Below, piece after piece: positions 1 through 34,379 of a DNA stretch of 34,379 bases. Source of the stretch: an uncultured Planctomycetaceae bacterium. GTDB taxonomy: Bacteria; Planctomycetota; Planctomycetia; Planctomycetales; Planctomycetaceae. A program made the translations under genes and the position numbers. The notes beneath the pieces were generated by a model that saw nothing but the letters and a program-made list of their open reading frames with translations, had not been told where the DNA came from and made no database searches. The stretch spans positions 1-34,379 of the forward strand of contig CAJWGB010000034.1 of assembly GCA_913031625.1 (NCBI GenBank). Reading direction: 5' to 3'. Numbering within the stretch: the stretch's first letter is position 1; every line of letters begins with the position of its first letter.

Positions 1-2365
1 GCTCTGACGACTGCTGCCATGTGGCAGACATCAGGATCCGCCGGCACAGCCGTTTGACATTCCAGTTGTCATTCATGAACGAATGGGCGAGATGATCCAG
101 GAGTTCCCTGTGTTCCGGGATGTCTCCCTGGCTGCCAAAGTCTTCCGGGGTTGCAACAAGCCCGACGCCCCAGAGTGTCATCCAGATGCGATTAACGGCG
201 ACCCGCGCCACCAGTGGGTGCTCTGGATGGAGCATCCAGTCCGCGAGGTCGCTGCGATTGTTGACGCTGCCTTCCCGAATACTGGCAGGTACTCCTCCAG
301 CGACCTTCGTTGCTGGCTGATCATACTGACCGCGGTTCAGTATAGCTGCCTCGGTTTCAGCGGCGTGTTCTCTCATGACCATGATGCGGCGTACACTGGT
401 TGCCAGTGATGTTTCCTGCTGCCGCAATTCCCTGAGCTCTGTGAGCAGCTTAGCGACGCGTTCGTCAACCTGATTGAAATAGTGTGTTCGCAGGTCAGTC
501 GGCAGATGATCGGCACTGGTATGTGCGTCAGCTGCGAACAGACGGGCGAGTTCTGCAGCTGTGAGTGCGCGGCGCCAGATCCGGAATTCGTCGAGCGCAC
601 TGTCAGCCAGTCCCGATTTGCTGCGACGCCCTCCAAGTTGAGGAGCGACCGTGTCGTTTTTGATTTCGCATTCAAGGTTGTCGCGAACGATAGTGAGCGG
701 CTGCCTGCTGCCTCCAATCCATATTTGAACGCCGCTTGCCTTTCCGCTCCCATCCCACACGACTGCCAGGTGGTTCCATTTGTGCTCTGGTACCTTCGAT
801 TTTGTTGTTACGCGAATCGCGTTCCCAGGCCAGAAGTGGCACAGCGTAAATTGAATGTGACCGGTGTTGAGAAGTTCCAGCTGGACTCCACGATGGCCGG
901 CTTCCCAGACCGGCTTTGAGTTGTGAAAGATCGTCATCTGGTTGGCCGATGAGTGCATTCCTGCCGGCCTTCTGATCCACATGGCCATACTGAAGGCTTC
1001 TGACCTCGCAAACTGGCCGGCATCTTTGATATTCATCGGACTATCACCGTCGAACCTCACGCCGTTTCCCTCAACACCGGCAACCAGTTCGGCGCCTCCT
1101 GGCATTCCGGAACGGTCTGCAAACGAGAGATGCACGGCTGGCGGAGGGACTGTTAGCTGTGGTTTGCTTTTAAGCCATGTCTGGAAACGGCCAGTGCCGT
1201 CCTTCATTGCCTGAGCTATGGTGTTTTCGAGCTGGCTGATGGCCGTCCGAAGTTTTGTATGCTGCTTCTGCTGGTCTGCTTCGTAGAGGATGAGATTGGG
1301 AGTCGGTGTTGCATTGGTTTTCTCAGCGTATGTTCCCAGCTCGTCAATGTTGCTGAATAACGCGTAAAGAGAATAGAAGTCTTTCTGCGTGATTGGGTCG
1401 AACTTGTGGTCATGGCACCTGGCACATTCCAGAGTGAGCCCGAGGAAAGCAGTCGCGAACGTTTGAACACGGTCCATGCGATATTCCACGACGAATTCTT
1501 CCGGAATGACACCTCCCTCAGCGTTCTGCCGATGAAGGCGACTGAAGGCTGTGGCCAGTACCTGATCCGTTGAGGGATCAGGTAACATGTCGCCAGCGAC
1601 CTGCCACCGGGTGAATTTGTCGTATGGCAGGTTTTGGTTGAACGCACGAATAACCCAGTCACGCCATGGCCAGAGTCGCGTGGGCGCATCGTTGTCGTAG
1701 CCGAACGTGTCTGCGAAGCGAGCGACATCCATCCATTGGGCGGCCATGTGTTCTCCAAACGCTGGCGAGTCGAGCAGTTGGTCGACGACTTTCTCAAATG
1801 CGTCCCTCGACTGATCTGCAGCAAAGTTATCCTGCAACTTGAGCGATGGTGGTAATCCGGTTAGTGAAAGGCTGGCTCGGCGGAGCAGGGTCTCTCGTCT
1901 GGCTGGTGGCGAGGGACCGAGAGTCCGCCTTTGCAGTTTGGCAAGGACAAAACTGTCGATGGAGTTGGCGATCCACGGGGAGTTCCTGAGAGGTGGAGCC
2001 GGATTGCCAATTCGCTCGAATGCCCAATGGCGAGACGCTGGTGCACCTCGTGCTGACCACACACTGAGAATGTCGGTTTGCTCTGGACTGAGCGGGCGGT
2101 TCGCAGTCGGCGGCGGCATCATTTTGTCGGGGTCGGTTGACCGGATGCGTCGGATCAGATCGCTGGATGCGCCTATCACGGAGTTCACGGCGGAGAAATC
2201 GTTCAGGTCGAGTCTGAGCTCCGCTTCCTGACGTTCAGGACCATGGCACGGAAAACAGTGTTCCGAGAGGATTGGGCGAACGGTGCGTGTGAAAGACGAA
2301 TCATCCGCCGTCGCGGTCAGAGCGAGCGGTATGCCCATCGTCAGAAAAAGTCTCAGGCAGCGCAT
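1..2365 (-). CDS. PSCyt1-DUF1549-LamG-DUF1553 planctomycete surface/periplasmic protein, 3'-truncated by window edge
   Basis: I read one unbroken frame of 788 codons on the minus strand from the ATG at 2363-2365 to the window edge; the C-terminus lies outside. A signal-like N-terminus (MRCLRLFLTMGIPLALTATA) precedes a PSCyt1 cytochrome-like segment with Cys37-Cys40-His41 (CFPCHGP), a possible c-heme site, followed by the usual MMPPP. Residues about 130-340 are DUF1549 (PSCyt2), with a second CxxCH at 314-318 (CARCHDHKFDP). Residues about 420-580 look like a LamG/concanavalin-like domain, ending near LDEFRIWRRALT. The rest is the start of DUF1553 (PSD1), with HPLVARVAVNRIW. The family is abundant in planctomycetes; its function is unproven, with proposals of surface polysaccharide binding or redox work. 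It begins 49 nt after moaA, with no convincing Shine-Dalgarno. Shorter open frames within this span are in other phases and not real. Confidence 0.92.
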   Translation of the reverse strand, partial: MRCLRLFLTMGIPLALTATADDSSFTRTVRPILSEHCFPCHGPERQEAELRLDLNDFSAVNSVIGASSDLIRRIRSTDPDKMMPPPTANRPLSPEQTDILSVWSARGAPASRHWAFERIGNPAPPLRNSPWIANSIDSFVLAKLQRRTLGPSPPARRETLLRRASLSLTGLPPSLKLQDNFAADQSRDAFEKVVDQLLDSPAFGEHMAAQWMDVARFADTFGYDNDAPTRLWPWRDWVIRAFNQNLPYDKFTRWQVAGDMLPDPSTDQVLATAFSRLHRQNAEGGVIPEEFVVEYRMDRVQTFATAFLGLTLECARCHDHKFDPITQKDFYSLYALFSNIDELGTYAEKTNATPTPNLILYEADQQKQHTKLRTAISQLENTIAQAMKDGTGRFQTWLKSKPQLTVPPPAVHLSFADRSGMPGGAELVAGVEGNGVRFDGDSPMNIKDAGQFARSEAFSMAMWIRRPAGMHSSANQMTIFHNSKPVWEAGHRGVQLELLNTGHIQFTLCHFWPGNAIRVTTKSKVPEHKWNHLAVVWDGSGKASGVQIWIGGSRQPLTIVRDNLECEIKNDTVAPQLGGRRSKSGLADSALDEFRIWRRALTAAELARLFAADAHTSADHLPTDLRTHYFNQVDERVAKLLTELRELRQQETSLATSVRRIMVMREHAAETEAAILNRGQYDQPATKVAGGVPASIREGSVNNRSDLADWMLHPEHPLVARVAVNRIWMTLWGVGLVATPEDFGSQGDIPEHRELLDHLAHSFMNDNWNVKRLCRRILMSATWQQSSE

Positions 2366-2414
2366 GCTGAAATTGTAGGCTGCCTTCGTTTCGGTGTGCC
2401 AGCGAAGCCACCAA

Positions 2415-3416
2415 TCAGCCGCCGATGCTGTACATCGGTCGATCGGGCTGGACGTAGTCGGGGCTGTTGATCTGATGCCCCGCAGCTTTACTCTGAACGC
2501 AGGCAATCATTGCGTCGGCAATCTCATCGTCTGATCCGCCATCGCGAAGCAGGCTTCGGATATCCGTCTCTTCAAGGCTGAAGAGGCAGTTTCTGAGTTT
2601 GCCCTCGGCGGTGAGACGAAAGCGATTGCAACTGACGCAAAACGGCTGACTGACAGACGGAATGACACCAATGCGACCGCGGCCGTCTGCAAACGTATAG
2701 TCAGAAGAGGGAGCCTGTCCGGTTTGCTCAACGGACGTCAGGGTGCCGAATTCGGCTTCAAGAAGTGCGATGATGTCGGAGGCAAAGAGGACTTTGTCCT
2801 TTTGCCATTGGTTGTCTGCATCAAGCGGCATGAATTCAATAAAGCGTACCTGAGTGTCTGTGTCCCGAGCCAGTTGAGCGAACGGAATGATCTGATCCTC
2901 GGTCAGGCCTTTGATGGAGACAGCGTTAATCTTAATTGGAGAAAATCCAGCATCGCGTGCCGCCGAGATTCCTTCAATGACCTTGTCATAGCTGTCGCGG
3001 CGAGTGACCCGTTTAAACACCTCCGGATCGAGTGCATCAAGGCTGATGTTCAGGCGTTGCAGACCAGCGTCTTTTAGCGCTTCTGCCTGATCGCCGAGCA
3101 GGACGGCATTTGTAGTCAGGCCAATGTCCCGGATCCCGTCGATGGCGCTGAGAGCCTTGACCAACACCGGCAGTTCTCGACGAACAAGTGGCTCGCCGCC
3201 CGTCAGCCGGACTCGGTCAATGCCCAGCGTCGTGCCGATTCGGACGACGCGTTCAATTTCTTCGAAGCTGAGGAGATCTGCTCGCGGCATGAACTGGACA
3301 TCACCGGCGGGCATACAGTAGAAGCAGCGGATGTTGCAGCGGTCGGTTACGCTGATGCGCAGGTTATTGTGAACACGGCCAAATGTATCGATGAGTCGAC
3401 GAGAGGAACTGGTCAT
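2415..3416 (-). CDS. moaA: GTP 3',8-cyclase MoaA (molybdenum cofactor biosynthesis)
   Basis: Radical-SAM enzyme of 333 residues that, with MoaC, converts GTP to cyclic pyranopterin monophosphate, the first step of molybdopterin synthesis, in the cytoplasm. The N-terminal CxxxCxxC is Cys27, Cys31, Cys34 (TDRCNIRCFYC). The C-terminal substrate-binding 4Fe-4S site is Cys260-x2-Cys263-x13-Cys277. LTGGEPLVR is the usual SAM-contact segment. The protein ends in Gly-Gly, the C-terminal tail typical of active MoaA. Length matches the family. The start codon overlaps the moaE stop as ATGA (3413-3416), so the two are translationally coupled. No moaC, moaD or mogA lies in the window; they must be elsewhere if the pathway is complete. 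Confidence 0.97.
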   Translation of the reverse strand: MTSSSRRLIDTFGRVHNNLRISVTDRCNIRCFYCMPAGDVQFMPRADLLSFEEIERVVRIGTTLGIDRVRLTGGEPLVRRELPVLVKALSAIDGIRDIGLTTNAVLLGDQAEALKDAGLQRLNISLDALDPEVFKRVTRRDSYDKVIEGISAARDAGFSPIKINAVSIKGLTEDQIIPFAQLARDTDTQVRFIEFMPLDADNQWQKDKVLFASDIIALLEAEFGTLTSVEQTGQAPSSDYTFADGRGRIGVIPSVSQPFCVSCNRFRLTAEGKLRNCLFSLEETDIRSLLRDGGSDDEIADAMIACVQSKAAGHQINSPDYVQPDRPMYSIGG

Positions 3417-3847
3417 GATGGTGAAGACTCCTCAGATGTCTGAGGATGAATCCATTCTGTCTCGCCGCTTGCGTAGTGTTCTTTCTTCCAGATCGGTACA
3501 TCTTCCTTAAGTGTGTCGATCAGCCACTGCCCCGCTTCGAATGCTTCCCGACGGTGACCCGCGCTGACTGCGACTGCGACTGCAATATCACCCAGTTCAA
3601 GGTGTCCGGTCCGGTGGACGAGGCTGACTTCCATTAACGGCCAGCGTTCGCGAGCCTGCGTCTCCAGCTTCTGCATGGCCGATACTGCCATCTCGGGGTA
3701 GGCATCGTATCGGAGAGATGAAGTCTGAACGTCGCCCGTGAATTCCCGGACAGTCCCCATGAACAGAACAACAGCTCCGGCGGAGTTGGTTCGGACAGAT
3801 TCGGTGACTGCATTGAAGTCAATCGGTTGTTCAGTCAGTTCGATCAT
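3413..3847 (-). CDS. moaE: Molybdopterin synthase catalytic subunit MoaE
   Basis: 144 residues. MoaE is the large subunit of molybdopterin synthase. It transfers sulfur from thiocarboxylated MoaD to cyclic pyranopterin monophosphate to form the dithiolene. Family hallmarks are all visible: FMGTVR near residue 30, YDAYPEMA, HRTGHLELGD, the stretch SAGHRREAFEAGQW, and VPIWKKEHY, which holds the conserved Lys residues of the active site. It is first of a two-gene moaE-moaA unit with a 4-nt overlap. Its partner MoaD is not encoded next door, which is unusual but not rare. The start ATG at 3845-3847 has no clear Shine-Dalgarno. Confidence 0.97.
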   Translation of the reverse strand: MIELTEQPIDFNAVTESVRTNSAGAVVLFMGTVREFTGDVQTSSLRYDAYPEMAVSAMQKLETQARERWPLMEVSLVHRTGHLELGDIAVAVAVSAGHRREAFEAGQWLIDTLKEDVPIWKKEHYASGETEWIHPQTSEESSPS

Positions 3848-3871
3848 GGGAGCGATGAAAGAGAGGCACGG

Positions 3872-3892
3872 CTACCGTTCCATGATCGGTAG
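3872..3892. promoter_or_regulatory. Short inverted repeat in the moaE leader
   Basis: CTACCG and CGGTAG form a 6-bp stem around a 9-nt loop, 25 nt upstream of the moaE start within the 118-nt gap after cnoX. It could be a small leader hairpin or operator. It is too small to be the known Moco riboswitch. Chance occurrence is quite possible. Confidence 0.2.
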
Positions 3893-3965
3893 TGATGTTG
3901 TGCATTACAATCGAGAGGTATAGCAGGGATCACAAATCCGCGTGAACTGGAGCGACGGGGGCCAA

Positions 3966-4823
3966 TCAATACATTGCCGTGGCAAGCTCCCGCCGCAGCG
4001 CACTGGCCTGTTTGGATTTCGGCCCCATAGCAGCGAGGACGGTAACCATGGCGTCTTTTGCCCTGACACGGACTTCTGTCCGATCCGTACGAATGATCGC
4101 CAGAAGGATCTCACAGGCTTCGGCGTACCGCTTGTCGACTGAAAGTGCCTCAGCCAGTCGGATCTGAAGTTCGAGATTGTCCGGATCAGCTTCGAGTTCG
4201 GTCCGCGCAGCGGCTGTCCCGCCCGAGTCTTCGACTGAGGAACGCATCTCCAACTGCTCTTTCAGCTGTTCAGCTTCGGGTTCGAGAAAACCACGTGTCT
4301 CCAACTGCTCAATGATTTCGCCGGCTTCCTGAGCGCGATCCAGTCCAAGGAGTACTCTCGCAAGCGCGATTTGAATCTGGGGTGAGTCTTCGAGTTCACT
4401 GGCGCGGCGGAATTGCTCTTCGGCTGTCTCCAGGTCACCCGCCTGTTCGGCCTGCTGCCCTGCGTTCCATGCCTCCATCGCTGGTGAGGGCAGGAAGGAA
4501 TCCAGCCATTGGCGGACCTGATTCTCGTCACCAATTCCTGGAAGCTGACTGACCGGCTGACCATCGATCATGGCCACAACGAAAGGGATTGACTGAACAC
4601 CGAAGGCCTGGGCAATTTCCTGCATTTCATCCACATTGATTTTCATCAGGATGAAGCGACCATCGTATTCAGTGGTCAGTTTCTCCAGAATAGGCATCAG
4701 CATTTGGCATGGCTGGCACCATTCAGCCCAGAAATCGAGCACCACCGGGCAGTCACCTGACTGCTCGATAACGTCCTGACGAAAGTTTTCGGTTGTGGTC
4801 GTGCGAATCCAGGGGCTTTCCAT
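3966..4823 (-). CDS. cnoX: CnoX/YbbN-family thioredoxin-TPR co-chaperone
   Basis: 285 residues, about the length of E. coli CnoX (YbbN). The N-terminal thioredoxin fold (about 10-110) has the active-site WCQPC with Cys36 and Cys39, followed by the cis-Pro segment SIPFVV. The rest is helical tetratricopeptide-like sequence (AEEQFRRASELE, AQEAGEIIEQLE, YAEACEILLAIIR), ending in the CnoX C-terminal region. CnoX binds unfolded or oxidised clients, protects them by mixed disulfide and hands them to chaperonins. E. coli YbbN lacks a redox-active CxxC, whereas this protein keeps it and should have real oxidoreductase activity. It stands alone upstream of moaE with a 118-nt gap and is divergent from nhaA across 448 bp. 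Confidence 0.85.
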   Translation of the reverse strand: MESPWIRTTTTENFRQDVIEQSGDCPVVLDFWAEWCQPCQMLMPILEKLTTEYDGRFILMKINVDEMQEIAQAFGVQSIPFVVAMIDGQPVSQLPGIGDENQVRQWLDSFLPSPAMEAWNAGQQAEQAGDLETAEEQFRRASELEDSPQIQIALARVLLGLDRAQEAGEIIEQLETRGFLEPEAEQLKEQLEMRSSVEDSGGTAAARTELEADPDNLELQIRLAEALSVDKRYAEACEILLAIIRTDRTEVRVRAKDAMVTVLAAMGPKSKQASALRRELATAMY

Positions 4824-5271
4824 GACGTTGCTCGTATCAGTGTTGCGTTCAGGATCGGGAAAATCTGCCGGAAATATGAGATCTACCAGTCAGGGCCGCA
4901 AACTCAAGGTCAATGATTCGATAAAGAGCTCGGCCTGTGACATTCACAGAAGCGGGAGGGGAATGTGCATTCCCAAAAACTCGGCTGAATGCTCTGGCCC
5001 AAAGTATGGCAATTGGCTATTGCCCTTTATACGTTTCGTGCGCATTGCAGCTGGACGGCGGCATGGTGTACATCACTCAGTTTTCCAGCCCGTAATGTAA
5101 CAGTCTGGTTGCTCAACATCAGTTGAAGTTTGGCACTTCGGGCCGACGATGCCAGTCGCATGTCACGATGGGAAAATAAGAGAGAACCGGAATTCGTGGA
5201 ATAATCCATAGTCCGCACACCAGTCTTTGTCATCTGAAGCTGCCGCGGGTGAGTTCTCAACAGGTCGATCC
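4824..5271. other. 448-bp divergent intergenic region between cnoX and nhaA
   Basis: No convincing gene on either strand. It must carry the promoters of both divergent genes, but I found no good -35/-10 pair. It holds a 16-bp palindrome at 4959-4974 and a weaker TCAAC-ATCA-GTTGA inverted repeat at 5113-5126. An AATAAT (5200-5205), five of six matches to a -10, lies 67 nt before the nhaA start but has no matching -35. Confidence 0.6.
4959..4974. promoter_or_regulatory. 16-bp palindrome, possible operator between cnoX and nhaA
   Basis: GGGAATGTGCATTCCC has perfect 7-bp arms around a central TG. It lies about 135 bp from the cnoX start and 300 bp from the nhaA start. Its compact dyad looks like a binding site for a dimeric regulator rather than a terminator, although AAAAAC follows it on the plus strand. 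The cognate protein is unknown. Confidence 0.35.
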
Positions 5272-6726
5272 ATGAAAAAGACCATTCAAACTCTGCAGGA
5301 ATACAGCCTTCCCCTCATTGCTGGTGTCATCGCCGCGATGATTTGGGCGAACGTCAGTCCAGGTTCCTACAAAGCGCTGGTCCACACTCCGATTCACCGA
5401 ATCGGCACGATCTTTGACCATGCAGAGGAGCACGGTGAGCCAGCGGCCCAGGCAGAGTCTCATGCCACTGCGACTTCAGACGCTGATCACGGAGAGGTCG
5501 CCGATTCCTCGGACGGAGAAAAGCATGCAGCCGCGGATGGGCATGGTGGATTGGACCACTATTTGTCCCTGCATTTTCTGATCAACGATATCTTCATGGC
5601 CCTGTTTTTTGGGGTGGCCGCGAAGGAAATCACCGAAGCCTGTCTGCCAAACGGAGCGCTTAATCCAGTCTCCAAGGCCATCAACCCTCTGTTCGCAACC
5701 ATTGGAGGCGTCGTGGGGCCGGTTGCTGTGTTTATCTCCCTGAATACAGTTCTCGGAGACCCGGCATGGAAGAATGGATGGGGCATTCCAACAGCGACAG
5801 ACATCGCTTTGGCCTGGCTGGTGATGAAGTTTCTGTTTGGTGCTCGCCACCCCGCAGTCAGCTTCCTGCTGTTGCTGGCTGTCGCGGACGATGCGATTGG
5901 CCTTGGGATTATCGCAATTGGATATCCCGACCCCAATTATCCGACGCAGTGGTTCAATCTTGTCTGGTGTATCCCCGGCATACTGATCGCTCTGGGACTG
6001 CGAATGAACAAGGTACAGAATTGGGTGCCTTATATCGCCATCGGCGGGGCATTCTGTTGGTGGGGGCTCTACAGTGCTCACCTGCATCCGGCATTGGCAC
6101 TGGTCTTTGTTGTTCCTTTTCTTCCCGGTCCCAACAAGGACATGGGACTGTATGTGGATGACGGTGCGGACCCTCATGACAGCCCGCTGGAGAAATTTGA
6201 GCACGCTCTGAAGGGAATTGTCGACTTCGGGCTGTTCTTTTTCGCTCTTGTGAATGCGGGTGTTGCCTTTGGCGAAATCAGCGGTTTGAGTTGGCTGGTC
6301 GTCGCATCCTTGATTATTGGGAAGATGACTGGTGTCACCGGTTTTTCTCTGCTGGCCATGAAACTCGGGTTCCCGCTTCCGGAAGGAATGGGACGCCGGC
6401 ACCTGCTGGCGACGGGGGCAGTTTCCGGACTTGGGCTGACAGTTGCCCTGTTTGTCTGCGGCCAGGCGTTTACAAGTGAATCACTTCAGGGTGCTGCGAA
6501 AATGGGGGCCGTCTTTTCCGTGGCCGCTGCGGCAATCGGGCTGGGCCTGAAGGTGGGCCTGAAGATCCCGGGAATGCAGGATACTGCGAGTGGCAGTGAC
6601 GCCGAGCCGAAGGATCCGGGCTCAGCGGGAGCCGAGCCATCTGCGGCAGTTGAAACGTCGAAAGCGGCCGACCAACCAAGCGAAGAACGGGCGGACGATG
6701 TGCTGGCAGAGCCCGTAAAGGCCTAG
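5272..6726 (+). CDS. nhaA: NhaA-type Na+/H+ antiporter with His/acidic loop insertion
   Basis: 484 residues from the ATG at 5272; a TTG at 5227 in frame is less likely because MKKTIQTLQEYSLPLIAG is a typical NhaA start. NhaA expels Na+ or Li+ in exchange for protons across the inner membrane. Diagnostic segments are GIPTATDIALAW (helix 4, TD motif), the paired Asp206-Asp207 in LLAVADDAIG (equivalent to E. coli Asp163-Asp164), GKMTG (the helix-10 Lys) and SGLGLTVALFV. Residues about 44-95, between helices 1 and 2, form a long insertion rich in His, Asp, Glu and Ala. The C-terminal 40 residues are Ala/Glu/Asp-rich and probably cytosolic. It seems monocistronic. Confidence 0.92.
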   Translation: MKKTIQTLQEYSLPLIAGVIAAMIWANVSPGSYKALVHTPIHRIGTIFDHAEEHGEPAAQAESHATATSDADHGEVADSSDGEKHAAADGHGGLDHYLSLHFLINDIFMALFFGVAAKEITEACLPNGALNPVSKAINPLFATIGGVVGPVAVFISLNTVLGDPAWKNGWGIPTATDIALAWLVMKFLFGARHPAVSFLLLLAVADDAIGLGIIAIGYPDPNYPTQWFNLVWCIPGILIALGLRMNKVQNWVPYIAIGGAFCWWGLYSAHLHPALALVFVVPFLPGPNKDMGLYVDDGADPHDSPLEKFEHALKGIVDFGLFFFALVNAGVAFGEISGLSWLVVASLIIGKMTGVTGFSLLAMKLGFPLPEGMGRRHLLATGAVSGLGLTVALFVCGQAFTSESLQGAAKMGAVFSVAAAAIGLGLKVGLKIPGMQDTASGSDAEPKDPGSAGAEPSAAVETSKAADQPSEERADDVLAEPVKA

Positions 6727-6791
6727 TAACCGGTCTTGCTTGAGCTCGACTCCGGCGTTGAAAATGCATCGCATTTGTAGGCACACAGACT

Positions 6792-6797
6792 TATAAT
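6792..6797 (+). promoter_or_regulatory. Possible -10 element before the 6841-12813 cassette
   Basis: A perfect TATAAT lies 43 nt upstream of the ATG at 6841. No -35-like hexamer sits 16-18 nt upstream; the nearest, TTGAAA at 6758-6763, is 28 nt away. It may be a promoter needing an activator or an alternative sigma factor, or chance. Confidence 0.3.
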
Positions 6798-6840
6798 GGA
6801 GGCCTCTCCCAGGCTCCGTAAGTCTCTCCATGGTGCCGTT

Positions 6841-9057
6841 ATGAAATTGGAATCGTCTCTCCTGCGCCTTGTGGCTCCACTCGCGTGCGCTTTGGCCAGT
6901 CAAAACGCATTGGCTGATGACCCGGCCGTCAGCTTTCGTAACGATGTCCTGCCAATCCTCACAAAGGCAGGCTGTAATGCGGGAACCTGTCACGCGAAAG
7001 CGGGGGGCGGGCAGAATGGATTTCAGTTGTCTCTGCTTGGTTTCGAGCCGACTGAGGACTTTGAAGCCATCGTGAAAGAGGCCCGAGGCCGGCGGCTCTT
7101 TCGAGCTGTGCCTCGCGAAAGTTTACTGCTCCGGAAAGCCACCGGGCAGACTCCACATGGTGGCGGCGTGCGTCTGCAGGCCGACTCACATGGCTATCGC
7201 ACTCTTCAGTCATGGATAGCACAGGGCAGTCCGTATGCCACAGAGAATGAGCCGCTGCTGACCTCGATCACCGTGGAACCGTCTCGAGGGATTGTCCGAA
7301 TGAATGCGGATCAGCAGCTGCAGGCACTGGCAACATACTCCGATGGTTTGACTCGTGACGTAACGCAGTCAGCGTTGTTTGAATCAAATGACGACGCAAT
7401 GGCAGAGGTGTCTGAGAACGGTCTCGTTCGGACGTCTAACATTCCGGGCAAAGTGTCAGTCATGGTGCGTTTCGGAGGACAGGTTGCCGTCTTTACGGCA
7501 GCCGTACCACTTGGCGCGCCGGTTGAGTCGCTCCCGGCGCCCAATAACTTCATTGATGATCATGTCTTTGGCAACCTTAAGCAAATTGGCGTGCCCCCGT
7601 CACCGGTTTCCGATGATGCGACATTTCTGAGACGTGTTTCTCTCGACATTGCGGGCCGTCTGCCAACACCTGAAGAAACCACTGCGTTTCTTGAGAGCGA
7701 AGCTGCTGATAAACGAGAGGACGCCATTGAACGCCTGATACGCAGTCCGGGATACGCAGACTATTTCGCGAACAAGTGGACTTCGGTTTTGAAGAACCGC
7801 CGCGACGACACAAACGACATCATATCTAACTTCGCGTTTCATGCGTGGATTCGTGACAGTCTGCTGGCGAATGTCTCCTATGATCAGCTGGTCAAAGAAC
7901 TGCTTGCCGCCACCGGGACCATCGTCAGTAACCCGCCGGTGGCATGGTACAAACGTGTGAAGGATCCCAAGGAGCAGCTGGAGGATGTTGCTCAGTTGTT
8001 TCTGGGTGTCCGAATGCAGTGTGCGCAGTGCCATCACCATCCTTTTGAACGCTGGAGTCAGGACGACTATTACAGTCTTGCCGCCTTCTTTACGCGAATC
8101 GGTCGTAAACCGACAGGCGTCGCAGGTGAGGATCTGATCTTTCACAAGCGAGGGCTGGCAACCGCGAAGAACGTGAAGACGGGAGCGGACCTGGTTCCGG
8201 CAGCGTTAGGTGACGACGTCGGTAAGATCTCCGCAGATGAAGATCCTCGCCTCAGGCTCGCTAACTGGATGGCGTCTCGTGAGAACCCGTTTTTTGCGAA
8301 GGCCGTCGTTAACCGTTATTGGAAACACTTCTTTCGTCGAGGGTTGATTGAGCCGGAAGATGACATCCGGGAGACCAATCCACCCACCAATCCTGAACTG
8401 CTTGCAGCGCTGGAGTCGCACTTTGTTGAGAGTGGCTTTGATCTGAAGGAACTTGTCCGGGTGATGACTCGATCGAAAGCCTATCAGCTGAGTGCGGTTC
8501 CTAACGAACACAATCTGGTGGACCGGCAGAACTACTCCCGCTACTACCCACGACGTCTGCAGGCGGAAGTAATTCTGGATGCGATCGATGATCTGACAGG
8601 CGCACGGACATCATTTGCAAATCTTCCCGCTGGAACGCGAGCTGTGGCCCTTCCTGATAACAGTTACAACCGCTCTTCTGCCTTCCTGCAGGTCTTTGGG
8701 CGACCTAACAGTCAGAGCGTCTGCGAGTGTGAACGAGTTCAGTCTTCGAGTCTCGCGCAGAGTCTTCACCTGATCAATTCGTCTGAAATCAAAGGCAAAC
8801 TCGCAGTCGGAGGTGGTCGGGCGGCTCGGTTGCAGTCGGCTGAAATTTCTCATGAACAGCGGGTGAAAGAACTTTACCGAGTCGCCTTCTCACGGGAGCC
8901 TCGAGGCGATGAACTGAGTACTGCCGTGGCGTATCTGATTGAGCCGATCGAAGATGCAAGTGGCAAACCATTGTCCGAACCAGCGGCGTTAAAGCAGAAT
9001 CTTCAGGACCTGATCTGGGCACTCATGAATACAAAAGAGTTCCTGTTCAACCACTAG
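6841..9057 (+). CDS. Secreted PSCyt-like protein with Big2, DUF1549 and DUF1553 domains
   Basis: 738 residues from the ATG at 6841, where a signal peptide begins (MKLESSLLRLVAPLACALAS); an upstream in-frame start adds only non-signal sequence. Residues 45-51 carry C-x4-CH (CNAGTCHAK), a cytochrome-c-like motif. Residues about 142-225 resemble a bacterial Ig-like (Big2) domain. DUF1549 spans about 235-420 and contains CAQCHHHPFERW (Cys394, Cys397, His398). DUF1553 fills about 490-735. The family is planctomycete-typical, exported and uncharacterised; the Cys/His motifs suggest heme or metal binding. First of three genes in one direction (gaps 65 and 37 nt) with a PPC-domain protein and a DUF1501 protein, the usual genomic partner. 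Confidence 0.92.
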   Translation: MKLESSLLRLVAPLACALASQNALADDPAVSFRNDVLPILTKAGCNAGTCHAKAGGGQNGFQLSLLGFEPTEDFEAIVKEARGRRLFRAVPRESLLLRKATGQTPHGGGVRLQADSHGYRTLQSWIAQGSPYATENEPLLTSITVEPSRGIVRMNADQQLQALATYSDGLTRDVTQSALFESNDDAMAEVSENGLVRTSNIPGKVSVMVRFGGQVAVFTAAVPLGAPVESLPAPNNFIDDHVFGNLKQIGVPPSPVSDDATFLRRVSLDIAGRLPTPEETTAFLESEAADKREDAIERLIRSPGYADYFANKWTSVLKNRRDDTNDIISNFAFHAWIRDSLLANVSYDQLVKELLAATGTIVSNPPVAWYKRVKDPKEQLEDVAQLFLGVRMQCAQCHHHPFERWSQDDYYSLAAFFTRIGRKPTGVAGEDLIFHKRGLATAKNVKTGADLVPAALGDDVGKISADEDPRLRLANWMASRENPFFAKAVVNRYWKHFFRRGLIEPEDDIRETNPPTNPELLAALESHFVESGFDLKELVRVMTRSKAYQLSAVPNEHNLVDRQNYSRYYPRRLQAEVILDAIDDLTGARTSFANLPAGTRAVALPDNSYNRSSAFLQVFGRPNSQSVCECERVQSSSLAQSLHLINSSEIKGKLAVGGGRAARLQSAEISHEQRVKELYRVAFSREPRGDELSTAVAYLIEPIEDASGKPLSEPAALKQNLQDLIWALMNTKEFLFNH

Positions 9058-9122
9058 CTCCCTAAGCCGCCCTGCATGGGGTGTTCTATCTGGCCGCAGC
9101 GGGATTGTTGGAAATCAGTATT

Positions 9123-11363
9123 ATGAAACAGCTTGTCTTTATTTTGTCCGTGTTGACGGCCTGCTTTCTGTCGTCCGTGATGGCTCAGTCTGTCTGCCTG
9201 CCGGCTCCCAGGCTGCTGACGACCACGCCAATGGGCGCTCAGGTCGGTCAGACTCTGGAGGTGGTCCTGACCGGAGACAACCTGGACGGCGCAACTTCAC
9301 TCACGTTTTCTCATGCCGGAATTACAGCCGTTCCCCAAAAGGATGATCAGGGCAATGAGGTGTCCAACACCTGGGTTGTGTCGGTCGCGAAGGACTGTCC
9401 GCTGGGTGTGCATGATGCCCATGTGATGACTCGGCTGGGTATGTCCAGTGCGCGCGCCTTTACTGTTGGGTCTCTGCCGGAAGTAACTCGGACCGCAGCA
9501 AACACTACGCTCGACAAAGCGATGCCCTTGCAACTCAATTCAATCTGTAACGCTTCCGTTTCTTCCCGTCAGGTGGATTTCTACTCCTTCGAAGCCAGCA
9601 AAGGACAGCGACTGATTTTAGACTGTGCGGCGAAGGGAATTGACTCGCGTCTGAAGCCGGTGCTTGTCGTTGCGGATGCAAACGGGGCAGATCTGCAGGT
9701 GGAACGGCGCGGGGGTGCAATTGACTTCAAAGTCCCGGCGACAGGACGCTACACCGTGAAAGTCAATGATCTGACATATAACGGCGGAGCCACCTACTTT
9801 TACCGACTTGCGATTCGGGAAGTTGGGATGGATGCTCCTGTGATACGACATCCGTCAACAAGCCCAGTGCATCGAGCGTCATGGCCACCCGCCGGACTGA
9901 CTGAGGAAGGAGTCACGGCCGAAACTGAGCCAAACCAGAACGGGTCTGTTCAATCGGTTAGCCTGCCGTGCGACATTCGCGGCAGCTTCTTTCCTGCAGC
10001 CGATGTGGACACGTATGAGTTTGTGGCAAAAAAAGGTGAGGTCTGGTGGGTCGAAGTTGCGTCTGAGCGATTGGGACGGCCCACAGATCCATCAGTCGTA
10101 ATTCAGCACGTCGCGAAGGAAAACGAGAACGAAACTCTGACCGACGTTGTTGAACTCAACGACATCCCCAGTCCGGTGAGGACTTCTTCAAACGGTTACT
10201 CCTACGACGGTCCACCGTACAACATTGGATCTTCGGATGTACTCGGCAAACTGGAGATCAAGGCCGACGGAGTTCACCGACTGCACGTGCGTGATCTTTT
10301 CGGCGGGACTCGAAGTGATCCGCGGAACGTCTATCGCCTCATCGTTCGGAAGGCGCAGCCCGATTTTGCGTTGGCCGGATGGGCCATGCATATGGGCCTG
10401 CGAAATGGAGACAGGAACGCGCTCTCAAAGCCAATCGCGCTTCGCGGAGGGGCCACGATGCCCATTGAGGTTGTTGTGATTCGTCGTGACGGATTTACGG
10501 GGGAGATCAATCTGCAGATGAGCAATCTGCCAGATGGAGTCACTGCAACCGGTCTGAAGATTCCGGCCGGGAAGTCCGTGGGGACGATGTTGATTACCGC
10601 AGATCAGAACGCGCCGCGAGGATTTACGTCCGCCCAATTTACGGGGACGGCCATGATCAATGGCACGGAGGTTGTGCGGGAATGCCGCCTCGCTTCCATG
10701 GCCTGGCCGGTACCGAATGCCAAGTCTGAGATCCCTGCACCCAGACTCATGGCGGACATCCCTGTTTCCGTGGGCGGGCAGGAGTTTGCTCCGCTGAGTA
10801 TCGCAGCGGCCGGTGATGAGGTGTTTGAAGTAACCGAAGGCGAGTCGTTGACCGTCCCGCTGGTGAATGTGCGGCGGTGTGAGTTCCAGGGGGCCACGAT
10901 GAGCCTTCGGACATTTGGTGACGGCTTCGCAGGAAACGGTCTGTTTGATCTTTCATTGGATTCCGAGACGAATGATGCTGTCCTGAATCTGGCCACGCTT
11001 AAGACGAAGCCCGGGGACTATACAATTGCGTTCTACGGAGGAGGCGTTGCCAAATATCAGCATCGCAGACATGAGATTGCGACGGCAGAATCTCAGCTGG
11101 CAGTTGTGAAACAGAAGGCCGAGGCCGCCGCCACTGCAGCAGACCAGGCGAAGAAGGCCGCGGCGGCCGCTACCGACGAGGCCAAAGCCGAGCTGGAACG
11201 GTCTGCCAAAGATGCTGAACAGCAAAAGAAGGCTGCTGACGCGCAGGTTAAGGAAGCAGAAGAACAACTCAGAGCCGCAAACCGAACGGCGGCTCCCAAA
11301 GATATTGTCGATATTATTGTGACCCGCCCAATTCGTATTCGAGTCAACGCAAAGGCCAAATAG
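9123..11363 (+). CDS. Secreted PPC-domain protein with Ala-rich C-terminal coiled coil
   Basis: 746 residues from the ATG at 9123, which opens a clear signal peptide (MKQLVFILSVLTACFLSSVMA); GGAAA lies upstream. After it comes an Ig/IPT-like domain (about 25-120). Two stretches then resemble bacterial pre-peptidase C-terminal (PPC) beta-sandwich domains: about 135-240 (VDFYSFEASKGQRL) and about 280-420 (VDTYEFVAKKGEVWW). Another Ig-like region follows (DGFTGEINLQMSNLPDGV). Residues about 650-725 form an Ala/Lys/Glu-rich heptad-like coiled coil, then a short beta-like tail (IVDIIVTRPIRIRV). No catalytic motif is seen; it is probably a structural or binding partner of the two flanking cassette proteins in the periplasm or at the surface. 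Confidence 0.85.
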   Translation: MKQLVFILSVLTACFLSSVMAQSVCLPAPRLLTTTPMGAQVGQTLEVVLTGDNLDGATSLTFSHAGITAVPQKDDQGNEVSNTWVVSVAKDCPLGVHDAHVMTRLGMSSARAFTVGSLPEVTRTAANTTLDKAMPLQLNSICNASVSSRQVDFYSFEASKGQRLILDCAAKGIDSRLKPVLVVADANGADLQVERRGGAIDFKVPATGRYTVKVNDLTYNGGATYFYRLAIREVGMDAPVIRHPSTSPVHRASWPPAGLTEEGVTAETEPNQNGSVQSVSLPCDIRGSFFPAADVDTYEFVAKKGEVWWVEVASERLGRPTDPSVVIQHVAKENENETLTDVVELNDIPSPVRTSSNGYSYDGPPYNIGSSDVLGKLEIKADGVHRLHVRDLFGGTRSDPRNVYRLIVRKAQPDFALAGWAMHMGLRNGDRNALSKPIALRGGATMPIEVVVIRRDGFTGEINLQMSNLPDGVTATGLKIPAGKSVGTMLITADQNAPRGFTSAQFTGTAMINGTEVVRECRLASMAWPVPNAKSEIPAPRLMADIPVSVGGQEFAPLSIAAAGDEVFEVTEGESLTVPLVNVRRCEFQGATMSLRTFGDGFAGNGLFDLSLDSETNDAVLNLATLKTKPGDYTIAFYGGGVAKYQHRRHEIATAESQLAVVKQKAEAAATAADQAKKAAAAATDEAKAELERSAKDAEQQKKAADAQVKEAEEQLRAANRTAAPKDIVDIIVTRPIRIRVNAKAK

Positions 11364-11400
11364 ACGGCAGTTGCTCCGTTCAACTCCAGGATTCGTCACT

Positions 11401-12813
11401 ATGACACATCCCTTTCATGCTTCCGGTTGCTGCCCTGGTCCAGGTCGCCGACGTGGGTTCCTCAAGTTGGGGCTTGCCGGATTTGCTTCCCTTACTCTGC
11501 CTGGATTGCTGCGTCTGCGGGCGGAGAATCCAGACCCGGAACATCAGGGGAAAGCCGTCATTCTGGTCTGGAAGCCGGGTGGCTGTTCTCACCTGGACAC
11601 CTATGACCCCAAACCCGATATCAGTTCGGACTACCGGGGGCCGTTCTCGGTGATCGACACCAAAGTCCCGGGGATGCAGTTCACAGAACTGTTGCCACGA
11701 CAGGCAGCTCTGGCTGACAAATTCACTGTGCTGCGTTCCATGCGTAACGGCGCTGGTGGACATCCCGCGGGTTCGTTCCAGATGTTTTCCGGTGATAGTG
11801 ATACACGCGATAAGCCGAAGCCGAAGTATCCCAGCTGGATGTCGATTGCCAACTACATCAAACAACAGCACCGCGATCCAGGTCGTTCGCTTCCCTATTA
11901 CGTGGGTGTGAATTCACCGTCTTCGTACAACAGCCCGGCCTACCTTGGGGACGCCTACGGACCGTTTACGGTAACGGGAGATCCGAACGATCCGAAATTC
12001 AGTGTTCCGAATATCGGATTGACCGATCAGCGGGAAGTGCGACACCTCAGTCGACGATCGTCTCTGCGTCAGAATCTGGACACGCTGGAGCGGGCATTTG
12101 ATCAGGCTGGAGAGTTGCAGGCCCTTGATGAGTTCGAAGAACAGGCGATGACTCTGTTGACAAATCCACAGACGAAGGAGGCTTTCGATCTTTCGAAAGA
12201 AGATGAGGCGACACGGGAACGCTACGGTCGCAACACATGGGGACAGCAACTGTTGCTGGCCCGTCGGCTTGTGGAAGCAGGGGTGGAAGTTTTGTCTACC
12301 AGTCTGCGCGGGCCGTTATGCGGACGGGTAAATAACTGGGACGATCATGCGGTGAATCATCACGTTTTCGACGCATTGCGGTTTCGCGCCGAGAATTACG
12401 ACCGAGCAGTTTCGGCGCTGATCGAGGATATCTACGAACGAGGTCTCGACAAACGCGTGCTGGTGGTTGTGACCGGTGAATTTGGGCGCACGCCAAAAGT
12501 AAACTATCAGCCCAGTACCGGCGCCGGTAATGCGAGCGCTCCTGCCGGTACCAGGCAGCCAGGTCGAGACCACTGGCCGCGCGGGTTCTCCAACATCTGG
12601 TTTGGCGGCGGAATTGAAACCGGTCGGTTCATTGGAGCGACTGACAAACTGGGTGAAGATTCGATTGAACGAGTGTGTTCACCAGAGGATTTCATGGCGA
12701 CGATTTATCATCACCTTGGGATCGACTACTCAAAAATTACAATTGACGATTTCAACGGCCGCCCGACCCCAATCATTAATCAGGGCAAAGCAATTCGCGA
12801 ATTGATCGGCTAG
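11401..12813 (+). CDS. Tat-exported DUF1501 protein (alkaline phosphatase/sulfatase-like fold)
   Basis: 470 residues from the ATG at 11401; a TTG at 11371 would add ten residues and is unlikely. The N-terminus has a twin-arginine motif, R17-R18-G-F-L-K, followed by a hydrophobic stretch, so it is probably exported folded with cofactor. DUF1501 landmarks: VWKPGGCSHLDTYDPKP, GAGGHPAGSF, NNWDDHAVNHH, VVTGEFGRTPK and GRDHW, whose His/Asp residues resemble alkaline phosphatase-superfamily metal ligands. Its substrate is unknown. It is the last gene of the DUF1549/DUF1553-PPC-DUF1501 cassette, 37 nt after the PPC gene. DUF1501 next to DUF1549/DUF1553 is a recurring planctomycete pairing, so joint function is likely. 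Confidence 0.92.
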   Translation: MTHPFHASGCCPGPGRRRGFLKLGLAGFASLTLPGLLRLRAENPDPEHQGKAVILVWKPGGCSHLDTYDPKPDISSDYRGPFSVIDTKVPGMQFTELLPRQAALADKFTVLRSMRNGAGGHPAGSFQMFSGDSDTRDKPKPKYPSWMSIANYIKQQHRDPGRSLPYYVGVNSPSSYNSPAYLGDAYGPFTVTGDPNDPKFSVPNIGLTDQREVRHLSRRSSLRQNLDTLERAFDQAGELQALDEFEEQAMTLLTNPQTKEAFDLSKEDEATRERYGRNTWGQQLLLARRLVEAGVEVLSTSLRGPLCGRVNNWDDHAVNHHVFDALRFRAENYDRAVSALIEDIYERGLDKRVLVVVTGEFGRTPKVNYQPSTGAGNASAPAGTRQPGRDHWPRGFSNIWFGGGIETGRFIGATDKLGEDSIERVCSPEDFMATIYHHLGIDYSKITIDDFNGRPTPIINQGKAIRELIG

Positions 12814-13200
12814 ACAGAAATCAAGACACGGCAGCGTTATGCAGGCCGTCAGGACCATAAGAAACGGCATGCCTTGAGACTTCGTGTGGCTGCAGTGTGG
12901 CTGTCAGGCGAGACACGCAACCGTTTGGGATTACCGGATACTGGTCGCTCGTCGAGCCTCGCGGCCTTCGGAGAATCTGTGCTCTGTCTGGCACTGTGGG
13001 CGAGTGTCAGATTCAACGCTGCGGTTATCCGGGAAGCGCTGTTTCTACACCGGGGCCGGCCCGCCGGAAGTGGAGTAACAAGGCCATGGCCGCTCAACTC
13101 GCAGCGAGTTGATTGATTTTCGCTGTCGCACGGCAGTCTCAGGGAGCGGCAGTGCATTGATCCACGGAATCCTCTGGCATGCCGGGGGGCTGTACAACGA
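12814..13200. other. 387-bp convergent gap with no convincing gene
   Basis: The region separates the DUF1501 gene from the oppositely oriented beta-lactamase/VanX fusion. Small open frames exist (for example 12874-13116 plus), but none has a good ribosome site, recognisable motif or family resemblance. A hairpin at 13095-13111 is the only clear structure. It could hold the remnant of a decayed gene or the 3' untranslated regions of both neighbours. Confidence 0.5.
13095..13120 (+). terminator. Hairpin followed by a short T-rich stretch
   Basis: CAACTCG-CAG-CGAGTTG is a perfect 7-bp stem with a 3-nt loop, followed by ATTGATTTT. It resembles a weak intrinsic terminator on the plus strand, but sits 280 nt past the DUF1501 stop codon. 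Confidence 0.4.
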
Positions 13201-15543
13201 CTATAGTTCTTCGAAGGTCGCGTTGCCAATGCGATACTTCTTCCAGTCACGATAATCGAAGTGCCACCACTCAAATTCGTACACGGAAAAGTCCTCTGCT
13301 TCCATCGTCCGCCTGAGCAGGTCTCGATACCAGCGCTGCCGTGAGGTTCCGCCGGGATAGAGTGGGTAAGAGCGAGCTGAGAATTCATCGTAGCCCGCGA
13401 CCATCTGGATGGGTTTTCCGTTACGGCGATTGTAAAGAGTCAGGTCAACCGCGCATCCGCGATTATGACGCGATCCGCGTTCCGGATTGGCGACAAACTG
13501 TTTCAGTTCATCGGGCGTTGCATCCCAGAACATCCGGGTGACATGCCAGGGGCGATACGCATCATGAACAAGCAGGCCCAGGCCTCTGGATTTCAGTTGC
13601 TGGTTGGCACGCACCACAGCCTCAGCGGCAGGCCGCTGCATGAATGCTTTGGGCTGTTTGTAAAAGACGGCTCCCGTAAAGTTGTTGGTGCCGGCATAGC
13701 GAATATCCAGATGAATGGTGTCATCGCGGCTCACCAGTTCCGTGAGCTGAGTTTCGCGAAAATCTCCTGCTTCGTTGGGAGGGGATGCCTTTAGTGCACC
13801 CGTCCGCAGATCATCAATCGGGCGGACGGGCGTGATGCGAAAGGTCTCTCCGTCTTTCGTGCCGATCTCGCGTCTTACAAAGCGGACTTCGGCAGCATTG
13901 ACCTCGGTCGCGCTGCCGTCTGCGTCGCGTGTGAACTTCAGGCCCTCACCGTGATAGAGACCGTAGTCCGGAAAACGAAACGTGTCTTTGTCGACTTCAG
14001 TCAACGGGTAGTAATAGAACCATTCGATGAGGGCAAAAAGCTGGCCGGCATCTTCAAGGATGTAGAGCGTATTGTGGTCCCACCCATACTCGCCGATCAG
14101 CCCTTTCCACCGAGGCGGAATCTCCGCAGGCGGTCGATCCGGAACGCGCGAATAAGGTTTGCCGTCGACAACCAGGCGGTTGGCTGATTGCAGTTTCACC
14201 TCGGTGCCGAAACCGATCTCATCATCAACGATGATTGAGCCGTTGTCGGCAGCGGCCCTCAACTCATGTCGAAACACGCCGCGCTGCATGTAGGTGCGTC
14301 CATGCAGTTCGTTGATATGGACTCGGCCCGGGCCGTTGATCTGTGTGTAGCTGCCACGGAGATCGGCAGCCCTCGATGCCGGGAGTTCTGTTGAAACCTG
14401 ATAATCCGGCAGCGGCTTGTTGTCCTGCGCTGCAATCATGAGTCGTAGAGCATAGTCAGCCAGACGTCCGACGACGCCATTGGTGCCGTCGACGGAAGAG
14501 ACAGCTACCGCGCCCAGTTTTCGTTCCGGCAGTGCCTCGAGTTGGGTCGAAAATCCATAGACCGCACCTCCATGTCCGATTTTCTTATACCCATCGAGGT
14601 GCTGCACATGAAAGCCGAGGCCGAAGCGCTGAACGCGGCCGCGACCGTCTTTGATCGGAGTGGTCATCAGGTTCAGCATTTCCGGGCTGAGAATACGGCC
14701 GTCGGGTGTTGCACCCCCTCTGAAGAGGCAGGAGATAAAGGCAGCAAGATCGTTGACGCTTGAGTACAGATTCCCGGCCGGTCCTGTGCCAAGAAGAAAG
14801 TTGGGTGCTTCAAAACGTCTTCCATCGTAAGTCCTCATCCAGCCGGTCACCAGATGTGGTTCTAACTGCCGGGTGACGGTGAACCCGCTGTTATGCATGC
14901 CCAAAGGGTTCAGGATGGTGCTCCGAACCTGTTCCGGATGAGAAGTCTGCAACTGTTTCTCAAGCACGGCCCCGACGACTGCAATTGCGGCATTGGAATA
15001 CTTGGTTCGAGTCATGGGGCGGTACACGAGCGACGTGCGGTTGAGACTCTGCACGGTCGCGTCCAAGGATGGCTCGTCAGGATCGAAGTAGTTGCCAACG
15101 GGAGATTCGCGAACAAGGCCCGACTGGTGAGACATCATCTGACGCAGGGTGATCGGGATGCGCCATGGGTTATGGGGGTTCAGATCCGGAAGATAGGTCT
15201 GGATTGGAGCGTCGAGGTTTAACTTACCCTGCTCAACCATTTGCAGAACGGCAATGTCTGTGAAAAGCTTTGACACTGAGCCCACTCGATAAACGGAATC
15301 TCCGGAAGCCGGCCTGGTTCCTGCTGCGTCCTGAAACCCGAAGCCCTTCGACCAGACAGTCGTCTGGTCATCCACGATAGAGACTGAAAACGCCCCCAGA
15401 TCTTTGGTCTCGTGTTCGTGGCGGACAGCAGCTTCCAGTCTGCGAATGACGTCTGAGTATTCTGGGTTCCCTCCCTTCTGCGCCACGGCAGGCAGCAACA
15501 GGACGGACCCTAAAAGACTGAAAAGCGGTATTCGCGAAGACAT
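13201..15543 (-). CDS. Exported fusion: class C beta-lactamase-like serine hydrolase + VanX-type D-Ala-D-Ala dipeptidase
   Basis: 780 residues from the ATG at 15541-15543, chosen because a signal peptide starts there (MSSRIPLFSLLGSVLLLPAVA) and AAAAGGG (15550-15556) sits 6 nt upstream. Residues 25-350 are a beta-lactamase/DD-peptidase domain: SxxK at Ser89-Lys92 (SVSK), Tyr181-Ser-Asn183, and His323-Gly-Gly325. Residues about 350-590 are a beta-rich linker region I cannot name. Residues about 600-775 are a peptidase M15D (VanX/DdpX) domain: DAYRPW with the conserved Arg, the zinc motif SRHNRGCAVD (Ser691, His693, Asp700) and EWWH (Glu758, His761). All catalytic residues seem intact. The first domain could act as carboxypeptidase, esterase or lactamase, the second cleaves D-Ala-D-Ala. 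Export places both on periplasmic peptidoglycan. Divergent from the hydrolase at 15743. Confidence 0.92.
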   Translation of the reverse strand: MSSRIPLFSLLGSVLLLPAVAQKGGNPEYSDVIRRLEAAVRHEHETKDLGAFSVSIVDDQTTVWSKGFGFQDAAGTRPASGDSVYRVGSVSKLFTDIAVLQMVEQGKLNLDAPIQTYLPDLNPHNPWRIPITLRQMMSHQSGLVRESPVGNYFDPDEPSLDATVQSLNRTSLVYRPMTRTKYSNAAIAVVGAVLEKQLQTSHPEQVRSTILNPLGMHNSGFTVTRQLEPHLVTGWMRTYDGRRFEAPNFLLGTGPAGNLYSSVNDLAAFISCLFRGGATPDGRILSPEMLNLMTTPIKDGRGRVQRFGLGFHVQHLDGYKKIGHGGAVYGFSTQLEALPERKLGAVAVSSVDGTNGVVGRLADYALRLMIAAQDNKPLPDYQVSTELPASRAADLRGSYTQINGPGRVHINELHGRTYMQRGVFRHELRAAADNGSIIVDDEIGFGTEVKLQSANRLVVDGKPYSRVPDRPPAEIPPRWKGLIGEYGWDHNTLYILEDAGQLFALIEWFYYYPLTEVDKDTFRFPDYGLYHGEGLKFTRDADGSATEVNAAEVRFVRREIGTKDGETFRITPVRPIDDLRTGALKASPPNEAGDFRETQLTELVSRDDTIHLDIRYAGTNNFTGAVFYKQPKAFMQRPAAEAVVRANQQLKSRGLGLLVHDAYRPWHVTRMFWDATPDELKQFVANPERGSRHNRGCAVDLTLYNRRNGKPIQMVAGYDEFSARSYPLYPGGTSRQRWYRDLLRRTMEAEDFSVYEFEWWHFDYRDWKKYRIGNATFEEL

Positions 15544-15698
15544 CACACGCCCTTTTCCGGATAGGTTCAGTGAGACAGTGTGCGAACTATCGGCCGGAAT
15601 TGCATCCGTGCGCCATGAATCGTCTCCTGGGGGACAACCTGAGCAATTGTGAACCGGATTTTCTGATGACTTCAGCCTGGCGCTCTGCCAAACAGTGG

Positions 15699-15721
15699 TC
15701 GCTCCATTTACCATGGAGCGA
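15699..15721. promoter_or_regulatory. 9-bp inverted repeat just upstream of a ribosome binding site
   Basis: TCGCTCCAT and ATGGAGCGA are perfect 9-bp arms around a TTACC loop. The repeat ends 9 nt before the AAGGA (15731-15735) that serves the ATG at 15743, inside the 199-bp gap shared with the divergent fusion gene. As DNA it could be an operator for both genes; as RNA a leader hairpin affecting translation of the plus-strand gene. Confidence 0.45.
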
Positions 15722-15742
15722 ACACCGGAAAAGGAACAATTC

Positions 15743-17707
15743 ATGAATCGTGTCTGCGTTGTAACTCTGTGTTTGACGACTCTTTCAGCATCCGCCCAAA
15801 AGCCGGACGATGCAGGACTGTTGGCGCTGCGTGTGGAGTTAAATGTCCTGCAGCAAAAGCTCTCCGAACTGGAAGGCCACGAACAGCTGCAGAGCAGAAC
15901 CGGACGACAGCGTCTGGCCGATGTTGCAGTCTTTGCGAAGGCGGTGGAGTGGCAGCTGCGTCATGGGGAGTTTCCAAAGAAGGGCTACGCGGATCAGGCG
16001 TCGGCCGCATTGCAGATCGGGAACTTTCGTGCGGACAAGCTGTCAGAAGGCAAGGCTCCATGGGAACGGCAGGAGGGAGCGTCGATTCGTGGATACTGGT
16101 CACGGGTAGACGGATCCGTTCAACCCTATGCTCTGCGGCTGCCAAAAGGCGTAGACCCGGATGGAGTCGATCGGTGGCCGCTGTACGTAAAACTGCACGG
16201 TCGAGCGAACGACATGAATGAGACGAATTTCATTTTTCGGCACGAAGGCAAGGGGCTGGAGAAGAATCAGACCTGGATTCAACTGGATGTTTATGGACGC
16301 GGAAACAACGCCTATCGCTGGGCGGGTGAAACAGATGTGTTCGAAGCCATCAAAGATGTCCAGAGGCGATTCCGAATCGACAGTAACCGAATTACTCTGC
16401 ATGGCTTCTCGATGGGAGGCGCCGGAGCGTGGCATCTGGGACTTCATCACCCGGCGACGTGGTCATCGGTTGGACCCGGGGCCGGGTTTGTTGACTTCTA
16501 TAAATATCAGAAACAGACCGGGCAGCGTCCAGCGTGGCAGCATGCGACCCTGGGGATCTACGACGCCGTGGATTATTCATTGAACGCTTTCAATGTCCCT
16601 GTCTGCACGTATGGAGGGGAAAAGGACGCACAGCTGTTAGCCAGCACGACTGTGTTCGAGGCCGCAAGAGAACTGGGTGTCGACGTCAAAATGCTGATTG
16701 GTCCGGGAATGGGCCACCGATTCCATCCCGACAGCTTCGTGGAGTTCATGGCTTTTCATGCCGAAAAGTCAAAGGCTGGGCGGAATCGCGGATACAGTCG
16801 TCAGAAGATTCGGTTTACGACCCGGACATTGAAGTACAACACCTGCGACTGGCTGGCTGTGGAGGAGATGCTTCACGTTTATCAGCCGGCTACAGTCGAA
16901 GCCGAAATGAAGGACGGTAATGTTGTCGTAACAACGAAGAATGTTGCCATTCTGAAGATTGCTCGTGACGCCGGCAGTAATGCGATTATTGATGGAGACT
17001 ACCTGCCGTGTAATTCTGCGGGGGAAGGCCTTCTGCCGGATGTTTACTATGAACGAGTACGAGACGGCTGGGCCGTGCAGTCGTACGACGACTCAAAGAA
17101 ATGGCTTTCCAATCCTGCCATCCTGAAGCGGCACAATCTTCAGGGGCCAATTGATGATGCGTTTATGGAGTCGTTCGTATGCGTGCTCCCAACCGGGGAG
17201 ACTCGCTATACGGAACATGCGGCATGGGCCAGTTGGACTTATGATCGCTTCGCCCGGGAGTACGACAAATGGCTTCGTGCGGAGGCCCCTTCAGTCGAGG
17301 ACAGGGAACTCACAGACGAACAGATTCAGAGCAGCAACCTTGTGTTGTTTGGCGATCCGGAATCCAATTCTGCAATGGCCCGAGTTCTCAAAGCGAACAA
17401 TCCTAAGTTTCCAATTCGCTGGGAAGACGGAAAGTTTGTCGTCAACGGCACTGCATGGGACCCATCCGAATACGGTGCCAGTCTGATCTTTCCCAATCCA
17501 CTGAATCCTGCCCGCTACGTCGTGATCAATTCGGGGCATACGTTCCACGAGAAGGACTTCAAGGCCTCGAACTCGTGGCTGTTTCCCCGGCTTGGGGACA
17601 TTGCGGTGCAGAAAGTCTCCCGCAGGGAGGATGGTTCGTATGACGAAGAAACTGTGTTTGCGGAAAACTTCAACTCGGGGTGGCTGCTGCCAAAGCCGGC
17701 CAAATAG
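15743..17707 (+). CDS. Secreted alpha/beta hydrolase (prolyl-oligopeptidase/esterase-like)
   Basis: 654 residues from the ATG at 15743, which has AAGGA 7 nt upstream and opens a signal peptide (MNRVCVVTLCLTTLSASAQ). The hydrolase core spans about 110-345: LYVKLHGR (oxyanion region), the nucleophile elbow HGFSMGGAGAW with Ser223, a likely acid Asp295 in YGGEKD, and His325 in GPGMGHRFHP. This arrangement fits S9-type peptidases and carbohydrate esterases exported by planctomycetes. Residues about 365-654 are an accessory region I cannot name; part of it (LVLFGDPESNSAM) resembles the C-terminal half of similar large planctomycete hydrolases. Substrate unknown. It converges on mutY with only 12 nt between stop codons. 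Confidence 0.85.
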   Translation: MNRVCVVTLCLTTLSASAQKPDDAGLLALRVELNVLQQKLSELEGHEQLQSRTGRQRLADVAVFAKAVEWQLRHGEFPKKGYADQASAALQIGNFRADKLSEGKAPWERQEGASIRGYWSRVDGSVQPYALRLPKGVDPDGVDRWPLYVKLHGRANDMNETNFIFRHEGKGLEKNQTWIQLDVYGRGNNAYRWAGETDVFEAIKDVQRRFRIDSNRITLHGFSMGGAGAWHLGLHHPATWSSVGPGAGFVDFYKYQKQTGQRPAWQHATLGIYDAVDYSLNAFNVPVCTYGGEKDAQLLASTTVFEAARELGVDVKMLIGPGMGHRFHPDSFVEFMAFHAEKSKAGRNRGYSRQKIRFTTRTLKYNTCDWLAVEEMLHVYQPATVEAEMKDGNVVVTTKNVAILKIARDAGSNAIIDGDYLPCNSAGEGLLPDVYYERVRDGWAVQSYDDSKKWLSNPAILKRHNLQGPIDDAFMESFVCVLPTGETRYTEHAAWASWTYDRFAREYDKWLRAEAPSVEDRELTDEQIQSSNLVLFGDPESNSAMARVLKANNPKFPIRWEDGKFVVNGTAWDPSEYGASLIFPNPLNPARYVVINSGHTFHEKDFKASNSWLFPRLGDIAVQKVSRREDGSYDEETVFAENFNSGWLLPKPAK

Positions 17708-17719
17708 CGACAACCGAAT

Positions 17720-18916
17720 CTAAACGGGGTTCAGGCCTTCGCTCACAAGCAGGTCGGCGAATCTTCGAGCACTCGTGGAAAGCGGCAGGTCGGCAAGCTC
17801 GGCGGCGTCAAACCATTCCAGTTCCGGGTGGCGTCCAATGCCGTCGCTATCGACTTCACACGACAGGCACAGTAATCGAATCTTGTAGCGGGTCACGACG
17901 TGCCTGATTTCGGTACGTGGCTGGCACTCGGATAGATTCAGGCCGGTACGCTGCGCCAGCTCACTTCGTATGGTATCCGGCAATGGCGTCAGTGTAACTG
18001 GGCCGTCAAAAAGAGACTTCTGTCCACGGGCGTCCGACGACCTGCGTTTTCGCTTTGTCGGAAAACTCAGTGTCCTTACATCCTCCGCGGCTACTTCGAA
18101 TCGTACAAAGTCCCACATGCCGGCCCAGCGTTCAGATTCCTGACGCTGTCTCAGCAGGAAGCGATCCTGATTCTGAAGGGCAATGGATACTTCGGTGACG
18201 TCGGTAAACTTGACCTTCTCCTTCCTAACCGGCAGCTCAGCCTGGCGACCTGCTTCGTAGGCTTTGCAACTGGCCATCAACGGGCAGTTCATGCAGTCAG
18301 GATCTTCCGGCGTACAGATTTGAGAACCGATGTCCATTACAGCCTGATTGAAGTCTGCCGGTCTCTTACGCGAGACAATCCAGGCGGCAAATTTCCACAG
18401 CAGTTTGTTGCCGGCGGTTGCCTGCGGGTCTGAGTCGAGTTCGATCAGGCGTGAGAACAGTCTGAGCGTATTGGCTTCCAGAATCGGGGCCGGTTCATCA
18501 AAGGCGAACGATGCGATAGCACCGGCTGTGTACGGGCCGATTCCAGGCAGTGCTCGAAGCAGCTCTGCAGACTCAGGAAACTGCCCCTGATTCTCATCGA
18601 CGATAACATTGGCGGCACGGTGAAGGTTTCTTGCGCGACTGTAATAGCCAAGCCCTTCCCAAAGCCGTAAGACATGCTCCTGCTCCGCAGCTGCCAGAGA
18701 CTCCACGGTTGGAAATGCTTGGAGAAAACGATCGAAGTACGGAATCACTGCCGCAACAGTTGTCTGTTGCAGCATGATTTCGCTGATCCAGATGCGGTAC
18801 GGGTCTGATGTTTCTCGCCAGGGGAGTTTCCGACCATTTTGGTCATACCACCGCAGTACGCGCGACCGAACTCGCCGCCGCCATCCCTGGTCTGTTGCTT
18901 TTGGATATGCTGACAT
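17720..18916 (-). CDS. mutY: A/G-specific adenine DNA glycosylase MutY
   Basis: 398 residues from the ATG at 18914-18916; upstream in-frame sequence (to 19045) looks non-coding. MutY removes adenine mispaired with 8-oxoguanine. Visible: KLPWRE, catalytic Glu46 in SEIMLQQT, the helix-hairpin-helix LPGIGPYTAGAI, and the 4Fe-4S ligands Cys201-x6-Cys208-x2-Cys211-x5-Cys217. The C-terminal half is the NUDIX-like OG-recognition domain (RWAGMWDF; ELEWFDAAEL). Oddity: the catalytic Asp of E. coli MutY (Asp138 in ILDGNVKR) is Glu147 here (ILEANTLR). Convergent with the upstream hydrolase and divergent from the TIM-barrel gene at 19203. Confidence 0.95.
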   Translation of the reverse strand: MSAYPKATDQGWRRRVRSRVLRWYDQNGRKLPWRETSDPYRIWISEIMLQQTTVAAVIPYFDRFLQAFPTVESLAAAEQEHVLRLWEGLGYYSRARNLHRAANVIVDENQGQFPESAELLRALPGIGPYTAGAIASFAFDEPAPILEANTLRLFSRLIELDSDPQATAGNKLLWKFAAWIVSRKRPADFNQAVMDIGSQICTPEDPDCMNCPLMASCKAYEAGRQAELPVRKEKVKFTDVTEVSIALQNQDRFLLRQRQESERWAGMWDFVRFEVAAEDVRTLSFPTKRKRRSSDARGQKSLFDGPVTLTPLPDTIRSELAQRTGLNLSECQPRTEIRHVVTRYKIRLLCLSCEVDSDGIGRHPELEWFDAAELADLPLSTSARRFADLLVSEGLNPV

Positions 18917-19202
18917 TCCCTGCCTGCTGTTGTTGATTCCTGGGTGCCAGCATAGTGTTAACTTCGTGTGTTGCAACGGACATTGTGTGATCCGGTCGGC
19001 GTCCTCCTGCGGGTCTTCCCCTACGTGCGTATACGAACAGTTCATGGTGCTGGAATGTCGACACGTGGCCAGCTCTGACTAGTTGCTGTCCCTGTTGTTT
19101 TGTGAAAAAAATGTGAGGATCGATGTTGCGTGTTCGCGCTCTTCGCTTAACCTTCCCGATCGCAAACCTGCGGCAATCAGCACCTGGTAGAGGAAGGGTC
19201 TT

Positions 19203-19946
19203 ATGGACGTTGTACTTGATAAACACCTTCCCGGTACAGCATTAGACCCCAACCAGACAACCAAGCTCCATCAGGCAGAACTTCTTCAGGCTCGCGACTT
19301 TGATGAACTGGTGGCGGAAGTCAGACAGCTCCGTCAACGACGTGTGAGAATGGTCAGCATTCGCCGCCAGCGTGCTCACCGAATTGGCCGCCATCGACTG
19401 AAGATGATTCTGGAAGATGCGGGTCTCTCTGTATGCACAGTTGGATTTGCGGGCGGGTTTACCGGAACATTGAACAGAGGCTTTGATCAGGCTGTCTCAG
19501 ACACCCGTCGAGCCATCGAGTTTGCTGCAGAGTTGAATGCTCGAGCTGTGGTCGTGATCCCTGGCAGTCGTGGCCGCCACATCTACAACCATGCTGAACG
19601 CCTGGTCCGGGACGGGATTGAAGGCTGCCTGGATGATGCGCTGCGACTGCGGGTTGACATGCTGATTCCGTTGACCACCGTACTTGGGAATCGCAAAGAC
19701 GTTTTTCAGGCTCGATGTGATTCACTGCTTGGCTGGATCAGGGGCTTCGGTTGCCATCGTGTTCAGGCGATGATGATGCTGCGTAGACGCTCGCCTTTGA
19801 AGGGGCTTCCGGCGTCATGGCAGCAATGCCTGCGAAATGGCGGAGCACTTCGGATTGGCAAACGATGCCGGACGACGATTGGCAGCCACAACGTTGTCGC
19901 AGAGATTCTGGATGGACTCCAGAATGTCGCTGTTCCGGTAGGCTGA
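19203..19946 (+). CDS. Xylose-isomerase-like TIM-barrel protein (sugar phosphate isomerase/epimerase family), apparently degenerate
   Basis: 247 residues with a strong Shine-Dalgarno (GGAAGG, 19192-19197, 5 nt upstream). Residues about 10-175 match the AP-endonuclease-2/xylose-isomerase-like fold: helix of the first repeat, VCTVGFAGGFTGT, then AIEFAAELNARAVVVIPGSRGRHIYNHA and a following helix. In active relatives the next strand reads like LALEP, whose Glu binds metal; here it is DMLIPLTTV, without the Glu. The last 65 residues do not match the usual barrel end, and the total is shorter than the usual 270-290. It may be a pseudo-enzyme or a divergent subfamily. Stand-alone, divergent from mutY by 286 bp. 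Confidence 0.7.
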   Translation: MDVVLDKHLPGTALDPNQTTKLHQAELLQARDFDELVAEVRQLRQRRVRMVSIRRQRAHRIGRHRLKMILEDAGLSVCTVGFAGGFTGTLNRGFDQAVSDTRRAIEFAAELNARAVVVIPGSRGRHIYNHAERLVRDGIEGCLDDALRLRVDMLIPLTTVLGNRKDVFQARCDSLLGWIRGFGCHRVQAMMMLRRRSPLKGLPASWQQCLRNGGALRIGKRCRTTIGSHNVVAEILDGLQNVAVPVG

Positions 19947-19950
19947 GGCC

Positions 19951-19968
19951 GATCCGCTCTGGCGGATC
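19951..19968. terminator. Hairpin just after the TIM-barrel stop codon
   Basis: GATCCGC-TCTG-GCGGATC is a perfect 7-bp stem with a 4-nt loop, starting 5 nt after the stop at 19946 in a convergent gap. There is no T-tract, so if it ends transcription it is not a classical intrinsic terminator; it may protect the 3' end. Confidence 0.35.
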
Positions 19969-20128
19969 AACTCCCCGAGAACAGCGAAGATGTTGTGCTC
20001 GGACCCCCGCTGTCGGGCATCTGTTGCAGCGTTGACGCCGCTGAACTCGTGAGACGTTTGGCCATTGACAGGGCGAACTTGCTGCCGTACGTAATTCACG
20101 TGTCTGCTATTGAATCGGAGCCGCCGGC

Positions 20129-22123
20129 TTAACGTCTTCCGAAGGCTTCCTGCCATTCGCGTGAATCGGTGATTCTTCGGAGTGACTGAGGGATGTCTCC
20201 AGTGATTGCCACGCGGGCTGCACACACGGCAAAGAGTTCTTCCGGCCGGAGATGTCGAGTCAGATTCAAGAGGATGGGCACCTGATCACGATGGCCTGAC
20301 AGATTGAGCGGTGAGACAACTGTACGCCGGGAGTCTTTACCCGTCGCTGCAGCCAGCAGGCTGAGCCACCCACTGACACCGGCCGCCTCAATCATGACTT
20401 GAGTGTTGCCGGGAATTTGAGTCTGAAGGGCTTGTTGAGCCATCTGAATATCGCGAATGCGCATCGTATCCAGGGTCGTGCCGATCATCTGGAATCGTCG
20501 GCGGATCTGAATCTGTTTCTTTTCGTCGCCCTTCCATGCCGCACTGCCAATTCCACGTGGGCAGAAGAAGGCGACGGCCCGGCCTTCACTCAATCGTTCC
20601 CTCGTCTGTTGAACAAGCTGTGAGTCGGATTCGCTGAGTGACTGCCACTCGTCGTCGTTGCAGATCCGCAGGACAACAGGTCTGTCGCTGGTGCGATTCT
20701 TCGGGTGTGACATGATGACTGACAGCGGGACTTCGGAGCCAAAAGCAACCTTCGTGAGGGGCCCCAGCGTTTCAGAGGATTCTGTCGTCGTAACAACACT
20801 CTTCAATTCCTCTTTCGCGTCCAGGGAAGCGAGACTGCGACTGATCAGAGTCGACTCTGTTACTGCAGCCCATGTCTGTGGAGACGCATTGATCGCGTCC
20901 TGATCGCTTTGAGAAAACGGTCCCGGCGCTGCTACAAATTGCTCATCAATCGTGGTGTTCAATTGGTCATTCGGGAGAGCATCAAATACGCGAAGCTCTG
21001 CCGGTTCAAAGAACTTAGTGGCAGTCTTGTCGATCAAAGTGTCGTCCTGCTTCAACCAGCGATTCATCCAGCGGAACGCGTGAATTCGCAGTTCCTGCGT
21101 ATCACGGTGCGGCCCTTCTGTGATTTGCAGGCCGAGTGCGTCGCGCTTGTCGTACAGTTCGTAGATGTGCCGGACCTGTTTATGGATCGCGACGACTCCA
21201 TCGAGGGGAAAGATCGCGTCCTTGTCGGAGTTGCTGATGAGCAGGGGACGTGGTGCCATTAAAGCGGCGACTTGGGCGTAGTCCCATTGATGGGTGTTTA
21301 CGAAGAACATGCAGTCGCAGTGGCCTTCCACGCAGCCATCGATGACATGATTTCTCAACGTTGCAATTCCGGCGACTGGAACGGCACACGAGATTCGGTC
21401 GTCCAGCGCTGCTATCCACCAGCTGTATGCTCCGCCACCACTGCGTCCTGTGACCCCAATGCGTTTAGAATCGACCTCAGAACGTGACTCAAGGTAGTCC
21501 AGTGCCCGAATGCAGTTCCATGCTTCTACGCCCGCTGGGGTATAGCCTCGAGAATTCCACCACCAGCGGTTATGGCGATAGGTTCCATGGTGAATTCCCT
21601 CAATCTCTCCCAGCTGCAGCGTGTCGATTGTGAGGCAGACATATCCATTTCTGGCAAACCAGGCTCCATGGTGCTGGTAACCGGTTTTGTTGCCAAAGCT
21701 GGTTCCGTTCGGCCCTTTCATTCGCGCGTGGCCACAAACGTAAAGGATCGCCGGCAGAGATTCGTCCACCTGATGAGGGCGGTAAAAAGATGCAGTCACG
21801 TAGAGTCCAGGGAGCGTCTGAATCCAGAGCTTCTCAACGACAAAATCTTTGTGCTTGAGCGTGCCGGTGACTTTGACCTCCAGTTCCGTCCTCTCCGGAA
21901 GTGGGTTGAGGCCCAGCATGTCGAACAGCTCGCCCCGTAATCGATCGCGATCTGCCTTCCAGTCATCCAGCGATTCATAGCGAAAGAGCGACTGCTCTTT
22001 TTCAATGTGCGATACCCGCTTCTCAAACCATCGTTCAAGGGCCGGGTTGTCACGGAGAGACCAGTCGCGTGCAGCGACTGAGCCGCATGACAGAAGCATC
22101 AGAAGAAAAAGAGACTGCCGCAT
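20129..22123 (-). CDS. Secreted alpha/beta hydrolase, acetylxylan-esterase-like (Abhydrolase_7 type)
   Basis: 664 residues from the ATG at 22121-22123, which opens a signal peptide; LLSC at 10-13 could even be a lipobox, so periplasmic or lipid-anchored. The hydrolase core (about 85-365) has LPAILYVCGHAR, the nucleophile elbow VTGRSGGGAYSW with Ser228, acid candidates Asp300/Asp302 in SNSDKDAIFP, and His339 in EGPHRDTQELR. Trp/His-rich segments (HRWWWNSRGYTPAGVEAW) are typical of planctomycete acetylxylan-esterase-like enzymes that deacetylate plant or algal polysaccharides. The C-terminal 300 residues form a second, weaker alpha/beta-like region without a clear nucleophile. Downstream of glgP on the same strand by 176 nt; probably a separate unit. 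Confidence 0.87.
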   Translation of the reverse strand: MRQSLFLLMLLSCGSVAARDWSLRDNPALERWFEKRVSHIEKEQSLFRYESLDDWKADRDRLRGELFDMLGLNPLPERTELEVKVTGTLKHKDFVVEKLWIQTLPGLYVTASFYRPHQVDESLPAILYVCGHARMKGPNGTSFGNKTGYQHHGAWFARNGYVCLTIDTLQLGEIEGIHHGTYRHNRWWWNSRGYTPAGVEAWNCIRALDYLESRSEVDSKRIGVTGRSGGGAYSWWIAALDDRISCAVPVAGIATLRNHVIDGCVEGHCDCMFFVNTHQWDYAQVAALMAPRPLLISNSDKDAIFPLDGVVAIHKQVRHIYELYDKRDALGLQITEGPHRDTQELRIHAFRWMNRWLKQDDTLIDKTATKFFEPAELRVFDALPNDQLNTTIDEQFVAAPGPFSQSDQDAINASPQTWAAVTESTLISRSLASLDAKEELKSVVTTTESSETLGPLTKVAFGSEVPLSVIMSHPKNRTSDRPVVLRICNDDEWQSLSESDSQLVQQTRERLSEGRAVAFFCPRGIGSAAWKGDEKKQIQIRRRFQMIGTTLDTMRIRDIQMAQQALQTQIPGNTQVMIEAAGVSGWLSLLAAATGKDSRRTVVSPLNLSGHRDQVPILLNLTRHLRPEELFAVCAARVAITGDIPQSLRRITDSREWQEAFGRR

Positions 22124-22210
22124 GAGAGTCTTTCTGAACAACGCAGGAAACCGGTTGTGCGGTCATTGTGAGGAATTGCTGCACGCGGACAACTGTTCAG
22201 GAGTAACTGG

Positions 22211-22241
22211 GCGAGGGGTTTTAATGGAACTTCGCCCTCGC
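22211..22241. other. Inverted repeat between glgP and the esterase gene
   Basis: GCGAGGG and CCCTCGC pair across 17 nt; a shifted alternative pairs GGGCGA (22209-22214) with TCGCCC (22232-22237). On the minus strand this lies 58 nt after the glgP stop. No T-run follows, so a Rho-independent terminator is uncertain. Confidence 0.25.
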
Positions 22242-22299
22242 TGCCTAAGGCTGATCGCGTCAGGTCGGGCGCCGTAAGATGAGGTGATCCTTCTGCTCG

Positions 22300-24768
22300 T
22301 TAATCGACGGCACGAACCTGCCAGATATCTTCCGCATATTCTCGAATCGTACGGTCGCTGGAGAACCAGCCACTGGCAGCTGTGTTCAGGATGCTCATTC
22401 GATTCCAGTTGGCCTGGTCCTTGTAAGCCTCGTTGACGCGTGCCTGAGCGTCAATGTAGCTGCGGAGATCTGCGATGGTGACCCACTGGTCATGCGGATT
22501 CCTGACAGCAGCGGTGAGCATTGTGAAGATGCCAGGCTCTGCCGTATTGAAGTGTCCGCTTTCCAGCATCATCATGATTTCCTGGATGTCCGGGTCTGAT
22601 GCGATTATGGAATTGGGATCGTAGGACTTTCGCGTCTCGACCACTTCCGCAGCCGTTTGGCCAAACAGAAAGAAGTTTTCGGCTCCCACCTGGTCCCGAA
22701 TTTCAATGTTTGCCCCGTCGAGCGTGCCGATGGTCAGGGCTCCGTTCATCATGAACTTCATGTTGCCGGTACCAGAGGCTTCTTTCCCGGCGGTGGAAAT
22801 CTGCTCTGAGAGTTCTGTTGCGGGACAGATGACCTCCATAGCCGAGACGCGGTAATTCGGAAGAAAGACGAACCGCAGCAGCCCTTCGGTACGCGGGTCG
22901 GAGTTGACCGTGTTTGCGACGTCGTTGATCAGCTTCACGATGAGTTTCGCCACGTGATAGCCCGGAGCTGCTTTACCACCGATCAGGACGCAGCGTGGCG
23001 TCATGCCTTCTGTATTGCCCTTGCAGATCTGGTTGTACAGATGAATGACGTGCAGTGTATTCAGCAGCTGCCGCTTGTATTCATGGATACGCTTGACCTG
23101 AACGTCGAACATCGCCTTCTCGGGAAAGACGATTCCCGTGGCACGCTCTACGTATTCAACGAGGCGCTGCTTGTTCTGTTGCTTGATTTCGATCCAGCGA
23201 TCTCGAAAGGCTGAGTCGTCAGCATAGGCTGCGAGCTGAGCGATTTTCTCGAGGTCCATGTGCCAGTCGGTGCCGATCGTTTCATTGATCAGGTTCCGCA
23301 ATCCAGGATTACAGTGACTGAGCCAGCGACGCTGCGTGACGCCGTTTGTTTTGTTGTTGAAACGGTCCGGCCAGACCTTGTGAAAGTCAGCGAACAGTCC
23401 TGATTTCAGCAGTTCTGTGTGCAGACCGGCCACCCCGTTGACAGAAAAGCTTCCGACGATGGCGACATAGGCCATGCGAACGTGCGGCTGATCTCCGGGT
23501 TCAATCAGAGACATCCGAGCGCGTAGTTCAGGGTCTTCCGGAAACTCAGCAGCGAGCTTCTTCATAAGCCGAGCGTCGATTTCGTAGATGATGTCCATCA
23601 GCCGAGGAAGCAGTCGGCTAAACAGACTCACAGACCAGCGTTCCAGAGCTTCAGGTAGGAGTGTGTGATTCGTGTAGGCCATACAGCGAGTTGTCACTGC
23701 CCATGCGTCATTCCACTCCTGCTGATATTCATCCATCAGCAGGCGCATTAGTTCGGGGACAGCACAGGCTGGATGCGTGTCATTGAGCTGGAAACAGTTC
23801 TGCGCGCCGAAGTCTGAGAAGTCTGCTCCATGCTGGCTCACCCATTCGGCCAGAACATCCTGCAGGCTGGCAGATACGAGGAAGTACTGCTGTTTAAGAC
23901 GCAGTTCCTTTCCATTCTCGCTGGCATCGTTGGGGTACAGCACCATTGAAATCTGTTCAGCCATGTTCTTTTCGGCCACGGCTTCCGAATACCCTCCGGC
24001 GTTAAATTCGCCAAGGTTAAACTCATCGGTGGCTGAAGCCTTCCACAGGCGTAGTGTATTGACGGTTTCGTTCTGATAACCCGGGACAGGCATGTCGAAC
24101 GGAACGGCGAGCACATCCTGGCTGCCGGACCAGCGAGCACGTGGTGTGCCGGTTTCATCAACGAAGTGTTCTGAGTGGCCGTAGAATCGAACTCGCCGGG
24201 TGTCTTCCGGCCTCTCGATCTCCCACGGATTCCCATCCCTCAGCCAGTGATCCGGATCTTCGATCTGACGCCCCCCTTCGATTCGCTGATGAAACATTCC
24301 GTATTCGTATCGCAGGCCATAGCCAACGACCGGAAGGCGTAGATTCGCGCAGCTATCAAGGAAACACGCGGCCAGCCGTCCAAGACCTCCATTCCCGAGA
24401 CCAGCGTCGAGTTCGAACTCCGCCGCTTCTTCCATGGATACCCCATAGTCCTTGAGTGCAGTCCGGACAGTGTCTTCAAGGTTCAGATTCAGAATGGCAT
24501 TCGTGAGCGAACGTCCAACAAGGAATTCGAGAGACAGGTAGTAAACCCGCCGCGAAGCGTGAGAGCGCATTCGTTCCTGCGTGGCCTTCCAGCGAGATGC
24601 CAGTTGGTCTCGTACACTGATGGCCAGTGCCCGGTAGAGATACTGGGGGTCGACATCCTGGTCGTGATGACACAGGGTGTAGTTCAGGTGTCGAAAGATC
24701 TCGCTGGACAGTTCTCCCAGGTGGCTTGATGTCTGGGACGAGGTCGGTGTCTGAGTTGATTCGGTCAT
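22300..24768 (-). CDS. glgP: Glycogen/starch phosphorylase
   Basis: 822 residues from the ATG at 24766-24768, close to E. coli GlgP (815). A start at 24876 would add 36 residues of low-complexity sequence unlike the family; neither has a good Shine-Dalgarno. The enzyme (GT35) releases glucose-1-phosphate from alpha-1,4-glucans in the cytoplasm with pyridoxal phosphate. Seen: YYLSLEFLVGRSL, GNGGLGRLAACFLDS, YGLRYEYGMF, FQLNDTHPA, VKRIHEYKRQLLN, GGKAAPGYHVAK and the cofactor lysine Lys671 in GTGNMKFMMNGAL. No glycogen synthase or branching enzyme lies nearby. Divergent from the anti-sigma-like gene at 25045. Confidence 0.97.
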   Translation of the reverse strand: MTESTQTPTSSQTSSHLGELSSEIFRHLNYTLCHHDQDVDPQYLYRALAISVRDQLASRWKATQERMRSHASRRVYYLSLEFLVGRSLTNAILNLNLEDTVRTALKDYGVSMEEAAEFELDAGLGNGGLGRLAACFLDSCANLRLPVVGYGLRYEYGMFHQRIEGGRQIEDPDHWLRDGNPWEIERPEDTRRVRFYGHSEHFVDETGTPRARWSGSQDVLAVPFDMPVPGYQNETVNTLRLWKASATDEFNLGEFNAGGYSEAVAEKNMAEQISMVLYPNDASENGKELRLKQQYFLVSASLQDVLAEWVSQHGADFSDFGAQNCFQLNDTHPACAVPELMRLLMDEYQQEWNDAWAVTTRCMAYTNHTLLPEALERWSVSLFSRLLPRLMDIIYEIDARLMKKLAAEFPEDPELRARMSLIEPGDQPHVRMAYVAIVGSFSVNGVAGLHTELLKSGLFADFHKVWPDRFNNKTNGVTQRRWLSHCNPGLRNLINETIGTDWHMDLEKIAQLAAYADDSAFRDRWIEIKQQNKQRLVEYVERATGIVFPEKAMFDVQVKRIHEYKRQLLNTLHVIHLYNQICKGNTEGMTPRCVLIGGKAAPGYHVAKLIVKLINDVANTVNSDPRTEGLLRFVFLPNYRVSAMEVICPATELSEQISTAGKEASGTGNMKFMMNGALTIGTLDGANIEIRDQVGAENFFLFGQTAAEVVETRKSYDPNSIIASDPDIQEIMMMLESGHFNTAEPGIFTMLTAAVRNPHDQWVTIADLRSYIDAQARVNEAYKDQANWNRMSILNTAASGWFSSDRTIREYAEDIWQVRAVD

Positions 24769-25044
24769 TTTGAGTTGTACGGGAATGGTGAAACTGGACT
24801 CTCTGCCTGTTGAATCGCTTTTCGACGCCTCATTGGCGAGTCTCTTGTTGCGGGAAAACCCGCGATAAGGAACCATGGGGCTGTCCAATTTTCTTCGGTC
24901 TTCCAGTCAGCGGCAAGCTCAGTCCTGCGTGAAGACTGAGCGAATTCCGACGCAAATGAGGGAGTCCGGAGATTTCTCGAAAAACGTGTACGAAGTCTGA
25001 CCGAGATCAGCACTAATTGGTGACCTTAGATACAGGACGACCCA

Positions 25045-27126
25045 ATGCGACTGACATTACGTACACTGCTTGCCTATCTGGATGACCGGCTCTCTCCATC
25101 GAATGCGCGAGAACTCGGGCAGAAGCTGAAACAGAGTCCGTTTGCTCAGGAATTGGCAGAACGCATTAAGGGAGTGGTTCGGCGACGTCGGCTGGCCCGT
25201 GAGGAGAATGCCAGGACTATCGATGCAAATCTGCTTGCTGAATACCTCGACGATCAACTGACACCTGAGTTGATCACGCTGATCGAGAAGGAGGTCCTGG
25301 CTTCAGACCAAAGTCTGGCGGAAGTCGCGGCCACTCATCAGATCCTGGGGCTGCTTGCTGACCCTGTCGAGCTTTCGCCGGTGCTGCGGGATCGGCTTTA
25401 TCAGCTTGATCCTGCTACCGACGGAAGCGTGGACGCAGCGGCATCTGCGGAGCAGCGGCCAGCGGACTGGCAGCCATTGCCAAAGCAGGCAGAGCAGCAA
25501 CGTCGGTCACCGATGATCCTGCTCGCGGCGATGGTGCTCGGGTGGCTGATTCTGCTGACAACAGATGGCAATCTCTTGGGTACCGGGACCCAGGACGATG
25601 AGTTGGTCGCACAGGCAGACCCGGATGGCAATGAAGAGCTCAGGGCTCACGATGATGGTGAGCAGAACAGCAACGGCGAGCACGCCACCCAGGTGGCGCA
25701 GGCAGCCAACACGCAACAACAGACGGACGGCACGGGGGAGAATCCGGCTGAAGAAATCGGCCAGGCAGGCACGACCGCTCAACATACGGGCGATGACAAC
25801 GAGACGGATTCAGGTGATGCCAAAGTCCCCAATCCCGTGAATCCGGATGCCGGGGAGAATACTGCAGGCACCGACACTCAAAGGGACAACGAAAAAGAAG
25901 GTGACGTTCCCAGGCCTGTTGTGGCCGAGTTGCCGCATATCGAGCTGATTGATACTGATAACGTTGTTTCACTGCTGGAACTGGAGACCGCGAAGTGGGC
26001 TCGGTCGGCCGCTGCCGGCATCCAGCCGGCCACAAGCTGGACCAAATACCTGAACGGGAAACTTATTGCAGTGCCGGAGCCGTTTACGGCTCGTTTACTA
26101 GCTCCGGATGCTGGTTGGGATCTGCAGCTCGTGGGGCCCTGTCTTGCTTTGGTTGATGCAGTTGAGGGGCGTGTGCGGATTGTAGATGGCCGGGGGCTGC
26201 TCCGGCGTTACGAAGGAGCTGAGGCAGCCGATTTTCACCTCGTAACGAATGGTGGAGAATTTATCATGAGTGCTCCTGAAGCTCCGGGGGTTGCAGCGAT
26301 CGGCTGTGGTCCGCGAATCAATGGTGCGACTCCGGAAGGTGATTCGGCCTATCCTCTTGCAAGTCATTCCCTTGTACAGATCTGCGCATATGAAGCAGAC
26401 ATTGCAATGACTCTTACTAATGCTGACGGCACTGTCCCTGAGCTCTCTGAACTGGTTGTTGGCAAAGATACCTGTCTCATGTGGGACAGCTCGGCCGGGC
26501 ACAAGCCAGAGGCCCGACAGGAAGGCGCTTTGCTTCCGGACTGGGTTGCTGCCGAGTCTGGAGAAACGGACCCGCTTGTCGCTCAGGTGAGAGAGGATGC
26601 TCTCACGATCTATTCTGGTGCAGAGTCTTCCGCTGACGCCGTCGTTGCGCTGCTGAAAGATAAGAATCCCCAGCTGTCGGGGTTTGGCGTGAGCCACCTC
26701 GTCCTGGACCGCGATATCGAGCGGCTCGCGACAACCCTGCTGGCTTCGGATCAGGAATCCACACGAGTTGGATGTGTGATGGGAATTCAAAAGCTCCTTG
26801 CCGAATCTGCAGTCTTTGAACAACGGCTGGTGGTCACTCTGGAGACACGCTTGCCGGAAATGGAGCTGGGAAATGCGATGAAGCTCATTCGAGGTGTCAC
26901 TCCCGTGGCAGCCGAGGATCCGGAAGTCAGTTCGTGGCTGCTCGAGTTGCTTCGCAATCAACGTGCGGCGATGCGAGAGTTAGCGATCCTGAATCTCGAG
27001 CGACTTACCGGAGAACGTTACGGGTTCTTCGCCGGTGATGATGCCACTCGTCGCGACGCTGCCCTGCGAAGATGGCGCAAGCACATGGAACGCAATGACG
27101 GCAGAATATTGAAAGCCGGACAGTAA
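25045..27126 (+). CDS. Membrane protein with duplicated anti-sigma-like N-terminus and large extracytoplasmic domain
   Basis: 693 residues; AGGA (25034-25037) lies 7 nt before the ATG. I cannot name a characterised family. The cytosolic N-terminus contains two similar helical units (LLAYLDDRLSP near 8-18 and LLAEYLDDQLTPE near 63-75), resembling anti-sigma-factor N-terminal helices but without zinc ligands. One membrane helix spans about 156-173 (MILLAAMVLGWLILL). Residues about 182-295 are an Asn/Asp/Thr/Gln-rich linker. The extracytoplasmic part holds a FecR-like beta-rich region (about 325-470, including VEGRVRIVDGRGLLRR) and a helical HEAT-like end (about 525-690). It could sense an envelope signal and hold a sigma factor, but no sigma gene lies in the window. 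Confidence 0.75.
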   Translation: MRLTLRTLLAYLDDRLSPSNARELGQKLKQSPFAQELAERIKGVVRRRRLAREENARTIDANLLAEYLDDQLTPELITLIEKEVLASDQSLAEVAATHQILGLLADPVELSPVLRDRLYQLDPATDGSVDAAASAEQRPADWQPLPKQAEQQRRSPMILLAAMVLGWLILLTTDGNLLGTGTQDDELVAQADPDGNEELRAHDDGEQNSNGEHATQVAQAANTQQQTDGTGENPAEEIGQAGTTAQHTGDDNETDSGDAKVPNPVNPDAGENTAGTDTQRDNEKEGDVPRPVVAELPHIELIDTDNVVSLLELETAKWARSAAAGIQPATSWTKYLNGKLIAVPEPFTARLLAPDAGWDLQLVGPCLALVDAVEGRVRIVDGRGLLRRYEGAEAADFHLVTNGGEFIMSAPEAPGVAAIGCGPRINGATPEGDSAYPLASHSLVQICAYEADIAMTLTNADGTVPELSELVVGKDTCLMWDSSAGHKPEARQEGALLPDWVAAESGETDPLVAQVREDALTIYSGAESSADAVVALLKDKNPQLSGFGVSHLVLDRDIERLATTLLASDQESTRVGCVMGIQKLLAESAVFEQRLVVTLETRLPEMELGNAMKLIRGVTPVAAEDPEVSSWLLELLRNQRAAMRELAILNLERLTGERYGFFAGDDATRRDAALRRWRKHMERNDGRILKAGQ

Positions 27127-27336
27127 TCTGACGCGTGTGTGTCGCAACCAGAGCAGGCTGTTAAACTCTGCGGGTTCTGACGATTTGTTAAGTCAGCAAG
27201 CGGCTTCCGCCAGGAAGCGGAGAGTTGGCCTGTCGTATCGATTCGTCCGATGGTGACAGTAGTCAGCGGATTCCCTGCGCCAGACCGTGCCGCGGAGTCC
27301 TCCGGCCTTTCAATGTTGTTCCGGAGCAAGGATGCC

Positions 27337-27885
27337 ATGCGACGAATTGTGTTGCCCCTGATTCTCACCGGGCTGGCTTCTGCCAACTTCGCTACAGCCG
27401 ATGAGAAGACCGTTTTGGATGACCTGCGTCAGCCGATCGGGTCGCTTTCCCTTAAGGAGGCGATTGTTATCCGATCCGGGGAAGGTGAACCGTTGCGTAA
27501 GCCGGAGAACCTTGCCGCCAGGAACGTAGTGGAGGATCCGGAAGGCGTTCGGATGGCACTTTCACGCGTCATCAAGGCGCCACATGGCGCGGCGCGTTAT
27601 CGTATCTGCCACAATCCACTGTATTTCGAAGATCCCAACATGGAACGCTGCGGAGAAGGTTTCGGAATCTGGACCGATGCCGTTTCTGCAACTCGACTCT
27701 TCGGACGCACGGCAATAGTTCCCTACCTGATGGCTGTTAATGCTCCGGACTCAAAAGTCCGTGCATTGCCACTGTGTCCGAGTTGTCAGGCGTTCGACTC
27801 AAGCGTTTATGTTCCCGTGCCGGACCTTCACGGCGTGACCGCGGAATCGATCGCAGTTGTCGGTCTGATCTTTCTGATTCCGTAA
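27337..27885 (+). CDS. Small secreted planctomycete protein with CHNPLYFEDPN motif
   Basis: 182 residues from the ATG at 27337, where the signal peptide begins (MRRIVLPLILTGLASANFATA); AAGGA is 4 nt upstream. Function unknown. The core motif CHNPLYFEDPNMERCG (about residues 89-104) is of a type I associate with a family of short exported planctomycete proteins. Two Cys flank it and a second pair occurs as LPLCPSC near 145-151, suggesting disulfides or metal binding. The end is hydrophobic (AVVGLIFLIP), perhaps a membrane-touching tail. It follows the anti-sigma-like gene by 210 nt in the same direction. Confidence 0.75.
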   Translation: MRRIVLPLILTGLASANFATADEKTVLDDLRQPIGSLSLKEAIVIRSGEGEPLRKPENLAARNVVEDPEGVRMALSRVIKAPHGAARYRICHNPLYFEDPNMERCGEGFGIWTDAVSATRLFGRTAIVPYLMAVNAPDSKVRALPLCPSCQAFDSSVYVPVPDLHGVTAESIAVVGLIFLIP

Positions 27886-27901
27886 CAGGTGTCATGCTCG
27901 C

Positions 27902-27924
27902 CCGGGAAGTCCAGCGAGTCCCGG
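27902..27924. terminator. Hairpin in the convergent gap between the secreted protein and the metal operon
   Basis: CCGGGA and TCCCGG form a 6-bp stem with an 11-nt loop, 16 nt past the stop codon at 27885. No T-tract follows on either strand. It may act as a weak bidirectional 3' structure. Confidence 0.25.
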
Positions 27925-28014
27925 CAGCACTGTTCGGGGTTTAGGTAGCATGAACTGCTTGCTGTTTACAGTCATGCACAAAGCCGGATCTCGCTTCGCG
28001 CGACCTGACCTGCC

Positions 28015-29382
28015 TTAGGGCGTTTGGGAGTCCTGCTCCACTGATTCCCCTGGAATCTCCCGACCATGGGGGTCGACGTCAGGTGAGTTGGTGGCGTCAC
28101 TGAGTTGCTTACGCAGCTCTCGAGTCGTGAAGTGCTCAAACTTCTCTGCCTTATCATGGAGGGAGCCCGGCTGTACGGCTGTATGGGAGGCGAGATACTG
28201 CTCCCAAAGACGATGGGATCTCACGAGTTGCTGTGCCGAAGACGTTCCGGAATCTGTCAGCCGGAACTCCTGTCCGTCCGGAACGACCTGCTCACGACGA
28301 ATTAACAGGTACAGAACGCATTTGAGTGACAGTCGATCACTCAGCAGGATGGTCTGCAGGTTTTGAAACGTGGCAGACGTCTCGTGGTTGCGTTCCTGAA
28401 TCCGATAGAGGAGTGCGACGATGTCATCTGCAAGAATGCTGAAGGCCAACATTCTTCGACGGATTAAGCGGATGAGAATTCCGTGAGATGGACTGAACAG
28501 GGCGGCAAGGAACAGGATCAGCCCCGCAACGACGGCCATCATACCGGTTGTTGTTGTGCTTCCGTAGCCGAACCATTTTGGAACTTCCAGAGCGGCCACA
28601 TGTCCGCCAAACGCGGATGCCGCGGCCAACACTGCACTGAGAAGGATCATGAGCCAGAGTCGATCCGTCAGCAACCATGCGGCTGCCGGAGGGACGACAA
28701 ACATTGCCACGACCAGGATGTTGCCCACAGTTTCAAAGCTGGCAACCGCGGTGACAGCGACCAGGACCATGAGTAGGTAGTGCATGAATGAGGCGTTGAA
28801 GCCCGTCGTGGTCGCCAGTGACGGGTCGAATGATGTGACCTTTAGTTCCTTGAAGAATAGTATCACAAACAGCAGATTGATGAGCAGGACGGTTCCCAGG
28901 GTGATGACTGGTGTCGGGATGGAAAAGCCTGCGACCGACGTCATCGTCATGTTTTCAAGCGCTCCGTAGAGCACGCAGTCAGGGTGTAGATCCACCTCGT
29001 CGGCGGCCTGCACAATCATGACCAGCCCCAAAGCAAACAGCGAAGTGAAGACCACGCCCATGGATGCTCCTTCTTCGACGCGGCCGAGGCTGCGGATCCA
29101 TTCTGTCAACAGGGCAGTGACGACTCCTGCGATGACGGCTCCGACAAGCATCGGCAGGCTGTCACGGCTGTTGCTTAAGAAGAACGCGGCCGCCAGGCCT
29201 GGCAGGACGGCGTGGCTGATGGCGTCTCCCAACATGCTGAGTCGCCGGAGGACAAGAAAGTTTCCCAGCAGCGACGCGGCCACGGCGCACAGAACACCAG
29301 CCAGCACAATCTGACCGTCCAGTCCCCAGTCCCAGTCAGCAGGCAGGAGGCGAAGTCCAGGCATGGCGAGCAATTGAATCAC
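28015..29382 (-). CDS. Metal ABC transporter permease fused to a DtxR/MntR-like C-terminal sensor (second permease, YtgD position)
   Basis: 455 residues; GTG start overlaps the previous stop as GTGA. Residues about 20-300 are an ABC-3 (ZnuB/TroC/MntB) permease with eight or more membrane helices and the hallmark LRRLSMLGDAISHAVLPG. After RLIRRR, residues about 312-385 resemble a winged helix (ILADDIVALLYRIQE; LTDSGT). Residues about 385-445 match the iron-dependent repressor metal-binding/dimerisation domain: His390, Glu394, His409, Glu413, Glu416, His417, which reproduces the spacing of DtxR His79/Glu83/His98/Cys102/Glu105/His106, with Glu replacing Cys as in MntR. DPHGREIP follows, as in DtxR relatives. 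Last gene of the operon. The tail could regulate transport or, if released, transcription. Confidence 0.92.
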   Translation of the reverse strand: MIQLLAMPGLRLLPADWDWGLDGQIVLAGVLCAVAASLLGNFLVLRRLSMLGDAISHAVLPGLAAAFFLSNSRDSLPMLVGAVIAGVVTALLTEWIRSLGRVEEGASMGVVFTSLFALGLVMIVQAADEVDLHPDCVLYGALENMTMTSVAGFSIPTPVITLGTVLLINLLFVILFFKELKVTSFDPSLATTTGFNASFMHYLLMVLVAVTAVASFETVGNILVVAMFVVPPAAAWLLTDRLWLMILLSAVLAAASAFGGHVAALEVPKWFGYGSTTTTGMMAVVAGLILFLAALFSPSHGILIRLIRRRMLAFSILADDIVALLYRIQERNHETSATFQNLQTILLSDRLSLKCVLYLLIRREQVVPDGQEFRLTDSGTSSAQQLVRSHRLWEQYLASHTAVQPGSLHDKAEKFEHFTTRELRKQLSDATNSPDVDPHGREIPGESVEQDSQTP

Positions 29383-30782
29383 TGTGGGGACCCTCCCTCG
29401 GGCAGGGCTCGGAAGACGCCTGAATCGGAGAGGTCATGCGGACTGGCCGGAAGGTCAGGCTGCTCATCCTGAAGAAGCTTCTCCAGTTCGCTGACGATTT
29501 CGGGCTCCAGGACATGCTCAATCGCGTCGGCATCTCGGTCCACGCGGCCAGGGGCGACGTCGGCGTAATTAATCAGGTAGAGCTCCCAGAGGCGGTGCTG
29601 TCGGGTCAGCCGTCTGGCTTCGATAATTCCGCGGCGCGTCAGGCGGATCTCGCTGCCGACCCATTCCACGAGCTCTTCTGACTGGGTCCGTCTCAGAATA
29701 CGATGCAGTTGCTGCATTGACCAGCTGCGCTGCGGAAGCAGATCTTTCAGGGTCACTGACCTGCGAACGCTGCCGAGCGCAGCTTCCTGAGTAAGCTCAA
29801 GGGATTCGTAAATGGCTCGCAGGAGGTGCTGTCGGTCGATTGAACGATTCAAACGCTGTCGTCTGCGAGCCCGCGACAGAATGCCTCGGCGAGTCCCGAA
29901 CACCATGCTGATCAGAAAGAGGTTCGTGCTTACCAGAACGATCATGGCTCCGGACGGGAGTTTGGGAAACAAGGCGCTGCAACCCGCACCAATGTAACCA
30001 CTTACTGCTCCAATGATTCCTGCGCCGATAAACATGGGACGGAGGTCAGATGTCCAGAACCGTGCGGCTGCTGCAGGGATCACGAGCAACGCTATTACCA
30101 GAATCAGTCCGACTGCCTGAAGACCAACGATGGTGACGATTACCACGAGCCCCATCAGCAGAATGTCAATCCAGAGCACACGGTACCCTCGGGAACCGGC
30201 ATAGACGTCATCAAAACAGAGCAGCTTCAACTCTTTGAAGCAGAGAATACAGCCGCCGACGCAGATTGCTCCTGCGACAAAAATCAACTGCAGGTCCGTC
30301 GAACTCATGGTGGCCGTCTTGCCGAGAATAAACGACTCGAGTCCGGCCGCATGGCCCTGATTCATCTTCTGAATCACACCAAGGAGTGCCACTCCTGCTC
30401 CAAAAAAAACACTGAGGACTGCCCCGAGGGCCGTGTCTTCTTTCAGCCGCGTCTGACTTCGAATTGCCAAAATCACCACAACGCCGAGGAGTCCGCTGAG
30501 GGTTGCGCCGAAGAGCAGCACACCCAACGACTTCCCGTCCAGCCCAAAGGTCGGAGCGAGAATAAACGCGAGTGCAATACCGGGCAGGGTGGCGTGGCTG
30601 AGAGCATCTCCCATCAGGGACCGTTTGCGAAGCAGCGTGAAGCTTCCCACCATCCCGGCAGCAGCTCCGAGCAACGTGGTACCAATGATTACAATGCGGG
30701 TGTTGTAATCCGTCAGCAGAAGCACTCGCTGGAGCTCCTCCCAATTGGGAAACGCTGCAAGAGAAAGCAGGGAGTGTGTCAC
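29379..30782 (-). CDS. Metal ABC transporter permease fused to a DtxR/MntR-like C-terminal repressor domain (YtgC-YtgR-like)
   Basis: 467 residues; GTG start overlaps the ATPase stop as GTGA. Residues about 25-300 are the ABC-3 permease ([21 protein letters not shown]). A basic junction ([11 protein letters not shown]) leads to a winged-helix-like segment, about 314-390 ([30 protein letters not shown]). The metal-binding/dimerisation segment follows with His396, Glu400, Asp415, Asp419, Glu422, His423, at DtxR spacing with Asp at two ligand positions. Chlamydial YtgC has the same layout and is known to be cleaved to release the iron-dependent repressor YtgR. The Arg-rich junction here could be a cleavage point, but that is inference. 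Third gene of the operon. Confidence 0.92.
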
Positions 30783-31555
30783 ATCGACCGCTCCCGCCGC
30801 CTCATGGCTTCCGAGACTTCATCCAGCAATGTGAGGCGTCCACCGTAGGTCTTCTGCAGGTTCTCTGTGGTAAACGCCTCTGCGACCGGGCCATGAGCAA
30901 CAATCCGCATGTTAAGAAGCACGACATAGTCGAAGTACTCCGGTACCGTCTGCAGGTCGTGGTGGATGACAGCCGCTGTGCGACCGGTGCGCTGCAGTTC
31001 TCTCAGGATCTCGACGATTGCCCGCTCCGTTGAGGCGTCAACGGCTGCGAATGGCTCGTCCATCAGGTATAGATCTGCGTCCTGTACGAGGGCCCGGGCC
31101 AGGAACGTCCGCTGCTGCTGACCGCCCGACAGCTGACTGATCTGGCGGCCCGCAAGGTCTGCGATTCCCACTCTGTCCAGAGCTTCCATTGCTCTGTCAC
31201 GGTGTCTTCTTCGGACCGGACGGAACCAGCCCAGTTCTCGGTACAGTCCCATAGTGACCACATCCAGCGCATCGACCGGAAAATCCCAATCCACACTCTC
31301 TCGCTGCGGAACATATCCAACACGATGCCGCGCCTGTTTCCATGGCAGACCGAAGACCTCAATTCTTCCGGACGCGCGTGGTATGAGGTCCATTACGGCC
31401 TTCAATAATGTACTCTTGCCGGCACCGTTCGGACCTACGATTCCAACAAGTGATCCCTGAGGGATATCGAACCCGATATCCCACACGACGGGCTTGCGAT
31501 GATAGGCGACGGTCAGATCACTGACAGACAGCGGAGAGGGAGCCGAATTGGTCAT
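30779..31555 (-). CDS. Metal ABC transporter ATP-binding protein
   Basis: 258 residues. Complete ABC ATPase of the Mn/Zn/Fe chelate importer class: Walker A GPNGAGKS (about residues 41-48), Q-loop in [16 protein letters not shown], a segment diagnostic of manganese/zinc/iron importers, signature LSGGQQQR, Walker B LYLMDEPF and the H-loop His in AVIHHDL. It energises import through the two permeases encoded downstream. Starts 2 nt after the binding-protein stop; its stop overlaps the permease GTG. Corresponds to YtgB/TroB/MntB-type subunits. Confidence 0.96.
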
Positions 31556-31557
31556 AA

Positions 31558-32550
31558 CTATTCGTCAGCGCCGAGTTTGCCGTTCAGTCCTGTCTCCGGA
31601 GCGTCTCCTCCCAGAGCACGCGTGACTGTCGTGATGTTGTGGTCCAGCATACCCACGTATGTGCCTTCGTAGGTGCCGTGAACTCCCATTGCATCGGAGA
31701 ACAGTTCGCCGCCCACTTTCACTTCGTGGCCTTTGGCACGAGCCCCTTCGATCAGCGCGTCGATGCTCTTTCGCGGGACGCTGCTCTCGATGAAGACGGC
31801 TTTGACTTTTCGCTCGACAAGGAGATCTACAAGTTCATTGACCTGTTTCAGGCCGGCCTCAGACTCTGTGGAAATCCCCTGGACGCCCCGTACGGTCAGG
31901 CCGTAGGCGCGGCCCAGATAGTTGAACGCGTCGTGCGACGTGATCAGCAGGCGGCTGTCTTCCGGAATACTGGCGATAGAGCTCAGTCCATATTCGTGGA
32001 GTGACTGCAGTTTCGCTCGGTACTTCTCAGCACTTTCAAACAAGTCTTGCTCATGCTGAGGCATGGTCTGGGCCAGAGTTTCCGTCACTACATTAACACA
32101 CTGTGCCCATGCCGAGACGTCCATCCAGACATGCGGGTCCTCATGGCCTTCGAAGTCTTCCGGTGTCAGTAACATGGACTTGTCGAGGTCCTTTGTAACC
32201 GCCACCACCGGTTTTGAGTGAGACATCTGCTCCAGGGAATCAGTCATCCGGCCCTCCAGAAGGAGACCGCTGTAGAGAACCACATCCGCGTCGCGTATGA
32301 GCTTTACGTCGTCGCGATTGGGCTTGTACAGATGAGGGTCGACACCGTCGCCCATGATCTGGCTGACCCGGACCCTGTCGCCACCGACCTCACGGACCAC
32401 GTCCGCCACCATGCCGACTGTTGCGACCACGTGAATGACCTGAGAATCGTCTGGACTCTCTGCTGCAGAATCTGACTCCGGATCAGCACATCCAGAAAGA
32501 ATCAGGCAGGCAAGCAGCAGCGTTGCTGAAAGCGGACGAGGTAAACGCAT
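31558..32550 (-). CDS. Metal-binding lipoprotein of the ABC importer (TroA/YtgA/MntA-like)
   Basis: 330 residues. Lipoprotein signal with lipobox LSGC (Cys21), so anchored in a membrane facing the periplasm. Cluster A-I (TroA-like) fold. The metal ligands by position are His73 (DPHLYKP), His140 (DPHVWMD), His206 ([14 protein letters not shown]) and Asp286 (ELFSDAMG), the His3Asp set of Treponema TroA. Manganese-specific PsaA/MntC have Glu at the third position. The long His-rich loop of ZnuA is absent; only HEDPH precedes the second ligand. Mn, Fe or Zn are all possible. First gene of a four-gene operon whose promoter carries two palindromes. Confidence 0.95.
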
Positions 32551-32584
32551 GGTGGAGTGTTCTGAAGAAGGCGCGTCATGAATG

Positions 32585-32600
32585 TTTAGCCGATGCTAAC
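32585..32600. promoter_or_regulatory. Operator palindrome 2 (second copy of the box)
   Basis: TTTAGC-CGAT-GCTAAC repeats the first box with one arm mismatch, centred 25 bp away, just downstream of the predicted transcription start. Two copies about two and a half helical turns apart suggest cooperative binding of two repressor dimers. Confidence 0.65.
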
Positions 32601-32607
32601 TTTCTCG

Positions 32608-32635
32608 ACTTTAGCCTGTGCTAAACATATGTCAA
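32608..32635 (-). promoter_or_regulatory. Sigma-70-type promoter of the metal-import operon
   Basis: On the minus strand a perfect -35 TTGACA (32635-32630), a 16-nt spacer and a -10 TAAAGT (32613-32608, four of six matches) precede the binding-protein gene. The predicted start is near 32601, giving a leader of about 50 nt. The spacer and -10 contain the palindrome at 32610-32625, so a bound repressor would block RNA polymerase. Confidence 0.7.
32610..32625. promoter_or_regulatory. Operator palindrome 1 (probable DtxR/MntR-like box)
   Basis: TTTAGC-CTGT-GCTAAA has perfect 6-bp arms. It lies inside the promoter spacer and -10 of the metal-import operon. Size and dyad resemble boxes for the DtxR/MntR family, the family whose domains are fused to the operon's permeases. 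The binding protein is inferred, not shown. Confidence 0.7.
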
Positions 32636-32890
32636 TGCCAGAGCTCTGAGTGTGTTGATGATCCATGCAGGGCAGGAGAGTTCCCCCGCCATGAAACCGG
32701 GGGATCACCTGCGGTGCAAGGTGTCCGGCTTCGGCTGATTCTCTTCGGCTCTGGCCAGCGAAATCACACACCCGACGGGCTAAGGTCATCTGGTGGTTTC
32801 CTCCTGCCACTGGTCGTGGTGACATGGCTACCACTGACGAGTCCTGACGATATGATCTTCGCCCATGAGGTCCGAAGCTGAGGTCAGGTC

Positions 32891-33826
32891 GTGAGGGCGT
32901 TTGAGTTTGTTGTCGAACCGTTTCATTCGGGTTGCCGAATTGACACCTTTCTTGCGCAACATCTTCGCAATTACACCTCGTGGCGAATTCACCGAATGGT
33001 TTCGTCTGGTGCCGGCACCGTGAACGGGCTGCCTGCCTCTCCGCTACACCGCGTGTTTCGCGGACAGCGGATCGGTATTCGGCTCGTTGAACCCCCGGAT
33101 AAGTTGCTCAGGAAGAGCGCGAACAATCTGCAGATTGTCTATGAAGATCCCTGGCTGCTTGTAATCGACAAACCGGCGGGAATCGTGTGCCACCCGGTCG
33201 GCGAGTTTGACGGGGACACAGTGACCAACAGGCTGCAGTGTTATTTTGATGAACGACTCAAACAGCAAGGTTTGCAGCGGCCGGGGATTGTGCACCGACT
33301 GGACAGAATGACGAGCGGACTGCTTGTTGTTTCTCGTGACCAACGGACGCATCGGTTGCTGTCGGAGGACTTTCAAAAAGGTCGGATAGTCAAACGCTAT
33401 CTCGCGCGGGTAGAAGGCAGTGTTCCGTTTGAGGAGCTTGAAATTGATCTTCCGATCGGCCGCCATCCGGAGGGACGCAGCGTGCTGATGTCAGTAGACG
33501 AGGACGCCATTGCCCCGCGAGCGTCCCACACGATTGTCCGTGTCCTGCGTCGACAATCGGATGAGTGTGTGGTTGAGTGCGAACTGCTGACCGGGCGGAA
33601 TCACCAGATTCGTGTGCATATGGCTGCCATTGGCCATCCTGTTCTGCAGGATGAATTTTATGGTTCACAGGGGCAGTTGCGGATGACCAAAGAGGGCAGA
33701 ACTGCCCCCGGTGAACAGCGGCATGCACTACACGCCAGCCGGTTACAGTTTGTGCATCCCGTGTTTCAAAGCCGGATGTGCTTTGATTCCGTGCCGCCGA
33801 ATGACTTCTGGGACCTGTCCTGTTGA
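32891..33826 (+). CDS. RluA-family ribosomal/tRNA pseudouridine synthase
   Basis: 311 residues from the GTG at 32891, the only possible start because an in-frame stop ends at 32881; AGGTC lies just upstream. An S4-like RNA-binding segment (about 14-65: RIDTFLAQHL, RIHRMVSSGAGTVNG) precedes the catalytic domain. That domain shows VIDKPAGIVCHP, the catalytic HRLDRMTSG with Asp138, KRYLARVEG, and TGRNHQIRVHMAAIGHPVL. The enzyme isomerises uridine to pseudouridine in rRNA or tRNA in the cytoplasm. The exact target (RluA, RluC or RluD type) cannot be told from sequence. Monocistronic; an unresolved tail region follows. Confidence 0.95.
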   Translation: MRAFEFVVEPFHSGCRIDTFLAQHLRNYTSWRIHRMVSSGAGTVNGLPASPLHRVFRGQRIGIRLVEPPDKLLRKSANNLQIVYEDPWLLVIDKPAGIVCHPVGEFDGDTVTNRLQCYFDERLKQQGLQRPGIVHRLDRMTSGLLVVSRDQRTHRLLSEDFQKGRIVKRYLARVEGSVPFEELEIDLPIGRHPEGRSVLMSVDEDAIAPRASHTIVRVLRRQSDECVVECELLTGRNHQIRVHMAAIGHPVLQDEFYGSQGQLRMTKEGRTAPGEQRHALHASRLQFVHPVFQSRMCFDSVPPNDFWDLSC

Positions 33827-33947
33827 ACTGGCAACACTGCTCAGAGTGACGCTGTTTTCTCGATGGCAGGATAAAGTTGCATCACCGCGGAGAGCCCTGA
33901 GGAACACTGAGAACTGGAACAGTGGCAAGTAAGGCCGTGCTCGATCT

Positions 33948-33963
33948 CTACGGACATCCGTAG
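33948..33963. repeat. 16-bp perfect palindrome
   Basis: CTACGGACATCCGTAG has 7-bp arms around CA. It lies 122 nt past the stop codon of the RluA-family gene, directly before the next hairpin. Confidence 0.6.
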
Positions 33964-33965
33964 CC

Positions 33966-34014
33966 CGACTCTCCTGAGTCGCGTGCTGCTGTTCACGCAC
34001 CACCCCACGCGACT
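33966..34014. repeat. Mutually exclusive inverted repeats
   Basis: CGACTC-TCCT-GAGTCG (33966-33981) forms a 6-bp hairpin. Its right arm overlaps AGTCGCGTG (33977-33985), which pairs perfectly with CACGCGACT (34006-34014). Only one of the two stems can form at a time, an arrangement seen in attenuators and switches, but it lies downstream of genes on both sides. Confidence 0.5.
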
Positions 34015-34166
34015 GTGCTGCGTCTATGACCGTGATCGATCGCTGAGAATCTGATCACACTGAAGTTTAACGGCAATCCGAATTCAGCTGCGTTAATGTT
34101 GCCTCATACACAGTCGCCTGCGGCTCACCGTGAAATGACGGCTTCATTGAGTGAAGATCGGCCGAA

Positions 34167-34379
34167 TTACATTCCTGCCTGCAGAGCTCGCAGGTGGCGT
34201 TCAAAGTGATCAGCGAGAACTTCCGTGTAGGTGTCCGGATGCGTTTCGAGAACTGATCGAACGGCCGGGCCGAGGGTTTCGTGAGTCAGCGTCGAACCGA
34301 AAGTGCAGTGCAGAATCTGACGGCCGGGTTTGGTGAAGCCTTTGCCTTCGGGAACTTCGGACCACAGTTCGAGGTATTC
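34167..34379 (-). CDS. C-terminal 70 residues of a probable tagaturonate epimerase-like (UxaE) protein
   Basis: Open frame on the minus strand entering from the right edge and stopping at TAA (34167-34169). The fragment ends in GRQILHCTFGSTLTHETLG, then THPDTYTEVLADHFERHLRAL. This His-containing HCTFGS segment followed by a helical end with HFERHL reminds me of the C-terminus of UxaE tagaturonate epimerases, which act in hexuronate breakdown. The identification is from memory of the family pattern and rests on a short piece, so it is tentative; that the frame is coding is more certain. Confidence 0.6.
   Translation of the reverse strand, partial: EYLELWSEVPEGKGFTKPGRQILHCTFGSTLTHETLGPAVRSVLETHPDTYTEVLADHFERHLRALQAGM

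Follow-up and report, generated by a model that had tools for sequence, protein, structure and literature searches.

What does a bacterium do with a single enzyme that joins a serine hydrolase of the beta-lactamase family to a zinc dipeptidase of the VanX type? The question is raised by a gene within a 34,379-nucleotide stretch of DNA from an uncultured Planctomycetaceae bacterium (hereafter the window). We examined the architecture, conservation, distribution and neighbourhood of this gene and weighed the functions that these would allow.

Architecture of the fusion protein

One chain joins the S12 and M15D enzymes. An AAGGG sequence precedes the ATG at 15543 with plausible spacing. An alternative start would lengthen the reading by 67 residues, up to 15744; the leader is absent at the start of this longer reading, which also runs into the beginning of the divergently oriented gene next to it. 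A scan for promoters and terminators gave nothing above chance, and an Rfam search gave no match. The gene and the parts of its product are as follows.

13201..15543, minus strand: S12–barrel–barrel–M15D fusion gene, 780 aa, with a stop-free translation
15478..15543, minus strand: predicted signal peptide, residues 1–22; hydrophobic leader with an AxA-like end (heuristic)
14404..15468, minus strand: S12 (beta-lactamase-family) serine hydrolase domain, residues 26–380; Pfam PF00144, E 7e-62; structure match to S12 enzymes, Z ~36–41
14140..14391, minus strand: beta-barrel 1, residues 385–468 (AlphaFold2); matches a barrel of D-aminopeptidase 1ei5 (residues 336–419), Z 8.7 over 75 residues
13864..14115, minus strand: beta-barrel 2, residues 477–560 (AlphaFold2), highly conserved; matches the C-terminal barrels of Ulm16, IS11, the P. 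abyssi PBP homologue and SurE, Z 9–11
13774..13863, minus strand: linker with one helix, residues 561–590 (AlphaFold2 secondary structure)
13204..13773, minus strand: M15D VanX/DdpX-type D,D-dipeptidase domain, residues 591–780; Pfam PF01427, E 1e-29; PDB VanX 1r44, E 8e-18

The Pfam envelopes of Beta-lactamase (PF00144) and Peptidase_M15 (PF01427) cover residues 37–365 and 610–766 of the chain, respectively, and the stretch between the two domains matched no Pfam family at E values up to 5. AlphaFold2, given 74 family members as input, modelled the whole chain with a pLDDT of 91.9 and a pTM of 0.90; values below 50 were confined to residues 1–25, which lie outside the fold. Modelled by itself, the two-barrel stretch reached a pLDDT of 92. 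Because the barrels match those of other S12 enzymes, the first 560 residues represent an S12 unit laid out in a familiar way; what is unusual is the M15D domain added to it.

Foldseek ranked the D-aminopeptidase DAP of Ochrobactrum anthropi (1ei5) first. In DAP, as in the fusion, the S12 domain is followed by two beta-barrels. The likeness holds at the level of the fold only: identity is ~20%, DAP has no M15D half, and the fusion scored 62 bits against the NCBIfam D-aminopeptidase model, whose cut-off is 443. The structural neighbours of the S12 domain included D-aminopeptidase, the R61 DD-peptidase, alkaline D-peptidase, ClbP and the Lip3 DL-peptidase. The S12 fold is also common to esterases and beta-lactamases. 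Since D-specific S12 enzymes are among these neighbours, we regard the S12 half as a likely D-stereospecific peptidase. Lip3 (9sn1) and ClbP, both S12 peptidases acting at D-residues, match the fusion with Z of 37–40, but they have other C-terminal parts and act on a lipopeptide or colibactin; Lip3 cuts the lipopeptide syringafactin (PMC13188892).

The leader MSSRIPLFSLLGSVLLLPAVAQ resembles a Sec signal peptide. By the same simple heuristic (not SignalP), leader-like N termini were found in 60 of 83 relatives, eight of them with a lipobox-like motif, as against none of seven cytosolic controls; among the 23 relatives scored negative, several have a hydrophobic leader nonetheless, missed by the heuristic. 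The signal peptide of the preliminary description thus stands as a Sec-like leader, at the level of a heuristic prediction. Judging from the N termini, the protein is probably exported, which would place the dipeptidase outside the cytoplasm.

Two conserved active sites

Both sets of catalytic motifs described earlier for this chain were found as described.

15268..15279, minus strand: SxxK, S89-V-S-K92 (nucleophile and base); 84/84 sequences
14992..15000, minus strand: YSN, residues 182–184; 84/84 sequences
14566..14574, minus strand: HGG (HxG), residues 324–326, in place of the class C KTG; H324 and G326 in 84/84
13552..13554, minus strand: R664, aligned with VanX R71; invariant
13444..13473, minus strand: SRHNRGCAVD (SxHxxGxAxD, residues 691–700), with zinc ligands H693 and D700; S691, H693 and D700 invariant
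13261..13272, minus strand: EWWH, residues 758–761, with catalytic E758 and zinc ligand H761; H761 in 84/84, E758 in 83/84

The protein thus has the SxxK, YxN and HxG/KTG motifs as well as the fold of an S12 serine hydrolase. Invariant among the 84 sequences were S89, K92, Y182, N184, H324 and G326 in the S12 domain and D661, R664, S691, H693, D700 and H761 in the M15D domain. Positions matching VanX R71, H116, D123, D142 and H184 are invariant, the D142 counterpart (D719) in an alignment of 74 rows, and the counterpart of E181 is all but invariant. We take the aligned positions to have the roles of their VanX equivalents; D719 would presumably bind the amino end of the dipeptide. Both sites being invariant in 84 fusions from at least four phyla, we argue that both are in use.

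The M15D half agrees with DdpX and VanX (MEROPS M15D) in its catalytic residues, its zinc ligands and the D142 counterpart. DdpX was the best NCBIfam model, at 136 bits; VanX scored 77 bits against a cut-off of 320. The half therefore falls within the wider DdpX/VanX family, below both equivalog cut-offs, and orthology to either enzyme is not assured. It is likely a D,D-dipeptidase. It differs from DdpX and VanX in being predicted to be exported, in being joined to an S12 domain and barrels, and in having no van genes alongside among the window genes examined.

Distribution of the fusion

Both domains were found together in 88 ORFs, the window's included; some come from closed isolate genomes, and a few are duplicates from one genome retrieved a second time. 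Of 392 planctomycete genomes, 22, counting the window's, matched most of the chain without a break, at 42 to 70% identity outside the window genome; in G196, the S12 and M15D halves are two adjacent genes. A scan with one genome per species yielded 80 loci, mostly full fusions. That the join arose in sequencing or assembly, or is a one-off fusion due to chance, was rejected as vanishingly improbable, given two-domain ORFs in independent assemblies with up to 72% identity over the full length. The domain-architecture check proposed in the preliminary description thus came out in favour of a genuine fusion.

The fusion occurs in Planctomycetota, Acidobacteriota, Gemmatimonadota and Fidelibacterota. 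One MAG labelled Bacteroidota (L082) clusters with Fidelibacterota and may be misbinned. Conservation in the other three phyla is evidence against a link with the unusual planctomycete wall, which had been suggested earlier and is weakened accordingly. Within the window's family the fusion is patchy (13 of 61 genomes). In a quick M15D tree, two changes sufficed to explain the fusion label, with a small sample of stand-alone domains picked by the search; this is compatible with one old fusion event.

Fourteen relatives carry an additional S12 domain at the front (L003, L004, L015, L032, L034–L036, L039, L041, L047, L056, L060, L067 and L097). This domain keeps SxxK and an H-x-G/S-like third motif, while YxN is replaced by YSS, YTT or YST; we take it to resemble LACTB. 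A limited search of the open-access literature found no published description of the S12–M15D architecture. As far as that search goes, the architecture is new, and its component domain families were already known.

Gene neighbourhoods

Neighbours were counted at 52 loci on genome contigs with at least 2.5 kb upstream, gene identities being determined on representatives. An enolase-superfamily epimerase or racemase, resembling DgcA or L-Ala-D/L-Glu epimerase, lies near the fusion in 16 of the 52 loci and is missing from the other 36; 16 is an upper figure, because the enolase-family match at one locus (L070) is closer to o-succinylbenzoate synthase. As background, nine enolase-family matches in the 6.7 Mb of the window's own genome correspond to ~0.02 expected per 14 kb. 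Also present were a DUF1611/DgcN homologue (10/52), a D-aminoacylase-like amidohydrolase (8/52), an amino-acid permease (6/52), an S13 DD-carboxypeptidase (5/52) and an RpiR-type regulator (5/52). Arrays of DgcN, epimerase and fusion are mostly on the same strand with short gaps; the pair at L034 is on the opposite strand. At two loci the adjoining gene is itself a fusion: S12 plus amidohydrolase in one (L036:3161-5962, plus strand) and S13 DD-carboxypeptidase plus amidohydrolase in the other (L078:5140-8451, plus strand).

Homologues of the DgcN/DgcA pathway thus adjoin relatives of the gene. In marine bacteria, this pathway turns D-Glu into L-Glu (PMC10845958, PMC12363236), and Planctomycetia and Acidobacteriae may matter for D-amino-acid recycling, as suggested from gene content (PMC12363236). 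The substrate of the homologues near the fusions is uncertain, because their scores stay below the equivalog cut-offs for DgcA and DgcN. Strong DgcA matches occur in 9 of the 61 genomes of the window's family. They coincide with the fusion in three, being adjacent to it in two (G307 and G137) and on a separate contig in the third (G393).

In the window, no conserved operon surrounds the gene, which stands alone among genes for DUF1549, DUF1553 and DUF1501 proteins, an alpha/beta hydrolase and MutY. DUF1611/DgcN is absent from the window genome, and no strong or close DgcA was found there; its best DgcA match (C50) was rejected as closer to muconate cycloisomerases. Two S9/esterase-type alpha/beta hydrolases lie near the fusion (15743-17707, plus strand; 20129-22141, minus strand); relatives showed no link between these and the fusion. 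Elsewhere in the window, two adjacent ABC-3 metal-transporter permeases (28015-29382 and 29379-30782, both minus strand) each end, in the same chain, in a C-terminal Fe_dep_repr_C (DtxR/MntR-type metal-binding) domain, and a 693-aa ORF (25045-27126, plus strand) has no Pfam match.

Proposed function and alternatives

The epimerase, DgcN, amidohydrolase, DD-carboxypeptidase and permease genes beside relatives point to catabolism of murein-derived D-peptides. We favour, with some confidence, an exported bifunctional hydrolase for D-amino-acid-rich peptides, mainly peptidoglycan debris, that feeds catabolism. Use of such peptides had been among the earlier suggestions, and it is the best reading. 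The leader would direct the protein into the periplasm or out of the cell. In that location the S12-plus-barrels half would act as a D-stereospecific peptidase, similar to DAP, R61 or a DL-peptidase, on stem or cross-link peptides, and the M15D half would split D,D-dipeptides such as D-Ala-D-Ala, coming from lysed cells or from the S12 half, into free D-amino acids. After import, these would serve as sources of carbon and nitrogen by way of racemisation or oxidation; for other species, we propose that the products pass into a route specified by neighbouring genes, either of the DgcN/DgcA type or through an L-Ala-D/L-Glu epimerase.

Plain DD-carboxypeptidases release D-Ala, not D-Ala-D-Ala. VanX cleaves the dipeptide, whereas VanY cleaves pentapeptides and not dipeptides (PMC6403190). 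Since VanX-type sites act on free dipeptides, serial action would require that a D,D-dipeptide be freed by the S12 site. Either both halves would attack debris side by side, or the M15D half would receive D,D-dipeptides from the S12 half. For the same reason, the sequential attack of both sites on peptidoglycan stems proposed earlier is unproven. A more ambitious version is tentative, and we would sooner doubt it than adopt it: a hitherto undescribed family of extracellular D-peptide degradases, with S12 and then M15D acting in series on one chain, S12 removing D,D-dipeptides and M15D splitting them. With two sites, or three in the tandem form, such enzymes would open a pathway dedicated to acquiring D-amino acids in Planctomycetota, Acidobacteriota and other phyla.

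PcgL of Salmonella is periplasmic and, to our knowledge, has no S12 half. As a D-Ala-D-Ala dipeptidase (PMC7933661), it is a precedent for a VanX-type enzyme apart from vancomycin resistance, and it lends weight to maintenance of the cell's own wall, in which a periplasmic DD-carboxypeptidase/dipeptidase would trim the cell's own stems and clear D-Ala-D-Ala, for recycling or tuning of cross-links. The similarity of the S12 half to R61 and AmpH and the missing catabolic neighbours in the window genome fit this role; the linkage to catabolic genes in relatives does not. Its patchy occurrence in the family indicates that the fusion is not core wall machinery, and we regard own-wall maintenance as unlikely, though the most serious of the rivals. 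Rather less probable is scavenging or detoxification of non-ribosomal or other D-amino-acid peptides such as lipopeptides and antibiotics, a scheme in which the M15D half would complete the breakdown of D,D-dipeptides. Lip3 and ClbP are among the top structural neighbours, but VanX-type sites select small D,D-dipeptides (established for VanX itself), and the operon partners indicate use of D-Glu or L-Ala-D-Glu and of amino acids.

The family names are what would suggest an antibiotic-resistance factor, a beta-lactamase plus VanX. In class C beta-lactamases the third motif is KTG, whereas the fusion has HxG; the NCBIfam class C model gave 63 bits where its cut-off is 415, and the VanX model likewise stayed below its own. 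Export is predicted, whereas VanX works on the cytosolic D-Ala-D-Ala pool, which would be out of reach for an exported enzyme. No vanH, vanA-type ligase or vanRS was found among the window genes examined, and Ddl-type matches lie on other contigs. The motif, the scores, the predicted export and the lack of van genes nearby make resistance very improbable and speak against the effect on beta-lactam or glycopeptide susceptibility raised earlier.

Implications

Metagenome annotations of "beta-lactamase" and "VanX" on such proteins should accordingly not be taken as resistance genes. The D-amino acids of bacterial walls form a large, slowly degraded pool in the sea and in soil. If the reading of an exported hydrolase for D-amino-acid-rich peptides is true, the fusion would offer a first step, open to experiment, in the scavenging of walls by planctomycetes and acidobacteria.

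Follow-up and report, generated by a model that had tools for sequence, protein, structure and literature searches.

DtxR/MntR-like tails on both permeases of a planctomycete metal ABC importer: candidate cytosolic sensors of a doubled permease fusion

Results

The window, a 34,379-nucleotide stretch of DNA from an uncultured Planctomycetaceae bacterium, carries a four-gene operon (SBP, ATPase, PermA, PermB) on its minus strand at 28015–32550 (ORF coordinates). The first gene (SBP, 31558–32550, minus strand) encodes a periplasmic or lipoprotein metal-binding protein of the ZnuA family (PF01297, E 9.2e-74) and is followed by the gene for an ABC ATPase (30779–31555, minus strand; PF00005, E 3.9e-30). 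The last two genes, PermA (29379–30782, minus strand; 467 aa) and PermB (28015–29382, minus strand; 455 aa), each encode an ABC-3 permease (PF00950, E 1.9e-61 and 8.6e-46, respectively) with a DtxR-like tail (PF02742, E 1.2e-12 and 3.2e-18). For both permeases the PF00950 and PF02742 matches exceed the curated gathering scores, and PF02742 lies C-terminal to PF00950; with the SBP and ATPase encoded in the same operon, the system has the makeup of an ABC-3 importer. The genes are tightly packed, with 2 bases between SBP and ATPase and 4-base overlaps at the ATPase/PermA and PermA/PermB junctions.

The identity of the transported metal is uncertain, because the top NCBIfam scores of the SBP (AztC and EfaA) and of the ATPase (a Mn/Fe ABC ATPase model) point to Mn/Fe and Zn models and all fall below cut-off. 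Judging from the link to MntR described below, the substrate may be of the Mn2+ type, possibly Mn, Zn, or Fe. The permease domain of the Mn ABC transporter structures 7kyp and 7kyo matches PermB (E 8.3e-32); unlike the tailed permeases of the window, the permease chains in these structures are 282 and 290 residues long and leave no room for such a tail.

We modeled the PermA tail (residues 305–467; 29382–29870, minus strand) and the PermB tail (residues 306–455; 28018–28467, minus strand) with AlphaFold (AF2), using 68 aligned tails for each. The models have mean pLDDT values of 79.0 (PermA) and 85.8 (PermB) and share a helices–wing–long-helix topology, with a complete winged helix and the dimerization fold predicted in each. 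In Foldseek searches of the PDB, the top matches of both tails were DtxR, MntR, DR2539, and IdeR structures (TM by target of 0.81 for the PermA tail against 1f5t and 0.81 for the PermB tail against 8pvt). Six candidate metal ligands lie at the exact DtxR spacing in each tail: H396, E400, D415, D419, E422, and H423 in PermA and H390, E394, H409, E413, E416, and H417 in PermB. At the position of DtxR Met10 and MntR Asp8, PermA has H319 and PermB has D320, both tentative as ligands; for tail positions we use what we take to be the DtxR/MntR residue numbering. The tails thus have the two-domain fold (as predicted) and ligand spacing of DtxR, MntR, IdeR, and DR2539, from which they differ in being fused to permeases, in having a recognition helix that departs from the family type, and in lacking the SH3-like third domain. 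Members of the MntR type also lack that third domain. The sequence-only reading had proposed that both permeases bear DtxR/MntR-like tails with these ligand residues, and had suggested structure prediction as a check. The PF02742 matches, the ligands, the predicted fold, and the Foldseek matches together confirm, at the level of sequence and model, that the doubled tails are real rather than a chance match.

A survey of planctomycete, chlamydial, and verrucomicrobial genomes, which the same reading had also suggested, revealed both single and double fusions. PF02742 matches occur in 83 of 149 Planctomycetota genomes, from which we classified 40 places in 38 genomes, picked for long frames among the matches listed. 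Doubled full tails were found at 19 of these 40 loci (window included). A full tail accompanies a winged-helix-only tail at three others and a tail-less permease at four. A single tailed permease could be read at 13 loci, which are either one-permease operons or have PermA and PermB apart from each other, and at one locus no permease was readable. At L041 and L043 the permease is unreadable. A tail-alignment scan of named genomes confirmed at least 578 relatives, of which we used the best 80, a non-random sample drawn, by record titles, from Verrucomicrobiota, Bacteroidota, Gammaproteobacteria, Acidobacteriota-type groups, and others. In 73 of these best 80 loci, a permease with a full tail is paired with a tail-less one; at three of them (L095, L118, and L137) the second permease runs off the stretch and could carry a tail there. 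Among the remainder, two loci have a winged-helix-only second tail, four have one readable tailed permease, and one has only a tail-less permease in full.

Of 63 Chlamydiota genomes, 61 have a PF02742 match. We read 30 chlamydial loci, and the first permease is tailed in all of them. At 29 the second permease has no tail, and at the remaining one (L179) it runs off the stretch. Adjacent pairs of long PF02742 frames occur in 4 of 59 Verrucomicrobiota genomes and were confirmed as doubled operons; a further verrucomicrobial genome outside these four (G262) has two long PF02742 frames on different contigs. No adjacent doubled pair was listed among 60 Acidobacteriota genomes. According to Thompson 2012, as relayed in PMC5599777, 11 phyla contain permease–repressor fusions. 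Across these counts, the single fusion is widespread and doubling is a recurrent minority form. The planctomycete loci rule out that doubling is unique to the window, and the four verrucomicrobial operons that it is limited to Planctomycetota. If the sequence-only reading took the doubling to be rare or unique, that part of it does not hold.

The closest studied relative is chlamydial YtgC(R), encoded by ytgABCD. This system resembles that of the window in its SBP–ATPase–permease–permease order, in the DtxR-like tail of an ABC-3 permease within a four-gene metal operon, and in the ligand positions, which bears out the analogy in gene order drawn at the outset; placement of both organisms in the PVC superphylum likewise fits. 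The difference is that in the YtgC type the tail is restricted to the first permease, whereas in the window both permeases are tailed.

We compared ligand positions across these relatives in DtxR numbering. H98, E105, and H106 are present in 79/79 full fused tails outside Planctomycetota (from the best 80 of at least 578 loci); H79 and E83 are as well, but the scan pattern required both. All five residues are present in 29/29 distinct chlamydial tails, a set found by the family model. The ligand positions are kept across Chlamydiota, Verrucomicrobiota, Bacteroidota, Gammaproteobacteria, and Planctomycetota, and are retained in single-tail loci as well. Ligands have been lost in the A tail of G217 and in both tails of L072 and L073, and the latter two loci, with their degenerate ligands, were excluded from the following A/B counts. 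In the lineage of the window, D98 and D102 occur in 14/14 PermA tails and His at position 10 in 11/14, while PermB tails have H98 in 15/15, E102 in 11/15, and D10 in 14/15. These counts uphold the earlier observation that the two tails differ at ligand positions. The four verrucomicrobial doubled operons, inspected by eye, show the same A and B patterns as the window. Five doubled loci from two other groups (L039, L040, L046, L052, and L057) have H98 in both tails, without the A/B difference. As far as sequence comparison goes, the ligand asymmetry is an old trait of one lineage and not of all doubled systems, since the window lineage keeps it and these five loci do not. We also considered the Trp of the motif HRLWExYL as a mark of fused tails and discarded it: the residue is found in 26/83 stand-alone proteins, and the scan pattern demanded it.

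A tree of permease domains (101 rows, quick method, midpoint root) has 53 rows on one side, all tailed and including PermA. The other side holds 48 PermB-type rows, among them the tail-less second permeases of other phyla; here, full tails occur in three separate groups (17, 3, and 2 rows), five rows are winged-helix-only, and 21 are tail-less. In a tree of 90 tail rows, 13 stand-alone proteins lie behind a starred branch and many inner branches are weak. Window-type PermB tails form a group of their own (with weak inner support), and we rejected the idea that they are recent copies of PermA tails. Because the trees are unrooted, they accommodate a gain of doubling as readily as a loss of the second tail.

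The recognition helix and the metal-binding part of the fused tails differ in conservation. Across 45 loci with both a fused and a stand-alone protein, mostly single fusions, mean identity in the recognition helix is 0.22 for fused versus 0.39 for stand-alone proteins (difference 0.171, bootstrap 0.137–0.210). The metal/dimer block of these loci, taken without the scanned motif, gives 0.50 and 0.48, respectively. An apparently higher conservation of the fused metal block (0.60 versus 0.51) came about because the tails had been selected by the scan motif, and it disappeared when the motif was excluded. Eight loci found without the motif pattern gave 0.21 versus 0.41 for the helix and 0.33 versus 0.37 for the metal block. 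The family-type recognition helix (SPxxVTxM-like in the stand-alone consensus) is absent from PermA and PermB tails alike; that of PermB reads LSLKCVLYLL, against the stand-alone consensus KPASVTDMLKKL. A conserved basic helix of a different type, with an RSW[ST] motif, is present in the PermA tails of doubled systems; its information is 2.28 versus 2.31 for stand-alone proteins, a value drawn from 14 rows, some of them nearly identical.

Several tails have a helix-turn-helix part that is 11–20 residues short while the metal domain is kept, namely, the PermB tails of L039 and L069–L071 and three of the 30 chlamydial tails read (L163, L164, and L172). The spacing between permease and tail is 0–6 aa in 57/58, 77/79, and 27/30 fused proteins; the chlamydial proteins outside this range are the three with shortened tails. 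Taken as a group, the fused tails are shown by these alignments to have lost the constraint on the recognition helix while the metal domain is kept. We do not take a degenerate helix as proof that the tails do not bind DNA. Chlamydial recognition helices are equally variable (identity 0.18), yet YtgR reportedly binds DNA, so a non-standard helix is compatible with DNA binding.

The genome of the window encodes one other PF02742 protein, a stand-alone MntR-like protein of 145 residues on contig C78, whose helix (VSHVTAHRTIARL) is of the family type. Chlamydiota differ in this respect: 55 of the 61 matching genomes have a single PF02742 place and no other PF02742 protein, whereas in the genome of the window the operon shares its promoter boxes with the gene for a stand-alone MntR. 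Two operator-like palindromes lie upstream of SBP. Palindrome 1 (TTTAGCACAGGCTAAA; 32610–32625, minus strand) is the sole exact TTTAGCN4GCTAAA in the 6.7-Mb genome, and palindrome 2 (GTTAGCATCGGCTAAA; 32585–32600, minus strand), 25 bp from it, has one mismatch. Palindrome 1 sits in and beside the spacer of a putative sigma-70-like promoter that we read by eye (TTGACA at 32635–32630, 16 nt, TAAAGT; 32608–32635, minus strand). The region upstream of mntR contains TTTAGCGTGTGCTACA and TTTAGCATGTGGTACA, 26 bp apart. Of the six sites within one mismatch in the whole genome (6.7 Mb), the operon accounts for two and mntR for one; three lie elsewhere.

Among family genomes, a box of the form TKTAGCN4GCTAMA (at most one mismatch) precedes SBP in 5/10 genomes with this MntR and in 0/14 without it (Fisher p 0.006), and it precedes mntR in 9/12 loci. 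Over all family promoters, 14/36 have a box, whereas random stretches taken from these loci gave a mean of 2.03 and at most 7; because the pattern was first taken from the window and then widened on its relatives, these family figures are somewhat optimistic. The SBP count covers 24 of 25 regions, leaving out L248, where the SBP start lies at the locus edge. The other five MntR-bearing genomes have no box at one mismatch or fewer. In a post hoc count over mixed phyla, TTTAGN6CTAAA occurs near the SBP start in 16/97 regions (random mean 2.88, largest 7/97). An MntR orthologue is divergent to SBP in G215 and at the far end of the operon in G217. Considering loci with an SBP, a stand-alone DtxR lies within the locus stretch in 18/34 Planctomycetota loci and 37/62 others.

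Discussion

Taken together, these observations suggest a division of labor in which MntR represses transcription and the paired tails sense cytosolic metal and hold the importer inactive by trans-inhibition, a reading to which we assign a probability of roughly 0.55. The importer would have a heterodimeric permease, with a cytosolic metal sensor of the DtxR fold joined to each half over a short and nearly fixed distance. A separate MntR would repress transcription of the operon from the tandem TTTAGC-N4-GCTAAA boxes. As cytosolic metal rises to fill the tail sites, the tails would change shape or pair, and the transporter would be held inactive. The unequal ligand sets (H10/D98/D102 in PermA and D10/H98/E102 in PermB, DtxR numbering) would make the sensor an asymmetric A:B pair. 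That the tails bind metal and pair as A:B, that MntR binds the boxes, and that transport is gated are steps that we infer; for the pairing, the predicted fold and the pairing of the genes are the grounds.

Several lines of evidence favor gating. The box before SBP tracks the presence of MntR and a stand-alone DtxR is found in many loci; if MntR does bind the operon promoter, the tails would be free for another job. Retained ligands, a DNA helix that has mostly not been retained, and a near-constant distance to the permease all fit a closely coupled cytosolic sensor. Helix-shortened tails still keep the metal domain. By analogy, trans-inhibition through fused sensor domains is described as established for MetNI and ModABC (PMC10710835). 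The principle proposed here would be the same, a fused cytosolic substrate sensor that dimerizes and blocks the cycle, but in those importers the sensor is of another fold and sits on the ATPase, whereas in the window it sits on the permeases.

Other findings weaken this reading. The 45-locus helix test rests mainly on single fusions, half of the MntR-bearing family genomes are without a box at one mismatch, and ligands have been lost in the A tail of G217 and in both tails of L072 and L073. Because single-tail systems exist, two tails would not be essential for whatever the tails do.

The main alternative is a YtgC-like one, in which one tail or both, either released by cleavage or still tethered to the membrane, would act as a metal-dependent repressor of the operon, the two tails forming a heterodimeric repressor. 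Its precedent also weighs against gating, since the one characterized homologue, YtgR, is reported to be a cleaved DNA-binding repressor (PMC5599777, PMC6504234, and PMC7755916). The complete winged helix predicted in both window tails and the conserved basic RSW[ST] helix of PermA-type tails point the same way, the latter again at the expense of gating. Nevertheless, we consider this alternative unlikely for this operon: the genome encodes a separate MntR, standard in its helix, whose promoter carries the boxes of the operon, and many fused tails have a recognition helix that is free of constraint or has lost part of its length. The fused proteins also offer no variable-length linker to cut, though the reported YtgR product, at 28–30 kDa, implies a cut inside the permease part. 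Thus, among the three options originally offered for the tails, cytosolic gating fits best and a tethered or cleaved repressor is less likely, while a heterodimeric sensor built from the two tails is plausible.

A further possibility, which we regard as improbable, is that the tails are assembly or stability modules that dimerize to hold together the PermA–PermB pair or the ATPases, with the metal in a structural role. Such a role would agree with a metal/dimer part that keeps its ligands while the helix varies, and one-permease operons would likewise yield two tails per transporter. On the other hand, ligands are kept in single-tail loci, where one tail per heterodimer is expected, and most second permeases in the best 80 of at least 578 loci are tail-less. 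That the tails merely buffer metal or are vestigial remnants of an old fusion would fit the partial helix loss in several tails, the ligand loss in G217 PermA and in L072/L073, and the winged-helix-only PermB tails of five loci, but retention of the ligands across the five groups listed above makes it very improbable.

Returning to gating by metal-sensing tails, a broader form can be advanced tentatively, and we are somewhat doubtful of it: the DtxR fold may have been repurposed so that an obligate, ligand-swapped PermA/PermB tail heterodimer gates the importer while MntR attends to transcription, and trans-inhibition might be general to permease–DtxR fusions, with YtgR as a special case. In the open-access literature, searched by titles and the beginnings of abstracts, neither doubled fusions nor gating by tails of this kind turned up as the subject of a paper. 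Single permease–repressor fusions are known; the doubled form adds, in the lineage of the window, different conserved ligand sets on the two tails.

Permease–DtxR fusions are common, and the only studied member that we found, YtgC, has been interpreted as a repressor released by cleavage. The doubled, ligand-swapped form, together with an MntR that shares its boxes, makes an alternative testable in which the transporter itself is under the control of the fused sensor. Should this hold, it would be a new mode of action for the metalloregulator fold and would make the permease a new site of trans-inhibition in ABC importers. It would also raise anew the question of how many of the fused "repressors" are DNA-binding proteins.

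Genomic arrangement of the tailed permeases

Two family members have a split operon in which both tails, each a winged helix followed by the PF02742 metal-binding/dimerisation domain, are kept. The tailed PermB lies 3.5 Mb from ATPase-PermA in genome G024 (loci L061/L062), and the corresponding parts occupy separate contigs in G087 (L064/L065). Two long PF02742 reading frames, each on its own contig, were also observed in genome G262 of the Verrucomicrobiota sample, and are possibly a further split doubled system.

Eight loci (L044, L045, L050, L051, L056, L058, L060, and L063) encode one tailed permease each, and a second permease was not found within the stretch at any of them. The importers of these loci are presumably homodimeric, with two identical tails. 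We also observed a verrucomicrobial-type operon, as judged by its tail sequence, at L143, in a metagenome-assembled genome labeled Klebsiella pneumoniae, which is probably a mislabeled bin.

The window genome contains a further pair of a substrate-binding protein and an ABC-3 permease (G000:C2:26771-30181; L187, L189, L258), the permeases of which carry no PF02742 tail. Beside the window operon are plus-strand open reading frames of 693 aa (25045-27126) and 211 aa (27250-27885), neither of which has a confident match in Pfam or NCBIfam.

Partial and degenerate tails

The second permease at five loci (L036-L038, L082, and L109) carries the winged helix only and lacks the metal domain, while the first permease is fully tailed. 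An RFGWS-like motif is found in four of these five second permeases. Among chlamydial YtgC-like tails, the helix-turn-helix part is 11-20 residues short in 3 of 30 (L163, L164, and L172), and in each of these genomes the shortened tail is the sole place where PF02742 occurs.

Loss of metal ligands was observed in the PermA tail of G217 (L267), which lacks H79 and the EH pair (E105 and H106, DtxR numbering), with the ligands being kept in G217 PermB. In L072/L073, both tails are degenerate. One partner of a proposed sensor pair may turn into a pseudo-sensor.
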